DNA of 64,000 nt from Devosia sp. (lineage in GTDB: Bacteria; Pseudomonadota; Alphaproteobacteria; Rhizobiales; Devosiaceae), in the NCBI GenBank assembly GCA_017794705.1, contig CP051235.1, positions 931,010 through 995,009 of the forward strand, in the 5' to 3' direction. The position numbers and the translations under genes were made by a program. Below the pieces are notes generated by a model, which saw nothing but the letters and a program-made list of their open reading frames with translations, was not told the origin of the DNA and did no database searches. This document shows, in pieces, positions 1-64,000 of the stretch. Each line of letters starts with the position of its first letter. The stretch's first letter is position 1.

Positions 1-1236
1 AAGCTGACCCAACACACTGCGCCCACTCCGGGCCAAAGCGACAAACAGAACCTGGTCATTCCGATCAAGTTCGGTTTGATCGGCCCGAACGGGCAGGAAC
101 TGGAATGGGAAAGCGTTATTGGCGGTCACGTCGAAGGTGACATCATCGTCCTCGACGAGGCGGTTGCAGAACTGACGTTTACGGGTGTCGCCAGCAGGCC
201 TGTGCCTTCGTTGCTGCGCGGCTTTTCCGCGCCGGTGAAACTGAAATCCAACCTAATGCGTGATGATCAGCTGTTCCTGGCGCGGCACGACAAGGATGGG
301 TTCAACCGTTGGCAGGCGCTGCAGGAGGTCGCGCTGCAGCTCATGGTCGATGCGGTCAGAACCGGCGGTGACCTCGATGAAGGCGCCGTTGCGGCGCTGG
401 CGGCGGCGTTGGGCGAAACGCTTGCCGACAAGGAAATGGATGACGCGCTTAAGGCCATGGCGCTGAGCCTGCCCGGCGAACTGGCCGTGGCGAGCGCCGT
501 CGGCCACGATATTGACCCGCAAGCGATTCATGTCGTGCGTCGGGCGCTCCTGGCTTCAGTGGCGCGCCGTATCCAGGGGCCGCTCAGTCAAACACATGCA
601 AGGCTCGCCCTTTCGAGAGACGACAGCCAGGCCATCTCCGCGGTACATGGCCGAACCTTGAAGAATGCCTGTCTCGGGTTGCTGGTCGCAACCGGCAGCG
701 CTGCCCATTCGCAGCTCGCAGCTGAACAGTACTCAGCCGCGTCAAACATGACCGACCGGATGGGCGCACTTGGTGCCAGTGTCGCCAATTGGACCAGCGA
801 GGCCAGGAGCCTTCTCGATAGTTTCGGTGAACGGGTGAAAAGTGATCCGCTGATGGGGGACAAATGGCTTTCTCTCAGCGCGATGCGCCCGGATGACGGG
901 GCGCTGGATGCGGTGAAATCGATCTACAACGGTCCGGATTTCCCGCGCACCAACCCCAACCGCATGCGGTCGCTGATCGGTGCGTTTGCCATGAGCAACG
1001 TGGCGCAGTTCACTAGAACCGACGGAGCCGGATTCGAGTTCGTGGCAGCTGTCTGCAGGGAAGCAGACGGTTACAATCCGCAACTCTCAGCTCGGCTTCT
1101 GACAGCCTTCCGCAGTTGGCGAACATGGGAGCCGAAACGGCGGCAACTGGCGGAGAAAGTGCTACGTGATTTGGCAGAATCAGACGGACTTTCGCGCGAC
1201 CTGACCGATATTCTGACCCGGACACTGGCCGGCTGA
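1..1236 (+). CDS. pepN: Aminopeptidase N, C-terminal part (5' end outside window)
   Basis: The reading frame is open from base 1 and ends at a TGA at 1234-1236, so only the last 411 codons are present. The first residues (KLTQHTAPTPGQ...) match the immunoglobulin-like domain that follows the M1 metallopeptidase catalytic domain of bacterial PepN. The rest is the alpha-helical C-terminal domain, with LARHDKDGFNRWQALQ and the terminal region around RTNPNRMRSLIGAF. PepN is a cytosolic zinc aminopeptidase that removes N-terminal residues from peptides. The HEXXH zinc site lies upstream of the window and cannot be checked. Family assignment is secure; intactness is not testable. Confidence 0.93.
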   Translation, partial: KLTQHTAPTPGQSDKQNLVIPIKFGLIGPNGQELEWESVIGGHVEGDIIVLDEAVAELTFTGVASRPVPSLLRGFSAPVKLKSNLMRDDQLFLARHDKDGFNRWQALQEVALQLMVDAVRTGGDLDEGAVAALAAALGETLADKEMDDALKAMALSLPGELAVASAVGHDIDPQAIHVVRRALLASVARRIQGPLSQTHARLALSRDDSQAISAVHGRTLKNACLGLLVATGSAAHSQLAAEQYSAASNMTDRMGALGASVANWTSEARSLLDSFGERVKSDPLMGDKWLSLSAMRPDDGALDAVKSIYNGPDFPRTNPNRMRSLIGAFAMSNVAQFTRTDGAGFEFVAAVCREADGYNPQLSARLLTAFRSWRTWEPKRRQLAEKVLRDLAESDGLSRDLTDILTRTLAG

Positions 1237-1251
1237 AAAATTTTTTTCAGC
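1232..1251. repeat. AT-centred perfect palindrome overlapping the pepN stop codon
   Basis: Nine bases GCTGAAAAA and their exact reverse complement TTTTTCAGC are separated by two T. The left arm contains the pepN TGA stop. The arms are A/T-rich apart from GCTG/CAGC, so this is a weak terminator at best. It could help end pepN transcription or be a binding site. Confidence 0.45.
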
Positions 1252-1389
1252 GCTAAGGGATTCTGGCGACTCAGGTTTTCGACCGCGGCGCCGTCCAGGA
1301 CCCCAACCTGTCTGGACAAGAGTCTGCGAATTGATTCAAACATTTAGCGGGGCAATCATTTATTAACCATATCAGCTGCGGGGATTGAG

Positions 1390-2763
1390 ATGGGGCATGG
1401 GGGACCGACTTTCGCAAATGGCGGCGCTGCCGCCCAAAGCGGAAGCGAGCGCGACCCGGCCCCTGCACAACATTTGCAACTCTCCCTGATCGTTGTGCTG
1501 ATCGGTCTGGCGGTGGTGCTGAACCTCGCCAGCATCATAGCACCGGAAATTGTCGCCGGCTTCGACGATACCGAACAACAGACGCTCGGCATCGCCCGTC
1601 TAATCGCGCTGGCACTTCTGGCCCTGGTTATCCTGAAAATGTTGCGTCAGAGGAAATCGACCCGCCCCTATCTGCACGAAGCGCTAGATCTGCTGCCGGT
1701 GCCGGCGGCGCTATGGCGCGAAGATGGTTCGCTCGAACACTGCAACGGCGTGATGCAGCGTCTGTTCGGGTGGCCGGAGCGCCTGCCCCTCACCCGGCAG
1801 CAAATCGACCAATTGCGGTTCTGCAATTTTGGCCGTCAGGACGGCGGCAGGTCGGAACAGTTCGAGGTTGAGTCTTCGGAGGGGCGGTTCCTGCATGTTA
1901 CCAACCTCAAACTGACCAATGGCCGTTGCCTTTGTGTGATCAAGGACATTTCTGAACACCGGCAAACCAAAAACCAGCTGGCGGCGAGCCTTGAAGAAAA
2001 CCAGCGCCTCATGCAGCGCTTTCGCGAAGAGGCACTACGGGCGGAGGCCGCGAGCCGCTCCAAGACGGCGTTCCTCGCGCATCTCAGTCACGATATCCGC
2101 ACCCCTCTCAACCACATCATCGGCTTTGCCGAACTGATCCGGAACGAGGCCTTCGGGAACCTGGGCAATCCGCGGTATCACAGCTATCTAGACGACATCA
2201 AAGGCTCGGGTGAGCGTCTGCTGGATGCCTTCGCCGAGGTGCTTGAACTGGCCGAACTTGAAGGCGGACGCCGGGAACTCAAACGCGAGCCGGTCGAAGT
2301 CGCTGCGTTGTTGGGACAAGTCCACCGACGCTTTGCGGCAATTGCGGAGCGGGCCGGGATTGCACTCAACGTGGATGCACCTGACGCCTGTTGGTTGACC
2401 GGCGACCCCCAGCCGCTGGAGCGCATGCTCTGCAATCTCGTCGACAATTCGCTGCGCTTCACGCCGCGTGGCGGCCGGGTGAGCGTCATCGCCTGGGAAT
2501 CCGACAGTGAAATCGTGCTGGAAGTCACGGATAGTGGCATCGGCATACCGCCCCAGCGCATAGAGGAACTGTCGGTGCCTTTCGTGTTGAGCGACGCAGC
2601 GTTCACCCGTGATCATGGCGGAATGGGTCTCGGCATCGCCATTTCGCGAACCATTGCCGAATTGAGCGGCGGGCGGCTTGCAATCGACAGCACACCACCC
2701 CTGGGCACGACAGTTGCCATTTCCCTGCCACGCCTGGCGCGATCGAATACGCAAGCGGCTTGA
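1390..2763 (+). CDS. PAS-domain sensor histidine kinase (orphan)
   Basis: This 457-residue protein has two membrane segments (about residues 30-55 and 67-85), a PAS-like domain (about 95-195), a coiled linker, and a HisKA dimerisation domain. The phospho-accepting His is His234 in SHDIRTPLNHIIGF. The HATPase domain shows the N box (NLVDNSLRF) and G boxes (DSGIGIPP, GMGLGIAISR). It is an inner-membrane kinase that should phosphorylate a response regulator encoded elsewhere, since no regulator gene adjoins it. It lies convergent to glnE with only six bases between the stops. The short extracytoplasmic loop suggests cytoplasmic or membrane sensing. The signal is unknown. Confidence 0.9.
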   Translation: MGHGGPTFANGGAAAQSGSERDPAPAQHLQLSLIVVLIGLAVVLNLASIIAPEIVAGFDDTEQQTLGIARLIALALLALVILKMLRQRKSTRPYLHEALDLLPVPAALWREDGSLEHCNGVMQRLFGWPERLPLTRQQIDQLRFCNFGRQDGGRSEQFEVESSEGRFLHVTNLKLTNGRCLCVIKDISEHRQTKNQLAASLEENQRLMQRFREEALRAEAASRSKTAFLAHLSHDIRTPLNHIIGFAELIRNEAFGNLGNPRYHSYLDDIKGSGERLLDAFAEVLELAELEGGRRELKREPVEVAALLGQVHRRFAAIAERAGIALNVDAPDACWLTGDPQPLERMLCNLVDNSLRFTPRGGRVSVIAWESDSEIVLEVTDSGIGIPPQRIEELSVPFVLSDAAFTRDHGGMGLGIAISRTIAELSGGRLAIDSTPPLGTTVAISLPRLARSNTQAA

Positions 2764-2769
2764 TACTGC

Positions 2770-5649
2770 CTAGCCGGTCCTGACCCAATCAGCGAAGGCC
2801 GCCGATGCCCGGGCCTTCATTTCATCCACATCCGACTCCAGCCGGGCAAAATCCGGAGAATTGGCCGTTCTGGCCAGCAGCGACTTGAAAGCGTCGGTCC
2901 AGCCTTCGGGTTTGAACGGGTTGGTCAAGCACGCGCTCATCACCTGTACGATTCCAGCCATGACGGCATAGTCGTCGGCTAGTGTCTCCCCTTGCACCAG
3001 CACTCCAGACCTTCCCAGATTCCGCAGGATCGCTTCGGTGTCGCCCCGGACATCGCGAAGCGTGGCTCCGTCCAACAGCACTGCGGACTGAGCGATGAAA
3101 TCGAGATCCATCAGCCCTCCGTCGGCCAGTTTGAGGTCGAACGGATGGCGCGGTGGCCGGTCCTTGAGCAATCGCATGCGCATGTCGAGCACGTCGGCCA
3201 GCACCTTTGTCCGGTCTCTTGGCCGCGCGAAGATCTCATCGAGCATCTGGTCGATCTGGTCGCCAAAACCGGGATCGGCGCAGATGACCCTCGCACGTGA
3301 CAGGGCAAGATGCTCCCAGGTCCATGCCTTTTCGGCCTGGTAGCTGTCGAAGGCGGAAAGCGAGGTCGCCACCGGCCCTGCATTGCCTGACGGACGCAGG
3401 CGCATATCCACTTCGTACAACACGCCGGTCGCGGTCGGAGCGGAAATGGCCGCGATCAAACGTTGGGTCAGGCGGGTGAAATATTGTACAGTTCCCAGCG
3501 GCTTTGCCCCGTCTGATTCCTGTTCGCCCTCGGGGACATCGTACAGCAGGATGATGTCGAGATCTGAGCTCACCGACAGGTCCCGGCTGCCCAACCGGCC
3601 GAAGCCGACCAGCGCCACGCGGGCGCCTTCGATGTACCCGTGCCTTTCTGCAAGCTGTTTGCGAGTGTCCTCGAACAGGCGGCTCAGCAGCGTGTCGGCG
3701 ATGGTCGTGAACTGGCGCCCCGCCTGTTGGGCGGAAATTGCGCCAGAGATCAGCCCGGCCGAGATCAGGAACATGTGCTCCTGGCCAAGAATCCGGGCAC
3801 GGTCGATCAGGTCCTCGAAACCGTCCGCCTCATCAAGGAAGCTGTTCAGCTTTTCGGACAGAACCACCGGGTCCACGACCTCTTCCGAGCGTGTGGGATC
3901 GATCAGCCCGTCCAGAATGTGGGCACGGCGTATGACCGCCTCGGCCATCTTCGGGGCGGAAGCCATGAAGGCGACGAGCAATCTGCACAGTTCATTGTGG
4001 GAACGCAGCATGGCGAAGAACTGAACCCCGGCCGGCAGCCTCGAAAGGAAATTGTCGAAGTTCGCCAGTGCCACATCAGCATTGCCGGCTTCGGCAAAGG
4101 TTTCCAATAGAACCGGCAGAAGTTCGGTCAGGTGCGCACGGGACGTCGCCGAGCGGGTGGCGGCATAAGAGCCATAGTGCCACTTGCGCACCAGCGCGGA
4201 AGCCTTCTGCGGATCGTTGAACCCCATGCTGGTGAGCGTATCGAGCGTGCCGGGATCATCGTCGGTGCCGGTGAAGACAAGATCGCCTGTCTGGCTGGAG
4301 AGGCTGGTGCCTTCCGTGAACAGGTTGGTGTAGCTGTCAGTGACACGATCCAGTGCGGCTCGGTAGTCAGTTTCGAATTCCGCCAGGTCTTCGTACCCCA
4401 TCAACGCTGCGATGCTTGAGAGGCCGCTGTCATCTTCAGGCAGAATATGAGTTTGCTCGTCATTCTGCATCTGAACACGGTTCTCCACGGCGCGCAGGAA
4501 CCAGTAAGTTTTCGTCAGTTGATCAGCGGTCTCCCGGCTGATCCAGTTATCTTCAGCCAGGGCCGCCAGAGCGCTGGACGTCGGGCGAACGCGCAGCCCG
4601 GGCTCGCGGCCGCCGGCAATCAGCTGCTGAGTTTGCGTGAAGAACTCGATCTCGCGAATGCCACCGCGACCCAGCTTCACATTGTGCCCGGCAAGACGCA
4701 GTCCGCCCACGTTGCGCGCGATGTTGATCTGGCGCTTCATGGCCTGGATGTCTGCAATGGCAACAAAATCGAGGTGCTTGCGCCAGACGAAGGGAGCCAG
4801 CTCTGCCAGGAATTCGGTGCCCAATTTGAGATCGCCTGCGCAGGGCCGGGCCTTGATCCAGGCGGCGCGCTCCCAGTTCTGCCCGCGGCTTTCGTAGTAG
4901 GTCAGCGCCGCATCGGTGCTCAGTGCCACCGGGGTCGAACCGGGATCGGGCCGCAATCGCAAGTCCGTGCGAAAAACATAGCCGTGCTCGGTGCGGTCTT
5001 CCATCAGTGCAGCAAGGCGTTGGACTATGCGGGACCAGGTTTTCGATGCCTCACCGGGCTCGGCAAGCACATCGGCGGAGCGATCAAAGAAGGCAACGAT
5101 GTCGATGTCCGAAGAGTAGTTCAGTTCCTGTCCGCCGTGCTTGCCCAGCGCGAAAACGGCAAGTCCGCAATCGGAGGCAGTTCTTCGTTGCGCGTCATCC
5201 GAGAATTTTCCGCCTTCGATGGCGCGGGCGATGAGAAACTCAAGTCCGGCGTGCAGCGACGCGTCGGCCAGATCGCTCAAGGCACGGGTCGCCTGTTCGG
5301 TCGTCCATCGCCCGCCGATTTCCGCCAGGGCGCAGGTCAGGGCCATGTGACCCTTCGCGTCACGTAGGGCCGCACCGAGCTCGGCTTCCTCAGCTATCGA
5401 AGTGCCGGCAGACGTCACGTCTTCCAGACAGATCTTCGCAGAGTGGTCGGGGCCCTGATCAAGCAGGTCTGCGAGGAACTCTGGATGCTTGCGGCACAAT
5501 TCGGCCAGATACGGCGCGCGCTTGCCGGCTGACACGACAAATTCGAGGTTTGCCTCAATCGTGGCACGGGGTTCCGGTTCAACCGCATTCAGCCAATCCG
5601 GCTTTTCGACCGGACCCGCCGCCGGAATGAAGCTCCAGCCATCAGGCAT
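2770..5649 (-). CDS. glnE: Bifunctional glutamine synthetase adenylyltransferase/deadenylase
   Basis: The 959-residue protein has the usual GlnE length and its two-fold nucleotidyltransferase layout. The N-terminal domain carries ELNYSSDIDIVAFFD and the C-terminal domain carries DLSVSSDLDIILLYD, each with the S-S-D-x-D metal-binding motif. The family adenylylates glutamine synthetase to switch it off and removes AMP when nitrogen is short, responding to PII and glutamine. ATG start at 5649. The gene follows the histidine kinase gene on the same strand after 23 bases, so it may be co-transcribed with that two-component system. Confidence 0.96.
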   Translation of the reverse strand: MPDGWSFIPAAGPVEKPDWLNAVEPEPRATIEANLEFVVSAGKRAPYLAELCRKHPEFLADLLDQGPDHSAKICLEDVTSAGTSIAEEAELGAALRDAKGHMALTCALAEIGGRWTTEQATRALSDLADASLHAGLEFLIARAIEGGKFSDDAQRRTASDCGLAVFALGKHGGQELNYSSDIDIVAFFDRSADVLAEPGEASKTWSRIVQRLAALMEDRTEHGYVFRTDLRLRPDPGSTPVALSTDAALTYYESRGQNWERAAWIKARPCAGDLKLGTEFLAELAPFVWRKHLDFVAIADIQAMKRQINIARNVGGLRLAGHNVKLGRGGIREIEFFTQTQQLIAGGREPGLRVRPTSSALAALAEDNWISRETADQLTKTYWFLRAVENRVQMQNDEQTHILPEDDSGLSSIAALMGYEDLAEFETDYRAALDRVTDSYTNLFTEGTSLSSQTGDLVFTGTDDDPGTLDTLTSMGFNDPQKASALVRKWHYGSYAATRSATSRAHLTELLPVLLETFAEAGNADVALANFDNFLSRLPAGVQFFAMLRSHNELCRLLVAFMASAPKMAEAVIRRAHILDGLIDPTRSEEVVDPVVLSEKLNSFLDEADGFEDLIDRARILGQEHMFLISAGLISGAISAQQAGRQFTTIADTLLSRLFEDTRKQLAERHGYIEGARVALVGFGRLGSRDLSVSSDLDIILLYDVPEGEQESDGAKPLGTVQYFTRLTQRLIAAISAPTATGVLYEVDMRLRPSGNAGPVATSLSAFDSYQAEKAWTWEHLALSRARVICADPGFGDQIDQMLDEIFARPRDRTKVLADVLDMRMRLLKDRPPRHPFDLKLADGGLMDLDFIAQSAVLLDGATLRDVRGDTEAILRNLGRSGVLVQGETLADDYAVMAGIVQVMSACLTNPFKPEGWTDAFKSLLARTANSPDFARLESDVDEMKARASAAFADWVRTG

Positions 5650-5672
5650 CGGCCGCCCCTTGTGCAGACGGA

Positions 5673-7100
5673 TCAGAGTCGGCGGGGCAAGGAGAGGACG
5701 GCACGCACGCCCGGCGCATTATCTTCGAGCTTGAATGTACCCTTGTGCAAGCGGGCGACTGCCGAGACGAGCGCGAGCCCCAGGCCGGAGCCGGGTTCGG
5801 TGCGGCTCTTTTCAAGCCGTACGAAACGTTCCATAGCCCGCTCACGATCCGATTCGGGGATGCCCGGTCCATTGTCGGCAACCTCGACGACGATACGGTC
5901 GTCACTGCTCTTGGCTGAAATGCGAACAACGGGTGCAGGCTCTGCGTCTTTTGTTTCCGATCGAATGGCGTACTTTAGGGCGTTCTCGATCAGGTTCACA
6001 ACCACCTGACCCAGCAGTTCACGGTTGGCATGAAGGTGAAGATCGTCCTCCACCTCGGTGATGAGCTTGCCGCCCTCTTCTTCAGCCGCCGGCTCATAAA
6101 GTTCCGCAAGATCGCGGATGATGGCGCTGAGGTCGGTGTCGGAGAAGGCGCCCGACGGTGTACCGGCCTCTGCGCGGGCGATCATCAGAAGGGCGTTGAA
6201 AGTGCGGATCAGTTGATCGCTTTCCGCGATGGTGGATTCAAGCGCCGCGATGCGCTTTGCCTCGTCCGCCTCATCCCGAAGTGCCGCTTCTGCACGGTTG
6301 CGGAGGCGGGTCAATGGCGTCTTGAGGTCGTGAGCGACATTGTCGGTGACCTCCTTAAGGCCCTGCATGAGTTGTTCGATACGGTCCAGCATTTCGTTGA
6401 GGCTGGAGGCCAGTGCGTCGAATTCGTCGTTGCGTTTTGTCACCGGCACGCGCTCAGAAAGGTTGCCGGACATGATCTTTTGTGACGTCGCACTGATCCC
6501 GTCGATGCGGCGCAGCACGCGCATCGCGGTGAGGCCGCCCGCCAGAACCGACAGAAGCACGATACCAATCACCGCCACGACGAAACCGCCGAAAATAATA
6601 GCGGTGAAGCCGCGGCGTTCCACAATGTCGCGCCCGACCACCAGTCTGAAACCGCTTTCGAGTTCGACGGTGCGCACCAGCGCCTGCCCGTCTTCGTGTT
6701 CCTGGCCGGGAGCGGATTGCGGCGCATCTCCGAAAACGCGCTCACGGTCATATTCGAACGTGTAGATGCCTTCGGTCGACAAAACACCGGGAGGGAAATT
6801 GGCGACGTTTCCGGCGACCATCTGGCCAACCTCGGTGCCAAGGTAGTAAATGCCGGGACCGGGACGGCTTGCGAGCCGCTGAACTGCAAAAGCCAGGGCG
6901 CGGATGCCCTGATTAGCGTCGATTTGCTGCAGCTGGGCAATTTCGCGATCGATGTCGCGGGTCTGTTGACGCTGGATGGCATAGGAGGATTGAAAGGCCA
7001 TGTAGCCGAGCAGTACCACCGAGAAGACCACAAAGATCAGGATGAACAGGGCTGTCAGCCGGACCGTTGTCGTGCGCCAGATTTGACTAAGCTTAGTCAC
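5673..7100 (-). CDS. HAMP-domain sensor histidine kinase, partner of the adjacent regulator
   Basis: The 475-residue membrane kinase has TM1 (about residues 13-35), a periplasmic sensor region of about 130 residues, TM2 (about 166-190), HAMP (about 190-245), HisKA with His257 in AHDLKTPLTRLRNR, and a HATPase domain with NLIENALKY, DNGPGIPE and GSGLGLAL. Its start overlaps the end of the response regulator gene by eight bases, so the two are translationally coupled. The operon context beside degP and the cytochrome c maturation genes suggests envelope sensing. That role is inferred; the signal is unknown. Confidence 0.93.
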   Translation of the reverse strand: MTKLSQIWRTTTVRLTALFILIFVVFSVVLLGYMAFQSSYAIQRQQTRDIDREIAQLQQIDANQGIRALAFAVQRLASRPGPGIYYLGTEVGQMVAGNVANFPPGVLSTEGIYTFEYDRERVFGDAPQSAPGQEHEDGQALVRTVELESGFRLVVGRDIVERRGFTAIIFGGFVVAVIGIVLLSVLAGGLTAMRVLRRIDGISATSQKIMSGNLSERVPVTKRNDEFDALASSLNEMLDRIEQLMQGLKEVTDNVAHDLKTPLTRLRNRAEAALRDEADEAKRIAALESTIAESDQLIRTFNALLMIARAEAGTPSGAFSDTDLSAIIRDLAELYEPAAEEEGGKLITEVEDDLHLHANRELLGQVVVNLIENALKYAIRSETKDAEPAPVVRISAKSSDDRIVVEVADNGPGIPESDRERAMERFVRLEKSRTEPGSGLGLALVSAVARLHKGTFKLEDNAPGVRAVLSLPRRL

Positions 7101-7764
7101 GGATCATGTAGCCTGCGCCACGAATGGTCTGCAAAAGCTGGACCTTCTGGCCGCGATCGACTTTTGAACGCAGCCGCGACATGTGCACATCGATGACGTT
7201 GGTCTGTGGATCGAAATGATAGTCCCAGACGTTTTCGAGCAGCATCGTGCGCGTCACGACCTGACCGGAATGTTTCATCAGGTATTCGAGGAGCCGGAAC
7301 TCGCGGGGCTGCAGCAGGATTTCCTCATCCCCGCGCATGACCTTGCGGGCCAACCTGTCGAGTGTCAGGTCACCAACCTTGTAGGACGTGTCGGCCTCAG
7401 CGGGACTGGCGCGGCGCGCAAGGACCTCGATGCGGGCCAGCAATTCTGAAAAAGCGTAGGGTTTGGTCAGGTAGTCGTCGCCACCAGCACGTAGGCCGGT
7501 CACCCGGTCGTCGACCTCGCCCAGAGCCGACAGGATCAGAACCGGTGTGCGATCGCCCTCGGCGCGAAGAGATTCAACGATGGAAAGCCCGTCACGACGC
7601 GGAAGCATGCGATCCACAATCAGCACGTCGTAATCCATGCCGGAGGCCATCGCGTAGCCGGTTTCTCCGTCTCCGGCGTGATGGCTGACATGGCCCGCCT
7701 CATCCAAGGCCTGGATGAGGTATTTTGCGGCTTCGCTGTCGTCTTCGATGACCAGGATTTTCAT
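7093..7764 (-). CDS. OmpR/PhoB-family response regulator
   Basis: This 223-residue protein has an N-terminal receiver domain with the acidic pair EDD, phospho-acceptor Asp51 in LIVDRMLPRRDG and the conserved Lys in LTKPYAF. A C-terminal winged-helix DNA-binding domain follows (about 125-222, ending RGAGYMIRD). It should be the phosphorylation target of the overlapping kinase gene. degP lies upstream on the same strand, and the gap of about 90 bases leaves room for a separate promoter. Confidence 0.95.
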   Translation of the reverse strand: MKILVIEDDSEAAKYLIQALDEAGHVSHHAGDGETGYAMASGMDYDVLIVDRMLPRRDGLSIVESLRAEGDRTPVLILSALGEVDDRVTGLRAGGDDYLTKPYAFSELLARIEVLARRASPAEADTSYKVGDLTLDRLARKVMRGDEEILLQPREFRLLEYLMKHSGQVVTRTMLLENVWDYHFDPQTNVIDVHMSRLRSKVDRGQKVQLLQTIRGAGYMIRD

Positions 7765-7856
7765 GAGACGACCCTATTCAAAGCCGTGCGGAGAAACAAT
7801 CTGCGGCCCCGGCGGTGGGGGGACATCCGCCGGAACCGCAGTAATTTGCCGGGCGG

Positions 7857-9350
7857 TTAGGACAGGGGCAACCCGACAAAACGAACAGCCCCGTCGCGCT
7901 CAACCTTGAGCAGGATATTGGCGCGTCCGGACTGCTGGACTGAGGCCGCGGCGGCTTCAAAGTCATCCTGCGAAGACAGTTCCGTCTTGTTGGCTTCAAG
8001 GATCACGTCGCCAGGGCGAAAGTTGGCTGCAGCGGCGATCGATTCAGGCTCGACCTCTTCAACGAGCACGCCATCGCCGTTCGGGTTCGGCGTGAGAGCC
8101 AGGCCCACATCGGTCGGCACGGGCTCGGCCGGTACGGCCGGAGGGGTGGCTTCCTGTCGTTCCTCGAGCGCTGCGACATCAAGGGTCGCCAGAGCAATGG
8201 TGAAGTCCATTTCCTGATTGTCGCGCCACACGGTGATGTCGACCTCGGTGCCCGGATCGATGCGCGAAATGGTGCGCGACAGGTCGACCGGATCCTCAAT
8301 CGGCTCGCCGTTGACAGCGATGATCACGTCTCCGGACTGAATACCCGCCTGTTCGGCCGGGCTGCCCGGTGTGGGAACCGTCACGAGTGCGCCCATGGCC
8401 TCGGACAAGCCGAGACTTTCGGCCAGGGACTGGTTGACGCCCTGCAGGTTAACCCCGAGGAAGCCACGTGTGACCATACCGTCGTCCATCAGGTCGGTGA
8501 TGACCTGCTGCACGGTATTGGCGGGGATCGCAAAGGCAATGCCCACGTTGCCGCCATTGGGGGAGAAGATGGCGGTGTTGACACCCACCACTTCGCCTTC
8601 AACGTTGAATGCGGGGCCGCCGGAGTTGCCACGGTTAATGGCGGCATCGACCTGGATAAAGTCGCCGTAGGAGCTCGGGTTGATGTCGCGGCCGCGAGCC
8701 GAAACGATGCCGGCGGTGACGGTGCCGCCCAGGCCGAACGGATTGCCGACGGCAACCACCCAGTCACCGACACGGACTTCGGTTTCGGAAAATTCGACGT
8801 ACGGCAGATCGCTGGCGCCGTCGATCTTGAGCAGGGCAAGATCGGTACGTTCGTCGCTTCCGATCAGGGTCGCCGGCATTTCCTCACCATTGTCGAAGGT
8901 GACTGTAACGGTGTCTGCGTTGGCGACCACGTGATTGTTGGTCACCACATAGCCGTCAGCGGAAATGACGAAACCGGAGCCTGATGCCTGGAACTGGCGC
9001 GTACGCGGACCTTGTTCGCCACGCGGATCGCCGAACTGCTGACCGAACTGGTCAAAGAATTCGCGGAAAGGGTGATCTTCCGGCAGGTCGGGGAAATCGA
9101 ACTGGAAATTGGGTCCGTTGCCGAAACGCCGGACTTCCTGCTCGCCGTCAACCTTGATTGACACAACGGCGGGGGAAACGGCTTCGACCAGATCGGCAAA
9201 ACCGGAGGGCATTGCCGACTGGGCGTTGATCTGTGCGGTGGCAGTGTGGCTTGTCAGCGCCATGCCAGTCAGCCCCGAGAGGGCGACAATCGCGGTCAAA
9301 GACGCCGCGGTCAGCCAGGGGCGGGTTTTGATGGTGTTCAGGTGAACCAT
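7857..9350 (-). CDS. degP: Periplasmic serine protease/chaperone of the DegP (HtrA, Do) family
   Basis: The protein has 497 residues when started at the ATG at 9350. That ATG is preceded by a good GAAGGAG ribosome site and starts a signal peptide (MVHLNTIKTRPWLTAASL...). An in-frame upstream extension to 9542 has no such support. The catalytic triad is visible as His140 (TNNHVV), Asp170 (RTDLALLKI) and Ser243 (NRGNSGGPAF). Two PDZ domains follow (about 275-370 and 400-495). The enzyme degrades or refolds damaged periplasmic proteins. Its position between the ccm genes and a two-component pair matches a rhizobial gene order and suggests stress control. Confidence 0.96.
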   Translation of the reverse strand: MVHLNTIKTRPWLTAASLTAIVALSGLTGMALTSHTATAQINAQSAMPSGFADLVEAVSPAVVSIKVDGEQEVRRFGNGPNFQFDFPDLPEDHPFREFFDQFGQQFGDPRGEQGPRTRQFQASGSGFVISADGYVVTNNHVVANADTVTVTFDNGEEMPATLIGSDERTDLALLKIDGASDLPYVEFSETEVRVGDWVVAVGNPFGLGGTVTAGIVSARGRDINPSSYGDFIQVDAAINRGNSGGPAFNVEGEVVGVNTAIFSPNGGNVGIAFAIPANTVQQVITDLMDDGMVTRGFLGVNLQGVNQSLAESLGLSEAMGALVTVPTPGSPAEQAGIQSGDVIIAVNGEPIEDPVDLSRTISRIDPGTEVDITVWRDNQEMDFTIALATLDVAALEERQEATPPAVPAEPVPTDVGLALTPNPNGDGVLVEEVEPESIAAAANFRPGDVILEANKTELSSQDDFEAAAASVQQSGRANILLKVERDGAVRFVGLPLS

Positions 9351-9501
9351 GCAACAACACTCCTTCAGTGGTGCGTTCAACAGTGCATGGACCTGATAAC
9401 GCGGCGCACCTTTCCCGGATGTGTCGCTGACATTAAACTTCTGTAATGCTTGGGACGAAGTTGAGGCAGAATGGGGCCGAAAACTCGCGCGGTTCCCGGC
9501 T

Positions 9502-9954
9502 CTATTCTGAACGCAGCGAGTCCAGCGCGGCTTTTTCCTCATTCGAGAGGTTTGTTGGCTCGGGCTGCCGACTCTGACGCCCCCGCATGAAGAGCAAGAC
9601 TACCCCCGCAATCAGGAGCACGGGCACGCTGCCCCAAAGCAGTACCGTGTGCCAACCCATCACCGGGTTAAGCAGCACATATTCTCCATACCGGGCCACT
9701 ACGTAACTGAGCACTTCCTGATCCGAATCGCCTTCAACCAGCCTTTCCCGGACAAGCAGTCGCAGATCACGTGCCAGATCTGCATCGCTATCGTCGATGG
9801 ACTGGTTTTGGCAGACCAGACACCTGAGTTCCGCCGAAATTTCCCGGGCACGCACTTCCAACACCGGATCATCGAGCACCTCATCGGGGTTCACAGCTAC
9901 CGCGATACCCGTCAGGAAAGGCAAGACAAGCAATGCGACAAGCAGGCGCTTCAT
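9502..9954 (-). CDS. ccmH: Cytochrome c maturation protein CcmH (CycL)
   Basis: This 150-residue protein has a signal peptide (MKRLLVALLVLPFLTGIAVA), the haem-lyase thiol motif LRCLVCQNQSI with both cysteines, and a C-terminal transmembrane helix (about 105-125). CcmH is the membrane-anchored thioredox component that keeps apocytochrome c CXXCH cysteines reduced and passes them to CcmF. The start overlaps the ccmF stop by four bases. This short form lacks the TPR domain, which is supplied by the separate ccmI gene, as usual in alphaproteobacteria. Confidence 0.96.
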   Translation of the reverse strand: MKRLLVALLVLPFLTGIAVAVNPDEVLDDPVLEVRAREISAELRCLVCQNQSIDDSDADLARDLRLLVRERLVEGDSDQEVLSYVVARYGEYVLLNPVMGWHTVLLWGSVPVLLIAGVVLLFMRGRQSRQPEPTNLSNEEKAALDSLRSE

Positions 9955-11927
9955 TGTGCTGGCTCCGGTTCTGCCTTTGCCACACGCTGAGGCACGCCGA
10001 TGCGCAACCGGCGATCTGTCAGGGAAAGCGCACCCGCACCTGACATGATGATGCAGCCCAGCCAGATGAGGGTGATGAACGGCTTGTACCAGACACGCAC
10101 CACCCAGGCGCCGTCGTCCGCCTGTTCTCCAAGAGAGACGTAGAGCTGCGAGAACCCGTAAGTCAGTATCGCGGCTTCCGTGGTCGGCATGCCGCTGACG
10201 GCGTAGATGCGCTTTTCAGAGGTTGCTTCGCGCACGCCTCCCCCCGGGGCGGTGACGTCGAAATTGACATCGTCGGAGATGAAGTTGGGCCCCTCAGTGT
10301 GAACCACGTCGACCAGTTCGACGCGATAGCCTTCGATCGTGACGCTTTCGCCGGGCTGGATGGCAACAATACGCTCGGTTTCCCAGGCGCTGGTGCAGAC
10401 AATCCCGATGACGGTGACGCCCAGGCCGAAATGGGCCAGTGCCGTTGACCAGGCGTTGCGCGGCAGTCCGAACAGCCGGCGGAAACTCGTGCCAATCGAA
10501 GCCTTGCCGAACCGGGCGCGGTCAGCCAACTCGGCAATGGCCCCGATCGCAACCCAGAATCCGAGGAGCAGTCCGACACCCGCAAGTGACGTGATCGCGC
10601 CGGTGAATACCGCAACGACCAGCCACAAGATCAACGTCGCCAGCACCGCAAAGCCCATGCGGGAAGTTACAGCCAGAAGATCAGCTCTCTTCCACGGAAG
10701 GTATGGTCCAAATGGAATGATCACCAGAAGCGGTGCCATCAGAATGGAAAATGTCAGGTTGAAGAACGGCGGCCCAACCGAGATCAGTTGCCCCGTCGCG
10801 GCATCGAGAAATAGCGGGTAGAGCGTGCCCACGAACACTGCGGCAACTGCTGTCGCCAGGAACAGGTTGTTGAGGATCAATGCGCCTTCCCGGCTGATCG
10901 GCGCAAAGAGCCCCCCCGTCCGCAAATCCTTGCTGCGCCACGCAAACAGCGCGAACGCAGCGCCGATGATGAAAGCCAACAACCCCAAAATGGTGAGTCC
11001 CCGAGTCGGGTCGCTGGCAAAGGAGTGAACGGAGGTCAAAATGCCAGAGCGCACCATGAACGTACCGAGAATGCTGAGCGAAAAAGCAAGAATGGCAAGA
11101 AAGACGGTCCAGACTTTCAGTGCGTTGCGCTTTTCCATCACCAGAGCGGAATGCAACAGTGCGGTTGCGGCCAGCCACGGCATGAAACTGGCGTTTTCGA
11201 CCGGATCCCAGAACCACCAGCCGCCCCAACCGAGTTCGTAGTAGGCCCAATAAGACCCCATGGCGATGCCGAGGGTGAGAAACACCCAGCTTGCAAGGGT
11301 CCACGGCCGTACCCAACGCGCCCAGGCGGCATCGATCCGACCGGAAATCAGCGCGGCCACAGCAAACGAAAAGCAGATCGACAGGCCTACGTAGCCGATG
11401 TAGAGCAACGGCGGGTGGATGGCGAGACCAATATCCTGGAGGATGGGGTTGAGGTCCTTCCCTTCGAAGGGTGCAGGAGACAGGCGCTCGAACGGGTTGG
11501 ATGTGAAGATGGTGAAGCCGGTAAAGGCTGCGGTCAGGCCGGACTGTACTGTCAGCACCAGGGCCAGAAGATCCCGCGGCAAGCGGGCCCCAAACAGGGC
11601 CACCGCCGCACCGAATGTGACGAGGATGAGAACCCACAAAAGCATCGAACCTTCATGGTTTCCCCAAACACTGGTGTACTTGTAAATCAGGGGCTGCAGC
11701 TGGTGCGAATGCTCATATACCAGCGCAACGGAGAAGTCCGAGGTAACGAAGGCCTGGGTCAGGGCCGCAAAGGATACGAGCACGAGGATGAACTGCAGCA
11801 TCGAGGCCTGACGCGCGTAGTCGGTCAAGTGCCCCTCCCGCTTCCAGAACAGGAACCCGGCTCCTGCCGCAATGCTGGCGACGGCAAAGCACAGGATCAG
11901 TGCGAAATGTCCGAGTTCGATCGACAT
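9951..11927 (-). CDS. ccmF: Cytochrome c haem lyase subunit CcmF (CycK)
   Basis: The 658-residue polytopic membrane protein has the tryptophan-rich WWD motif (GWGGWWFWDPVENASFMPW) in an external loop that binds haem near CcmE. Other family signatures are HEGSMLLWVL and IHPPLLYIGYVG. It joins haem to apocytochrome c with CcmH and CcmI. It overlaps ccmH by four bases and sits five bases after ccmE. Confidence 0.97.
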   Translation of the reverse strand: MSIELGHFALILCFAVASIAAGAGFLFWKREGHLTDYARQASMLQFILVLVSFAALTQAFVTSDFSVALVYEHSHQLQPLIYKYTSVWGNHEGSMLLWVLILVTFGAAVALFGARLPRDLLALVLTVQSGLTAAFTGFTIFTSNPFERLSPAPFEGKDLNPILQDIGLAIHPPLLYIGYVGLSICFSFAVAALISGRIDAAWARWVRPWTLASWVFLTLGIAMGSYWAYYELGWGGWWFWDPVENASFMPWLAATALLHSALVMEKRNALKVWTVFLAILAFSLSILGTFMVRSGILTSVHSFASDPTRGLTILGLLAFIIGAAFALFAWRSKDLRTGGLFAPISREGALILNNLFLATAVAAVFVGTLYPLFLDAATGQLISVGPPFFNLTFSILMAPLLVIIPFGPYLPWKRADLLAVTSRMGFAVLATLILWLVVAVFTGAITSLAGVGLLLGFWVAIGAIAELADRARFGKASIGTSFRRLFGLPRNAWSTALAHFGLGVTVIGIVCTSAWETERIVAIQPGESVTIEGYRVELVDVVHTEGPNFISDDVNFDVTAPGGGVREATSEKRIYAVSGMPTTEAAILTYGFSQLYVSLGEQADDGAWVVRVWYKPFITLIWLGCIIMSGAGALSLTDRRLRIGVPQRVAKAEPEPAQ

Positions 11928-11932
11928 CGGGC

Positions 11933-12400
11933 CTATTCGCCTCCCTGCCAGACCCCCTGCTCACGCAGGGCGGCCTCGACCTCTCTTGGAATGTAGGTTT
12001 CATCGTGTTTTGCCAGGACGTTGGACGCGCTGAAATCCCCGGCGTCTGTCAGGCTGCCTTCGGCGATGACGCCCTGCCCTTCTCGAAACAGATCGGGAAG
12101 CAGCCCGATGAAAGTCACCGCGATGGTGCTGTTTCCGTCGGTAATGCTGAACTGGTTGGTCTCCCCATTGCGCTCAAATGTGCCTTGTTCGACCAGCCCG
12201 CCGATGCGCACGGCTTCGCCGGCCAGTTCCGGACGCGCCATTAGTTCAGTCGGGGAGTAAAAGAACACGATCTGGTCTCGCAGGGCGGTCAGGATCAAGG
12301 CCGCCGCCAATCCCACCACAACCGCGAGACCTGCAATCACAAGCAGGCGCTTCTGCTTTCGGGTCAAGCGTTTCGGGGTATTCAGACTGGTTTCAGTCAT
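11933..12400 (-). CDS. ccmE: Haem chaperone CcmE (CycJ)
   Basis: The protein has 155 residues from the ATG at 12400. The start was chosen because MTETSLNTPKRLTRKQKRLL is the normal charged N-terminus before a single membrane anchor (about 18-38); longer versions would run far into ccmI. The covalent haem-binding motif is LAKHDETYIP, with the His and Tyr of the family. CcmE carries haem from the CcmABCD complex to CcmF in the periplasm. The gene overlaps the end of ccmI by eight bases. Confidence 0.95.
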   Translation of the reverse strand: MTETSLNTPKRLTRKQKRLLVIAGLAVVVGLAAALILTALRDQIVFFYSPTELMARPELAGEAVRIGGLVEQGTFERNGETNQFSITDGNSTIAVTFIGLLPDLFREGQGVIAEGSLTDAGDFSASNVLAKHDETYIPREVEAALREQGVWQGGE

Positions 12401-13481
12401 CAGCGGATATTCCTGCCTGTTCAGCCATTTCATCAAGGGCGCTTCTGCCCTCCGGATCAGGATAGGCCGCAATTGCGGCACGATATGCGATCGCCGCCGA
12501 TTCAATGTCACCCAAAACCAGATGAGACTGCACCAGCCGGGTCCATTCCTCCAGTGATCCGCCCTCTTGTGCCAGACGCGCCGCCAGTTGATCTACCATG
12601 CCGCGGATCATTTCCAGTTGATCGGGATCAACATTCGGCGGTGGGGCTTCGCCCCGTGCCTCGGCCGTCGCCAGCCCATTTCGCGCAATTGCCAGCCAGG
12701 GCTCATCGTCTTCGGCCATGTCGATCAGTTCCTGCCAGAGTGCGATGGCCTCATCCCAGTTGCCCGTACGGGTCGCTTCGCCAGCGAGGTAAAATCTTGC
12801 CCGGATGCTTGCCGGATCAAGGTCGACGGCTTCTTTGAGCAGCGCAAGGGTTTCCGGATCGGCGGCACCTTCGTTCTGCATCAACCGTGCTTCGGCGAGA
12901 TCGGTGAGGGCTTCAGCGTTCCGGCCACCGAGTTCAAGAATGCGCGTGAATGCCTGCTCCGCGTCCACGTACCTTTCGGCGCTCATGTAAGCGGGGGCAA
13001 GTGCCTGCCAGCCGCGGATGTCGTCCGGTGTGATCTCCAGTTGCTGCTCAATCTGTGCCACCGCTTCATCGAAGGTGATTTCTGCTGGCGGTTGCCGCCC
13101 GGCAAGCGGCTGCGATGGCATTCCGGGCTGACCAATCTGGGCATACAGCGCCAAAGCCAGAAGCGGTGCCGCGAAAGCAAGTGCTACGAGCACCCAAGCG
13201 GACTGCCTGTCTTTGCCTGACTTGCCTCGTGCTTTCGCTGCCGATCGGTGCTTGAGCACCTCTCGGGCGAGTTCTGCTTTTGCCGCCTCGGCTTCCACCG
13301 GTGTCAGACGGTCAAGCCGCAGATCGCTCTCGATTTCGGCCAATTGAGCCTGAAAATGTGCCGTGTTCGCATCGCCTTCATCCTGCGCTTCCCGCCCGCG
13401 ACGACGCACGGTAAACACCAGCGCCCCGGCTGCCAGCGTTGCAAGTGCTGCAATAAGAAGCCACAACAAGTTCAATTCCAT
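12393..13481 (-). CDS. ccmI: Cytochrome c maturation apocytochrome chaperone CcmI (CycH)
   Basis: The protein has 362 residues from the ATG at 13481, whose N-terminus MELNLLWLLIAALATLAAG forms the expected first membrane helix. A second helix lies around residues 97-117, followed by a periplasmic TPR region (for example WQALAPAYMSAERYVDAEQAF). CcmI binds the C-terminal helix of apocytochrome c and delivers it to CcmFH. It is the first gene of the ccmIEFH operon. The 116-base gap to the divergent flavoprotein gene should hold its promoter. Confidence 0.93.
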   Translation of the reverse strand: MELNLLWLLIAALATLAAGALVFTVRRRGREAQDEGDANTAHFQAQLAEIESDLRLDRLTPVEAEAAKAELAREVLKHRSAAKARGKSGKDRQSAWVLVALAFAAPLLALALYAQIGQPGMPSQPLAGRQPPAEITFDEAVAQIEQQLEITPDDIRGWQALAPAYMSAERYVDAEQAFTRILELGGRNAEALTDLAEARLMQNEGAADPETLALLKEAVDLDPASIRARFYLAGEATRTGNWDEAIALWQELIDMAEDDEPWLAIARNGLATAEARGEAPPPNVDPDQLEMIRGMVDQLAARLAQEGGSLEEWTRLVQSHLVLGDIESAAIAYRAAIAAYPDPEGRSALDEMAEQAGISADD

Positions 13482-13597
13482 TCGACGGGTCCGGGAAAAT
13501 TGCGCGCAACCTACAGTCAATTGACAATCAGCGTCCATGACCACGCCGTCATGCTCCAGGGACCCATTGACGCACGCACCGTCGAGTTAAGTGGACG

Positions 13598-14662
13598 ATG
13601 AGCGGATTTGAGATCGCGATCGCCGGCTCGGATCAGGCCAGCGCGCTGCTGGCAGGGCTGTTGGCGCGCGAATATGGCAAAAAGGTTCTGCTTGTGCAGG
13701 ATCTTGCGGCACCCTACCGCCTGCAGCGTGACTTTCATTTGAGTTTTCCGATGGCCACCCGGCCGGAGACTTTCAGTTTCATCTCCGGACTTGAAAGTGA
13801 AGTCCATCGCCTGCTGGTCAAGATTGCGGGCCGTCAGGTCCTATCGAGTGTTGCGCCCCTTTGCCTCGCACGCAGTGCCGAAGGTTCGGAAGCGCTGCAT
13901 CACGTCGCCCAAATGGCGCGGTATTTTGGTCTGGAGATGGACCGGGCGCACGGCGGGCACAAAGAGGCAAACGTCAGTTTCCGTGTCCGCGGCGGGCAGT
14001 GGGTGCGACCCCGTCTGCTTTGGCCGGCCCTCGTAAATTGGGTATCGGACGCCGGTGTTCAGTTGATTGACGGGGGCGAGTGCAAGATCACTGCGCATCG
14101 GGATGGGTCGGCAAGGATTGAACTAGGCGACCTCGCCCATGAAGCAGAGCTATTGGTGCTCGCCGACGGCGTTGCCCTGCGCAGGTTCGGACACAAGGGT
14201 GATGTGGGGCAGGATTTTGTCAATTGCTGGGGCACGTCACTGCTCACAGAACAGACAGACATGCAGGATGCTGTCATATTGCAGCCTGAGAAAGGGTTTT
14301 GTGCCTGGCAACAGGCAAACGGCACGCTGGGCGTCATTGCGCAGGTTTCAGCGGATCACGTGGGCGCCCTGGCTCGTGCCAACATAAACTCCAAAAGAAC
14401 CCTGAGAAGGGCGGGACAGGCTGAGTATGTGCACGCCGTGTCCAAAGACGCTGGTCCGGTTGTCGGCCGCTTTTCGCGCTCCGGAGCATGGGTGGTGGCC
14501 GGGTTCGGGCAAAGCGCACTGCACGCGGCGCCCGCCGTCGCCAGACTTCTGGCTGGCCGGGCGACCGAACCCGAGGCGGCCTATCTGGAGCCGCGTTCAC
14601 CCGGTGCAACAAGGGGCGAAGTGGCCGAGTTCGCACCGGTTCTTGAAAGCGCGACCCCATGA
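13598..14662 (+). CDS. FAD-dependent oxidoreductase of the DAO fold (sarcosine-oxidase beta-like)
   Basis: The 354-residue protein starts with a Rossmann beta strand (FEIAIAGSDQASALLAGLLA) in place of the classic GxGxxG. It ends with the DAO-family FAD-contacting region (GPVVGRFSRSGAWVVAGFGQSALHAAPAVARLL). It is probably a cytosolic amine or amino-acid oxidoreductase subunit. Its stop overlaps the start of the next gene as ATGA, so the two are coupled and probably form a complex. The altered dinucleotide loop and the lack of other sox genes make the substrate unpredictable. Confidence 0.75.
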   Translation: MSGFEIAIAGSDQASALLAGLLAREYGKKVLLVQDLAAPYRLQRDFHLSFPMATRPETFSFISGLESEVHRLLVKIAGRQVLSSVAPLCLARSAEGSEALHHVAQMARYFGLEMDRAHGGHKEANVSFRVRGGQWVRPRLLWPALVNWVSDAGVQLIDGGECKITAHRDGSARIELGDLAHEAELLVLADGVALRRFGHKGDVGQDFVNCWGTSLLTEQTDMQDAVILQPEKGFCAWQQANGTLGVIAQVSADHVGALARANINSKRTLRRAGQAEYVHAVSKDAGPVVGRFSRSGAWVVAGFGQSALHAAPAVARLLAGRATEPEAAYLEPRSPGATRGEVAEFAPVLESATP

Positions 14663-16695
14663 ACCCCGGGAACTGCAGACTGGAACAAAAGGAAGACCGG
14701 CTCTATTCGGGCCAGATGCTGGACCGATCCAGACCGGTGCAGTTCACCTTGGACGGGGAGACGTTCGAGGGGTTTTCGGGAGACACCGTGCTCTCGGCAC
14801 TTCTGGCGAATGGCGTCGATACGTTTGGCCATTTCCGGGGAGAACCGGTCGCCCTTGACGACCGGCTGCATCCTCCAGTGGCCCACGCCTCCGAGCGATC
14901 AAAGCCGGCGGCGGCCCTGTCGATGAACCGCACGCCCATATTTGACGGCATGAAACTCGTCAGTTTGGCGGAAGCCGACACGAAGTCCACCGGTCTGGGT
15001 CAAAACCTCCACCGCACATGGCGGAGATTGCGACATCGACTTCCCTCGAGTCTCGGTCTCGATCCGGAAACAGTCTCACCGTTTCCGGGGCCGTGGACAG
15101 AAGTCGAGCCCGAAACGGTGCTTTCGGCCGATCTCATCGTTGTCGGCGCGGGAGCGGGGGGACTTTCTGCAGCACGTGCAGGCGCTGCATGCGGATGGTC
15201 GGTGCTGTTGCTTGAACAGATGGCCACACCGGGCGGCGACGCCAGTTTTTTCGGCAGTGTCGAAGGCGAAGCGCGGGCGCCCGATGTCATCTCGGGCATG
15301 ATGCAGGACCTGACTGGCGATAAACGGGTCAGCATTCTCACGTTCACAGAAGTGCTCAGCGTGTCTGGCGGACTATTGAGGGCGCATCAGACCCTTGTCG
15401 AAGGCGACCGCCCCCGTGCCCGGGTAATCGGCTTTCGTGCGCCGCGTGTTGTGTTGGCTCCCGGCGCTCACGAACGGCTGCCGTTGTTTGCCGGCAACAG
15501 GTTGCCGGGGGTTACAGGCGCCCGTGCGGCTCACCGGCTGGCTGCAAGTTTCGGGGTGTGGCGCGGCAAAAAAACCGTGATCAACACCGCATCAAGTGCC
15601 GCCACACAGGTGGCCCTGCAGGCGGCGGATCTGGGTGTCGAAGTCCTCAAGCTGACTGACAGCCGGGCTGACCCTCATTCGCATTTCTTTGATTTTGCCA
15701 AGGCCTATGGCGTGTTGCTGGCAACCGGGCTGCGGGTGCGCGGGGTTGAACAAACTGAACAGGATCAACTTGAAGTCAGTTTCGAACTGTCGGGCGCGGG
15801 CAAGGCGGCCGCGGCCGAGAGCCTGACCACTGACCGGTTGTTGGTCTGTGGTGGCTGGCAGTCCGACCTGACATTGTGGAACATGGCCGGTGGAAATGCT
15901 GCTTGGGACCCTGATCGCCAACAGCTGCGCGCGAAAGGCGAGATAGAAGGCGTTTCACTGGCCGGATGGTGTCAGGGCGCAACCGGCATCACCTCGTGCA
16001 TTCAAAGCGGGGAGGAAGCGGTTGCGCGGCTTTCGGGAACCCGCGTTTCCGGACACACGTTCCCGCCGCCGTCCCGAAAGATGGAAAGCGATGATGGTCA
16101 ATTGCCGTTATCTCGGCCGGTGGAAGACTCCCCAAGATGTTTCCTGGACAACGGGTATTCGTTTTCCGTCTTATCCCCGCGCTCGGACAAGCCTGGACTG
16201 ATTGCCCGGGCATTGGGCCTGGGTGAGAAGGAAACCGGGTTGGAACTGCGCGCGCTTTCGCTCAACGATGTTTCGGCGAAAGTCATTCTGGGGGAAATCA
16301 CTCCTGGCGTGGCGGGTGACTTTGCGAAAGAGCGATGCGTTACGCCGGGTCTGCCAGATACTGTCTCAGATCGACCGGCAAGCCCACCAAATCGCAGTCC
16401 GACGCCAAATAGCGTCGTCACGCCGCCCGAATTCCTGAATGGCCGGTTCGGTTCCGAGGCAGGTCTTGTCGAGTTGCAGTCCACTCTGGGCCTGGGTTTG
16501 GAGCCAGGATGCCTGATATTTCGCTCCAGCAATCAGAGCAGGCCGGAACAGGCGATTGGTGTCGTGCTGGGCATGTCGCCGTCCAAAGGCGAGACAGTGC
16601 TCGCCTACTTGGCACGCGACCGTATTGCGGGTCTGCAGCGGCTGGTAGTTCGTATGGGCGCCCGCACCGTTGAACTGACTGTTCCAGCGGAGTGA
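14659..16695 (+). CDS. Sarcosine-oxidase alpha-like flavoprotein lacking the folate domain
   Basis: This 678-residue protein begins like the SoxA/HcnA N-terminal domain (FTLDGETFEGFSGDTVLSAL), but the cysteine cluster of HcnA-type proteins is absent. A dinucleotide-binding domain follows (ADLIVVGAGAGGLSAARAG near residue 155), with the second FAD motif around RVVLAPGAHERLP. The last ~200 residues are short and divergent; only traces resemble the GcvT-type folate-binding region of SoxA, which normally makes that protein about 1,000 residues long. With the coupled upstream subunit it should form an alpha/beta amine or imino-acid dehydrogenase. No SoxD or SoxG gene lies nearby. Substrate unknown. 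Confidence 0.7.
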   Translation: MNPGNCRLEQKEDRLYSGQMLDRSRPVQFTLDGETFEGFSGDTVLSALLANGVDTFGHFRGEPVALDDRLHPPVAHASERSKPAAALSMNRTPIFDGMKLVSLAEADTKSTGLGQNLHRTWRRLRHRLPSSLGLDPETVSPFPGPWTEVEPETVLSADLIVVGAGAGGLSAARAGAACGWSVLLLEQMATPGGDASFFGSVEGEARAPDVISGMMQDLTGDKRVSILTFTEVLSVSGGLLRAHQTLVEGDRPRARVIGFRAPRVVLAPGAHERLPLFAGNRLPGVTGARAAHRLAASFGVWRGKKTVINTASSAATQVALQAADLGVEVLKLTDSRADPHSHFFDFAKAYGVLLATGLRVRGVEQTEQDQLEVSFELSGAGKAAAAESLTTDRLLVCGGWQSDLTLWNMAGGNAAWDPDRQQLRAKGEIEGVSLAGWCQGATGITSCIQSGEEAVARLSGTRVSGHTFPPPSRKMESDDGQLPLSRPVEDSPRCFLDNGYSFSVLSPRSDKPGLIARALGLGEKETGLELRALSLNDVSAKVILGEITPGVAGDFAKERCVTPGLPDTVSDRPASPPNRSPTPNSVVTPPEFLNGRFGSEAGLVELQSTLGLGLEPGCLIFRSSNQSRPEQAIGVVLGMSPSKGETVLAYLARDRIAGLQRLVVRMGARTVELTVPAE

Positions 16696-16702
16696 GACAC
16701 AT

Positions 16703-17965
16703 TCAGGCACTTGCGGCTTCAGGCGAGGTCCGGCGCAGGGCGCCTTCCTTGGCCCGTTCGATCACCTCGGCATATTCGGGATTGAACCGAATGCGGGCCA
16801 TATCGATGGCCGCCTCAAGACGCCGCGCCACTTCGTCATCGTTCGGTTCCATCTTATAGGCTTCGAGATTCCGTGAAATCAGGGTTTCCAACACCTGTCC
16901 GGTCTGCGTCCAGGCGCTGTCGAGCACCGAATTGACACCAAAACTGTCACGTGCCTCGCGCACGGTGGTCAATAGGTATAGCCCGTTCAGGGCCTCGAGC
17001 AGCGCATCGCTTTCGATGCCTCCGGAACCGGCCCGGCTTGGGCGGAGCGCCTGACGCACGTCGGCCTCAACGCGCTGGATACGGGGCGCCAGCTGATCCG
17101 AGATGTGGGCAACCAGCTTGGCGGAACGACCGGCCCAACGGCTGTGGCCGTCGTTCTCCACGATGATGCTGATGCCGCGTATGAAGGCGTGTAGACGCAG
17201 GATGGCGCGGCAGACCAGGTCCATGTCGGTAAAGTGACCCTTGTCCCCGATCAGCGATAACTGGTTTTGTGCATGAGCCGTCATTGCATCAATAATCGTG
17301 TCGAACCCTGACTGGGTGATTGCACGCTCGGTGGCACCGCCTGAAAGGCGGGTGACGACCGTCACAATCCGGGCGGGATTACTGACCTGGCTCATCGCGG
17401 CATGCATCAACATGGGCATCAAGGCCGAGTTCTTTGCCGGAAACGAGGAGAGCGACAGGCCCACTGCCTGTTCGTCCTTCTGACGGTCCAGTGCGCGCCC
17501 GAACGCTACCGCCTTGCCCAGATAAGGTTGGCATCTGAATCCGCTGGCGACATGCCTGAGATGCGCAAAGGCTGCTTCATCTCCGATTTGCACTCGAATT
17601 CGCCTTAGCAGGTCCGGTTCGTCTTGCGCGAACTGCAATTGTTCCGCAATCTGCGCCGCAAGGCTTTTTGTAAAGGTCGCGAGGATTTCAGGATTGCCAT
17701 CCTGCTGCAAAGCCTTGCGGGCCTGGGCGGAAAGCTCCGGCACAACGTCCCGTTCCAGCCAGGTCCAGATTGCCTCAGCGTCAGAGACCAGAATGGCTCC
17801 GGGTGGGTCGAAGTGTGGGCGTCCGCCCACCAGCAAGGGCCCAAGGATTTCGCGCAACAGCCTCCGGACTTCGGATTCTGCCGAAGTAGACGACGCTGCC
17901 ACCGCCGTGGTCGATCCAACGGCAGCGTCCGTCCTGGCGCCAGCGGAAGGCGATTCCTGATCCAT
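16703..17965 (-). CDS. Unrecognised 420-residue, probably cytoplasmic protein
   Basis: No family is recognised. The start is placed at the ATG at 17965 (MDQESPSAG...). The first ~30 residues are Ala/Ser/Thr-rich and probably disordered. The rest looks alpha-helical, without signal peptide, membrane helices or cysteine clusters. It contains a long central stretch (NPARIVTVVTRLSGGATERA) and an acidic, helical C-terminus. It is convergent with the flavoprotein pair (seven bases apart) and transcribed alone. The codon pattern is ordinary for the chromosome, so it is a real gene rather than noise. Confidence 0.7.
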   Translation of the reverse strand: MDQESPSAGARTDAAVGSTTAVAASSTSAESEVRRLLREILGPLLVGGRPHFDPPGAILVSDAEAIWTWLERDVVPELSAQARKALQQDGNPEILATFTKSLAAQIAEQLQFAQDEPDLLRRIRVQIGDEAAFAHLRHVASGFRCQPYLGKAVAFGRALDRQKDEQAVGLSLSSFPAKNSALMPMLMHAAMSQVSNPARIVTVVTRLSGGATERAITQSGFDTIIDAMTAHAQNQLSLIGDKGHFTDMDLVCRAILRLHAFIRGISIIVENDGHSRWAGRSAKLVAHISDQLAPRIQRVEADVRQALRPSRAGSGGIESDALLEALNGLYLLTTVREARDSFGVNSVLDSAWTQTGQVLETLISRNLEAYKMEPNDDEVARRLEAAIDMARIRFNPEYAEVIERAKEGALRRTSPEAASA

Positions 17966-18044
17966 TTTCAAACGCGATACTTTGTGTGCGCACCACGCAA
18001 AAGTTTATGGCCGTGTGGTAAACAAACTGTTTTCAAACCGGTAC

Positions 18045-18569
18045 TTAGCCGGTTGTGGGGCGCCAGTCGCCGTTCAGATCGCGGCAACTTGTGCCTTCGT
18101 TGGTCGTGGTGTTTCCGCCGATGGTGACGGTATGAGTGAACACGCGGCAATCCTGGCCGTTCTGGCTTATGAAAGGCCCCACCGTGACTTCTCCTGAAGA
18201 CCCCGCGTCTCCTGTCCAACTGCGGGGTGCCCCAGGACGGCCGAATTGCAGCGCGTAGAACTGGGCGCTTGCCGCTTCGGCCTTGTCCTTTTCTGACATG
18301 CGCTGGATTGCTTCAGCACCGACATATCCGGTGAGAGTGAGGCCGGAGGCCTGCTGTTCGAGACGCGCAACGGGGGATTGCGCCACGACCGGTTCCGGCG
18401 TCGCCACGGTTTCCTGCACGAAAGGACCACTTGGAAATGACGGACCGGTGGACAAACGGGAACATCCGCTCAGCGCGAACGAGGCGATGCACAGTAGTGC
18501 CAGAGTTTGTGCCGGTCGTCCCCACGTCGATTCACGATGGGCAACTTGAGTCGGTGTCATGGTGGCCAT
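18045..18569 (-). CDS. Outer-membrane lipoprotein, RT0821/Lpp0805-like surface protein
   Basis: The protein has 174 residues from the ATG at 18569, chosen for the AAGGAC ribosome site six bases upstream. A lipoprotein signal ends in LSGC, giving a lipidated Cys. The C-terminal half (DCRVFTHTVTIGGNTTTNEG, SCRDLNGDW) resembles the alphaproteobacterial surface-antigen family with a conserved Cys pair. It begins just after the stop of the sensor kinase gene, so it is the last gene of that operon and could be an output or accessory sensor of the system. Confidence 0.72.
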   Translation of the reverse strand: MATMTPTQVAHRESTWGRPAQTLALLCIASFALSGCSRLSTGPSFPSGPFVQETVATPEPVVAQSPVARLEQQASGLTLTGYVGAEAIQRMSEKDKAEAASAQFYALQFGRPGAPRSWTGDAGSSGEVTVGPFISQNGQDCRVFTHTVTIGGNTTTNEGTSCRDLNGDWRPTTG

Positions 18570-18577
18570 TCTGTCCT

Positions 18578-19933
18578 TCAATGCGGATTTTTCGCGGCAG
18601 GCAGGGTCAATTCTGCTCTCAGTCCTCCGCTGGGAGAAGGTGAAAGCTGAAAGGTTCCCCCGTAAATGCCGGCCAGTTCCTTGACGATATCGAGCCCCAA
18701 TCCGGATCCCGGCATTTTTTCGTCCAGGCGTACGCCTCGGCGCATGACCTTTTCGCGCTCGGCTTCCGTCAGTCCCGGACCATCATCGTCAAGCGTAATC
18801 CTCAGCATTGATTGCGTACCCGTGCTTCCGGGGCCGAGTTGAACTTTCACATTACTTCTGGCCCATTTGCAGCCGTTGTCCAGAAGATTGCCAGCCATTT
18901 CCTCAAGATCACCGGCCTCCCCGCGGAACCACAGCGGGGTGCCTGCCGGTATGTCGAGGTCAACCTTTTTGTCGCGATGCAGTTTCGCCATTACCCGCAC
19001 CAGCCTCTCGATCACCTCGACGGCATTTGTGCGTTGGCCCACCACCGCAGTCCGGGCCGCCAATTGAGCGCGGTCCAGGTAGTTGGTGACGAGTCCTGAC
19101 ATTCGTTCGACTTCAACGCCGACGGTTTCGGCCAGCGGTGATTTCTGCGCAGCCGCCTCGTTGCGCAGCACGGCCAGAGGCGTTTTCAGGCCATGCGCGA
19201 GGTTGCCCACGTGGCTCTTGGCACGCTGAACGATTTCAGAGTTGGAGCGCAATAGCTCATTTAGTTCTTCAGCCAGCGGCGTCAGTTCGCGGGGGTAGCT
19301 GCCGGAGATTTCACTCCGCTCGCCTTCCCGGATTTGCTCCATTTCCTCTCGCAACTGGCCAACGGGCCGCATGGCGACGCGCGCCACGATCACGCTCATG
19401 ATCGTCAGCATCGCTCCCACTGCGATCAGCACAAAGAGCGTCTGACTGCGAAAAGTCGCGGTTTGTTCGCTGATTTCGTCGAGGTTGCCGGAAACGGAAA
19501 AGATCAAATCGTCACCGGCTGTGTTGACGGCGCGCTCGATCAGCCGGACCTCGGTGCCGAAATCATCATCTACGACCGCTGTGCGTGAGCCACTTGCGTC
19601 AAATTCCGCAACGGTGGCAGGCATCGGGCTGCCAATCAGTGAGCCCGACAGGTTGAGCAGCGCACCTTCGGCATCGGTGATCTGCCAGTACCAGCCGGAA
19701 GCCGGACGCTGAAATCTGGGATCGGCCGCTATGATGTCAGGGGATTCCGCCGTGCCTGCCTCAAGCGTATTGGCGACGAGAGTCTCGAGATTGAAATTGA
19801 GAGACTCGACAAGGCTGCGGTCAAGCGCCCGCGAGTAAAGCTCGCTCAGCAAAAATGCTGTCGCGGCAAGGGCAATGACCAGCCACACAGCGGTCAGCAG
19901 GAACAAACGGGCTGCAATCGAGCCTTTGAACAT
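18578..19933 (-). CDS. Sensor histidine kinase, PhoQ-like
   Basis: The 451-residue kinase has TM1 (about 10-32), a periplasmic domain of about 130 residues, TM2 (about 165-187), HAMP, HisKA with His247 in NLAHGLKTPLAVLR, and an ATPase domain with NLLDNGCKW, DDDGPGL and GSGLGLDIVKEL. The HGLKTP box and layout match the PhoQ-type kinases of rhizobia that pair with OmpR-family regulators. Its ATG shares one base with the TGA of the regulator gene (TGATG). The likely role is envelope or cation sensing, inferred from the PepSY-like and lipoprotein neighbours. Confidence 0.92.
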   Translation of the reverse strand: MFKGSIAARLFLLTAVWLVIALAATAFLLSELYSRALDRSLVESLNFNLETLVANTLEAGTAESPDIIAADPRFQRPASGWYWQITDAEGALLNLSGSLIGSPMPATVAEFDASGSRTAVVDDDFGTEVRLIERAVNTAGDDLIFSVSGNLDEISEQTATFRSQTLFVLIAVGAMLTIMSVIVARVAMRPVGQLREEMEQIREGERSEISGSYPRELTPLAEELNELLRSNSEIVQRAKSHVGNLAHGLKTPLAVLRNEAAAQKSPLAETVGVEVERMSGLVTNYLDRAQLAARTAVVGQRTNAVEVIERLVRVMAKLHRDKKVDLDIPAGTPLWFRGEAGDLEEMAGNLLDNGCKWARSNVKVQLGPGSTGTQSMLRITLDDDGPGLTEAEREKVMRRGVRLDEKMPGSGLGLDIVKELAGIYGGTFQLSPSPSGGLRAELTLPAAKNPH

Positions 19934-20592
19934 CAGCCTTCAGATATCTGATAGCCGAGGCCGCGGACGGTTTCGATGCAATCGGCTGGCAGTTTCTTGC
20001 GCAGCCGGCCCACAAAGACCTCGATCGTATTGGAATCGCGGTCAAAGTCCTGATCATAAAGGTGTTCTGTCAGTTCGGTTCGCGAAATGACCTTGCCCTT
20101 GTGATGGATCAGGTAAGCCAGAAGCCGGAATTCGTGCGAAGTGAGCTTGATTGCCTGGCCGTCGACCGTCACGCGACCCGCCCTTGCATCAAGGCGGATC
20201 GGGCCGGCCTCGATCTCGTTGGAAGCATGGCCAGCGGCGCGCCGGACCAATGCCCGCAGACGCGCCAGCACCTCTTCCATATGGAAAGGCTTGGCCACGT
20301 AGTCGTCGGCCCCCGCATCAATGCCCTGCACCTTGTCGCTCCACCGGTCACGCGCGGTGAGCAGCAGAACGGGCGTGTTGCGCCCGTCCCGGCGCCAGGC
20401 TTCCAGTACGCTCAAGCCGTCCATCTGTGGCAGGCCGATGTCCAGAACGATAGCATCATAAGGTTCGGTATCGCCGAGGAAATGCCCTTCTTCACCGTCG
20501 AAGGCGACATCGACGACGTAGCCTGCATCGGTCAATGCGTCCTTGAGTTGCCGGTTGAGATTCGTGTCATCCTCGACCACAAGAATTCGCAT
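19933..20592 (-). CDS. OmpR-family response regulator (PhoP-like)
   Basis: The protein has 219 residues from the ATG at 20592, where the canonical receiver start MRILVVEDDTNLNRQL begins. Phospho-acceptor Asp51 (IVLDIGLPQMDG), the conserved Lys in VAKPFHMEE, and a C-terminal winged helix ending IETVRGLGYQI are present. It is the cognate regulator of the kinase whose gene it overlaps. A small PepSY-like periplasmic protein gene lies 23 bases upstream in the same orientation. Confidence 0.94.
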   Translation of the reverse strand: MRILVVEDDTNLNRQLKDALTDAGYVVDVAFDGEEGHFLGDTEPYDAIVLDIGLPQMDGLSVLEAWRRDGRNTPVLLLTARDRWSDKVQGIDAGADDYVAKPFHMEEVLARLRALVRRAAGHASNEIEAGPIRLDARAGRVTVDGQAIKLTSHEFRLLAYLIHHKGKVISRTELTEHLYDQDFDRDSNTIEVFVGRLRKKLPADCIETVRGLGYQISEG

Positions 20593-20615
20593 GATGTCCC
20601 CAATCGCCCTGCGGC

Positions 20616-20945
20616 TCAGCTTTGCCCCGTACGGGCATTGATCCAGACGGTGTTTGCAGCGCCGTTCTGATAAATGGAGAGAACATAATACAGTTCGCCG
20701 TTGCTGCGGCAAACCTTGCGGTCGACAACGTCACCGGGATTGAGCCCCTGCTGCGCAAAGATTTGCTGCATCGGGATCAACTGCCCTCCCATCGTGGCTT
20801 CCTGGGCATCTCGGGCAGACAGGCAATCGTCTGTCGCCTGGGCCAGCACCACGAATTGCGCGTCTGCACTGACGGACAAGAGGCCGAACGAGCAAAACAG
20901 CGTAAAGGCGAAAACGCGCAGGAATTGGGAGAGTTTCTGGTTCAT
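20616..20945 (-). CDS. Small secreted PepSY-like protein
   Basis: This 109-residue protein has a signal peptide (about residues 1-29, with cleavage near SADAQ). The mature part is a short alpha/beta domain of PepSY type (QIFAQQGLNPGDVVDRKV, then LYYVLSIYQNGAANTVWINARTG). It carries one Cys pair (DDCLSA and KVCRS). PepSY domains are often periplasmic modulators of proteases or kinases. As the first gene before the regulator/kinase pair it may tune the sensor. That role is inferred from position. Confidence 0.72.
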   Translation of the reverse strand: MNQKLSQFLRVFAFTLFCSFGLLSVSADAQFVVLAQATDDCLSARDAQEATMGGQLIPMQQIFAQQGLNPGDVVDRKVCRSNGELYYVLSIYQNGAANTVWINARTGQS

Positions 20946-20993
20946 GATGCGAAACTAGTGCCACTTTCATGAACCCGCAATGAACGGCAAAAA

Positions 20994-21191
20994 CTAGCTG
21001 GAGGCAGCCGACTGGACACCGCGCCGCAGAAAGATCACGGCAAGGGATTCCATGATCAGCTGCATGGCTGACTGATCGGCAAATCCGGGCAAATCGACGC
21101 CTGCAAGTTGCGCCAGCCCGGCAATCAGCATCGCTGCCGCGACGATGTAGGTCTTGTAGCCTGCCAACCGGCCGTCCTCGGCAATTCGCAT
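20994..21191 (-). CDS. Small holin-like phage/GTA membrane protein
   Basis: The 65-residue protein has one strong hydrophobic helix (TYIVAAAMLIAGLAQLAG) and a second weaker one near the C-terminus (MQLIMESLAVIFL). The N-terminal RLAGYKTYIVA pattern is typical of small phage and gene-transfer-agent proteins of Rhizobiales that resemble holins. Its ATG overlaps the stop of the upstream 49-residue gene by one base. Holin activity is inference from size and topology. Confidence 0.62.
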   Translation of the reverse strand: MRIAEDGRLAGYKTYIVAAAMLIAGLAQLAGVDLPGFADQSAMQLIMESLAVIFLRRGVQSAASS

Positions 21192-21340
21192 CAGCGGGCA
21201 CCCTTTGCGACACGACGCTTTTGCGCCGGTCGTGAGCGAGTCGATTTCAAGGTCGACGCCAGCGACCAGGCGAACTCGCGAAACACCTGTTCGGCGTCTG
21301 CGCGCCCTGCGGTTTGGCGCGATAGGGCATGCTGAAGCAT
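21191..21340 (-). CDS. Tiny basic protein in the distal phage/GTA operon
   Basis: The 49-residue protein starts at the ATG at 21340, which has an AAGGAG ribosome site. A longer frame to 21481 would overlap the upstream gene almost entirely. The sequence ends in a strongly basic tail (KSTRSRPAQKRRVAKGAR) after an aromatic helix (AEQVFREFAWSLASTL). No family recognised. The tight packing (one-base overlap downstream, one-base gap upstream) is the main evidence that it is a gene. Confidence 0.5.
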   Translation of the reverse strand: MLQHALSRQTAGRADAEQVFREFAWSLASTLKSTRSRPAQKRRVAKGAR

Positions 21341-21341
21341 G

Positions 21342-21530
21342 TCAGTCTCCTTGTCTGAACAGACGATTGAGATGGGCGATTTCCTGGACGAAGGCGTTGA
21401 AGCGCCGGTTGGCCGCCGCCAATTCCTTGAGCGTCCAGACCAGCAGTCCCGATGCTCCGCTCGCCCATAAAAAAAGCGCAAGATGCGCCAGGTCGCCGCG
21501 CGACGCGACGAGCTCGGTCAGTTCACTCAT
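21342..21530 (-). CDS. Small membrane protein of the distal phage/GTA operon
   Basis: This 62-residue protein starts at the ATG at 21530, behind a GAGGAA ribosome site. It has a single transmembrane helix (LALFLWASGASGLLVWTL) followed by an amphipathic cytoplasmic helix. It resembles small proteins seen at the end of Rhizobiales gene-transfer-agent clusters. It is the first of three coupled minus-strand genes. The conserved upstream motif (21594-21625) lies about 65 bases before it. Confidence 0.58.
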   Translation of the reverse strand: MSELTELVASRGDLAHLALFLWASGASGLLVWTLKELAAANRRFNAFVQEIAHLNRLFRQGD

Positions 21531-21593
21531 GTCGGAATTTCCTCGGATCCGCCGAAGCAGCGCGGGTTCCTCACCCACTTCTTCGACCCTACC

Positions 21594-21625
21594 CGAAGAG
21601 TATCACCCCACCGTCACGCGGGGAT
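21594..21625 (-). repeat. Copy B of a motif shared by both phage/GTA operon heads
   Basis: On the minus strand the core reads ATCCCCGCGTGACGG. The same core with one change occurs at 26128-26142, just before the first gene of the cluster. Similarity continues weakly beyond the core towards each gene. This suggests a common operator or promoter element, or a leftover duplicated end. The remaining 21626-21795 stretch shows no gene. Confidence 0.5.
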
Positions 21626-21795
21626 AACTTTCAAACGATCGGCGTAGCCGGGGAGAAAGTCCGGTGGACATTCGAGAGTGCAGAAAGGCCATGAGAGCTA
21701 TGCTCGAATGGCGAACTGGCCCGCGGGGCAGGATTTGTCAGGTGGCCATTTAAGAGTGCTAGAGCTTGGGTGCCCCTTTGTGCGCTCGAGCCCGT

Positions 21796-22176
21796 CTACT
21801 TATCGGGGAGCGGTCGCGCCTTATAGTACGCCTTGATGGAGAGCAGGAGTTTGATCTCCGCAGCGCTAAGTCTTGGGTCACCCGGTTTGACGCCGAGTCG
21901 CATCTTGTGTTCAAGGCCGATGGCAGTTTCACGCCAATCTGGCGGCAAGGCAGCGGTGGAAATCAGCGAACATATCCCGCCATCTGGAAGAGGTTTTGAC
22001 AGACCGTCGCGACCAAACTCCAATTCCATTCCGGTTGTAATGTGTCGTGCAATGAAACCGGATATGTCAGTTGACAAGACCAGTAGTATTTTGGGTTGTC
22101 CACCTTCACCCATTCCATAAACTAGGTCGCCAGATTTGATTGCGTCGAGCGCTCGCTGTCTCGCCAATGTCCTCAA
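21796..22176 (-). CDS. Unknown 126-residue protein coupled to the portal-adjacent gene
   Basis: The frame begins with TTG at 22176, overlapping the TGA of the upstream gene as TTGA, so it depends on that gene for translation. The protein is soluble, with a beta-rich N-terminal half (GDLVYGMGEGGQPKILLVLS) and a helical C-terminus (LSAAEIKLLLSIKAYYKA). No family is recognised. Position and coupling would fit an immunity or antitoxin partner of the 137-residue protein, but nothing in the sequence proves it. Confidence 0.55.
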   Translation of the reverse strand: MRTLARQRALDAIKSGDLVYGMGEGGQPKILLVLSTDISGFIARHITTGMELEFGRDGLSKPLPDGGICSLISTAALPPDWRETAIGLEHKMRLGVKPGDPRLSAAEIKLLLSIKAYYKARPLPDK

Positions 22177-22586
22177 AAGGTTCTCCTTCGCGCGCCCGGA
22201 TCGAAGTTCTCAATCGTTTCAAGTTGCTCTTCGCGGGGCAAGTCCTGGATCCCCAAGTCCTTGATGGTGCAGTCCCAACATAACCACTTTCCCCGAATGA
22301 AGAACATTCCTGTCGTGCCGAACGATCCTCCATTTTGACATCCGGCAGCAAATCCTTCACATCGGGCTGCTGCGACGTCTTCTCGCTCCGCATACGGTTC
22401 CCCACCTGCCGCAGGAATTCCGCTTATCCATTGCCCACCATCGGAAGATCCCTTCGGCGCACGCGGCTGATCTTGCCAATTCGGATTGTACCGGATCTCG
22501 ACTTGCAGTCGGTGCGCAACCAGCATGAACCGCTGATAGGCAGTTTCACTCTGCAAACGCGCGGCCATTTGTTCAAGCGGATGCAT
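22173..22586 (-). CDS. Unknown portal-adjacent protein with polymorphic-toxin-like linker
   Basis: The protein has 137 residues from the ATG at 22586, which has a GGAG site overlapping the end of the portal gene. The stretch YNPNWQDQPRAPKGSSDGGQ resembles the linker found in Rhizobiales phage-associated cargo proteins ahead of variable C-terminal domains. The C-terminal half has four cysteines (CEGFAAGC, CWDC) that could bind a metal or form disulfides. It sits where a prohead protease gene is usual. Function unknown; a toxin-type cargo is one possibility. Confidence 0.58.
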   Translation of the reverse strand: MHPLEQMAARLQSETAYQRFMLVAHRLQVEIRYNPNWQDQPRAPKGSSDGGQWISGIPAAGGEPYAEREDVAAARCEGFAAGCQNGGSFGTTGMFFIRGKWLCWDCTIKDLGIQDLPREEQLETIENFDPGARRRTF

Positions 22587-22593
22587 TTGCCGC

Positions 22594-23754
22594 TTACTCC
22601 GACGCCCCAAACCCCACAGCCGTTCGCTTCTCCTCGTCGCTGAGAAAATCCGCCGCCCCGATCCGCGCCCACAGTGCCGAGCGGTCTTCGGCCAGCGCCT
22701 CGATTTCCTCCAGTCGGGGCACGATCTCGAACTTGTCTTCAAACGCCGGCGCCAGCCAGCGTGACAGCATGCCGGTCGTCCGTTTGACCAGCGGCACGAC
22801 ATTCTGCCGCCAGAAGGCGCGGTTGGCCTCGGCGTAATTGGCGTAGGTATTGTCGCCGGGGATGCCCAGCAGCATGGGCGGCACGCCAAAGGCCAGGGCG
22901 ATCTCGCGGGCGGCCATGTTCTTGGCTTCGATGAAATCCATGTCGTGCGGCGTCAGCCCCATCGACTTCCAGTCCAGCCCGCCTTCCAGCACCATCGGCC
23001 GCCCGGCGTTCATCGCCCCCTGAAACCCGGCTTCCAACTCGTCCTTCAGCCGCTGAAACTGGTCCGGGGTCAGGTTGCCGGCTTCCGCCGAATAGACCAG
23101 CGCCCCGGACGGCCGCGCCGCATTGTCGAGCAGCGCCTTGTTCCAGCGCGCCGCGGCATTGTGCGTATCAAGGCTGACCTGCGCCGCATCCAGCGGCGCC
23201 AATCCGTAATGGTCATCAAGCGGATGAAACAGTTTCAGATGCAGCACCTTCGGCACCGGCGCCGTGCCCTGGTCGAGGCGCACCGTGCGCCCACCCACCC
23301 TGTACTCATAGGCCGCCGGCCAGCCATCCACCCCGGCGACCACCGACATCCGGTCCGGCCGCAAGGCATAAAGCCCCTTCACTTCTCCATCAGCCAGCGC
23401 TGCCTCCAGAAAGGCGTTCCCCGACGTGTGGAGAAACGAATAGACGGCCTCCAGCAGTTCGCTGCCCGACTGGCGCGGATTCGGCATCTCGATCAGCCGC
23501 AACACCGGATGTTCCGCCAGCGCGCCTTCCGGCCCTTTAACCGAAAGCGGCACGCGCACCGCCGCCTCAACGATCAGCCGCACACAGCGATAAACCACGG
23601 GGTTCCTGAGATAGCCCTCCCCCGCCAACGCGGAAAACCCGCGCCGTGTCCAGGTCGCCTCGCTGACGCCCGAAAGCGCAAAAAGCGAATGAGATTTTTG
23701 TTCGACAGGCGCGTTCAAGCGCCCGCCGAACAGGCGGGTGAGGATGGATGTCAT
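22594..23754 (-). CDS. HK97-family phage portal protein
   Basis: The 386-residue protein has the usual HK97 portal length. It contains the signature regions NPVVYRCVRLIVEAAVRVPL, PNPRQSGSELLEAVYSFL and the C-terminal KNMAAREIALAFGVPPMLLG followed by YANYAEANRAFW. The portal forms the dodecameric ring through which DNA enters and leaves the capsid. This is the gp3 equivalent of gene transfer agents. The frame is intact. The neighbours upstream are HicA/HicB-like genes instead of terminase directly. Confidence 0.95.
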   Translation of the reverse strand: MTSILTRLFGGRLNAPVEQKSHSLFALSGVSEATWTRRGFSALAGEGYLRNPVVYRCVRLIVEAAVRVPLSVKGPEGALAEHPVLRLIEMPNPRQSGSELLEAVYSFLHTSGNAFLEAALADGEVKGLYALRPDRMSVVAGVDGWPAAYEYRVGGRTVRLDQGTAPVPKVLHLKLFHPLDDHYGLAPLDAAQVSLDTHNAAARWNKALLDNAARPSGALVYSAEAGNLTPDQFQRLKDELEAGFQGAMNAGRPMVLEGGLDWKSMGLTPHDMDFIEAKNMAAREIALAFGVPPMLLGIPGDNTYANYAEANRAFWRQNVVPLVKRTTGMLSRWLAPAFEDKFEIVPRLEEIEALAEDRSALWARIGAADFLSDEEKRTAVGFGASE

Positions 23755-23822
23755 TTCTTCTCCGGAGTAGTCAGATGCCGTGACGCTGCATGGAGGTCAG
23801 CGAGTCACTTGTGCGCGTTCGA

Positions 23823-24017
23823 TCAATATTTCTTGGACGAACCAGCCTGTTTCAGGATCGCATTTGCGGTGTGTCGGCTCTTCAGGTTTCGCGGCACGGT
23901 GGTCTGTCGACCGTTCTGATGCCGCCAGATTTCGTGCGAGCCTTTGGCGGTTCGCATGAACTCGTAGCCAAGTGCGGACAGCTCAGCCACGACTTGGGCG
24001 TAGTAGCCTTTGGCCAA
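23823..24017 (-). CDS. hicA: HicA-family mRNA interferase toxin
   Basis: The 64-residue reading from TTG at 24017 fits the family length; the frame is open to a GTG at 24053, which would overlap the upstream gene by 34 bases. The HicA double-stranded-RNA-binding-like fold is seen as GYYAQVVAELSALGYEF, the catalytic GSHEIWRH, and TVPRNLKSRHTANAILKQAG. HicA cleaves mRNA and is held inactive by HicB. It follows the HicB-like gene directly, and both lie between terminase and portal genes. The start is uncertain because neither candidate has a clear ribosome site. Confidence 0.82.
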   Translation of the reverse strand: MAKGYYAQVVAELSALGYEFMRTAKGSHEIWRHQNGRQTTVPRNLKSRHTANAILKQAGSSKKY

Positions 24018-24019
24018 TG

Positions 24020-24271
24020 CTAGGCGTTCACTGGAGGCTGCGGCTTCTGCCACAAGATTGCAGGAATCATGTCAGCCAGCGAAGCTGAAGCATTTTCCGG
24101 TTTAAGCAAATGGTTGGACAGCGCCAGTTCAGGACCGAGTTCCATCAGAATTTCTTCAAACTCCTCAAGGCTGTTCGCCTCAATATGGAGTCCGTCAATG
24201 TCGCTTTCCGAGAAGAAAACGTGGGCTTCTTCATCCCAGACAGCTGAAACAACAAATGTACGTTTCGCCAT
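24020..24271 (-). CDS. HicB-like (DUF1902) antitoxin
   Basis: The protein has 83 residues from the ATG at 24271, with an AAAGG site. The sequence AKRTFVVSAVWDEEAHVFF then SDIDGLHIEANSLEEFEEIL matches the DUF1902/HicB partial RNase-H-like fold. No C-terminal ribbon-helix-helix or HTH domain is present, so DNA-binding autoregulation is doubtful. The antitoxin-first order and tight spacing to HicA make it the likely HicA inhibitor. A short upstream gap (24272-24415) could hold its own promoter. Confidence 0.78.
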   Translation of the reverse strand: MAKRTFVVSAVWDEEAHVFFSESDIDGLHIEANSLEEFEEILMELGPELALSNHLLKPENASASLADMIPAILWQKPQPPVNA

Positions 24272-24415
24272 GACCTTTGCTTTCAACGATATTTACTCGC
24301 GGATCACTCGCTGCGTTCGACAGATTTGACCCGCAATTTCCATATGATGCTCAAGATATGTCACCACAATGACCTAGGTCAACGAAGCTGCCTGCGCTTC
24401 CTGTTCCAATCGGCC

Positions 24416-25683
24416 TCAAGTTGAACGAACGCGCGGTGACTTCGCGCGCAACATCAGTTCCGTCAGTGCCCAGACCAGCGCATCAACGCGATCCGGCGAA
24501 TGTCCATCCGCCAATCCATCCGGGCCGAACGCGCACATTTCGTCTTCGAGCTCCGTCAGGCCCGGCACGTGTTGCACCAGACCGCGTTCATAGAGCGCGG
24601 CCACCGGTTCGGCGCGCAGCCATTTGCCGCGTGTCGCGCGCACTTCGATTACCGGCAGCAGCAGGTCGATCTGGCGGATCAGGTTTTTGACCAGGTCACC
24701 GCCCTGGTTGGTCTCGACCACAACGGCATCCGCATCGAATTCGTTGAAGGCACTGACCACGCGCCGTGCCCACCCCATCGGCGGGGAGGTTTCAGCGTCC
24801 GGTCAGCAAGAACCAGCGCTTTCTCTCCCGCCCGTGCCGCAACGATGATGCCGCAGGCGTCCGAATTCTTTTTCGCGGAAACCGCCGGGTCTACCGCCAC
24901 CACGATCCGTTCCGGCCGCAGTTCCTCGTTGGTCCGGCACGCCTCGACCAGTTCACGCGACCATAGTCCGTCCTCGCGATCCTCGATCAGTTCGCCATTC
25001 AGTTCCTGACGGCCAAGCCTTGTGCCCTGATAGCGGCCGACCACGTCGCTCAAAAATCCTGGGGCCAGATTGGCCCGATTGTCCTCCGTCGTCATACGGG
25101 TCAACACCGTGCCCGGCTCGCTCAACAGCCGCTTGATCAGCCGGGTTGGCCGGGGCGTTGTCGTCACCAATTGCCGGGGCCGGTCACCGAGCCGTAGGGC
25201 AAATTGAAGCATGTCCCAGGCGGCTTCCGCATGGGGCCATTTGCCCGCCTCGTCAACCCAGGCTGCCGCAAACTGCGGACCGCGAAACCGTTCCGGATCG
25301 CTTGCCGACATCAGGTGCGCCTCGGCCCCGTTCGACCAGACCAGTCTCTGCCGCCCCCGCTCGAACTTCGGACGATTTGCCGGTACCCCAACGGACAGCA
25401 AACCCGATGGCCCTTCAACCATCACCCGCCGCGCTTCATCCAGATTTTCGCTCACCAGCGCAATCGGGCTCACCGGAGCGGTGCCTGCTACCAGTGAGCG
25501 CACCCATTCCGCCCCGGCGCGGGTCTTGCCAGCGCCGCGGCCGCCCATCAGCAGCCAGGTTGTCCAGCTGCCCTCGGGCGGCCATTGTTCGGCCCGGGCC
25601 CAGATGGCCCAGTCGAAGAACAGCTCACGGACTTCCTTGTCGGTCAGGCGGTTGAGGCGATCCGGCCAGTCAATCCTGGTCAA
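24416..25683 (-). pseudogene. Phage/GTA terminase large subunit, interrupted by a single-base frameshift
   Basis: The first 300 or so codons (from 25683) give the ATPase domain: Walker A LLMGGRGAGKTRAG (about residues 45-58), Walker B AAWVDEAG, and the start of the nuclease domain (IVVAVDPAVSAKKNSDACG). The frame then runs off after TLKPP near 24785. The missing end (MGWARRVVSAFNEFDADAVVVET..., then SPDRVDALVWALTEL) continues in another frame to the TGA at 24416. Adding one C to the four-C run just before 24780 restores TLKPPPPMGWARR. The motor/nuclease cuts and packages DNA. Either the gene is dead or the homopolymer was misread. Confidence 0.85.
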
Positions 25684-26107
25684 GCGAACTCAATCGCTCC
25701 GCCAGCGTGTCGCGCATTTCGATCATTTCGGGATCGTTTGCCTTTTTGGAGACGGTGCGCCTTGGCCGTTTGGCCTCGAGTTCGGCCAGCTTGTCCAGCG
25801 TCCGTGCCAGATTGCCCAACAGGGTCACTTCCTTTTCACCCGCCACATTGCTGCTCCGTTCCAGTTCCCGCAAATACCGGTCCACAAGTGCATACATGCG
25901 CTTGATCAGCTGTGTCCGGCCCCGCAACGTCACGTTGTAGCGCATGGGCCAATCGCCCACCCGCCGCTGCGCTTGCAGCTGCTTGGCGCTGATCCCGTGC
26001 TTTTTGCAAATCTCACCGACCGGGAAATGCCGGTCAGCATAATCCTCGCGCACCGCTTCCCAATCGGGAGAGGCAACGCCTTGGCTTTCGCCCACATCTT
26101 TGACCAT
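25670..26107 (-). CDS. Terminase-small-like protein, first gene of the phage/GTA cluster
   Basis: The protein has 145 residues from the ATG at 26107. The N-terminal helix-turn-helix (DWEAVREDYADRHFPVGEI, then KKHGISAKQLQAQRRVGDW) is typical of small terminases that recognise DNA. The rest is helical and basic (LKKRMYALVDRYLRELE-like segment, then KRPRRTVSKKAND). It overlaps the terminase start by 14 bases. It matches the gene usually found just upstream of terminase in Rhizobiales GTA clusters; the exact family is not certain. Confidence 0.7.
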   Translation of the reverse strand: MVKDVGESQGVASPDWEAVREDYADRHFPVGEICKKHGISAKQLQAQRRVGDWPMRYNVTLRGRTQLIKRMYALVDRYLRELERSSNVAGEKEVTLLGNLARTLDKLAELEAKRPRRTVSKKANDPEMIEMRDTLAERLSSLDQD

Positions 26108-26110
26108 GCC

Positions 26111-26142
26111 ACAAAGATACACCGCCGCCGTGACGCGGGGAT
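26111..26142 (-). repeat. Copy A of the motif shared by both phage/GTA operon heads
   Basis: On the minus strand the core ATCCCCGCGTCACGG (26128-26142) differs from the copy at 21611-21625 in one of 15 bases. It ends about 20 bases before the ATG of the first gene of the cluster, so it would lie in the 5' leader or promoter. Confidence 0.5.
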
Positions 26143-26232
26143 ATCTCAGGGCAAAACGTCGGAAAAAATCTGCCCTGCAGCGCGAGTACCGGGGCTAACT
26201 CATTGCAATAAATAGATAAAATATTTTGCCGA

Positions 26233-27975
26233 TCAGATCCGATATCCGAACCGTTCCACCCACGGGTCCAGCTTCTTACGTACGGGCTCAAGATGTTTTT
26301 CATACCGAGTCCAGCGGCCACTTGCGCGCTGGTAGATCGGCTCGGTTACCTGCTCATAGCTGGGCGTGTTGATGATCTTGCGGGCCCTTGCGTGACCGGT
26401 CGGGTCCAGCACTGCGTCTGTCCAATCGGCCCCGAGAAAGTCGAGCAGAGCCCGTGATTCCTTTTCGACGTCCGCGATCAGGTTTTCGTAGCGCACCTCA
26501 TGCACCTGCAGCGGCAGTTTCGCTTCTGCCGCCGTCCACAGCCGCAGCGTCAGGTCATATGTTTCCGCCGCATCGTCGAGACTGAGGAAGTTGGACATGG
26601 CTTCATTGAGCCGGAAGCGCTGCATGAAACAAGAAAGGATCACATCGAGTGGGTGCCGCAGCGCGATGACGAATTTCGCGCGCGGAAAAATCCGGGTGAG
26701 CGGCAGCACATGCACGATGTTCAACGGCATCTTGTCGACGATGATTCGACCCGGCTCGCGCGAAACGTGCCGGTCCACCTCGTCGAAATAGGCCGCGCGC
26801 AACTGTTCTGCCACCGACTCGTCAAGGCCCAGGACATCTTTTGGGAGCTCCAGCCCCAGGTCTTTGGCTTTGGCCAACATCCGTACGGCCGTCGGGCGTT
26901 CCTCAACAACTGCGATCCCCGGATGGGCGTCCAGTATCTGATCGAGCAGGGTGGTGCCGGAACGTGGGAACCCGACGAGGAAAACAAGATTCTCGCCAGA
27001 GTTGCCCTCGATTTCTGGCCAGACTTCGAGCCTTTCAAGCCACTCCAGATTGCCAGCCGGCCTCCGGCGAAATCCTTCTGCCTGCTGCGCCAGCTTCTTG
27101 CCGCCCTGCGCCGCCTGCAGCCGGTTCGCCTCGGTAAATGCTGCAAACGCTTCGTCAGCCCGGTCCGTCACGTCGAACAGTCTGCCCCGCTCCACAGCCA
27201 GCCCGATGGCGTCTTCCGTAGAAAGTTCGGCTGCGCGCAAACTGGCAAGGGCGGCTTCTGCGCCGTCGAAATCCTTAAGGCGCCGCAGCACCTTGGCCAA
27301 AAGAATGTTTGCTTGGCTGAACTGGCCGCGCCCGGCCAAAGCACGCTTCACCTCGTCCCTAGCCGATTCAAGCTCATGCCGTCGTTCAAAAATGACAGCC
27401 AGGTTAAATCGTGCTTCGACATGTGCTGGATTGAGCGAAAGCACATCCTTGTACAGGGCTTCTGCCCGCCCATGCTGTTCAGCTTCCAGCAAAATGTTGG
27501 CCAAATTGTATTTTGGCTCCACAGCTCTTGGTGCGCCTGCGACGGCTGTTTCGTACGCCGATGTGGCACCAAACATGTCACCCGCATCCTTTCGGGCATT
27601 GCCCAGGTTGTTCCACGCCTCGGCATGTTGCGGGTCAGCCTCAACCGCCGCCGCCAATGAAACTAGGGCAGCTTGGGTTTGTCCCAGAGCCCGCTGCGCC
27701 ATGCCGAGATGGTTGAGCGCATCAGCGAAATTTGGACGCGCCGCAACTGCCTTGTTCAACAGCATCACCGCGCGGGCGTTCTTGCCTTGCTGGTGCGCGA
27801 TCAGCCCGCTGAGGTTCAGCGCATCCGGCTGGTTTGGCACGGCCTTCAGCACCTGTGTGTAGGCCTTGTCAGCCGCGTCGAGCTGACCACCCCTGTGAAG
27901 GCCGATCGCCTGCTGCAACAACTGTTGCAGTTGCCGCACATCCGCCGCTGCGGGTCGTTTCGCCTCCTTCGCCAT
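26233..27975 (-). CDS. TPR-repeat protein with C-terminal sulfotransferase domain
   Basis: The 580-residue protein has tetratricopeptide repeats over roughly residues 10-290 (for example HAEAWNNLGNARKDAGDMFGA). A sulfotransferase domain follows, with the PAPS-binding loop VGFPRSGTTLLDQIL near residue 340 and the 3'-phosphate region RHPLDVILSCFMQ. Such proteins transfer sulfate from PAPS to protein or glycan acceptors presented by the TPR part. The acceptor is unknown. Its ATG directly follows the TGA of the YcgN-like gene, so the two are translated together. Confidence 0.9.
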   Translation of the reverse strand: MAKEAKRPAAADVRQLQQLLQQAIGLHRGGQLDAADKAYTQVLKAVPNQPDALNLSGLIAHQQGKNARAVMLLNKAVAARPNFADALNHLGMAQRALGQTQAALVSLAAAVEADPQHAEAWNNLGNARKDAGDMFGATSAYETAVAGAPRAVEPKYNLANILLEAEQHGRAEALYKDVLSLNPAHVEARFNLAVIFERRHELESARDEVKRALAGRGQFSQANILLAKVLRRLKDFDGAEAALASLRAAELSTEDAIGLAVERGRLFDVTDRADEAFAAFTEANRLQAAQGGKKLAQQAEGFRRRPAGNLEWLERLEVWPEIEGNSGENLVFLVGFPRSGTTLLDQILDAHPGIAVVEERPTAVRMLAKAKDLGLELPKDVLGLDESVAEQLRAAYFDEVDRHVSREPGRIIVDKMPLNIVHVLPLTRIFPRAKFVIALRHPLDVILSCFMQRFRLNEAMSNFLSLDDAAETYDLTLRLWTAAEAKLPLQVHEVRYENLIADVEKESRALLDFLGADWTDAVLDPTGHARARKIINTPSYEQVTEPIYQRASGRWTRYEKHLEPVRKKLDPWVERFGYRI

Positions 27976-28479
27976 TCAGTCCTCGGGCTCCCAGTTCGGC
28001 CAATCGACCTCGTGATCCGCCCAGGTGTCAGGATCGACATCCAGCTCCGCCACTGTTCTGCCGCGAACCGATACCCCTGCCGCAACCACCGTTTCCGGAT
28101 CGCCGGAGATGAGCGGGTGCCACCAGGCGAGCCCCTTGCCCTCCGCCAGCCGCTTGTAGGCGCAGGTCGGCGGGATCCAGCTGATCGAGCGAACATTGTC
28201 CGGCGTCAGCTTGATGCAGTCCGGCACCTCCGCCTTGCGATTGGAATAATCCGCGCAGCGGCACGTGTCGCCGTCCAGCAGGCGGCAACGCACGTCGGAA
28301 GTGACAATCTCGCCAGTGTCCTCGTCCTCGAGCTTTAACAGGCAACAACGTCCGCAACCGTCGCAAAGGGACTCCCATTCGTCCGGGGTCATTTCCTCGA
28401 GCGATTTGGTCTCCCAATATGGTGGTGATGAGGTCAATTTACTACCTGGTGGTCGCGGTTTGGCCATGGTGGTGACCAT
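27976..28479 (-). CDS. YcgN/UPF0260 cysteine-cluster protein
   Basis: The protein has about 167 residues from the ATG at 28479 ([12 protein letters not shown]...); the ATG at 28467 is equally possible and neither has a strong ribosome site. The family cysteine pattern [33 protein letters not shown] and [10 protein letters not shown] is complete, suggesting Zn or Fe-S binding. [13 protein letters not shown] is the other hallmark. Biochemical function is not established for the family. It is divergent from the penicillin-binding protein gene. Confidence 0.9.
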
Positions 28480-28549
28480 GATGTATAAAGGGGCTTGCAT
28501 TTGCGCCTTACAGCGGAAAAATGCCGCCAGCAACCTGCGGACGTGACGC

Positions 28550-30703
28550 GTGCAAGATCCATTCTATACCAAACAGAAGCGCCAGCAGCGAAATCGGCTG
28601 CTTTCAGCTGATGCATGGCTGGATTCAACGCTTTATGACTTTTTCCTGTCGCTGGGTCGAGGGTACACCCGTATCCAGGACTTTATGCAGAAGTTTCACG
28701 TCTACGGGCTCAAGCGCGTCTTCGTCGAAATCTTCTCGGATGGCCTGAGTTTCCTGGCGATCGGGCTGATTTTCATGACCGGTCTGGCCCTCCCCGCATT
28801 CGACGCCACAGCGCTCGGCGAATTCAACCGCGCCGAAGACTATTCAATGATCTTCGTCGACCGCCAGGGCAACGAAATCGGCCGCCGCGGCATCCGCACC
28901 GACGATTCTTTCGAACTCGACCAACTTCCCGATATGTTGATCAAGGCGACGCTCGCTACCGAAGACCGGCGCTTCTACGAGCATTTCGGCATCGACGTGA
29001 TCGGAACGTTCCGCGCCCTGTTGTCCAACGTGCAAGCAAACACGGTTGTAGAAGGCGGCTCGTCGATCACCCAGCAGCTGGCCAAACTCCTGTTCCTGAC
29101 GTCCGAACGCACCATCGAGCGCAAGATCAAGGAAGCATTTCTCGCACTGTGGATGGAAACCCACTACACGAAGGATGAAATCCTCAAACTCTACTTTGAC
29201 CGCGCCTACATGGGCGGCGGCAATTTCGGGGTCGCGGCCGCCGCAGAATACTATTTCGGCAAATCCGTGCTCGACATCAATCTGGCCGAGGCTGCCATGC
29301 TCAGCGGCCTGTTCAAAGCACCCACCCGGTACGCCCCGCATGTCGACCTTGCGGCCGCCCGCGGGCGCGCCAATGAGGTTTTGACCAATATGGTGCAGGC
29401 CGGTTACCTCACTGAGGGACAAGTCACGGCCGCGCGCCGCTCTCCGGCCGCACCCATCGAGCGGTTCGATGATATTGAATCGCCGAACTACTTCCTCGAT
29501 TGGGCCTTTGAGAACGCCAAACTTCTGGTCGAAGGTTCGGACGCCGCCGGTTTCATTGTCCGTACCACGATCGATCCGGCGCTTCAGTCCTACGCCGAAC
29601 AGGCGGTTACCTCGGTGCTGCGCGAAAGCGGCGAACAGTTCAGCGTTGATCAGGCCGCCATCGTGGTCAATGACCTGGATGGCTCGGTGCGCGCCATGGT
29701 TGGTGGCATCGACTATGGACAAAGCCAGTTCAATCGTGCCACCGCGGGCCAGCGCCAGCCCGGGTCCTCTTTCAAGCCCTTTGTCTATGCCGCCGCATTC
29801 GAGCAACTCGGCTACACACCGGACACTGTGGTCGTGGACCGCCCGGTTTGCGTCGGCAACTGGTGCCCTCAGAATTATGGCCGCTCCTACAGTGGCAGCG
29901 TCTCGCTGATGACAGCTTTGACCCGGTCGATCAACACAGTACCCGTCACCCTGTCGATCAGCACGGGCCGTGAGCCGATCGCGGAAATGGCCCACCGACT
30001 GGGCATAACCACCGAGTTTCCGGTTACCCGGTCCCTGCCTCTCGGCGTCGCCTCGGTCAGTGTCATCGACATGGCCTCGGCCTATGGCGTGTTTGCCAAC
30101 GGCGGCATGTCGTCAACGGCCCATGGCATTTCACGGATCACCACTCTGCGGGGCGAACTCGTCTATGAGCATGACACTTCAGCGCCGCCGGTACGACTGG
30201 TCAGCGCGGAGATTGCGGCTGAAATGAATAATATGCTGCGCAATGTCGTCACGTCTGGCACTGGTCGCCGCGCCATCGTCGAGGGCGTCCCCGCCGCCGG
30301 CAAGACGGGTACCACCTCTTCCTACCGCGACGCGTGGTTTGCAGGATACACAGGCAACTACGTCGCAGCAGTCTGGATGGGAAATGACAACTATCTGCCT
30401 ACCAACAATCTCACTGGCGGTTCACTGCCCGCGACGATCTGGCAGAAGTTCATGGAATTCGCGCATACCAATATCGAGGTTCATCCCCTGTTCGGTGTCG
30501 ATTTCGAACCCCGCCCCTATACCATCGCCACCGCCGAGGGTACCGAGGGCGAGGACGGGGCACTGCGTCCGCCGACGCTCCAGCCTGAAGCTGCCGAAGA
30601 ATTGCTGGACCTTGCCGACGCGCTGAGTGCAGCCCGCGACGCTTTCCTGCCCCGCCCGGTTCAGGCGAGCCTTGACGTCAATGGCTCGAGCGGCGCGCAA
30701 TAG
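28550..30703 (+). CDS. Class A penicillin-binding protein (bifunctional glycosyltransferase/transpeptidase)
   Basis: The 717-residue protein starts at a GTG. A single membrane anchor (about residues 68-88) is followed by a GT51 transglycosylase domain with [16 protein letters not shown] and [16 protein letters not shown]. The penicillin-binding transpeptidase domain has GSSFKPF (SxxK), RSINTVP (SxN) and [13 protein letters not shown]. It polymerises and cross-links peptidoglycan in the periplasm, in the manner of PBP1a/1c. The N-terminal 65-residue cytoplasmic segment with several aromatic residues is longer than in PBP1a of enterics. The DUF1214 gene begins four bases after its stop. Confidence 0.94.
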
Positions 30704-30706
30704 GTT

Positions 30707-31282
30707 TTGCGGTACCTTGTTCACCTATTGTTGGCCCTGGTCACGGCCATCATCACCGGGTTCGGCCTGAGCTACGTTTCACTCGACCGGGGGTGGTTGT
30801 TCGGCACCATGACCATTGGCCCGTGGGTCGCGTGGCCAGAGGTTGGTTCGCCTGAGCCGGATCCCTACACCCGTGCCTATATTGCCCGTTCGGGCGCCCT
30901 GCACCAGGCCCGGGCAGAAGGGTTGCGGTTCACCGCCCGCACGGACAGTGACGGGGCGGCACTTGATCTCAGATGCAACTACCGCATCGACGGCAGTACG
31001 CCCGTTGCCGCCTTCTGGACTTTGACCGCCACCGACCCCGAGGGCGCTCTGGTCACTCCGCCTGGCATGGACCGCGCAATCCATTCTGCCCGCGTCGCCC
31101 GCGCCGAAGACGGAAGTGCCACTCTGCATGTCGGGCCTGGCATCAGTGCTGGAAACTGGCTGGAAATCCAGGGCGAGGGCGATTTTGAACTCATCCTGAC
31201 GATCTACGATTCCTCGGTCTTTTCGGGCATCGGCGCATTCGAGAACACGCTGCCCTCCATCACTGAGGAGCGGTGCCCATGA
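30707..31282 (+). CDS. DUF1214-domain membrane-anchored protein
   Basis: The 191-residue protein starts at a TTG immediately after the penicillin-binding protein stop. A hydrophobic N-terminal anchor (LVHLLLALVTAIITGFGLSY) precedes a periplasmic domain with the DUF1214 pattern AFWTLTATDPEGALV and the C-terminal DFELILTIYDS. It overlaps the following DUF1254 gene as ATGA. The two families normally occur together and may form one envelope complex. Molecular function is not known. Confidence 0.82.
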   Translation: MRYLVHLLLALVTAIITGFGLSYVSLDRGWLFGTMTIGPWVAWPEVGSPEPDPYTRAYIARSGALHQARAEGLRFTARTDSDGAALDLRCNYRIDGSTPVAAFWTLTATDPEGALVTPPGMDRAIHSARVARAEDGSATLHVGPGISAGNWLEIQGEGDFELILTIYDSSVFSGIGAFENTLPSITEERCP

Positions 31283-31824
31283 CCCGCACTGTTCTCTGGA
31301 TCCTCGCGGGTCTGCTTCTCGGGCTGTTCATCCACATCGTCGTGGTGCTCAGCCTGCCCGGACTGGCATCGGAAAGCGCGTGGGACAAGGTCCTCCGCCT
31401 CGAAACACAGGACCGATTCACGGTTCTCGATCAGCCTCAGCCGGGTATGCCGAATCCGCTGCTGTTGGATCCCGAATTGGCCTACGCAGTCTGTCAAATT
31501 GACTTGAGCATAGGACCGGGTGTGGTCAGCGGCGTCTTGCCAGACGCTTTCTGGTCGGTCACGGTTTTTGACCGGACCGGACGGGCCGTGTATGGCACAA
31601 CCAACCGGTCCGGTATCGGCCAGTCCCTGCAACTGGGCATCTTCAATCCGGTGCAGACGCGCCTTCTCGCTGAACAGCAACTGGATATCACCGAAGGTCT
31701 GCTGGTGGTCGAATCCCGGCTCGACGAAATCTTCGTTGCCGTGCGCATCGCGCCCGCCTACCCAGAACTGCGTGATCGTTACCGGCAGGCGCTCAGCCAA
31801 CTCACCTGCGGCAACGCCGCCTGA
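31279..31824 (+). CDS. DUF1254-domain membrane-anchored protein
   Basis: The protein has 181 residues from the ATG at 31279, which overlaps the upstream stop (ATGA); a GTG two codons earlier is possible. An N-terminal membrane helix (VLWILAGLLLGLFIHIVVV) is followed by a DUF1254-type domain (DAFWSVTVFDRTGRAVYG). It is the partner of the upstream DUF1214 protein. It faces the next gene tail-to-tail with only five bases between stops. Confidence 0.82.
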   Translation: MTRTVLWILAGLLLGLFIHIVVVLSLPGLASESAWDKVLRLETQDRFTVLDQPQPGMPNPLLLDPELAYAVCQIDLSIGPGVVSGVLPDAFWSVTVFDRTGRAVYGTTNRSGIGQSLQLGIFNPVQTRLLAEQQLDITEGLLVVESRLDEIFVAVRIAPAYPELRDRYRQALSQLTCGNAA

Positions 31825-31829
31825 CGATT

Positions 31830-32558
31830 TCAGATTGCGCCTAGCCTTGCCGGTTCGACCCCGGACGCCGATTGCTGACCGGTGCAGTGGTCGTGTGCCT
31901 GTGCCGCACCGTTAGCAACTGCCAGCCCGCTGAGTTCCGCATCGACGGTCTGCGCCTGTTCGTGTGGGGTTTCGACGATCAGATGCTCCAGCGCATAGAC
32001 ATACGAATCGTAACGGAACTCGAGCGCCCTGTTGAATTGCTCGATTGTGTCGCGGTTTACCTGCATCCGCGCACTCGCGGCCGCATGAAGTTCGGGCTCG
32101 ACGTTGACCAGGCTGTCGAGGGCCAACTGTCGGCGCCGGTCAATTTCCTGCACACGGCAGATGGCCTCAAAGGTTGTCGGCAAGCTGACCATATCGATTT
32201 GGATGTCGGTTCGCAGCCGGTTGTAGGGGCCTCGCGATGATGCGAACCCCTGCGCCTTCAGCCCGTGGTAGTAGTCGGAAACCACCGCTTCATCGTTTTG
32301 CGCCGAGAACAGTCGAACAAGCCAGTGCTCGTTGCGTGGCAGGCTCATGAAGCGGTGAATGCGCGCTTCCATTTCGCGCTCTTCGTCAGTCCGGAGGAAT
32401 TGCTGCGCTGACGCTGTGGCAGAAGCCGGAGCAAAAACGTAGGGTGCGGTGTCGCTGGCAGTCGAACGCCCGAAATCGCCTGTCTGCGAGCAACCCGCAG
32501 CAACCGGCAACATGGCAAGGACGAAGCCTGCTTTCAGTAGATCTTGCAGCACCTTCAT
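31830..32558 (-). CDS. Unrecognised lipoprotein of 242 residues
   Basis: The start is placed at the ATG at 32558, where MKVLQDLLKAGFVLAMLPVAAGC forms a complete lipoprotein signal with lipobox VAAGC; the frame is open upstream, but that extension looks non-coding. The mature protein is helical and charged (RTDEEREMEARIHRFMSL, ICRVQEIDRRRQLALDSLVN). No known domain is recognised. It is probably anchored in the inner or outer membrane on the periplasmic side. Confidence 0.7.
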   Translation of the reverse strand: MKVLQDLLKAGFVLAMLPVAAGCSQTGDFGRSTASDTAPYVFAPASATASAQQFLRTDEEREMEARIHRFMSLPRNEHWLVRLFSAQNDEAVVSDYYHGLKAQGFASSRGPYNRLRTDIQIDMVSLPTTFEAICRVQEIDRRRQLALDSLVNVEPELHAAASARMQVNRDTIEQFNRALEFRYDSYVYALEHLIVETPHEQAQTVDAELSGLAVANGAAQAHDHCTGQQSASGVEPARLGAI

Positions 32559-32823
32559 CCGTTGCGGCGCCGATCTCCAGACTTGGGCAGATTCGAACCC
32601 GAATCTGGATTTCGCGAGTATCTCACACCCGTGAACATTACAACTACGCCCGGCCGCCCGGTTTCGTTCCCGGTTCGCGCCGATCCATCTGATTTTCTTT
32701 GCTTTTTCAGCCGGACAATCTTGCCCATCTGTTTCTCCGCGCGCCTTTGACCCACGATGGTGGAGGCAGCAATGCCGCTCGTTTCCGCAAATCGCGACTT
32801 TATTCATTAAGAGTTCGTCAAGG

Positions 32824-32838
32824 TTAACAGTCCGCTAA
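32824..32838. promoter_or_regulatory. Possible CtrA-type site upstream of the DUF2336 gene
   Basis: TTAA, seven bases, then CTAA: one mismatch from the TTAA-N7-TTAA consensus of the alphaproteobacterial cell-cycle regulator CtrA. It lies 55 bases before the DUF2336 start. The rest of the 32559-32892 gap shows nothing else that can be supported. One short match is weak evidence. Confidence 0.25.
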
Positions 32839-32892
32839 CGAATTGAGAGAAATAGTCGGCCAAACACGAATCCGGGATTTTTCGATTCGATC

Positions 32893-34044
32893 ATGCTTGG
32901 CTTTCAACCTTACGAAACCTTCCAACTCCTCATTGAGTCCGGCGGCACCGACCGCGCGAATACGCTGCTCGTGGCGGCCTGCGATGCATATGTGCGACGT
33001 GGCCAGCCTCATGCGCTTGAGGTGCAACAGTTCCAGGAGCTGGCAACGCGGCTTTTCCCGACCGCAGCGCCTGCAGCACGGCGCAAGGCGGCCGGAACGT
33101 TGGGCCGTTCTGAGCACCTTTCACCGGCCCTGGAAAGGCTGGTCGTCGAGAACATCGGCGAGGACCTCATCATGTTTCTTGAGGAAGCCCCGGCGCTATC
33201 CGATGAAACCATGGTGGGGCTGGCCGGCACAGCGGACGCCGATGTATGCGCGGCCCTGGCCCGGCGCGGCGATTTGAGCAACGTGGCGCTCGCCAAGTTG
33301 TTTCAGCTCAATTCCCGCAAGGTCTATCGCAGCCTTGCGGCCAACCGTTCCATCCGGCCGCGCGGCCCTTATCTCAATGCGTTGGCCCGTTCCGCGCAAA
33401 TGGACCACAAGGTTGCCGCGTCATTGGCTGTACGCAGCGATTTTGATACCGGACTTCTTGCCCCGGCCTTCTTCGATCTTGAAGAAGAGCACCGGATCAA
33501 GGTGATCGAGGCCTTCGCTTTGCGGAAGACTCCCGACGCCCCGATCAAACGGACTATCGAACAGGTCTCGGTTGCCAAGGAAGAACTGACCCGGGCGCTG
33601 ATGAAACTGTTCTCAGAAAACCGGCGCCCCGAAGTCACAAGATTGCTTCACCAGATATCCGGGCTGGATGAAATTCGCTGTGGCCAGATTGCACATGACG
33701 TCAGCGGGGGTGCCTTGTTTGTTGTCTTGCGCGCCTTCGGGCTGACGTCACAGGATGGGCTGAAGGTGCTCATTCATGCCACCAGTCACGAAGAAACTGA
33801 CCGGTCCGGGGCCTTGGCGACCTACGCGCGCTTGTTCCAGAACGTCAGCCCGGATGCCATGGCATTCATGTTGAGCGCCTGGCGTGGCGAGGTGAATCTT
33901 CTGGACCTGTCGAAACCGCAATACCGGCCATTCAGCGAAGAAGTCTCGCAACGTCCAGCAGCAGCGGGCGCGTCAACCCGGGATCCGGCAATAGATCATG
34001 CAGTATCTGCCCTCGAACGGATCGGCGCACGCAGGGCCAGCTAA
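32893..34044 (+). CDS. DUF2336 helical-repeat protein
   Basis: The 383-residue protein has no signal peptide or membrane helix. HEAT-like helical repeats are visible (ATRLFPTAAPAARRKAAGTL, TMVGLAGTADADVCAALARRG, LAKLFQLNSRKVYRSLAANR). DUF2336 proteins are alphaproteobacterial, and some act near cell-cycle or stress signalling; a precise role is not known. It overlaps the convergent DUF1491 gene by four bases. Confidence 0.86.
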   Translation: MLGFQPYETFQLLIESGGTDRANTLLVAACDAYVRRGQPHALEVQQFQELATRLFPTAAPAARRKAAGTLGRSEHLSPALERLVVENIGEDLIMFLEEAPALSDETMVGLAGTADADVCAALARRGDLSNVALAKLFQLNSRKVYRSLAANRSIRPRGPYLNALARSAQMDHKVAASLAVRSDFDTGLLAPAFFDLEEEHRIKVIEAFALRKTPDAPIKRTIEQVSVAKEELTRALMKLFSENRRPEVTRLLHQISGLDEIRCGQIAHDVSGGALFVVLRAFGLTSQDGLKVLIHATSHEETDRSGALATYARLFQNVSPDAMAFMLSAWRGEVNLLDLSKPQYRPFSEEVSQRPAAAGASTRDPAIDHAVSALERIGARRAS

Positions 34045-34382
34045 CCTTCGACAGTGGTCAGGCCCGTATCGCCCTGCCGCAGTTCAAGAGAAATGATCCA
34101 GAAGTCAGGATCAAATGAGGCTTCGCGGTCGAGCCTTTCCTGAACTTTGGAGCGGTCGACCCGGTCGAACCGGCGCTGGAACACTCTGCCCTCATCTTCT
34201 CCCGCCAGAATGCTCGGTGCCGGTCCGAACAGGGAATGGGCCCCGTTCAGATGATCGAGCTCAACCCATACCTGGCCGGCGACGGGGTCGCCGCGCCGCG
34301 AGATTACACAAATATGGCCAAGGTCATTGTGACGGCGGACGAACGCGGCGCACCACAGGTCCGCGCGCAGGCGCGCTGTCAT
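34041..34382 (-). CDS. DUF1491 family protein
   Basis: The 113-residue soluble protein starts MTARLRADLWCAAFVRRHND and has the family pattern RRGDPVAGQVWVELD and FQRRFDRVDRSKVQERLDREASFDPDFW. Function unknown. Its start overlaps the stop of the peptidoglycan-binding gene by four bases, making it the third gene of a coupled kinase/peptidoglycan-binding/DUF1491 operon. Confidence 0.88.
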   Translation of the reverse strand: MTARLRADLWCAAFVRRHNDLGHICVISRRGDPVAGQVWVELDHLNGAHSLFGPAPSILAGEDEGRVFQRRFDRVDRSKVQERLDREASFDPDFWIISLELRQGDTGLTTVEG

Positions 34383-35428
34383 GACTGAATGTCGGCGCCG
34401 GCAGCGATCAGAAGGTCAACCAGTTCCGGTGTGACGGTGCCGGTGACTTCGTAGTTGTTGAACACTTCGAAGTTGCGGATGGCGCGCGCGGTTTCTTCGC
34501 CGGCCACGCCATCAATGCGGCTGTGCAGGAAGCCGAGGCTGGCAAGTCCTTGCTGAACCTTCTCGATAAGCGTCGCGTCGGTGGCTGTTGGCGCTACCGG
34601 CTCCATCTCTGCCGGGGTGGATGCGACCTGCTGTGCTGGGGGCAAAGCAGCCTCCGCGGGGGGCGTAAAACTTTCCGTACTATTTGCCGGTTGGGCGACT
34701 GTTTCGGCCTGCGGCGACAAAAGGGCCTGCAGGGCTCTCTGTCCCGCCACCAGGTCAGTCGATTCAGAAACACTGGCCGACGGGGTCTCGACGACCGCCG
34801 CGGGCGTGTCAGCACTTCTGGCCGTGTTGCGTGCCTGGTTGATCAAGGCATTGTCTGTGGCATCGGCGCGCAAGATAGCGTCGATCACCGGCCTGCTCAT
34901 TTCGCCCTTGGGTGTCATGCCATTTCGCATTTCGAACGCCCGGATCGCCTCGGCGGTCTTGGGCCCGTAGAAGCCATCGATTTCGCCGGTGAACAGGCCC
35001 ATATCCTGCAGCTTACGCTGGGCATTCGCCAGTTCGGCATTTGTGACTTCGGTGCCGGCTTCAGCAGGCGCGACTGAAACTTCCGGTTGCGCAACAGGCG
35101 CGGCCTCCGGTGCGGGTTCGGCCACAACGGCTGGCAGCGGTCGGACGGGCGGTGGGGCAATCGCGACAGGAGGTGTTGCCGCTTCAACCTGTTGGTTCAC
35201 AGCTGACTGAGCCGGGCCGAAAAAGAACGGTGCCGGATGATGATCCAACTGACCGAAAAGTGCGTTGTTTGCGGCCATTCCCAGACCGAGAACCAGCGCC
35301 AGACTTGCGGTGGAGGTCACCGGTGTCGCGGCGTATTTCTTCATGGTCCAAATCAGCGAACCTCCAATCGCTGAAAGCAGAGCGGAACCTGCGGCGGAGG
35401 GGAAAGAAGAAATGGTGTTAGTCATCAT
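34379..35428 (-). CDS. Membrane-anchored protein with two peptidoglycan-binding domains
   Basis: The 349-residue protein has a transmembrane segment around residues 35-55, then Pro/Ala-rich linkers. Two PG_binding_1 domains follow: about residues 130-190 (QRKLQDMGLFTGEIDGFYG, KTAEAIRAFEMRNGM) and about 285-349 (VQQGLASLGFLHSRIDGVAG). It should span from the inner membrane to the cell wall. Both ends overlap neighbours by four bases, coupling it to the sensor kinase upstream and DUF1491 downstream. It may report or respond to cell-wall state; this is inferred from context. Confidence 0.88.
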   Translation of the reverse strand: MMTNTISSFPSAAGSALLSAIGGSLIWTMKKYAATPVTSTASLALVLGLGMAANNALFGQLDHHPAPFFFGPAQSAVNQQVEAATPPVAIAPPPVRPLPAVVAEPAPEAAPVAQPEVSVAPAEAGTEVTNAELANAQRKLQDMGLFTGEIDGFYGPKTAEAIRAFEMRNGMTPKGEMSRPVIDAILRADATDNALINQARNTARSADTPAAVVETPSASVSESTDLVAGQRALQALLSPQAETVAQPANSTESFTPPAEAALPPAQQVASTPAEMEPVAPTATDATLIEKVQQGLASLGFLHSRIDGVAGEETARAIRNFEVFNNYEVTGTVTPELVDLLIAAGADIQS

Positions 35429-37032
35429 GAAGCAATCGATCGTTTCGAAGTTGGTTCGTCATTGATGTCGGCAACATTATCGGCGGCAGGATGCAGCGGT
35501 GTAACCGAGGCCGATTCCTGGGCAATCTCCGGTCCGAGAAGCGGCAACAGCACGGTAATCGTCGTCCCCTCCCCGGGTGTTGAATTGGCCCTCAGCACCC
35601 CGTCATGCAGTTCCACCAGACCCTTGACTATGGAAAGACCAAGGCCGGTGCCCTCATATTGGCGCGCCAGACCGGCATGGGCCTGGAAGAACGGCTCGCC
35701 GATACGGGCGACCTGTTCCTTGGTCATGCCGATGCCCTTGTCGCTGACGGTAATGTTCAGTTTGGCACCCTGACGCTTAATCGACAGTGAAACAACGCCG
35801 TCCACGGGCGAAAATTTGATGGCATTCGACATCAGGTTGATGATGATCTGCCGGCAGGCGCGCTCGTCGCCTTTCAAAATCGGCAGTGCTGCAGAGACAT
35901 CCGTGCGCAAGTGCACGCGGTTGGCTCGCGCCATCGCGTTCACCATGTGCAGGCTCGGCTCGACCAGCCGGTCGGGCTCAAACTCTTCAAGATGCAGTTC
36001 AAACTTGCCGGCGTTGATCTTGGACATGTCCAGAAGCATATTGACGACGTCGAGCAGGTGGCGCCCGCTCTGGCCGATGAGCGACGCATACTCAGCGTGC
36101 GAACCCTCAAGCGTGCCGCCGATGCCGGAGGTCATCATTTCCGAAAAGCCCACGATGGCGTTGAGCGGCGTGCGCAATTCGTGGCCCATGGTGGCAAGGA
36201 ACAGAGACTTCGAGCTGGACGCTTCTTCGGCTTCCTGCAGCGCACTTTCAAGCTGTTGTTCCTGTTCCTTTCGCGTGGAAATGTCACGGATCAGACCGAG
36301 AACTGTCCCTTCCGGTCCTGTCGCAAAGGAAATCTCGGTCCAAACAAACCGGGTTTCGGCCCTTTCGTCCGGCGCGGGATCGCGGCGCATGCGCAATTCG
36401 ATGCGCGGAGTACTGCCAGTGTGGATGGTATCCGACGCGGCTTTCAAAAAGACAGGTCGGTCCAGCACGTGCACGCGCTGCAACAGGCCCGCCTCAGCTA
36501 GCGAAAAAGCCTTGCAGCCAAACATCAGTTCCGTTCTTGGCGAAGCATAAAGCACATGTCCTTCTGCGGTCAGCTTCACCAACCCGTCCGACACACTCTC
36601 GATGAGTTGTGCCAGCGCATGCTCTTCCTCCTGGCCGCCCACCCGTCCCCGGCTCGATACGGCGAAGTGGGCCGCACCCGCGATGAAGAACATTGAGGCT
36701 GGGAGCCATAGACCGGCACCCCACCCAACTGTCACGCCCGTGACTCCCAACACGACGGCCTGCACCAACACTGCGCGAAACGCATTCCCGGCGCGATTGA
36801 ACAGGATGGCCAGTGCACCGGCCGCGAGCCAAAAGGCACCGGCAACCAGCAACACCGGTGCTGCAGCGGGCCCCTGCACCAGCCCCAAACCGAAGGCTAC
36901 CGCCCCGCAAAGCGCAAGGCCGGCCGACACCAGATCGAGCAGGCTGCCGCGCAGGCCAGGCCAATCATCCAACATATCTGCGAAGCGGGCGGCCAGGCGG
37001 ATATTCGCCAAGTGCCGCAGTTGGTTACGCAT
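35425..37032 (-). CDS. PAS-domain sensor histidine kinase (PleC/DivJ-like)
   Basis: The 535-residue protein has four membrane helices (residues 28-125), a PAS domain (about 138-255), and HisKA with His284 in TMGHELRTPLNAIVGFSEMM. The ATPase domain has NLMSNAIKFSP, DKGIGM and GTGLGLSIVKGL. The box resembles PleC/DivJ/PdhS cell-cycle kinases. No regulator gene is adjacent. It starts the operon with the peptidoglycan-binding protein, which suggests a link between signalling and the cell envelope. Confidence 0.92.
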   Translation of the reverse strand: MRNQLRHLANIRLAARFADMLDDWPGLRGSLLDLVSAGLALCGAVAFGLGLVQGPAAAPVLLVAGAFWLAAGALAILFNRAGNAFRAVLVQAVVLGVTGVTVGWGAGLWLPASMFFIAGAAHFAVSSRGRVGGQEEEHALAQLIESVSDGLVKLTAEGHVLYASPRTELMFGCKAFSLAEAGLLQRVHVLDRPVFLKAASDTIHTGSTPRIELRMRRDPAPDERAETRFVWTEISFATGPEGTVLGLIRDISTRKEQEQQLESALQEAEEASSSKSLFLATMGHELRTPLNAIVGFSEMMTSGIGGTLEGSHAEYASLIGQSGRHLLDVVNMLLDMSKINAGKFELHLEEFEPDRLVEPSLHMVNAMARANRVHLRTDVSAALPILKGDERACRQIIINLMSNAIKFSPVDGVVSLSIKRQGAKLNITVSDKGIGMTKEQVARIGEPFFQAHAGLARQYEGTGLGLSIVKGLVELHDGVLRANSTPGEGTTITVLLPLLGPEIAQESASVTPLHPAADNVADINDEPTSKRSIAS

Positions 37033-37154
37033 TACTCAAAAACACTCCCCGGGCGGTGCGCTCGGTTTTCTGCAGCTTGTCGCCGAGCCCCTAAGACACA
37101 ATTAAAACCGGATCCGGTTTGGCCAGTTTGCGGTGCCTCAAGTCAGGAAATGCC

Positions 37155-37173
37155 CGCTAAGTTCTGCTTAGCG
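37155..37173. promoter_or_regulatory. Perfect 7-bp inverted repeat in the divergent control region
   Basis: CGCTAAG and CTTAGCG are separated by five bases, within the 283-base gap (37033-37315) between the sensor kinase and the small gene at 37316. The symmetry and spacing suit a dimeric regulator. No terminator-like T-run follows. No further gene is visible in the gap. Confidence 0.35.
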
Positions 37174-37315
37174 TAAACAGTTGGTTTCCACGCCAGACCT
37201 CCCCTTCGGAGGATTTGAATAAAATTCTAACGGAATTGCGCAGGAGCACTTAAGTGGCCAGCGCTAGTCTCGGCTGCAACCGGCTCAAGGGGAGTTCGGT
37301 GCAGGGGCATTCTGG

Positions 37316-37615
37316 ATGAAACTGTTCAAATCCATCTTCTGGCTTTCCATCGCCTACGTGGCGATCGGCCCGCAGGTGAATGCGGTTGATGCGGTCGGCG
37401 AACTGTCCCGCCAGACCCTCAGCGGCGGAAGCCAGTTGATTGCCGGACAGATCGGCCAGATCGAATGCACCGACTTCGTGTGCGAGGCCGGGAAATTGGC
37501 CGCAGCGCAGACGTTGAACGCGGTGCCAACCGTAACCGGCTCCGCCCCCCAGCAAGTGCTGATCCCCGTGGTTGAAGGAATTCCCTATCCGCGTCCACCA
37601 CTGGACCGGAGTTGA
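37316..37615 (+). CDS. Small secreted protein upstream of sufE (DUF5330-like)
   Basis: The 99-residue protein has a signal-like N-terminus (MKLFKSIFWLSIAYVAIG). The central IECTDFVCEAGKLAAAQ, with two cysteines, resembles the CxxxxxxC-type motif of small proteins found before sufE in Rhizobiales (DUF5330 group). The reading frame on the opposite strand is longer but has no recognisable content. Function unknown. Confidence 0.6.
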   Translation: MKLFKSIFWLSIAYVAIGPQVNAVDAVGELSRQTLSGGSQLIAGQIGQIECTDFVCEAGKLAAAQTLNAVPTVTGSAPQQVLIPVVEGIPYPRPPLDRS

Positions 37616-37755
37616 CGAAATCAAAGGCCGCGTCACTTCCCCGACGCTACTCCAACGAGCGGCCTTTGCCAGAGCCGCAGGTGCGCTGCCCCCGCCCTGC
37701 GGCTCGACCATTATTCAGCGCTGAAAGATTGGCAAAGTGAACGCGCCTGCGCTAC

Positions 37756-38190
37756 ATGGCGCACATGACAAGCTCCCCCGCATTTGCCGACATCGCAGGC
37801 AACCTGGCATTCCTCGACGACTGGGAGGACCGGTACCGCTATATCATCGAGCTGGGACAGAGCCTGGGCCCCGTGTCGGATGATGAACGCACCGCCGCCA
37901 ACAAGGTCAACGGATGTGTCTCCCAGGTCTGGCTGGTGACAGAGCCCAGTGGCAGTGATGCCGACCCGGTACTCAACTTCCGCGGTGATTCCGACGCGAT
38001 GATCGTCAAAGGTCTCGTTGCCATCCTGATCGCGCTCTATTCCGGACAGCCCGCCCGTTTCATCGCCGATACCGACGCCATTGCGAGGCTCGACGAATTA
38101 GGGTTGCGCGAACATTTGTCCAGCCAAAGGTCGAACGGCCTTGTAGCCATGGTCAATCGAATGCGCGACGAGGCGAAGACCCGGCTTTGA
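37756..38190 (+). CDS. sufE: SufE cysteine-desulfurase sulfur acceptor
   Basis: The 144-residue protein begins at the ATG at 37756 (37765 is possible). The active-site Cys lies in NKVNGCVSQVWL. The DDWEDRYRYIIELGQSLGP opening and FRGDSDAMIVKGLVAILIAL segment are typical. SufE accepts persulfide sulfur from SufS for Fe-S cluster assembly in the cytosol. The rest of the suf genes are not in this window, which is common in Rhizobiales. Confidence 0.95.
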   Translation: MAHMTSSPAFADIAGNLAFLDDWEDRYRYIIELGQSLGPVSDDERTAANKVNGCVSQVWLVTEPSGSDADPVLNFRGDSDAMIVKGLVAILIALYSGQPARFIADTDAIARLDELGLREHLSSQRSNGLVAMVNRMRDEAKTRL

Positions 38191-38201
38191 TGGCCAGAGC
38201 C

Positions 38202-38963
38202 TCAACCATATTGAAGTGGTCGGGCACCGGTTCCAAGCCAACTATGGTTTCGGTTGGATTCGATCCCCGTCGCCAATGGTGAAAGCCCGAAGTGATCGGC
38301 CACCTGATCAAGCCCAATTCTCAGTACCAGCTTGGCGCTGCGCCGCGGCCACCTCCGCTCCTGCTCGACCTGCTGCAATCCTTTGAGATAGCCGCACACG
38401 TCCAGCACAACACCGGCGCAATCGCGGGGCAGACGCTCAAGCACCCGTCCGAGGTCATGCCGTGCGTCAAGGACCATGTCGTTCACATTTCCGCCCCCAC
38501 CCCGCGTTCCTCCGGGCACACGCGCCGGGTCGTAGGACATGGTGACCCGCTGGGATAGTTGGCCGCGTTCCACCAGACCGCGCACACGCTCACCTGCCAG
38601 CAGGTGATGCGGCGCCAGAAATGCGGGCTCGCTGTTTCTTGAGACGGCGAGCCGGGCCAGCGGGCTCTCGTCGATATTTATGCGCATCTCGTTCGGCTGT
38701 TCTGTTACCGTGCGGTGCTGCGCAGCATGCTGGTCACGGTCCGCTATCTGGCGCTTCAACCAGAAGCGGGCTTCAGGCCGCGCGCGCAAGACTTCTCCCG
38801 CCAGTTCGAGCACGCCTACGCTGATCAGTCTGTCTACCGCGGCGCAGGGCAGTCTCGCGTGACTGTCAACCAGGCTCGCCAGGAAAGTTTGGCCATCCTG
38901 CCGGGTCTCGGCACCGCCAAGCATGAACCTGACGAACCTCATTGCCTGTCGGTCAGCGGTCAT
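38202..38963 (-). CDS. DUF6456-domain protein
   Basis: The protein has 253 residues from the ATG at 38963. The conserved C-terminal domain starts INIDESPLARLA and contains ERGQLSQRVTMSYDP, GGGGNVNDMVLDARHDLGRV and DVCGYLKGLQQVEQERRWP. This fits DUF6456, a helical domain of Rhizobiales proteins thought to act in nucleic-acid-linked regulation. Its start overlaps the stop of the DnaA-like gene by 11 bases, so the two are coupled. The N-terminal half looks like a winged-helix fold (DRLISVGVLELAGEVLRARP). Confidence 0.78.
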   Translation of the reverse strand: MTADRQAMRFVRFMLGGAETRQDGQTFLASLVDSHARLPCAAVDRLISVGVLELAGEVLRARPEARFWLKRQIADRDQHAAQHRTVTEQPNEMRINIDESPLARLAVSRNSEPAFLAPHHLLAGERVRGLVERGQLSQRVTMSYDPARVPGGTRGGGGNVNDMVLDARHDLGRVLERLPRDCAGVVLDVCGYLKGLQQVEQERRWPRRSAKLVLRIGLDQVADHFGLSPLATGIESNRNHSWLGTGARPLQYG

Positions 38964-39387
38964 TGTCGGCCCCTTCCGGCAGCAGTTTCCGATTGCCCGG
39001 CGTGAGTTCGCTGATCTGTTTTTCCAGTTCGCAAACCTCGGCGTCGAATGACGGCAGGTCTCGCTGATCCTCGACAAGCCCGCAGGCATGGGAGACAGTT
39101 GTTCTGTCCCTTCCATAAAAGGCACCGACCTCCGTCAGACTCCGGCCCAGCGCCACATGCATCAGATACATGGCAAGCTGCCGCGTTGCCGCTATCGGCG
39201 CGCGGCTGCGCGAGTGGTGAAACAGCTCCTGCACCGTCACCCCGTGTGCCTCAGCCACCAGACAGGCCACCTGGGATGCCTCAACATCCCCCTGCCCGAA
39301 GGCGGCATCCGCCGCACGCGCCGCAACCGATCGGTTGTCGCCTTTGGGTGGGGCATGATCTGCCCGGAAAATCCTTGAAACATTCAC
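38953..39387 (-). CDS. DnaA domain-IV-like helix-turn-helix protein
   Basis: The 144-residue protein contains RQLAMYLMHVALGRSLTEVG and GRDRTTVSHACGLVEDQ, which match the DnaA-box-binding domain IV (GRDHTTV-type signature). There is no AAA+ ATPase domain, so it cannot load helicase. It could bind DnaA boxes as a competitor or act as a regulator. It starts behind GAAGAGG. It is coupled to the DUF6456 gene, and a palindrome lies 22 bases upstream. Confidence 0.86.
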   Translation of the reverse strand: MNVSRIFRADHAPPKGDNRSVAARAADAAFGQGDVEASQVACLVAEAHGVTVQELFHHSRSRAPIAATRQLAMYLMHVALGRSLTEVGAFYGRDRTTVSHACGLVEDQRDLPSFDAEVCELEKQISELTPGNRKLLPEGADNDR

Positions 39388-39408
39388 CGCAATTACCTCT
39401 TCAAATGT

Positions 39409-39426
39409 CTAGGATATCATTCCTAG
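39409..39426. promoter_or_regulatory. Palindrome upstream of the DnaA-like gene
   Basis: CTAGGA and TCCTAG flank six bases, a perfect 6-bp inverted repeat about 22 bases before the ATG at 39387. Position in the leader suggests an operator, perhaps for autoregulation by one of the two DNA-binding-type proteins encoded just downstream. Confidence 0.42.
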
Positions 39427-39467
39427 CGCATGAAGGGCAGTGCGGGGATAAATATTCCTCGACCCAT

Positions 39468-39495
39468 AAAAAACGGCCGCTGAAAGCGGCCGTTT
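39468..39495 (-). terminator. Rho-independent terminator after mucR
   Basis: A perfect 11-bp stem (arms at 39471-39481 and 39485-39495) has a three-base loop. On the minus strand it is followed by six T. It lies 33 bases after the mucR stop. It also insulates the DnaA-like gene that follows on the same strand. Confidence 0.88.
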
Positions 39496-39527
39496 GAAGT
39501 CGCATCAAATGCATTGAGAGAGCCGGA

Positions 39528-39950
39528 CTAGCCAGCCTTCTTGCCCAGTCCGTTGACCTTTGCGAGGCGCGAACGGACGGCGGAATAGTTCGGGGCAACC
39601 ATCGGATAGTCCGCCGGCAGGCCCCACTTCTCGCGGTATTCCTCGGGTGACAGATCGTAATGGGTGCGCAGATGCCTCTTGAGAGACTTGAAGGATTTGC
39701 CGTCTTCCAGACACACGATGTGATCCGGGTGTACGGATTTGCGGATCGGCACAGCCGGCTTCAGTTCCACGGCGGGAGCCGCCGCTTCGCTGTCTTTCAG
39801 CGTGCGAAGGGTGGCATGAACATCGCCGATGAACTTGGTCACATCGGAGGTGCTCAGCGCGTTGTGGCTGACATACGCACAAACGATCTCGGTCGAGAGC
39901 TCGACCAGATCAAGTTCGTCTGTAGCCTGAGAGTTGGATTGATCGTTCAT
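39528..39950 (-). CDS. mucR: Ros/MucR-family zinc-finger transcriptional regulator
   Basis: The 140-residue protein has the prokaryotic zinc finger with Cys80, Asp83, His93 and His97 in CLEDGKSFKSLKRHLRTH, followed by YDLSPEEYREKWGLPADYPM. The N-terminal half is the oligomerisation region. MucR/Ros proteins are nucleoid-associated regulators that bind AT-rich sites with T-A steps and control exopolysaccharide, motility and cell-cycle genes. The upstream gap to mrpG (39951-40078) is clearly AT-rich, so autoregulation is plausible. Confidence 0.95.
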   Translation of the reverse strand: MNDQSNSQATDELDLVELSTEIVCAYVSHNALSTSDVTKFIGDVHATLRTLKDSEAAAPAVELKPAVPIRKSVHPDHIVCLEDGKSFKSLKRHLRTHYDLSPEEYREKWGLPADYPMVAPNYSAVRSRLAKVNGLGKKAG

Positions 39951-40078
39951 TTGAATTTCCTTTGTTCTTGGTCCTGCAGCGTAACAACGCGCGAGGACGC
40001 GGCTCTGTTAGATATTTCCGGTCTTCAAATCAACGATAATTTTTTTGGAGAGAACAAATAAGACAAATTGTCACAAGT

Positions 40079-40426
40079 TTAATTACCGGATTCTGTGTGA
40101 TCGTCAAGATCGTCGATAACAGTGGAATCTGACGGTTTATAACCCGCAGAGTAGGCTGCTCTTGCCAATAAGTGCGCGGAAACCGGCGCTGTTAATAACA
40201 GGAACACGAAACCCACCAAAGCGCGCAATATTACTGGACCATCGAAAGCAAAAACCGCAATTGCGACAAACATGAGGCCGGACCCCATTGTCCCCGCTTT
40301 TGAAGCTGCGTGCATGCGCGTGTACAGGTCCGGAAGGCGCAAAATGCCCAAGGCGGCGACAAGGCTGAACAGTCCTCCCACCAGGATCAGGATCCCGGCC
40401 ACGTAGGCTGCCAGTTCGCCGATCAT
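40079..40426 (-). CDS. mrpG: Mrp cation/proton antiporter subunit G
   Basis: The 115-residue protein has three membrane helices and the family motif [20 protein letters not shown]. It is the last subunit of the heptameric Mrp (Mnh, Pha) complex, which exports Na+ or K+ in exchange for protons in the inner membrane. It overlaps mrpF by four bases. The C-terminal acidic tail is short. Confidence 0.95.
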
Positions 40427-40743
40427 GGCTTTGCCTCCGGGTTGGCGTCCGGCTCGCCAGTATGTTTTGTGGCGCTGACCAACAGGTAGCGGGCAAAGGC
40501 GACGGTGGCCAGAAAGCCGACAAGGCCAAGCGCGATGGCAACGTCAAGGTAAAGGAAAAAGCCGGTCTTGACCGCCACGATGGCAATGAACCCGATGCCG
40601 ACAGAGACCAGCATGTCGAGCCCGAGAATGCGATCCGGCAAGGTGGGTCCGATGATGATGCGCAAAATGGTGATCAAAAAGGCCAAGCTCAAAAGCCCAA
40701 GCCCCGCGTAGATCGTCATGTCGAGAAACGCAGTGCCGCTCAT
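40423..40743 (-). CDS. mrpF: Mrp antiporter subunit F
   Basis: The 106-residue membrane protein has three helices and the family pattern [21 protein letters not shown]. It overlaps both neighbours by four bases. It is needed for stable assembly of the complex. Confidence 0.94.
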
Positions 40744-41219
40744 TCGAAGACCTCAATGACTTTTCGCTCGAAGCCTCTGGCGATGTCCGCGATCAGGGCT
40801 TCCTTGTCCGGCACCGCCAACGCATGCACAAAGATCACTGAACGATCCTTGGACACATCCACGCTCAAAGTACCCGGCGTGAGGGTGATCAGGTTGGCTA
40901 GCAGCGTAATTTCCGTGTCGGTCTTTGCCGTCAGGGGAAAAGCGATGATGCCCGGCACTAGTTTGCTCTTCATGTTTGGTGACAGCACCAGCCAGGCCAC
41001 GCGAACCGCGGATAGCAGCAGCTCGTAAAGAAACAGGAGAGCCAAAGCGCTGGCGCGCCGCACTTTTTTCAGCAGGCCGGGACGCGACAGTTCGGCCCGG
41101 ATCAGCCATAGGCCGGCTACGCCAATCAGGCCGCCGAGCAGCAGGTTGAGCAGTGTGAAACTTCCGGTGATTGCAGCCCAGACCAGAGCAAGGGCCAGGG
41201 CAATCGCAGCGAAATTCAT
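40740..41219 (-). CDS. mrpE: Mrp antiporter subunit E
   Basis: The 159-residue protein has two N-terminal membrane helices and the conserved [31 protein letters not shown] segments. The C-terminal domain is cytoplasmic. It overlaps mrpD and mrpF by four bases each. Confidence 0.95.
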
Positions 41220-42808
41220 GGCGTTACCTCCAGTCCGGTTGCAGAGACATAGCGTTCCGGCTGCAACAGGTCACTGGCTGCGATCCTGACACTCTCGAAG
41301 ATCAGGTTGGGCCAAAGCCCCAGTACCATGATTACTGCCACCAGTGACACAGCAGCCGTCAACGACGCTCGGTTTTCAATGACCGTCAGCGGACGCAGAC
41401 GGTCATTGAAGACTTCGGCTTCGTCGCCCTCCCGTCCCGAGCGCCAGAAAATATGCGCCCATAGCCGGGTACCCGCGATTGAGGTCAGTAACGAGTTGAT
41501 CAAAACCGCCGAAACAATCAGCCAGTCCTGCATGCCGAGGCCAGCCTCGACGATCAGCAGTTTCGGCCAGAAGCCCAGGAAGGGCGGCAGGCCCGCAGCG
41601 GCGAAGACCAGCAAGATGAACATTATCGAAACCGGTGAATTGAACTGATAGACACCGCCCATGAAGCGTGTGTCGGTCGCCTGTGTCATCCGCTCGACCA
41701 GTCCGGCGACCAGGTAGAGCGCGGTCATCGTCAACATGGAGTGGAAGGCGTAGAAGGTTCCCCCGGCGACGCCGCGCAGCGAAGGCACGGCAAGCCCTGC
41801 AAACACGGCACCGATGCCGCCAATCACCAGAAAGCCCACGGCCCTGCGCAGATTGGTCTGAGCCAGTGCGCCCAGTGGCGCAAGGATGAGTGTGAATACG
41901 GCGATGCCGGTAATCACCGGATCCAGCACTTCACGCGAGCCGGGGAGCAACAGCAGCAGCGTGCGCAGCAGAGCGTAAGCGCCAACTTTGGTCAGCAAGC
42001 CGCCGAACAACGCCGAGATTGCTGGATCGGGGGTGTGATAGGAGGCCGGGAGCCACGCGTTGACCGGGAAGGCAGCGGCCTTCATGCCGAAAGCGAGAAG
42101 GAACAGTGCCGCGACTGCGGTGATGGGCCCGACCGGCGCGTTTGGTGCCGTCAGGGAAATGTCCGCCATGTTCAGCGTGCCCAACATCCCATAGAGATAG
42201 CCGAGCCCTATCAGAAAGAAGGTCGTCGCGAGGAAGTTCAGGAAACCATATTTGATGGCCGCATCCAGCTGCATTTTTCGGCCGCCGATGATCAGAAGGC
42301 CGAAAGAAGCGATCAACATCACCTCGAACCAAACGTAGAGGTTGAACAGGTCTCCGGTCATGAAGGCCCCGGTCACACCGGCCAGCAACAGCATGATCAG
42401 CGAGTAAAATCCGTTGCGTACCTCGCGCGCGACGATTTCGGCCTGGAAGTAGATGATTACCACCAGCGTCACGAAGCTCGCCCCGATGGCGAACAGGACG
42501 CCGATCATGTCGACTGTAAAACTGATGCCAAAGGGGGGCAGCCAGTTGCCCATGGTCATGGCTTGCGGCCCGGTTTCAAGCACCCGGATGAACAGGTCCA
42601 CCTCGCAGACCAGGATGGCGATCACAGACAGGGCCGCAAACACTGCCTGGGTGCCACGGCTGTTGCGGAGCATCAGCAGCAATGCGCCACAGACCAGCGC
42701 GATCGCCACGGGCAGGATGATCACCCAATCCGCGGCCGCGGTTGCCTTTTCCAGCATCGCAGGTGGCAGACTTTCCATGATGGCCTGGGTTTCTTCGGTG
42801 GTCGCCAT
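41216..42808 (-). CDS. mrpD: Mrp antiporter subunit D (NuoN/MrpD-like channel subunit)
   Basis: The 530-residue polytopic protein belongs to the NuoL/M/N-related antiporter family. Characteristic features are the glutamate-bearing helix around NLYVWFEVMLIASFG and the HTPDPAISALFGGLLTKVG segment with its conserved Lys. It forms one proton- or ion-translocating channel of the complex. It starts eight bases after the mrpC stop. Confidence 0.96.
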   Translation of the reverse strand: MATTEETQAIMESLPPAMLEKATAAADWVIILPVAIALVCGALLLMLRNSRGTQAVFAALSVIAILVCEVDLFIRVLETGPQAMTMGNWLPPFGISFTVDMIGVLFAIGASFVTLVVIIYFQAEIVAREVRNGFYSLIMLLLAGVTGAFMTGDLFNLYVWFEVMLIASFGLLIIGGRKMQLDAAIKYGFLNFLATTFFLIGLGYLYGMLGTLNMADISLTAPNAPVGPITAVAALFLLAFGMKAAAFPVNAWLPASYHTPDPAISALFGGLLTKVGAYALLRTLLLLLPGSREVLDPVITGIAVFTLILAPLGALAQTNLRRAVGFLVIGGIGAVFAGLAVPSLRGVAGGTFYAFHSMLTMTALYLVAGLVERMTQATDTRFMGGVYQFNSPVSIMFILLVFAAAGLPPFLGFWPKLLIVEAGLGMQDWLIVSAVLINSLLTSIAGTRLWAHIFWRSGREGDEAEVFNDRLRPLTVIENRASLTAAVSLVAVIMVLGLWPNLIFESVRIAASDLLQPERYVSATGLEVTP

Positions 42809-42816
42809 GGCTCTCT

Positions 42817-43197
42817 CTAATAGCTCAACGGCGGCCGCGGTGCGTTTTCCGGCTCGGCGAGACGCATGTTGTCAGTGTTGTCGGCGTCCAGTTCCTGATA
42901 GGCGCGGTAACCGAGCACCAACAGGAAGGTGAACAGGGCGAAGCCGATCACGATGGCCGTCAAGATCAATGCCTGCGGAAGCGGGTTGGCCGTCGTGGTG
43001 GCCGGCTGCAGCAATCCATCGGGCACGATTGGTGGCACTTCACGGGTGATCCGTCCCAGCGTGAAGATCAGCAGGTTTACTCCGTTGCCCAAAATGGTGA
43101 TGCCCAGCAGCATCCGGATGATTGCCTTGGACAGGATGAGATAGATGGAAACTGCGAAAAACAGTCCGATCAGCGCTGAGAGGGCAAATTCGATCAT
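42817..43197 (-). CDS. mrpC: Mrp antiporter subunit C (NuoK-like)
   Basis: The protein has 126 residues from the ATG at 43197, where the normal [16 protein letters not shown] start lies; longer readings enter mrpB. Three helices are present, with [20 protein letters not shown] and [16 protein letters not shown] typical of NuoK/MrpC. It overlaps mrpB by four bases. Confidence 0.94.
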
Positions 43198-43616
43198 TTC
43201 TGGTCCTCGTCCTCTTCCAACGCCAAGGCAACTGCCGCCAAAGTGCCCAACACTGCGAAGTAAACGCCAATATCGAAGAACATCGGAGACGAGACAGCGA
43301 TTTCGGTGTTCTCGAAGTGGAAGATCGTCCAAAGCCCTGTCAGGAAAGGTACCTGATACGCAATCGAGACCAGTCCAGAGAGCGACGACAACAACACGCC
43401 GAAGCCCGCAATTGCCAGCGGATCCACTCGCAGGGCCTTGCGCACTTCCTCGACGCCCACTGCAATGCCGTAGAGCGCCACGGCCGAAGCCGCAATCAAA
43501 CCGCCGATAAACCCGCCTCCCGGCTCGTTATGGCCGCGCAAAAGCACGAATACAGAGAACACCACCATAATGGCCACCAGCACCGGAGCGATCGTCCTGA
43601 AGATCACGGTTTTCAT
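43194..43616 (-). CDS. mrpB: Mrp antiporter subunit B
   Basis: The 140-residue protein has four helices and the family motifs [19 protein letters not shown] and [16 protein letters not shown]. It is a separate gene here, not fused to mrpA as in some proteobacteria. It overlaps mrpA and mrpC by four bases each. Confidence 0.95.
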
Positions 43617-46021
43617 GCCGCTTTCTCCGTTCGGTTACCCCGGGAGTCCGGCTTTTTCGCACCGGCGCCTGTCTGCGGCCCGCCTCCACGTATGCGGATC
43701 AGCGCCAGAATGGCGATACCTGCCGTCATGACGACCGAGATTTCGCCCAGTGTGTCCAGTCCGCGATAGTCAACGAGAATGACGTTGACAATATTATGCC
43801 CGTGCGCCAGCGGCACGCTGGTCGCGGCGAAAAGGTCGGACAAGCGCATATCGAGCGGGTTCTGCAGGACCGCCAACATAAGCACGGTCACACCCACTCC
43901 GCAGATCACAGCAAGTCCTCCATCGCGGAACACATCCTGGAAAATGCGGCTATCACGCTGATCCAGATGCAGGCGGGTCATTACCAGCGCCAGGATAATC
44001 ACCGAAAGCGTCTCCACCATGAACTGCGTGAAACTCAGATCGGGCGCACCAAACAGCAAGAAGATCAGCGCCACCGCAAAGCCCTGAATGCCCAGCGAAA
44101 CGATCGCGACCAGACGCGTACGGGCGATCAGAACGGCAACCAGTCCGATTGCGGCGATCAACAGGATCGACCATTCATAGAAGGGCAAAGCAGTGAGTTC
44201 GGGCATCGGCGGCAGCGCGTTCTCCCATACGAGGGGTATGATCACCGCGGCAGCAAAACCGACGAAGACAACCAACAGATAGAGTTCCAGCCGACCATGG
44301 TGCCAGAAACGGGTCAGCGCGTCAGAGAGCCTGACCAGCCCGAACATCAGCCAATCGAAAAGGGCATCAAACGACCAGTTCAATACCCTGGAAAAGGCGC
44401 GGAGCCGTGTGCGAATTTCGTCAATCTGCCAGAAGACGACAACGCCAAGCACCCAGGTCAGCACCGAGACGTAAAACTGTGGCTTGGTGAACAGAGTCAG
44501 GTCCAAGTAAAGTTGACCATTGACCAACAGGTTGTGGATCGGTGATGCGACCGGCGTGATCAGATACTGCTCGGTCCAGCCGATTGCAACGCCCGTGAAA
44601 ACTGCCAGGACGCCCAGCACCAATGCACCAGCCCAAAGCGAAAGACTGCCCTCGTGTGGCTGGACCGGTGTCGGCTTGAGGGTGCCGAAAAACACCTTGA
44701 TCAGAATGGCCAGGCCGACCCCCATCATCAGGGCGTTGCCAACGAGGATCACCGCGATTGCGAGTAAGTCCTGCGGTTGCGCCAGAAGGCCGCTCAGCCC
44801 GTCATGAAGGAGCGCAGCATACATTTCTTCCTTGGCGAAGAAGGCGACGGTCAGGGGGGCGCCCGCCATGCCTGCTACACCGATGATCGCGGCGGCCAGC
44901 GTGAACGGCATGATGCGCCCCAGCCCACCCAGGGCAGTGATCTCGCGGGTGCCGGTGGCGTGGTCGACACTGCCGGCCACCATGAACATCGCACCCTTGT
45001 AGCAGGCGTGCGCCACCAGATAGAGGACGACAGCGATTATCGCTGCTTCATTGCCGATGCCGAGCAACATCACCAGCAGGCCCAGGGAAGCGACCGTAGT
45101 CTGCGCCAGCATCTGTTTCAGATCGGTCTGTTTCAGGGCCATGGTCGCGCCCCACAGGAGCGTAACGCCACCAAAGATGCTGAGGATCACTCCCCATTCG
45201 ACGGTGCCGCCCAGAATGGGGTTGAACCGAGCCAGCAGATAAACACCCGCCTTGACCATGGTGGCCGAGTGCAGGAAGGCGGATACGGGCGTCGGCGCTT
45301 CCATGGCGTTGGGCAACCAGAAGTGAAAAGGAAACTGCGCCGACTTGGTGAAGGCTCCAGCGAGGATCAGGAGCAGGATCGGCAGATAGAGTTCCTGCTC
45401 CGCGATCACACCGGCATACTGGAACAGGCCCGAAATGTTCCACTGACCGGACAGTTGCTGAAGCATGATGAGGCCAGCCAGCATGGCCAGACCCCCGCCT
45501 CCCGTAATGACCAGCGCCTGGATCGCAGCGCGGCGGGAGGCTTCGCGAACGTTGTCAAAGCCAATCAACAAGAAAGAGGTGATCGACGTCAATTCCCAGA
45601 ACGCAAACAGGGTGATCATATTGTCTGCGAAGACCAGGCCGAGCATCGACCCCATGAACATCAGGATGAAGGCAAAGAACCGTCCCTGATGATGGTGGCC
45701 CTCCAGATAGGCACCGGAATAAAGGACAATGAAAGTGCCGATGCCCGAAATGAGCAGGCCAAAAGTCAGGCTCAGTCCGTCGATGAAAAACGAAAACCGG
45801 AGACCATATGAGGCGACCCAATCAAACCCGGCATAGACAAAACCGCCGCCGGCTATCTCTGGAATAAAGCTCGTCAGAAAAACGAAAATGCTAAGCGGCA
45901 CGACGGACAGGACCCAGCCTGTCATGCCGGCGCAGAATCGCTGAACAACCGGCGCAAATATTGCCGCGATAAAGGGAGCAATTGCGATCAGGCAGATGCT
46001 GATATCAAGATCGGACAGCAA
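43613..46021 (-). CDS. mrpA: Mrp antiporter subunit A (NuoL-like)
   Basis: The 802-residue protein is the largest subunit. It has the NuoL-like channel part ([54 protein letters not shown]) and a C-terminal MbhD/MbhE-like part ([34 protein letters not shown]). It opens the mrpABCDEFG operon. The complex handles Na+/K+ and alkaline stress; the S. meliloti pha system is the closest known parallel. Confidence 0.96.
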
Positions 46022-46215
46022 GTGTTCCCCTTGGCGTAAGATTGTCTAAGTCTTGCGCGGCCGCCACCACGAATCTTGTTGCTCAACTTAAGGATTGAAC
46101 GGCCAAGAGCAAGCGCTGGCGGGGCGTCTCTGCGTCGCAGTTCACAAGGTCGCGCCCGACCTCGCACAAACTACACTTGCTGCCTATATTGTGGCTTGAA
46201 AAAGGAGAAACGACC

Positions 46216-46626
46216 ATGCCCAAGTTCGTCAAATCCGAGGCTGAATGGAAATCGCTTCTGACCCCGGAACAATTCCGGGTCGCCCGCAAGCACGGGACCG
46301 AACGCGCCGGCACCAGCCCGCTGAATGTAGAAAAACGCGACGGCGTGTTTCACTGCGTTTGTTGTGACGCACCGCTGTTCACCAGTGATGCCAAATATGA
46401 ATCGGGAACAGGCTGGCCGAGCTTCTTTCAACCGGTCACCCCAAATGCTGTGACGGAACACGAAGACAACGGACTATTCATGCGCCGGACCGAGATCCGG
46501 TGTGCAACATGTGATGCGCATCTGGGTCACGTGTTTCCTGATGGACCTCGGCCGACCGGTCAACGCTATTGCATGAATGGCGTGGCTATGACTTTCTCGC
46601 CGTCAGACGGAAACGACGCGGCCTAA
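46216..46626 (+). CDS. msrB: Peptide-methionine (R)-S-oxide reductase MsrB
   Basis: The protein has 136 residues from the ATG at 46216, placed after AAAGGAG. Zinc-binding pairs are Cys47/Cys50 and Cys96/Cys99; catalytic Cys119 is in [21 protein letters not shown] is the family hallmark. It repairs oxidised methionine in proteins. It is followed closely by the oligopeptidase gene and then sodB, an oxidative-stress neighbourhood. The upstream gap 46022-46215 shows no gene. Confidence 0.96.
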
Positions 46627-46635
46627 GGACTTTTT

Positions 46636-48726
46636 ATGAGCTCAAAAATGCCCCCGCGCGCTGCGCAAAAGCAGCACTCCATCACCACGCACGGCCAGAC
46701 GCGACAGGATCCCTACTTCTGGTTGAGGGCCGAAAACTGGCAGGAAGTGATGCGGGATCCGGGGGTTCTGGACCCGGAAATCAAGGCGTATCTGGATGCG
46801 GAAAATGACTGGTTTGCTGCCGAATTCGGAGATCGGGCAGAACCGCTGAAGGACCGGATTTTCAGGGAGATCCGGGGGCGTATCAAAGAGGACGATTCCG
46901 GCGTACCCTCGCCTGACGGCCCCTATGCCTACAACTCCCGAATGGCAGAAGGTGAGCAATATCCGATACTTGTGCGGACTCCACGGGAGGGTGGCGACGA
47001 GGAAGTGCTGCTGGACTGCAACGTCGAGGCGGGGGACGGGTATTTCGGGTTCGGGGGCGGAATGCATGACCGATCGCACCGATTTCTGGCGTGGTCGGCG
47101 GACCGGAATGGGTCGGAATTTTATACGATTTACGTGCGCGATCTGACCACTTTGGAAGAAATCGACGACAAGATAGACAATTCTGCCGGAGGCATGGTCT
47201 GGTCGGCCGACAGCAGTTGCATCTACTACACGGAACTTGATGCCAATCATCGTCCTTTCAGGGTGCGCCGTCACGTCATGGGCACGCCGCAGGACAACGA
47301 CGAAGTGGTCTACACCGAGTCCGACGCCGGGTTCTTCGTCAATCTGGGCGAAACGCTCAGCGGCAACTACATCACCATCGAGTGCGGGGATCACCAGACG
47401 TCGGAAGTCTGGCTGATCGATGCGCATGCCGGAGGAAAGCCGTTCATCGTGTCCGAGCGCCAGGTGGGACGGGAATATGACGCCGACGAACGAGGTGGCG
47501 AGCTCTATATTCTGACGAATGCGGACGGCGCGGAGGACTTCAAGATCGTCACAGCGCCGGTTGAAGCACCGCAGGCAAAAAACTGGCGTGATCTGGTGCC
47601 GCACAATGCGGGCACGCTGATACTTTCCAGCTTTCTGATCAAGGATCACCTGATCCGGCTGGAACGCGAGAACGGCCTGCCGCGAATTGTGGTGCGTGAC
47701 CTTCGCACCGACATGGAAAGCCAGATTGCGTTTGATGAGCAGGCCTACTCATTGGGCGTTTCGCACGGGTATGAATTCGACACCCACGAGATCCGGTTCG
47801 TTTATTCCTCGCCAACCACGCCGCAACAAACGTTCGACTATGACGTGGTGACCGGTGAACGCTCCCTGCGCAAGACCCAGGAAGTGCCGTCCGGGCACAA
47901 TCCGGCCGACTTTGTCACCCGCCGGGTGATGGCCCCCGCGCCGGATGGCGAACTGGTGCCGGTAACGCTGCTAATGCGGCAAGGCACCAAGTTGGACGGG
48001 ACGGCACCGCTGCTCCTTTATGGCTACGGCGCCTACGGCATTGCAATGCCAGCAGGATTCTCGATCTCCAACCTGTCGCTGGTCGACCGTGGCATGATCT
48101 ACGCCGTTGCACACATCCGGGGCGGCAAGGACAAGGGCTATGCCTGGTATGCGAAGGGGCGGCGGGAGCACAAGTCGAACAGTTTCACCGACTTCATCGC
48201 CGCTGCGGAGTACCTGATCAACGAAAAGATTACGTCAAAGGGCAAGATCGTTGTCGAAGGGGGGTCTGCCGGCGGCATGCTGATGGGGGCCATCGCCAAC
48301 ATGCGTCCGGACCTGTTCGCCGGGATCATCGCGCAGGTTCCGTTCGTGGATGTGCTCAACACGATGCTGGATGACACATTGCCACTGACGCCGCCAGAGT
48401 GGCCCGAATGGGGCAATCCGCTGGCTTCACTCGAGGACTTCAACCGGATTGGCGCCTATTCCCCGTATGACAATGTCAAAGCGCAGGACTACCCGCCGAT
48501 TTTCGCGCTGGCCGGTCTGACCGATCCGCGCGTGACCTATTGGGAGCCGGCGAAATGGGTGGCCAAATTGCGGGCCACCAAGACCGACAGCAACCCGTTG
48601 TTCTTGAAGACCAACATGGAGGCCGGACATGGCGGTGCATCGGGTCGGTTTGACCGTCTGAAGGAAACCGCCCTGACCCACGCCTTTGCGCTCTGGGTCA
48701 CCGGTCTGGAACAAATCGAACCGTGA
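46636..48726 (+). CDS. ptrB: Oligopeptidase B-like S9A serine peptidase
   Basis: The 696-residue protein has a beta-propeller domain (about 75-420) and an alpha/beta-hydrolase domain. The nucleophile is in VEGGSAGGMLMGA; the catalytic His is in AGHGGASGRFDR; PLLLYGYGAYGIAM marks the oxyanion region. It hydrolyses short peptides after basic residues in the cytosol. It follows msrB by nine bases, so the two are probably co-transcribed. Confidence 0.95.
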   Translation: MSSKMPPRAAQKQHSITTHGQTRQDPYFWLRAENWQEVMRDPGVLDPEIKAYLDAENDWFAAEFGDRAEPLKDRIFREIRGRIKEDDSGVPSPDGPYAYNSRMAEGEQYPILVRTPREGGDEEVLLDCNVEAGDGYFGFGGGMHDRSHRFLAWSADRNGSEFYTIYVRDLTTLEEIDDKIDNSAGGMVWSADSSCIYYTELDANHRPFRVRRHVMGTPQDNDEVVYTESDAGFFVNLGETLSGNYITIECGDHQTSEVWLIDAHAGGKPFIVSERQVGREYDADERGGELYILTNADGAEDFKIVTAPVEAPQAKNWRDLVPHNAGTLILSSFLIKDHLIRLERENGLPRIVVRDLRTDMESQIAFDEQAYSLGVSHGYEFDTHEIRFVYSSPTTPQQTFDYDVVTGERSLRKTQEVPSGHNPADFVTRRVMAPAPDGELVPVTLLMRQGTKLDGTAPLLLYGYGAYGIAMPAGFSISNLSLVDRGMIYAVAHIRGGKDKGYAWYAKGRREHKSNSFTDFIAAAEYLINEKITSKGKIVVEGGSAGGMLMGAIANMRPDLFAGIIAQVPFVDVLNTMLDDTLPLTPPEWPEWGNPLASLEDFNRIGAYSPYDNVKAQDYPPIFALAGLTDPRVTYWEPAKWVAKLRATKTDSNPLFLKTNMEAGHGGASGRFDRLKETALTHAFALWVTGLEQIEP

Positions 48727-48819
48727 TCGCGTTGAGACATTTGAAATTCGGCCGCGAATTGCCTAAGTGTTTTTTATAAACCAATCGCGGAAATAAATAA
48801 TCACTCAAGGAGGCTCATC

Positions 48820-49416
48820 ATGGCTTTTGAACTGCCCGACCTGCCCTACGCGTATGACGCGCTGGACCCTTACATGTCCGCAGAAACGCTGGAATATCAC
48901 CACGACAAGCACCATCAGGCCTATGTCACCAATGGCAGCAAGCTGCTGGAAGGCTCCGGCCTCGAAGGCAAGAGCCTCGAGGAGGTGGTCAAAGGCTCGT
49001 TTGGCAAGAATGCCGGCCTGTTCAACAATGCCGCCCAGCACTACAACCACATTCACTTCTGGAAGTGGATGAAGCCGAATGGCGGCGGCTCCATTCCGGG
49101 CAATCTGGAATCAAAGATCAATTCTGACCTGGGTTCGGTATCCGCATTCCGCGACGCGTTTTTGAACGCGGGTGCCACGCAGTTCGGGTCCGGTTGGGCC
49201 TGGCTGACACTGAAGGATGGCAAGCTGGAAGTGACCAAGACCCCGAACGGCGAAAACCCGCTGGTTCACGGTGGCGTACCGCTTCTCGGGGTCGATGTCT
49301 GGGAGCACTCCTATTACATCGACTACCGCAATGCGCGTCCCAAATATCTCGAGGCGTTCTTCGACAATATGGTGAACTGGGAATACGTGGCAGAGCTTTA
49401 CGAAGCAGCCAGCTGA
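48820..49416 (+). CDS. sodB: Fe-type superoxide dismutase
   Basis: The 198-residue protein has metal ligands His27 (EYHHDKHHQAYV), His74 (AAQHYNHIHFW), Asp159 and His163 (LLGVDVWEHSYY). The AAQHYNHIHFWKWM pattern favours the Fe or cambialistic form. It removes superoxide in the cytosol. An AAGGAGG ribosome site precedes the ATG. A strong terminator follows, into whose T-tract a transposon has inserted. Confidence 0.96.
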   Translation: MAFELPDLPYAYDALDPYMSAETLEYHHDKHHQAYVTNGSKLLEGSGLEGKSLEEVVKGSFGKNAGLFNNAAQHYNHIHFWKWMKPNGGGSIPGNLESKINSDLGSVSAFRDAFLNAGATQFGSGWAWLTLKDGKLEVTKTPNGENPLVHGGVPLLGVDVWEHSYYIDYRNARPKYLEAFFDNMVNWEYVAELYEAAS

Positions 49417-49442
49417 CCGCGGCCCGATCCACAAACATTTTG

Positions 49443-49472
49443 AGCCCGGCCGTCATGGCCGGGCTTTTGTTT
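49443..49472 (+). terminator. Rho-independent terminator of sodB, abutting the transposon
   Basis: A perfect 9-bp GC-rich stem (49443-49451 and 49457-49465) has a five-base loop and is followed by TTTTGTTT. Those last eight bases are also the left copy of the transposon target duplication, so the element sits at the end of the T-tract. Confidence 0.92.
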
Positions 49473-49495
49473 GGGATCTATATACGTGTGTGACC
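49473..49495 (+). repeat. Left terminal inverted repeat of the transposon
   Basis: A 23-bp repeat that starts GGGAT and ends GTGTGACC. It matches the right end except at position 5. Confidence 0.88.
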
Positions 49496-49546
49496 TAGCA
49501 GCCTAAGTGTGTTACATTGCTTCCCGTTGATTTAGGGGGGCTCATA

Positions 49547-50095
49547 ATGGCCAAGGCAGTTACGGTAGTTGTCAATCAGGACGCAGACGAACAGGTAGTC
49601 CAATCACTTGCGACAATTCTCAGAAGAAATGACCCTCTATCGCGCCAATTGCGAGACTTTTCGCAAGCTATCCAAGAAGATCAGATACCCAATGGATTGC
49701 AGTTCCAGCCAAAGCCGGGACACATCCTGATTTGTCACTTTGGCTTAGGATTTCAGGTTCCAGAGAACGTGAAGACAAGGCCGGTGTTGGTTATCTCCCC
49801 ACATCAAAGGCAATGGACGAAACTTTGCTTGGTCGTCCCGATAAGCTCAAAGATTCCAGATGTCGTCCGCCCGTATCACTTCAAACTGCCCAAGGGCACT
49901 GTTCCGACGGCCAAGTATGAGGAATCCTGGCTTAAGGGTGACATGGTGGTGGCAGTTGGGGCGCACCGCCTCGATAGAATTAGAACCGCTGGCAGAAAGT
50001 ATGTTTCCCCGCGCGTTTCTGACGAAATTTTGAAGGAGGCGCGGCGTTGTGTCTTGCATTCTGGCGGAATGCATTCATTGACGATTCATTGGTAA
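49547..50095 (+). CDS. PemK/MazF-like protein carried by the transposon
   Basis: The protein has 182 residues from the ATG at 49547, behind a GGGGGG-rich ribosome site. Residues from about 65 on match the PemK/MazF endoribonuclease fold (KPGHILICHFG, KTRPVLVISPH, LVVPISSKIP). An extra ~65-residue N-terminal part (VTVVVNQDADEQVVQSLATI) is unlike standard MazF toxins, which are about 110 residues. No usual antitoxin gene precedes it. It may be a toxin with a built-in or unusual antidote, or a repurposed fold. Its promoter must lie in or near the left repeat. Confidence 0.78.
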   Translation: MAKAVTVVVNQDADEQVVQSLATILRRNDPLSRQLRDFSQAIQEDQIPNGLQFQPKPGHILICHFGLGFQVPENVKTRPVLVISPHQRQWTKLCLVVPISSKIPDVVRPYHFKLPKGTVPTAKYEESWLKGDMVVAVGAHRLDRIRTAGRKYVSPRVSDEILKEARRCVLHSGGMHSLTIHW

Positions 50096-50110
50096 GCGCC
50101 TATATTGCGA

Positions 50111-50196
50111 GTGTCACCGCGCAAGCGGGCTTGTAAGACCATCCTCGGATGGCAGGCCGAAACGCCGACGATAACAAGTTTGTTCCGGCCTTAGTC
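50111..50196 (+). ncRNA. Candidate structured RNA between the transposon passenger genes
   Basis: Three hairpins follow one another: CCGC-GCAA-GCGG (50117-50128, a GNRA tetraloop); CCATCC/GGATGG (50139-50152); and AGGCCG/CGGCCT (50154-50191) enclosing AACA/TGTT. A perfect terminator comes next. No open reading frame explains the stretch. It could be a small RNA or the structured 3' end of the PemK-like mRNA. Confidence 0.4.
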
Positions 50197-50220
50197 AAAA
50201 CCCCGCTCCGGCGGGGTTTT
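50197..50220. terminator. Bidirectional terminator inside the transposon
   Basis: AAAACCCCGC, four-base loop, GCGGGGTTTT: a perfect 10-bp stem with A and T runs on either side, so it can act on both strands. It lies between the converging PemK-like and winged-helix-like genes. Confidence 0.9.
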
Positions 50221-50223
50221 GTG

Positions 50224-51090
50224 TTATTCTACGGTTCGCATCATAGGGGATTTTTGCGGTTCATCCTCGTAAACAAGGTCGAAGCTATTTTCCAGAATCT
50301 GGAGCCATAGTTTTCTCTTGTCTTTAGCCCAAACGGTGCCTGCTTTGGGTAGGCGACTGATCAGGCCCGCAATGATCGGGTCAATGTCCGGAGGCAACTC
50401 ACCGCCGCCAGAACCGGAGCCGCTGTTTCCGGCGGACCGCCCATCCTGTTCGTCATTCCTCGGAGGTGGGGCTTGATCAGCCGGAGGCGCGGCTTTTGCG
50501 GACTCCATTCGTGGTTTGACCAAACGTTCCTTTCCGCTGTTGAAAAAACCCGCGTGTTGAGCTGAACGCTCAAACGCTTGCCGAGCACGGTCCGTTTGTT
50601 TGTGCGCCACGCCGAGCGCTTCCATCTCCCGTTCCAAAGCCTTTGCAGGTGGGAGATTGTGTCCGCGAAACTTCTCATAGATTTGCGAGTAAAGTGGCAC
50701 GGCAAGAAACGCAGTTGCACGAGCATCTGACTCTGTTTCAGGAGATACGATCTCCTTGCCTAGATCTGTAAGCTGAAATGCGCTTCGACCATCCTTTGAA
50801 ACCAGCCCGAAGACCCTAGCGGCAGAGGTCTTCTGTCGGAACGCCCCAGAAATCGTTTGGCCCAACTCGGCAGCAAGTTCATCTTGCTCACACGAGCCAA
50901 ACCCACAACGGTTATAAAGAGCCTTCGCCACCTCAATGGCCGCCTCAAGTGGCATGTAAGGGAAATCTACCGTTGAACGGTCCCTAGATTCCTTGCCACC
51001 AGAATCGCTAGCAGCGTTGGCTGCTTCCGAAAAATCTACCTTTTCGCCTGTCATGTAGACACTCCATGCCTTTTGACTAGGAGTGACCAT
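50224..51090 (-). CDS. Unrecognised winged-helix-like passenger protein
   Basis: The protein has 288 residues from the ATG at 51090; a TTG at 51114 would add eight. Residues about 45-120 look like a winged helix (MPLEAAIEVAKALYNRCGFG, LGQTISGAFRQKTSAARVFG, SAFQLTDLGKEIV). A helical part and a disordered Pro/Gly/Ser-rich linker (about 195-235) follow, then a short C-terminal helix pair. The pattern recalls DUF5343-like proteins found in defence and mobile contexts, but the match is by eye. It ends at the bidirectional terminator. Confidence 0.6.
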   Translation of the reverse strand: MVTPSQKAWSVYMTGEKVDFSEAANAASDSGGKESRDRSTVDFPYMPLEAAIEVAKALYNRCGFGSCEQDELAAELGQTISGAFRQKTSAARVFGLVSKDGRSAFQLTDLGKEIVSPETESDARATAFLAVPLYSQIYEKFRGHNLPPAKALEREMEALGVAHKQTDRARQAFERSAQHAGFFNSGKERLVKPRMESAKAAPPADQAPPPRNDEQDGRSAGNSGSGSGGGELPPDIDPIIAGLISRLPKAGTVWAKDKRKLWLQILENSFDLVYEDEPQKSPMMRTVE

Positions 51091-51287
51091 ACTCTCATTT
51101 TCCGGAGGTTGCAACTATCCGCATAACGAAGACGCAAAACGAAAAGGCGGCAGTTGTCAAAACCAAATCGGTTCGTTATACGGAATGGGCTGGATTCGTT
51201 CCGGCCAACAAATTTGCGAAGGACTTGCCATGAATAGGCCCTGATAGCCCCCAGCGTTTAGGTCATCGGCGTTGTGGGGGAGACTAA

Positions 51288-51328
51288 GAAAAAGCCGCCA
51301 GTCCCGTTTGCGGCGGGAAAGGCGGCTT
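51288..51328 (-). terminator. Terminator of the transposase transcript
   Basis: Outer stem AAGCCGCC/GGCGGCTT (51292-51299 and 51321-51328) with an inner CCCG/CGGG stem. On the minus strand it is followed by a TTTTT run. It lies downstream of the transposase and its coupled 55-residue gene. The surrounding 51091-51446 stretch holds no convincing gene. Confidence 0.7.
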
Positions 51329-51446
51329 AGATGGCCGAGCAATCGGAACGGGGCGGACCCCGCGATGTCTCGGCGCTCTCCAAGCCCTAGATTCGCACCT
51401 ATTCCGCCTCGTTTCAAGGCCCACAGCCAAAAAATGAGGTGACGCT

Positions 51447-51524
51447 ATGGTTTGGGTAAATCCTTACTTTCGCATCCGCTTTGGCCGCATTGAACACGTC
51501 ATTGGACACTGGCGCGGTCGCTAA
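51447..51524 (+). CDS. Possible 25-residue protein in the transposon
   Basis: ATG at 51447 follows GAGGTG by six bases and leads to a 25-codon frame ending TAA. The product, MVWVNPYFRIRFG...HVIGHWRGR, has a W-V-N-x-Y and G-H-W-R pattern that recalls tiny proteins with the YVRGHWR-type motif. It is opposite to the transposase operon. Evidence is short, so this is tentative. Confidence 0.35.
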   Translation: MVWVNPYFRIRFGRIEHVIGHWRGR

Positions 51525-51567
51525 CTAGGTGAGGCGGCGCTAGCCGCTTTGACCTTTCCCATCAACT

Positions 51568-51735
51568 TCACTTTTGCCGGATTGCCTTTTTGGCTTTCCG
51601 GCTTTTTTTTTGCTTGGCCCGCTCCATTCTCTGTTCGACTTCGTTCGGATTAGTTTGTGCGAACCGTGACAGGGCCTCGGAAAATTCCATGTCGATATGA
51701 AGTTTTGGCTCCAGCTTTCGCTTCTTGTCCGTCAT
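51568..51735 (-). CDS. 55-residue basic protein coupled to the transposase
   Basis: The ATG at 51735 overlaps the transposase TGA as ATGA. The product starts MTDKKRKLEPKLHIDMEFSE and ends in a highly basic tail (KQKKSRKAKKAIRQK). The tail is encoded through a run of nine A, a likely site for slippage. It is too small for routine gene calling but shares the transposase transcript. Possible DNA-binding accessory factor; no family recognised. Confidence 0.58.
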   Translation of the reverse strand: MTDKKRKLEPKLHIDMEFSEALSRFAQTNPNEVEQRMERAKQKKSRKAKKAIRQK

Positions 51736-52637
51736 GCGATCAGTGCCTTGTAAGTCGAGCGACCCTCAACGCAGTTGAACAGGTCGTTCATGCGTTCGCC
51801 TTCGCCCATGTCGATGCGGTTTTGACGCCATGCCATTTCGTCAACGTAGCGCCCCAAGTGTTTCGGGGATACCCAATGATGTATGCCGACGATCTGGCGT
51901 TTCAACAGCGCCCACATGCTTTCGATGCCATTCGTATGAATGGTGAAGTGACGGACGTACTCACCAGCCGAGTGATTGACTGAGTGGTGATAGTAGTCAC
52001 GGGACAGCGGGCCAAACGCCTTGTGCTCATCCGTCATTACCATTGAACCCTTCGCAACATTCCGGCCAATCACAGGCAACACAGTGTTGCCGCGCATATC
52101 CTTGACCACTTGCATGCGAAGCTCGCCATCACGGTTCTTCACGATTTCCTTGCCCGCACCGCCCTGAGAGTGGGGCCGACCCTTGTCCGCGTGTTTGTCC
52201 TTTTCCTTGCCGCCTAGATAGGTTTCGTCAATCTCATTCGTGACGCCGAGCGGCGCATTGAACGACTGAGTACAGGTCGCATGGCGCAGGCGGTGCAGCA
52301 AAAACCAGGCGCTTTTCTGAGTGATTTTCAGGTCTTTGGCCAACTGAGTGCTGGCAAAGCCTTTCTTGTGCGAAGTGATCAGCCAAATGGCCATAAACCA
52401 CTTACGAAGCGGCAGTTTTGTATCCGTGAAAATCGTGCCGACTTTGATCGAGAAACGCTTTTTGCAGTCACCGCACTTATGAGTGCGCTTGTCCGAGAAG
52501 TGATAAATCCGGTTGCCGTTGCAGTAGGGGCAGAACTCACCATCACGCCAGCGAATTGCAGTCAGATGGTCAATGCAGAACTGCTCATCTGGGAATGCAT
52601 CCATCAACTCAAACAGGTTATCAAACTGGGCAATCAT
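51732..52637 (-). CDS. IS1595-family (ISXO2-like) transposase
   Basis: The 301-residue protein has an N-terminal zinc ribbon (CPYCNGNRIYHF ... HKCGDCKKRFSIKVG) and a helix-turn-helix region. The ISXO2-type DDE nuclease motifs are NEIDETYLGGKEKD, VMTDEHKAFG and HTNGIESMWALLKR. All catalytic positions look intact, so the element may still move. Its ATG lies 65 bases inside the right inverted repeat, which probably contains the promoter. Confidence 0.95.
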   Translation of the reverse strand: MIAQFDNLFELMDAFPDEQFCIDHLTAIRWRDGEFCPYCNGNRIYHFSDKRTHKCGDCKKRFSIKVGTIFTDTKLPLRKWFMAIWLITSHKKGFASTQLAKDLKITQKSAWFLLHRLRHATCTQSFNAPLGVTNEIDETYLGGKEKDKHADKGRPHSQGGAGKEIVKNRDGELRMQVVKDMRGNTVLPVIGRNVAKGSMVMTDEHKAFGPLSRDYYHHSVNHSAGEYVRHFTIHTNGIESMWALLKRQIVGIHHWVSPKHLGRYVDEMAWRQNRIDMGEGERMNDLFNCVEGRSTYKALIA

Positions 52638-52702
52638 GGATTTCGGCCTTCGCTACATTGGCTGTATCCATGATCTAGGTGTTTGTGTGACCTAAGTCAA
52701 TG

Positions 52703-52725
52703 GGTCACACACGTATATAGGTCCC
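52703..52725 (-). repeat. Right terminal inverted repeat of the transposon
   Basis: Reverse complement of the left end with one mismatch in 23. Just inside, GTGTGACC (52685-52692) pairs with GGTCACAC (52703-52710), forming a subterminal palindrome that could be a transposase-binding site. Confidence 0.88.
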
Positions 52726-52763
52726 TTCTGTTTTGCACAGCCCGGCCAAAGTGATTGGCCACC

Positions 52764-53300
52764 ATGCCGTTCGGTGTTAACTTTTCGTTGACCATGGCGG
52801 GGGTGGCATTGGCGGACAAAAAGCCCAGCATTGCGGTAGTTACGAACGGTGCGGCACTCGGTTCGATCATCGAGATGATTCTGTCGCGGCATTCCGACGT
52901 CCGCGTCGTGCGCTGCCGGACCTATGAGCAGCTGGCCGACCACATGCGCATTGCGCCGGCCGATCTGATCATCTGCGATTATGAACAGGACGGCTGGACG
53001 GCCTCGGAAATGCTGGTCAACCTCAGACGGCACGCACCGGGCCGGCATTTTCGCTCGATTGTTCTGACCAGCTTTGTTTCGCACGAAGTCCGGCAGGGAT
53101 GCCGGTTTGCCCAGGTCGACGAAGTGGTCATCAAGCCCATGTCGCCGCTGTTCCTTCTGGAACGGGTAGAAGCCCATCTGGCCGAGGTGGACACCGCGGG
53201 CAATGCTGCGCTTGCGCCGCAACGGTCAAACGGTCGCGACAATGTTGTTCCGCTGTTTTCGGAACCTGATCGCACTGGCGGCCCCCGCGCAGTTCACTAA
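52764..53300 (+). CDS. Degenerate receiver-domain protein
   Basis: The protein has 178 residues from the ATG at 52764; ATG at 52794 is an alternative, and neither has a clear ribosome site. The fold is receiver-like: first strand SIAVVTN, phospho-acceptor Asp in LIICDYEQDG and Lys in VVIKPMSP. The first-strand acidic pair is replaced by Thr-Asn, so Mg2+ binding and phosphorylation are doubtful. There is no output domain. The transposon ends 38 bases upstream and may have cut off its native promoter. Confidence 0.75.
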   Translation: MPFGVNFSLTMAGVALADKKPSIAVVTNGAALGSIIEMILSRHSDVRVVRCRTYEQLADHMRIAPADLIICDYEQDGWTASEMLVNLRRHAPGRHFRSIVLTSFVSHEVRQGCRFAQVDEVVIKPMSPLFLLERVEAHLAEVDTAGNAALAPQRSNGRDNVVPLFSEPDRTGGPRAVH

Positions 53301-53313
53301 GCGAACGCCTGTC

Positions 53314-53859
53314 TCAACTGCGGTGACCGGTGATCCGCGAAACCTTGCTCCACAGATCCTCGACATTGTCTGCGAACTGGAAGTTGCGGTCCTTACCAGG
53401 TCTGCCAAAGGTCAACACGTCTGACACGAAACCCCGAAGCACTTCGAAATTGTGATGGTGATTCAAAAAAACTACCGGACGGACGTGATCTGAGCCGAGA
53501 GTGGCGTGAAACAGGCTGGAAATGCTCGCGAGAGATCCGGGAAGGATCACGTAGCAGTCGCACCTCGCCGCGAGCTGCCGCCACCGTTCGCGCGCGTCTG
53601 ATATCCGGACCAGAGGCACCGACGACAGTGCCCGCGGGGGAACAAAGACGTCGTCGGTAAAAATCTCCACCTCACCTCCCGCGGCCCGTGCGCTTGTGAT
53701 CGCGGGCAGCGGCAGTCCGCCTTCGGTCAAGGTGATCAGCCGGGCACCGCGCCGGGCAAAATAGGCGCCGGCCGAAGACATGACGGATGCGCGTTCGGCG
53801 TCGCCCGGCCCCTTGTCGGACGCAAAGAGTGCCACTGTCAGTCCCGGCTCCCTAGCCAT
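53314..53859 (-). CDS. LOG-like Rossmann-fold protein with altered active site
   Basis: The protein has 181 residues from the ATG at 53859, with a GGGAGGAG site. The layout (TVALFASDKGPGDAERASVM, GGEVEIFTDDVF, CDCYVILPGSLASISSLFHA) follows the lysine-decarboxylase-like/LOG family. The catalytic PGGxGTxxE motif is replaced by PGSLASISSL, and the Arg is missing. A cytokinin-riboside phosphorylase activity is therefore unlikely. It follows the HerA-like gene by 32 bases. Confidence 0.65.
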   Translation of the reverse strand: MAREPGLTVALFASDKGPGDAERASVMSSAGAYFARRGARLITLTEGGLPLPAITSARAAGGEVEIFTDDVFVPPRALSSVPLVRISDARERWRQLAARCDCYVILPGSLASISSLFHATLGSDHVRPVVFLNHHHNFEVLRGFVSDVLTFGRPGKDRNFQFADNVEDLWSKVSRITGHRS

Positions 53860-53891
53860 CACTCCTCCCGAGTTGCGCGCGTTCCGAACCG

Positions 53892-55343
53892 TCAACGGCC
53901 GCGGCGGAGGCTTCCCAAAATGCCTCGCACCAATGAATTCCCCAATTCCCGCGCCACAGTCCGGGCAAATTGCCTGAGCGCGGTTTCGGTAACCGTCTGA
54001 CGGCCGGAACTGCGGTTGTTGCTGGGCGTCGGGCGCAGTTTTTCCTCTTCGACCTGCCGGGTTTCAGCACGCCGTTTCAGGACCTCGAAAGCGGACTCGC
54101 GGTCCAGCACCTCATCGTACAGCCCATCTACCGGGCTCTCTGCAATGATCTGCTGGCGCTCGGCGGGCAGGATCGGCGCCATACGGGAGGAAGGTGGACG
54201 CATCATGGTGCGCCCGACCATGGACGGCACCCCTTTTGCCTCAAGCGTCGACACGAGCGCCTCGCCCACACCTAGCTGGGTAATGACCTCTTCGGTATCG
54301 AAATCGGGGTTGGGGCGGAATGTTTCCGCCGCGACGCGCACGGCTTTTTGTTCGCGCGGCGTGTAAGCGCGGAGGGCGTGCTGCACGCGATTGCCCAGCT
54401 GGGCCAGCACGGGCTCCGGCACGTCGGCCGGGTTCTGGGTGACGAAATAAACACCCACCCCTTTTGAGCGCACCAGTTTTACGACCTGTTCGACCTTGTC
54501 GAGCAGCACCTTGGGCGCTTCATCGAACAGGAGGTGTGCCTCGTCAAAGAAGAAGACCAGCTTGGGTTTGTCCGGATTGCCGACTTCGGGCAGTTCTTCG
54601 AAAAGTTCCGACAGGAGCCAAAGCAGGAAGGTTGCATAGAGCCTGGGGGTGGCCATCAATTCGTCCGCGGCCAGAACCGAAACGTAACCGCGACCGTCGG
54701 TATGCGTGCGCATGAGGTCAGCGATATCGAGCGCGCGTTCACCAAAGAACAGGTCGCCGCTTTGCTGCTCCAGCACCAGAAGTGCCCGCTGGATTGCGCC
54801 GATCGAGGCGGTCGAGACGTTGCCGTAACTGACCGAAATCTCTTTGGCGCGCTCGCCGATATCGGCCAAGAGGGACCGCAAGTCCTTCAGATCGAGCAGC
54901 AGCATGCCCTCGTCGTCGGCCAGCTTGAAGGCAATGTTCAACACACCCTCCTGGGTCGCATTGAGATCAAGCATGCGCGAGAAAAGCAGCGGGCCCATCT
55001 CGGAAACGGTGGTTCTGATGGGGTGGCCCTGGCGGCCAAACAGATCCCAGAAGATGACGGGAAAGGACCCGTACTCGTAATCGTCAAAGCCGATGTGTTT
55101 CGCCCGTTCGGCCAGAAAATCCTTGGGTTCGCCCGGCATGGCGATGCCGGACAGGTCGCCTTTCACGTCGGCGCAAAAAACCGGCACACCGGCCCGGGAG
55201 AACCCCTCGGCCATGATCTGCAGCGATACGGTTTTGCCCGTGCCCGTGGCACCGGTGATGAGGCCGTGCCGGTTGGCGTATTTCATCGCCAGGTATTCAG
55301 GCCGCGTGCTGGTGCCGAGATAAACGCTGTCGTCAACTAGCAT
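53892..55343 (-). CDS. HerA-like ATPase of the DUF853 (YjgR) family
   Basis: The protein has 483 residues from the ATG at 55343 (MLVDDSVYLGTSTRPEYL...). Walker A is GATGTGKTVSLQIMAEG and Walker B LVFFFDEAHLLF. DVKGDLSGIAMPGEP and TQNPADVPEPVLAQLGNR are family hallmarks. It is a HerA/FtsK-related ATPase of unknown physiological role, with no NurA partner nearby. The C-terminal end is basic. Confidence 0.92.
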   Translation of the reverse strand: MLVDDSVYLGTSTRPEYLAMKYANRHGLITGATGTGKTVSLQIMAEGFSRAGVPVFCADVKGDLSGIAMPGEPKDFLAERAKHIGFDDYEYGSFPVIFWDLFGRQGHPIRTTVSEMGPLLFSRMLDLNATQEGVLNIAFKLADDEGMLLLDLKDLRSLLADIGERAKEISVSYGNVSTASIGAIQRALLVLEQQSGDLFFGERALDIADLMRTHTDGRGYVSVLAADELMATPRLYATFLLWLLSELFEELPEVGNPDKPKLVFFFDEAHLLFDEAPKVLLDKVEQVVKLVRSKGVGVYFVTQNPADVPEPVLAQLGNRVQHALRAYTPREQKAVRVAAETFRPNPDFDTEEVITQLGVGEALVSTLEAKGVPSMVGRTMMRPPSSRMAPILPAERQQIIAESPVDGLYDEVLDRESAFEVLKRRAETRQVEEEKLRPTPSNNRSSGRQTVTETALRQFARTVARELGNSLVRGILGSLRRGR

Positions 55344-55480
55344 GTGGATTTCCGTGTCACCCGAGGAGGTGGACTTATAGCGGCGGGCAAGCACCCTCCA
55401 CAAGGCAAAAGGGCTGACCCTGCTGGACATTTGGCGCGCCGCTTCTATCTATTGAGGCCAGGACTCAAGGGGATGGTGCG

Positions 55481-55807
55481 ATGCTGATCAGTACAACAGA
55501 TACGCTGCAAGGTTATGAAATCACTGAATATCTTGGCATCGTGACGGGCGAGACCATCTCCGGCGCAAATTTCGTGCGGGACGTGATGTCGACGGTCACA
55601 GATTATGTGGGCGGCCGATCCGGCACCTATGAGGAAGTTGTGGGCAAAGCGCGCGAGAGCACTCTGGACGAGATGAGCGACCGGGCACGGCTGTTGGGCG
55701 CCGACGCGATCGTCGGCGTTTCGCTGGACTATGAGACGGTCGGCAGCCGTGGCGCCATGCTGATGGTCAACGCGTCGGGAACCGCAGTCCGGTTGCGCAA
55801 GCGCTGA
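55481..55807 (+). CDS. UPF0145 (YbjQ) heavy-metal-binding-like protein
   Basis: The 108-residue protein contains ITEYLGIVTGETISGANFVRD, RGSGTYEEVV-like GGRSGTYEEVV, and RARLLGADAIVGVSLDYETV, a complete YbjQ domain. The family forms pentamers; its role is not settled. It is divergent from the HerA-like gene and has an AAGGGGA-type ribosome site. Confidence 0.93.
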   Translation: MLISTTDTLQGYEITEYLGIVTGETISGANFVRDVMSTVTDYVGGRSGTYEEVVGKARESTLDEMSDRARLLGADAIVGVSLDYETVGSRGAMLMVNASGTAVRLRKR

Positions 55808-55897
55808 CCGGAATTTACCACGCCCACGGGCATTCATGGCCCTGAAGCGGCGAAATGGGTAGGTTCGGGCGGCAATTGCACATGGCGGCCGCTCATC

Positions 55898-57193
55898 ATG
55901 CTGAACAGACGAGATTTCATTGGCGCGTTTGGAGCGACGATCGCACTTGCGCCAGAACTGGCTCAGGCTCAGGCAACGAGCGTAGGGCCCGCTACGGCAG
56001 AAACTTTGTCCACTTTTCAGGCGATGGTCGACCAGGCCGCGGCGGCCGGCGGGGACCTGATGCTGGAAGCCGGGGAATATCTGGTCAACGGCATTCGCCT
56101 GCCTTCGAACCTGACCGTTCGCGCTGCCCGGGGCGCGGTGTCGCTTGTTGCTGCAGGCGGGCCGGTGTTTGTGGCTGACGACAGCCGGAACATCACCCTC
56201 GAGGGTCTGACGTTTGACGGATCGGGCGCTGGCCGCGCGGACGGTGCGCTGGTCGAACTCCAGAACTGCGAAGGGCTGATGATCGCGGACTGCCATTTTC
56301 GGTCGGGGCCGGGAAACGGGATCACTGCCTACGCCTGTTCGGGAAGTGTCAGGGACAGCCGGTTCGAAGGGTTTGGGCAAACCGCCTTGCATTTGCAGGA
56401 CGGCAAAGGCATGGCCGCCCTAAACAATGTCATCAGTGACTGCGGAAACGGCGGGATCAGGGTCTGGCGCTACGAAGGCGGACACGACGGAACGCTTGTC
56501 AGCGGCAATCGCATATCCGCCATTTATTCGCAGAGCGGCAATGGCCAGAACGGCAACGGCATCAACGTGTTTCAGGCCGATGCGGTGATCTGCTCGGACA
56601 ATGTCATTTCCGATTGCGATTTTTCCGCGCTGCGTGCCAACACGACGCACGACACGATCTTTTCGGGCAACCAGTGCCTTGACTGCCGCGAGGTGGCGAT
56701 TTTCTCGGAGTTCGGCTTTTCGGGGTCAATCATTGCGGACAATCTGATCGACCGGGCGGCCAGCGGCATTTCGATCACCAATCTGGACAGCGGTGGTCAC
56801 CTGGCGGTGTGCAGCGGCAATATCGTGCGCAACATCAGCGGCAGTTCCCCCACCAACCCGGATACGGTGCCCACAGGTATTTTCGCCGAGGCGGATACCG
56901 CGGTGACCGGCAACGTGGTGGACAACGTGCCCGGCACAGGGATCGCTGCGGGCTGGGGGCCCTATCTGCGCAACGTGCTGGTTTCGGGCAATGTGGTCAG
57001 CAATGCGCTGATTGGCATTGGAGTGAGCGTTGTCGAGGGCGCAGGCGCGGCCCGAATCGAGGGGAACCTGATTTCAGGCGCCGGCGCCGCGGCGATCGCC
57101 GGCATGCGCTGGCGCGAGATTGCGACCGCGGATTTGTCCACAGACGCTGATCAGTTTGCGAATGTTGACGTGGGCGGCAACACGATCAGCTGA
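55898..57193 (+). CDS. TIGR03808-type Tat-exported right-handed beta-helix protein
   Basis: The 431-residue protein starts MLNRRDFIGAFGATIALAPE, a twin-arginine signal. The rest consists of repeated parallel beta-helix turns (SGNRISAIYSQSGNGQNGNGIN, NVISDCDFSALRANTTHD, VSGNVVSNALIGIGVS), like polysaccharide-acting enzymes. This matches the rhizobial TIGR03808 family. The substrate is unknown. Its 3' end overlaps the convergent asparaginase gene by eight bases. Confidence 0.9.
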   Translation: MLNRRDFIGAFGATIALAPELAQAQATSVGPATAETLSTFQAMVDQAAAAGGDLMLEAGEYLVNGIRLPSNLTVRAARGAVSLVAAGGPVFVADDSRNITLEGLTFDGSGAGRADGALVELQNCEGLMIADCHFRSGPGNGITAYACSGSVRDSRFEGFGQTALHLQDGKGMAALNNVISDCGNGGIRVWRYEGGHDGTLVSGNRISAIYSQSGNGQNGNGINVFQADAVICSDNVISDCDFSALRANTTHDTIFSGNQCLDCREVAIFSEFGFSGSIIADNLIDRAASGISITNLDSGGHLAVCSGNIVRNISGSSPTNPDTVPTGIFAEADTAVTGNVVDNVPGTGIAAGWGPYLRNVLVSGNVVSNALIGIGVSVVEGAGAARIEGNLISGAGAAAIAGMRWREIATADLSTDADQFANVDVGGNTIS

Positions 57194-58205
57194 AGGCGTC
57201 GGTGACGGCAGGGGTTGCCCTCAGCGTGGCGACCTCGAGGCCGCGCCAGTTCTTGATGACCTGCGATTTGCGTTTATCCAGGGCTGCCGACTGGGCCGGA
57301 CTCGGGTCTGCCATCACCTCAATGAGAGCTGCGACCATGGGCTCGGCAGCCTTGATGTTGCCATCGTCGCACTTGAGCGCGAAGCCGATGTTGGCGCCGC
57401 GCAAGGCGCCGCAGAAAACGCCTTCGGCGCCAATCTTGAGCATCAATTCGCCCTCAAAAGCTGTCATCAGGTCAGTATCGATTGTATCCGTGCCGGCGAC
57501 GAGGAACGGGTTGCCGGTCGCGGCGTCGAACAGGATTCGGGCTGGCTGGATCAGGTCGTCGTCAAGGTCGATGCCACTGGTCATGCGGTGAAAGCCCAGA
57601 GCAAAGGCGCTGAGCGGCGCGGCCCAGGTGGGGATCGAACAGCCGTCAGTTCCGCAGCGATCTTCACTCAGATCGGTGCCGATGACTTGCTCGACGCAGT
57701 CTCTCACCAATTTCTGAACCGGATGGTCCCTCTTGGTGTACCCCTCAGTCGGGGCACCCAGCGCAAGCGCAACCGCCAGCATGCCGGCGTGCTTGCCGGA
57801 GCAATTGTTGTGCAGGGCGGATGGTTTTTCACCGGCACTTTTGAGCGCCTTGCGCGCTTCGGGATTGCTGGGCGGGTGAGCTCCGCACTCCAGATCGTCG
57901 ACGGCCAATCCGAGCTTTTGCAGCATGCCGGACACGACCTCGATGTGCCTGGGCTGGCCGTGGTGGGAGGCGCAGGTGAGCGCCAACTCTTCTGCGGTGA
58001 ACCGGAATTTCTGCTGCGCGCCGGACCTGAAAATGGCGAGGGCCTGCAGGCTTTTGATCGCCGATCGTGGGAAGGTGGGCCGCGTGATATCACCGGCCTG
58101 GGCCAGGATTTCGCCATCGGCCCCGACAACGCAAAACGCGCCGCGGTGCAGGTTTTCCACCCAGTTGCCGCGAACGAGTTCGGCCAGTACCGGATTTGCA
58201 GACAT
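57186..58205 (-). CDS. Rhizobium-type class 3 L-asparaginase
   Basis: The protein has 339 residues from the ATG at 58205. Residue numbering coincides with the R. etli ReAV enzyme: Ser48 and Lys51 in FPRSAIKSLQA, and the metal/active-site Cys135 and Lys138 in NNCSGKHAGM and Cys189 in GTDGCSIPTW. It hydrolyses asparagine to aspartate and ammonia. It is unrelated to the E. coli type. No transporter is adjacent. Confidence 0.95.
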   Translation of the reverse strand: MSANPVLAELVRGNWVENLHRGAFCVVGADGEILAQAGDITRPTFPRSAIKSLQALAIFRSGAQQKFRFTAEELALTCASHHGQPRHIEVVSGMLQKLGLAVDDLECGAHPPSNPEARKALKSAGEKPSALHNNCSGKHAGMLAVALALGAPTEGYTKRDHPVQKLVRDCVEQVIGTDLSEDRCGTDGCSIPTWAAPLSAFALGFHRMTSGIDLDDDLIQPARILFDAATGNPFLVAGTDTIDTDLMTAFEGELMLKIGAEGVFCGALRGANIGFALKCDDGNIKAAEPMVAALIEVMADPSPAQSAALDKRKSQVIKNWRGLEVATLRATPAVTDAFS

Positions 58206-58292
58206 AAAGAACCCCGCTTCTCGTATCCCGGTGAGGGAACGCAAAAGCGGGGTCAAGTCAATGGGTTTGGAGGTCGGAAGGAAGGAAGTCGA

Positions 58293-58622
58293 TTACTGGG
58301 CGACGAGTGTGAGATAGCGCGAGTTGACCCAGCCGTACGTCGTGTTGCGTTCGACCTTGCACCAGTCGGAGGAGTTCTCGACGGTAATGCAGCGCTCAAT
58401 CCAGACGTATGCGCCCGGTTCCAGTGCGCTGATCTGCTGCGAGTAGTGGGCGGGCCAGAGGCGCACATTCAGATGATCCCAGGCCTCGACGCCGACGACC
58501 TGACCAAGCTGGTCTATGTCATAACCAGCAGCCAGCGCGGGACTGACGGCGAAAACTGCGGCGGCGAGGATGATGATGCCGGCACCGGCGGCGGCGATCA
58601 GGTTTTTGACTTGGCTGTTCAT
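58293..58622 (-). CDS. Small secreted SH3-domain protein
   Basis: The 109-residue protein has a signal peptide (about 1-31, ending ALAAG) and one bacterial SH3-type domain: LNVRLWPAHYSQQISALEPG, then ERNTTYGWVNSRYLTLV with a Cys pair (ERCITV, DWCKV). Such proteins bind the cell wall or periplasmic peptides. Downstream of it is the asparaginase gene, with a 87-base gap. Confidence 0.82.
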   Translation of the reverse strand: MNSQVKNLIAAAGAGIIILAAAVFAVSPALAAGYDIDQLGQVVGVEAWDHLNVRLWPAHYSQQISALEPGAYVWIERCITVENSSDWCKVERNTTYGWVNSRYLTLVAQ

Positions 58623-58794
58623 GGTTCAATCTCGATTCAGTGTTCCCTTGTCCAGTTGAATAGCGGCCGGGGATTGAACGGTGCGTGATATGCGCATTCA
58701 GAATGCGTTCATGTGGCGAGAGGCGCGTGAATTGCCGATGTGCAGCTAACATGTTAGCGGTCGTCACGGATTTGCAGCGGCGATGGAGGACAGG

Positions 58795-59652
58795 ATGACA
58801 AGGGTTTTGGTCACGGGCGGAACAGGCAAGCTGGGCCGCGCCTGTATCAAGGATCTGGCGGCGCATGGATATGACGTCGTCAACGCTGATACGGCCGGGG
58901 CGCGGGAACAGGCGGTGCCCTTCGCGCGGGTTGATCTGACGGATTTTGGTCAGGTTCTGGAACTGGTGATGGGCGCGACCGACGAAAAGCGGGGCAAATT
59001 CGACGCCATCGTGCATCTGGCGGCGGTGCCCGCACCCGGCCTGACCTCGAACGCGGCAACATTCAGGAACAATGTGCCGACCAGCTACAATGTGTTCGAG
59101 GCGGCACGGATCGCCGGGATCACCAATGTTGTGTTTGCCTCCAGCGAGACAGTGCTCGGCCTGCCGTTCGACACGCCACCACCTTACGTACCCGTCGACG
59201 AGGAGTATTTCCCGCGTCCGGAATCCGCCTACTCACTTGGCAAGCTGCTGGATGAAACCATGGCGGCCCAATATTGCCGGTGGAACCCCGGTCTCAAGAT
59301 GATCGGGCTGCGGTTTTCCAACGTCATGGATCCCGAGGATTATGCAGCCTTCCCCTCGTTTGATGCAGACGCCAGGCTCAGAAAGTGGAACCTCTGGGGC
59401 TATATTGACGCGCGCGACGGCTCGCAGATGATCCGCAAGGCGCTGGAGTCCGACCTGAAAGGCTTCGAGGCGTTCATTGTCGCCAATGACGACACGGTGA
59501 TGACGCGCCCCAACGCGGAACTGTTGGCCGAAGTGTTCCCGAACGTATCCGTCAAACGCAAGTTTGGCCCGAACGAGACGCTGCTTTCGGTCGACAAGGC
59601 CAAGCGGTTGCTGGGGTACCAGCCAGAGCATAGCTGGCGGAATCACGTCTAG
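58795..59652 (+). CDS. NAD(P)-dependent epimerase/dehydratase
   Basis: The protein has 285 residues from the ATG at 58795, with a GGAGGA site. The extended short-chain-dehydrogenase fold has the nucleotide motif VTGGTGKLGRA, an active-site SSETVLG and YSLGKLLDE (Tyr and Lys). A nucleotide-sugar or similar substrate is typical of the family. The specific substrate is unknown. It is convergent with the acetyltransferase-like gene. Confidence 0.9.
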   Translation: MTRVLVTGGTGKLGRACIKDLAAHGYDVVNADTAGAREQAVPFARVDLTDFGQVLELVMGATDEKRGKFDAIVHLAAVPAPGLTSNAATFRNNVPTSYNVFEAARIAGITNVVFASSETVLGLPFDTPPPYVPVDEEYFPRPESAYSLGKLLDETMAAQYCRWNPGLKMIGLRFSNVMDPEDYAAFPSFDADARLRKWNLWGYIDARDGSQMIRKALESDLKGFEAFIVANDDTVMTRPNAELLAEVFPNVSVKRKFGPNETLLSVDKAKRLLGYQPEHSWRNHV

Positions 59653-59656
59653 GCGG

Positions 59657-60769
59657 TCAGTTCAGCGCCTTTTCATACATGCGATGGGTCTTGTAGCGGG
59701 TCGCCCCCATCATTTCGGCGGCCCGCACCATCAAGCGATTGGTTTCAAGGATCTGGCTGAATTCACCGCTGATGTAACCCTTGGCCGAGGCCGCCTGGAA
59801 AGCATGATTGTAGAGCATCAGGTCTATGCCTTGCCCGCGGAACTGCTTGAGCACACCCATGATGATGACGCGCAGGCTCTTTATGGCACCCGGGCGCGCG
59901 TACCAAAGCAGTTTCGGCAGTCCGAAAGGCAGCAACCTGCCGTCGGGTACATGCGCCAGCGCCTCGTTGATATTGGGAATTGCAACAATCATGCCGGCGA
60001 TATCGCCCTCGGCAGTCTCGGCGAGGTAGATGAGATCAAAATCGGCAATCTGTTTCAGGTTAGCGACGAGCAGCATGAATTCCTCACGGCTCATCGGCAC
60101 CCAGTACCAGTTGTTCTCCCAAGCCTTGTTATAGACCTCCCAGATCTTGAGGGCATCGCGTTCGATGTTGGCCTTGTCGAATTTCCGGATGGTGAGAGGG
60201 GAACGGTTTTCAGCGCGCGGCGCGGCGCTGGTCAGTCGTTCGCTCATCTCGCCTTCGCGCAGGATGTAGCAGAACAGATCGACTGACTTTGTGTACCCGG
60301 CAGCTTCCACCAAATCCTGATAGTAGGTCGGGTTGGACGGAATCATGATGAAATTCGGCGTGTCGAATGCATCGACCTGCAGTCCGATCTCCTCGTTCAC
60401 CGAAGGATTGAAGGGGCCGCGAATGAGATTGTGCCCCCAGTTCCGGGCCTCTGCCTCAACCCGCGCGAACAGCAATTCTGCGGCGTCAGGATCATCTTCA
60501 CATTCGAAGAAGCCAAAGTGGGTGGTTGTTTCGCCGTGTATACGGTTATGCGACTGGTCGTTGATCGCAGCGATGCGCCCGACGGGTTTGCCGTCGCGGC
60601 GTGCGACGAACAGTTTCATCTCCGCGTGAGCATAAAACGGGTGTTTCTGCCGGTCCAGGAGTTCTTTCAGCTGCACACGCAGCGGCCGCACCCAAAGCCG
60701 GTTTTCGGGGCAGATCGAGTAGCTCAGTTCGACAAATTCGGAGAAAGCCCGGCCCGTGTCCGCCGGCAC
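59657..60769 (-). CDS. GNAT-like acyltransferase family protein
   Basis: The 370-residue reading begins at GTG 60769. The sequence matches large GNAT-related proteins (LWVRPLRVQLKELLDRQKHP, RDGKPVGRIAAIND, HFGFFECEDDPDAAELLFA, then GEFSQILETNRLMVRAAEMMG). No acceptor is known. The frame stays open upstream for more codons that look coding (RISTLSI), but the only usual start codon is GTG 60769 and it has no ribosome site, so the true start may be further upstream. Confidence 0.82.
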   Translation of the reverse strand: MPADTGRAFSEFVELSYSICPENRLWVRPLRVQLKELLDRQKHPFYAHAEMKLFVARRDGKPVGRIAAINDQSHNRIHGETTTHFGFFECEDDPDAAELLFARVEAEARNWGHNLIRGPFNPSVNEEIGLQVDAFDTPNFIMIPSNPTYYQDLVEAAGYTKSVDLFCYILREGEMSERLTSAAPRAENRSPLTIRKFDKANIERDALKIWEVYNKAWENNWYWVPMSREEFMLLVANLKQIADFDLIYLAETAEGDIAGMIVAIPNINEALAHVPDGRLLPFGLPKLLWYARPGAIKSLRVIIMGVLKQFRGQGIDLMLYNHAFQAASAKGYISGEFSQILETNRLMVRAAEMMGATRYKTHRMYEKALN

Positions 60770-60882
60770 TATCGAAAGCGTTGAAATGCGAAATCCCCCA
60801 GACGCGCATGTGCGCAGCGCAAGCCTATGCCGGGATCAGGCCTTCCGCCAGTTGCTCTTTCGGTTTTGTCCTGGAACTGGAC

Positions 60883-60957
60883 TGGCTGGGGCGGCAGGAT
60901 TCGAACCTGCGAATGCCGATACCAAAAACCGGTGCCTTACCACTTGGCCACGCCCCA
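60883..60957 (-). tRNA. tRNA-Gln (anticodon TTG)
   Basis: On the minus strand a complete cloverleaf can be folded. The acceptor stem is TGGGGCG/CGCCCCA, the D arm GGCCAAGTGGTAAGGC, and the anticodon loop TTTTGGT with TTG. The T arm GCAGGTTCGAATCCTGC and encoded CCA at 60883-60885 complete it. Confidence 0.97.
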
Positions 60958-61021
60958 ATCCGGCGCGTCTCCTACACCGATTGGTCCGCACAAGCAACAC
61001 AACTGAAGCGCGTTTCAATGC

Positions 61022-61050
61022 TTGAACAGGCGCGCCAGCTTGACTATAGA
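61022..61050 (+). promoter_or_regulatory. Sigma-70-type promoter of tRNA-Pro
   Basis: TTGAAC, 17-base spacer, TATAGA, ending 17 bases before the mature tRNA. Both boxes and the spacing are near-consensus. Confidence 0.75.
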
Positions 61051-61067
61051 GAGGGCCGAAATCGTGA

Positions 61068-61144
61068 CGGAGTATAGCGCAGCCTGGTAGCGCACCTCGT
61101 TCGGGACGAGGGGGTCGGGTGTTCGAATCACCCTACTCCGACCA
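61068..61144 (+). tRNA. tRNA-Pro (anticodon CGG)
   Basis: The acceptor stem is CGGAGTA/TACTCCG, the anticodon stem-loop CCTCG-TTCGGGA-CGAGG with anticodon CGG, and the T loop GTTCGAATC; CCA is encoded. An integrase fragment lies about 100 bases downstream on the same strand, marking this as a likely old attachment site. Confidence 0.97.
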
Positions 61145-61148
61145 ACTA

Positions 61149-61180
61149 ATCCCCCTGAGTTATCAATAACTTAGGGGGAT
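61149..61180 (+). terminator. Hairpin after tRNA-Pro
   Basis: A 15-bp stem with one G-U pair and a two-base loop (arms beginning ATCCCCC and ending GGGGGAT). The following sequence has only scattered T, so it may act as a weak terminator or a 3'-processing structure. Confidence 0.55.
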
Positions 61181-61246
61181 GCCCTTCCCGCCCAAAGTTG
61201 CATCGAAATGGTTACTGGCACAATTCTGGCACAGTGAGATTTCGTC

Positions 61247-61577
61247 ATGGCTACAATTCGCAAGCGCGGGAACCGATATCACGTTCAGGTCCGGCGCCAG
61301 GGGCTGGAGTCCCGCAACCGTTCCTTTCTCAAGAAAGCTGACGCGCTGGAGTGGGCTCGCCTGATCGAAGCCCAGGCTGACCGGCAGGACTTGTCGCCGA
61401 ACAGGGAGTCGCTGGAACTAATCACGCTCGGCGATCTGGTCCGGCGATATCGGAACACGGTAATTCCCGGCTTGAAAGCCGCCGATCGTGAACTTTATGT
61501 CGTCAACGCCTTCCTACGCCACCCGACCTGCCGGAAGCCGCTTTCGCCGCTTTCTGTCGCCGACTTTAGCCGTTCCC
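61247..61577 (+). pseudogene. Truncated tyrosine-recombinase integrase beside tRNA-Pro
   Basis: The first ~110 codons (MATIRKRGNRYHVQVRRQG, DLVRRYRNTVIPGLKAADRE, NAFLRHPTCRKPLSPLSVAD) match the arm-binding and start of the core-binding domain of phage-type integrases. The frame then loses similarity and runs into the opposite-strand hydrolase gene. The catalytic R-H-R-Y domain is absent. It is the remnant of an element once inserted at tRNA-Pro; no intact cargo remains. Confidence 0.8.
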
Positions 61578-61640
61578 TGTTGTCGGTCTGGCCGATCTGG
61601 GCCGGGGGCGAGCAAATGTTGGGCTGGAGGTGCGACGCCG

Positions 61641-62480
61641 TCAACTTGAGAGAAACTCCCGCAGCAACGCGATCTGGCTGGCATTGGCTAGTGTGGGAGC
61701 GTGGCCGCAATCTTCGATCAATTCGAGGCGGGGTTTCGGGCCGCGTGTTAGCATCTCAGCGGCGACTTCCGGAGTGAGGACGTCAGAATTTTCGCCTCGC
61801 AGAAGAAGCGACTTGGCGGTAACCTGGTCGTAGATGTCCCATATCTGGATGTCAGGACTGTCTTCGTCGAGCAGACGGACGATGCGGGGATCATAGTGGA
61901 CGGAGATGCGGCCAGCGTCGGTGCGGCGCATTGAGGTGTCTGCCATGCGATGCCAGAAGGACTCGGTGTTTTCGCCGAAGGACCTGTAGGTCACGCGCAG
62001 CCAGTCACGCAGTTCGCTGACGCGGTCGAAGGTGGGTGGTTTGGCCACATATTCGGCGATGCGGCGCGAGCCCTCCGCCGGGATTTCCGGTCCGACGTCA
62101 TTGATCACGAGATGGGAAATGCGACCCTTGAGGGTCGTTGCCGCCATGATGATGCCGAGCAGGCCGCCCATCGAGGTGCCGACCCAGCGCAAATTGTCGA
62201 ACGCGTAGTGCTCGATCATTGCCAGCGCTGTCTGGGCGTAAGTGGGGAACGAATAGCCGGTTTCGTGGTCGTGGACCCAGCTTGAGAGTCCGCGCCCGAG
62301 CGTATCGGGGCAAGTGACGAAAAATTGGTCGCTGAGGGCCGAGGCGGCTTCGTCAAAGTCGCGGCCGGTTCGGGCCAGGCCATGCCACATGATCAGCGGC
62401 GGGTTTGAAGGATCACCCCATTCGCTGACGTGCATCTCATGGCCAGCGGCCTCGATGTAAGCGGAACGCCGTTCACTCAT
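61641..62480 (-). CDS. Alpha/beta-hydrolase in a branched-chain-transporter operon
   Basis: The 279-residue protein has the nucleophile elbow VGTSMGGLLG, oxyanion region MWHGLARTG, and catalytic His in DCGHAPTLAN. It probably hydrolyses an ester, amide or carboxylic substrate in the cytosol. The ATG at 62480 overlaps the livM stop by four bases, so it is made with the transporter and may process the imported compound. The substrate is unknown. Confidence 0.9.
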   Translation of the reverse strand: MSERRSAYIEAAGHEMHVSEWGDPSNPPLIMWHGLARTGRDFDEAASALSDQFFVTCPDTLGRGLSSWVHDHETGYSFPTYAQTALAMIEHYAFDNLRWVGTSMGGLLGIIMAATTLKGRISHLVINDVGPEIPAEGSRRIAEYVAKPPTFDRVSELRDWLRVTYRSFGENTESFWHRMADTSMRRTDAGRISVHYDPRIVRLLDEDSPDIQIWDIYDQVTAKSLLLRGENSDVLTPEVAAEMLTRGPKPRLELIEDCGHAPTLANASQIALLREFLSS

Positions 62481-63583
62481 TTGCCCGCCCTCGCGTCACG
62501 ATCCATCAGCGTGCCGACCAGCCCGGACGGGAAGAAATAAACCAGCAAGATGAACCCGACGCCCAGCCAGAGCAGCCAGCGGTCGGGATTGAGCAAGTCA
62601 GGCAGCAGCGGGATGCTGGCGGTGGCTTCGGCACCGAGCGCCATCAGGTCCTTGAGGTAGTAAGAGGCGAGAGTCATCAGGACGACGCCGATGACTGCGC
62701 CCCACATGGTGCCCATGCCGCCAATGACCACGATCAAAAGAATGTCGATCATGATGTCGAAAGAAAGCGCCACTTCCGGGCCGGTGTATTTGAGCCAGAC
62801 GGCGCGCAGGATACCGGCCAGCGCCGCGATGACCGCGGCGATGCAGAAAACCGCTGTGCGATAACCGACCACACGATAGCCGATGGCCTCGGCGCGCATT
62901 TCATTCTCGCGGATCGCCTTGAGCACCCGACCGAGGGGAGAGGCGACGATGCGCAACATGACCGCGAAAAGCGCCAGCGAGGAGGAGAAAACGAAATAGT
63001 AGAGCGCAATCTTGCCGTTGAGGGCTACACCGAAGAGTTTCACCGCCTTGCCTTCGGCGTCGGCGATCAATTCGGTGGCGGGGGAAAACAGGCGCGGAAT
63101 GGAGTATGTGAGCCCGTCCTCTCCGCCAGTGAACTCGGACAATTGGCTGGCCAGCACAAGCATGACGGAGGCGGCGGCCAACGTGACCATGGCGAAAAAG
63201 ATCGCTTTCACGCGTAGCGACAAAAGCCCGATGAGCGCGGCAAGGACCAGGGCCGCAAGAACGCCTGCCCCACCTCCAAGCGCGATGGAGGTGAAGGAGG
63301 CGCCGAACTGCTTTAGCGCAATGGCTGTGCCGTAGGCGCCGAGGCCAAAAAACATGGTGTGGGCGAAGGAAACGATGCCCGTGTAGCCGATCAGCAGGTC
63401 GAAACTGGCAGCCAGGACGATAAAGACGCAAATGCGCGCTGCCACTTCCTGGGAGCGCACATCGGGGAACAGGAAGGGCGCAAACAGCAGCGCCAGTGCG
63501 ATCAGTCCGACCGTGCCGTATACCAGGAGGCGGCCCATGGGCAATTGGCGCGGGGCACCTGTTTGTTCGACGGCGAGGCTCAT
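62477..63583 (-). CDS. livM: Branched-chain amino-acid-type ABC transporter permease LivM
   Basis: The protein has 368 residues from the ATG at 63583; the open frame continues upstream but belongs to livH. About nine membrane helices are present, with the LivM hallmarks GYTGIVSFAHTMFFGLGAYG and the EAA-like RENEMRAEAIGYRVVGYR. The transporter imports branched-chain amino acids, amides or aromatic acids. It overlaps livH and the hydrolase gene by four bases each. Confidence 0.94.
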   Translation of the reverse strand: MSLAVEQTGAPRQLPMGRLLVYGTVGLIALALLFAPFLFPDVRSQEVAARICVFIVLAASFDLLIGYTGIVSFAHTMFFGLGAYGTAIALKQFGASFTSIALGGGAGVLAALVLAALIGLLSLRVKAIFFAMVTLAAASVMLVLASQLSEFTGGEDGLTYSIPRLFSPATELIADAEGKAVKLFGVALNGKIALYYFVFSSSLALFAVMLRIVASPLGRVLKAIRENEMRAEAIGYRVVGYRTAVFCIAAVIAALAGILRAVWLKYTGPEVALSFDIMIDILLIVVIGGMGTMWGAVIGVVLMTLASYYLKDLMALGAEATASIPLLPDLLNPDRWLLWLGVGFILLVYFFPSGLVGTLMDRDARAGK

Positions 63584-64000
63584 CGTTTCACCGCCGGAAG
63601 CAAGCCCCAGGGCCGCCACAAGAGGATGGCCATCATCAGGATCATGTTGGACAGGAGCGCGACTTTCGGGCTGAGGAAGCCGACATAATTGGCCATGAGT
63701 CCAACGAGGACGGCACCCAAAAGCGAGCCACGGATTGAGCCCAGCCCGCCGATGATAACGACTATGAAGACAAGGATCATCATTTCTGCGCCGAGCGAGG
63801 CGGTGATCAGGCCCTGATAACCGGCCCACATGGCGCCACCCATGGCCGCCAGCGCCGAACCGGCCATGAAGACGCCGATGAACAGGCGGTCAATCCTGAA
63901 ACCGAGTGCCTCGACCATTTCGCGGTTTTCCACCCCGGCGCGGATCAACAGGCCCACACGGGTGCGATCGAGCACGAGGTAGAGCCCGAGATAGACGAGC
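63580..64000 (-). CDS. livH: Branched-chain amino-acid-type ABC transporter permease LivH, C-terminal part
   Basis: The last ~139 codons are visible, and the frame runs off the right edge. The EAA-type segment RAGVENREMVEALGFRIDRL and closing helices (LVFIVVIIGGLGSIRGSLLG) identify LivH. Its stop overlaps the livM ATG. The binding protein and ATPase genes lie outside the window. Confidence 0.93.
   Translation of the reverse strand, partial: LVYLGLYLVLDRTRVGLLIRAGVENREMVEALGFRIDRLFIGVFMAGSALAAMGGAMWAGYQGLITASLGAEMMILVFIVVIIGGLGSIRGSLLGAVLVGLMANYVGFLSPKVALLSNMILMMAILLWRPWGLLPAVKR

Follow-up and report, generated by a model that had tools for sequence, protein, structure and literature searches.

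A replaceable-cargo IS1595-family transposon in the sodB terminator of Devosia sp. and its candidate portable RNA–micropeptide–winged-helix unit

Sequence comparison revealed a 3,253-bp IS1595-family element at positions 49473-52725 of the window (the whole 64,000-nucleotide stretch of Devosia DNA analysed here), along with its relatives, the turnover of their cargo, the linkage of a structured RNA, a micropeptide and a protein partner within that cargo, and the occurrence of this unit off this type of transposon. We consider it highly probable, for the account as a whole, that this is a transporter IS: an IS1595 transposon with replaceable cargo, whose apparently decayed copy at sodB carries a portable RNA–peptide–winged-helix unit. 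The transposon belongs to a known, cargo-carrying IS1595 kind, and what is new is the cargo unit, which we found described nowhere. Our best guess is that this unit serves as a portable addiction or defence unit.

We propose that a fixed part, made up of the two ends, the transposase and a small translationally coupled gene (ORF2), inserts exchangeable cargo at 8-bp targets that are mostly rich in A+T, presumably by the usual IS1595 DDE chemistry. The window copy would have landed in the tail of the sodB terminator, breaking no gene, and has probably resided there long enough for its duplication and transposase to decay, perhaps with loss of mobility. Its cargo would comprise a gene with a PemK/MazF-type toxin domain but no partner, and the portable unit of a structured RNA leader, a 25-residue basic peptide and a divergent winged-helix gene, which may favour retention of its carrier through addiction, immunity or regulation.

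Features of the element and its flanks (window coordinates, strand)
49442..49472, +, sodB terminator hairpin and T-run; the hairpin (49442-49466) abuts the left duplication
49465-49472, +, left target duplication, TTTTGTTT, the last 8 bases of the sodB terminator T-run
49473..49495, +, left terminal inverted repeat (cargo/pemK end), GGGATCTATATACGTGTGTGACC
49547..50095, +, PemK/MazF-like toxin gene, 182 aa, toxin domain at residues 56-163 (PF02452, phrog_15698)
50196..50221, +, hairpin resembling a terminator, between pemK and cargo A, which converge (terminator scan)
50224..51054, -, cargo A gene, 276 aa from the ATG at 51054 (longest ORF from 51114), winged-helix protein with no Pfam family
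51185..51446, +, structured RNA leader of the micropeptide gene, with predicted limits; covariance model R1 matches 51281-51421
51447..51524, +, micropeptide gene, 25 aa, MVWVNPYFRIRFGRIEHVIGHWRGR, relative of phrog_21154
51568..51735, -, ORF2, 55 aa, with the motif LDMxFxEALxRF and an ATGA overlap with the transposase stop
51732..52637, -, IS1595-family transposase, 301 aa, with its DDE residues preserved and three residues missing from a conserved strand
52703..52725, -, right terminal inverted repeat (transposase end), complement of GGGACCTATATACGTGTGTGACC
52726..52733, +, right target duplication, TTCTGTTT

Element ends and insertion at sodB

The initial annotation had described 23-bp inverted repeats with one mismatch, an 8-bp near-duplication on either side and a target on the T-run of the sodB terminator, and all three were confirmed: the 23-bp repeats are identical at 22/23 positions and enclose the transposase, the flanking 8-mers TTTTGTTT and TTCTGTTT agree at 7/8, and the left duplication lies directly against the terminator hairpin. 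A genome search found the element to be single-copy in the one-contig 3.3-Mb genome, with no further copies or end-only derivatives, and the end motif occurred nowhere in that genome beyond the two ends with up to 3 mismatches allowed. The ends are not a product of chance, since they are the sole matches in the genome and similar ends occur in 31 relatives elsewhere. Many genomes of the same family have sodB close to the same response-regulator gene and lack the element, which indicates that the insertion is real; in 10 such genomes the stretch between the two genes was short and held no insertion, and in most of them it contained a terminator-like hairpin. The same genes in place without the repeats, or repeats unlinked to the transposase, had been named as evidence against a transposon, but relatives keep the flanking genes and lack the element, and the ends accompany the transposase in 31 other elements.

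Transposase and ORF2

Placement in the IS1595 family was supported by matches of the DDE_Tnp_IS1595 catalytic domain to PF12762 (E 7e-36) and NF033547 (E 1.7e-51) and of an N-terminal zinc ribbon to PF12760 (E 7.3e-8). The transposase had been called intact, which held for the DDE residues but not for the GKxIVLGxxxRDGELR stretch, where the window protein, unlike all 29 relatives aligned with it, is without three residues, making its intactness doubtful. Within the RNase-H fold, the deletion probably falls in one of the core strands. Taken with the imperfect (7/8) duplication and the single copy, it suggests that the window copy is old and perhaps immobile, which fits the earlier reading of the imperfect duplication as a sign of age. 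The window's genome also contains a second, distant IS1595 transposase with 36% identity (L019, G000:C1:1263215-1264117).

By a strict test, the ATGA overlap of ORF2 with the transposase stop is present in at least 17/32 elements. The ORF2 motif, which has a pN/pS of 0.24, was found in 27 elements by pattern and in others by alignment or BLAST, and in about a dozen elements it makes up the N-terminal end of a larger protein, for example of the Bro-N or RhuM type.

Related elements and cargo turnover

Scanning species genomes and viral contigs with the transposase gave 43 loci, to which whole-genome searches added more, and both ends were defined for 31 relatives. Related elements span 2.0-4.6 kb, with the transposase always near one end, a small ORF at the transposase 3' end and cargo making up the rest of the layout. 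The roughly 2.2 kb of non-transposase cargo reported initially was borne out, and this portion differs between elements with like ends; shared ends with changing cargo identify the element as a transporter IS, a known kind. Mapping cargo class onto the transposase tree required at least 13 changes (minimum 3; shuffled mean 15.4), and two relatives, L028 and L059, have cargo that is 77% identical against 58% for their transposases. This turnover and mismatch suggest that the fixed part exchanges its cargo readily. One relative (L035 5925-10525) contains a second IS1595-type transposase as well as a second, diverged copy of the micropeptide.

The passenger-gene precedent within IS1595 that the initial annotation had mentioned also proved apt. 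Transporter IS (tIS) of this family, for example ISNha5, with transcription-regulator passengers, are named in the literature (PMC11891212, citing Siguier et al. 2009). They resemble the window element in having an IS1595 transposase with a zinc ribbon, an 8-bp duplication and passengers beside a single transposase, whereas the passengers here include the RNA–micropeptide–winged-helix unit and a PemK/MazF domain. Neither ISNha5 nor ISNwi1 was named among the plasmid matches listed. The mobilizable IS1595-family elements tISCpe8 and MTnSag1 also carry cargo, which in tISCpe8 is lincomycin resistance (PMC5704250); they likewise have passenger genes moved by an IS1595 DDE transposase, but the window element has no visible mobilization gene. 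Our literature search found no paper on IS1595 elements with toxin-antitoxin, antirepressor or defence cargo.

PemK/MazF-like gene and cargo terminators

The first cargo gene shares the PF02452 domain of PemK/MazF type II toxins (E 2.1e-11, 44.4 bits, cut-off 23.1) and also matches phrog_15698 (E 2.4e-26). Unlike those type II systems, it has no adjoining antitoxin gene, with 51 bp between the end repeat and pemK on one side and the convergent cargo A gene downstream, and it has about 50 extra N-terminal residues that are unmatched by most database relatives. Homologues were detected in 10/198 other genomes of the order, and no convincing antitoxin was found just upstream of these 10 (the frame at L134 is not fully readable). 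The statement that the cargo has its own terminators held in part: one hairpin, at 50196-50221, is worth naming, but the terminator scan found no excess over shuffles (4 vs 4.7). A conserved small RNA in the stretch separating pemK from cargo A (50096-50223) was considered and rejected, as it was absent from every other locus.

The RNA leader, the micropeptide and their winged-helix partner

The micropeptide gene and its RNA leader were both missed at first reading of the cargo, and annotation mostly misses the unit because the product is only about 30 residues long. Relatives of the micropeptide conserve RxRFGRxE and HxR, with variable third positions and a core pN/pS of 0.26, and the peptide matches the PHROG family phrog_21154 (E 1.1e-6). 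PHROG 21154 is a phage micro-protein with no assigned function; the window peptide, by contrast, lacks annotation, follows a structured RNA leader, is paired with a winged-helix partner and is borne on a transposon. In a profile search, the micropeptide was found in 17/17 elements with an A- or B-type partner (a grouping based on weak sequence identity, 17-57%) and in 1/15 others, with a profile trained on many of the elements in which matches were then counted and a weak match in L027 (E 0.012). An earlier, narrower count of peptide and partner gave a Fisher p of 3e-6.

In the window, the partner of the micropeptide is the 276-aa cargo A protein, whose predicted structure has good confidence over residues 31-180. 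Only its first winged helix (residues 33-107) closely resembles MarR/DtxR-type folds (Z about 10 over about 68 residues); no close known structure was found (Foldseek best E 0.008), nor any match to cargo A in plasmids or viral contigs. Cargo B combines a coiled coil with a weak HARE-HTH match.

The leaders folded better than shuffled sequences in 13/13 cases, with a mean z of -4.0 compared with -0.4 in transposase control windows. In a six-sequence alignment, two-sided changes were present at 8/21 pairs against 1-3 in slid-pairing controls, and these six sequences, imperfectly aligned and with few two-sided changes, were used to build the covariance model R1, which also detected L040, outside its training set. 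Across 297 genomes, R1 recovered two strong sites beyond those already known (106.7 and 78.4 bits), both of which carry the peptide and an A/B-like partner, along with six weak matches that have no convincing peptide. One of the two strong sites lies amid integrase, primase/helicase and endolysin-type genes, away from any transposase of this type, which places it in a prophage-like region, and the other adjoins a different IS1595 transposase with other repeats. No Rfam family matched at the gathering score within 48000-54000, and R1 did not match the enterobacterial, Xanthomonas or phage leaders or L130-L132.

Wider peptide family and possible roles of the unit

Relatives of the micropeptide, unannotated or hypothetical, were also detected on plasmids of enterobacteria and Xanthomonas and in lambdoid phages, where their neighbours are different. 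One such neighbour is a candidate defence ATPase, PDC-S06, and in an alphaproteobacterium (L130 1501-3041) an AvcD-like deoxycytidylate deaminase (PADLOC dCTPase, E 2e-119) has a relative of the peptide downstream of it. AvcID is a type III toxin-antitoxin defence system (PMC10511110); the resemblance is a neighbourhood link in that one genome, and the window has no deaminase. Both the PDC-S06 and the deaminase associations are facts of neighbourhood, not proof of function. Three enterobacterial plasmids (L074, L075 and L076) contain the micropeptide in a compact block resembling a transcription unit, with differing neighbours, and in L076 a long stem pairs the 5' and 3' parts of the block (z -4.6).

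We tentatively suggest that these observations may reflect an undescribed portable system of two or three parts, for addiction or against phages, that is carried on IS1595 transposons and prophages, with the RxRFGRxE peptide occurring alone on enterobacterial plasmids and in lambdoid phages. If the unit is indeed an addiction or defence system, then a very small mobile element would be spreading such a system, and the peptide family in enterobacterial plasmids and phages would gain a function that can be tested.

The micropeptide might itself be the toxin of a two-part addiction unit, silenced by the leader and controlled by the winged-helix protein. A peptide that is short and basic and is preceded by a strongly structured leader, with a constant partner, many mobile carriers, and neighbours that include a dCTP-deaminase defence gene and the candidate defence ATPase, would suit such a role. 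Typical type I toxins are hydrophobic, though, and this peptide is not, and the winged-helix partner was not seen in plasmids and phages, so we regard a toxic peptide as doubtful.

It is unlikely that the RNA, peptide and winged-helix protein are instead the transposon's own regulator, controlling transposase or copy number and bringing no benefit as cargo. In 17 elements the set does adjoin ORF2 and the transposase, and its protein has a MarR/DtxR-like winged helix, but about a dozen like elements have no such unit, the unit also occurs in a prophage-like region without this transposase and beside a different IS1595 transposase, and the peptide has other neighbours where it occurs in plasmids and lambdoid phages. 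Less plausible still is an ordinary IS with accidental passengers, trapped by chance and functionless for element or host: cargo does vary greatly and is spread over the transposase tree almost at random, but the purifying selection on the peptide and ORF2, the conserved RNA structure and the recurrence of the unit on unrelated carriers make this quite improbable.

Target sites

The search for elements with like ends to which the initial annotation had pointed yielded the 31 relatives, 23 of which (23/31) have perfect 8-bp duplications. Duplications among the relatives average 77% A+T compared with 51% in their flanks, or 84% compared with 52% when one site-specific clade is left out. Specific targeting of transcription terminators, as the window copy in the sodB terminator tail might suggest, is very improbable and was rejected as a rule, since most of the other sites are AT-rich (averaging 0.84 outside the site-specific clade, against 0.52 in their flanks) and not visibly terminators; the sodB terminator is probably just one AT-rich target.

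Four relatives (L094, L096, L097 and L098) have an operator-like motif, ATATAAAGATATGTTTATATGTCAAG or similar, at a fixed distance before the left end, which in three of them is 14 nt. Their 8-bp duplications differ, which indicates independent and apparently site-specific insertions. In L094 and L098, the cargo encodes a proteasome-subunit-like protein and a trypsin-like protein in place of regulators.
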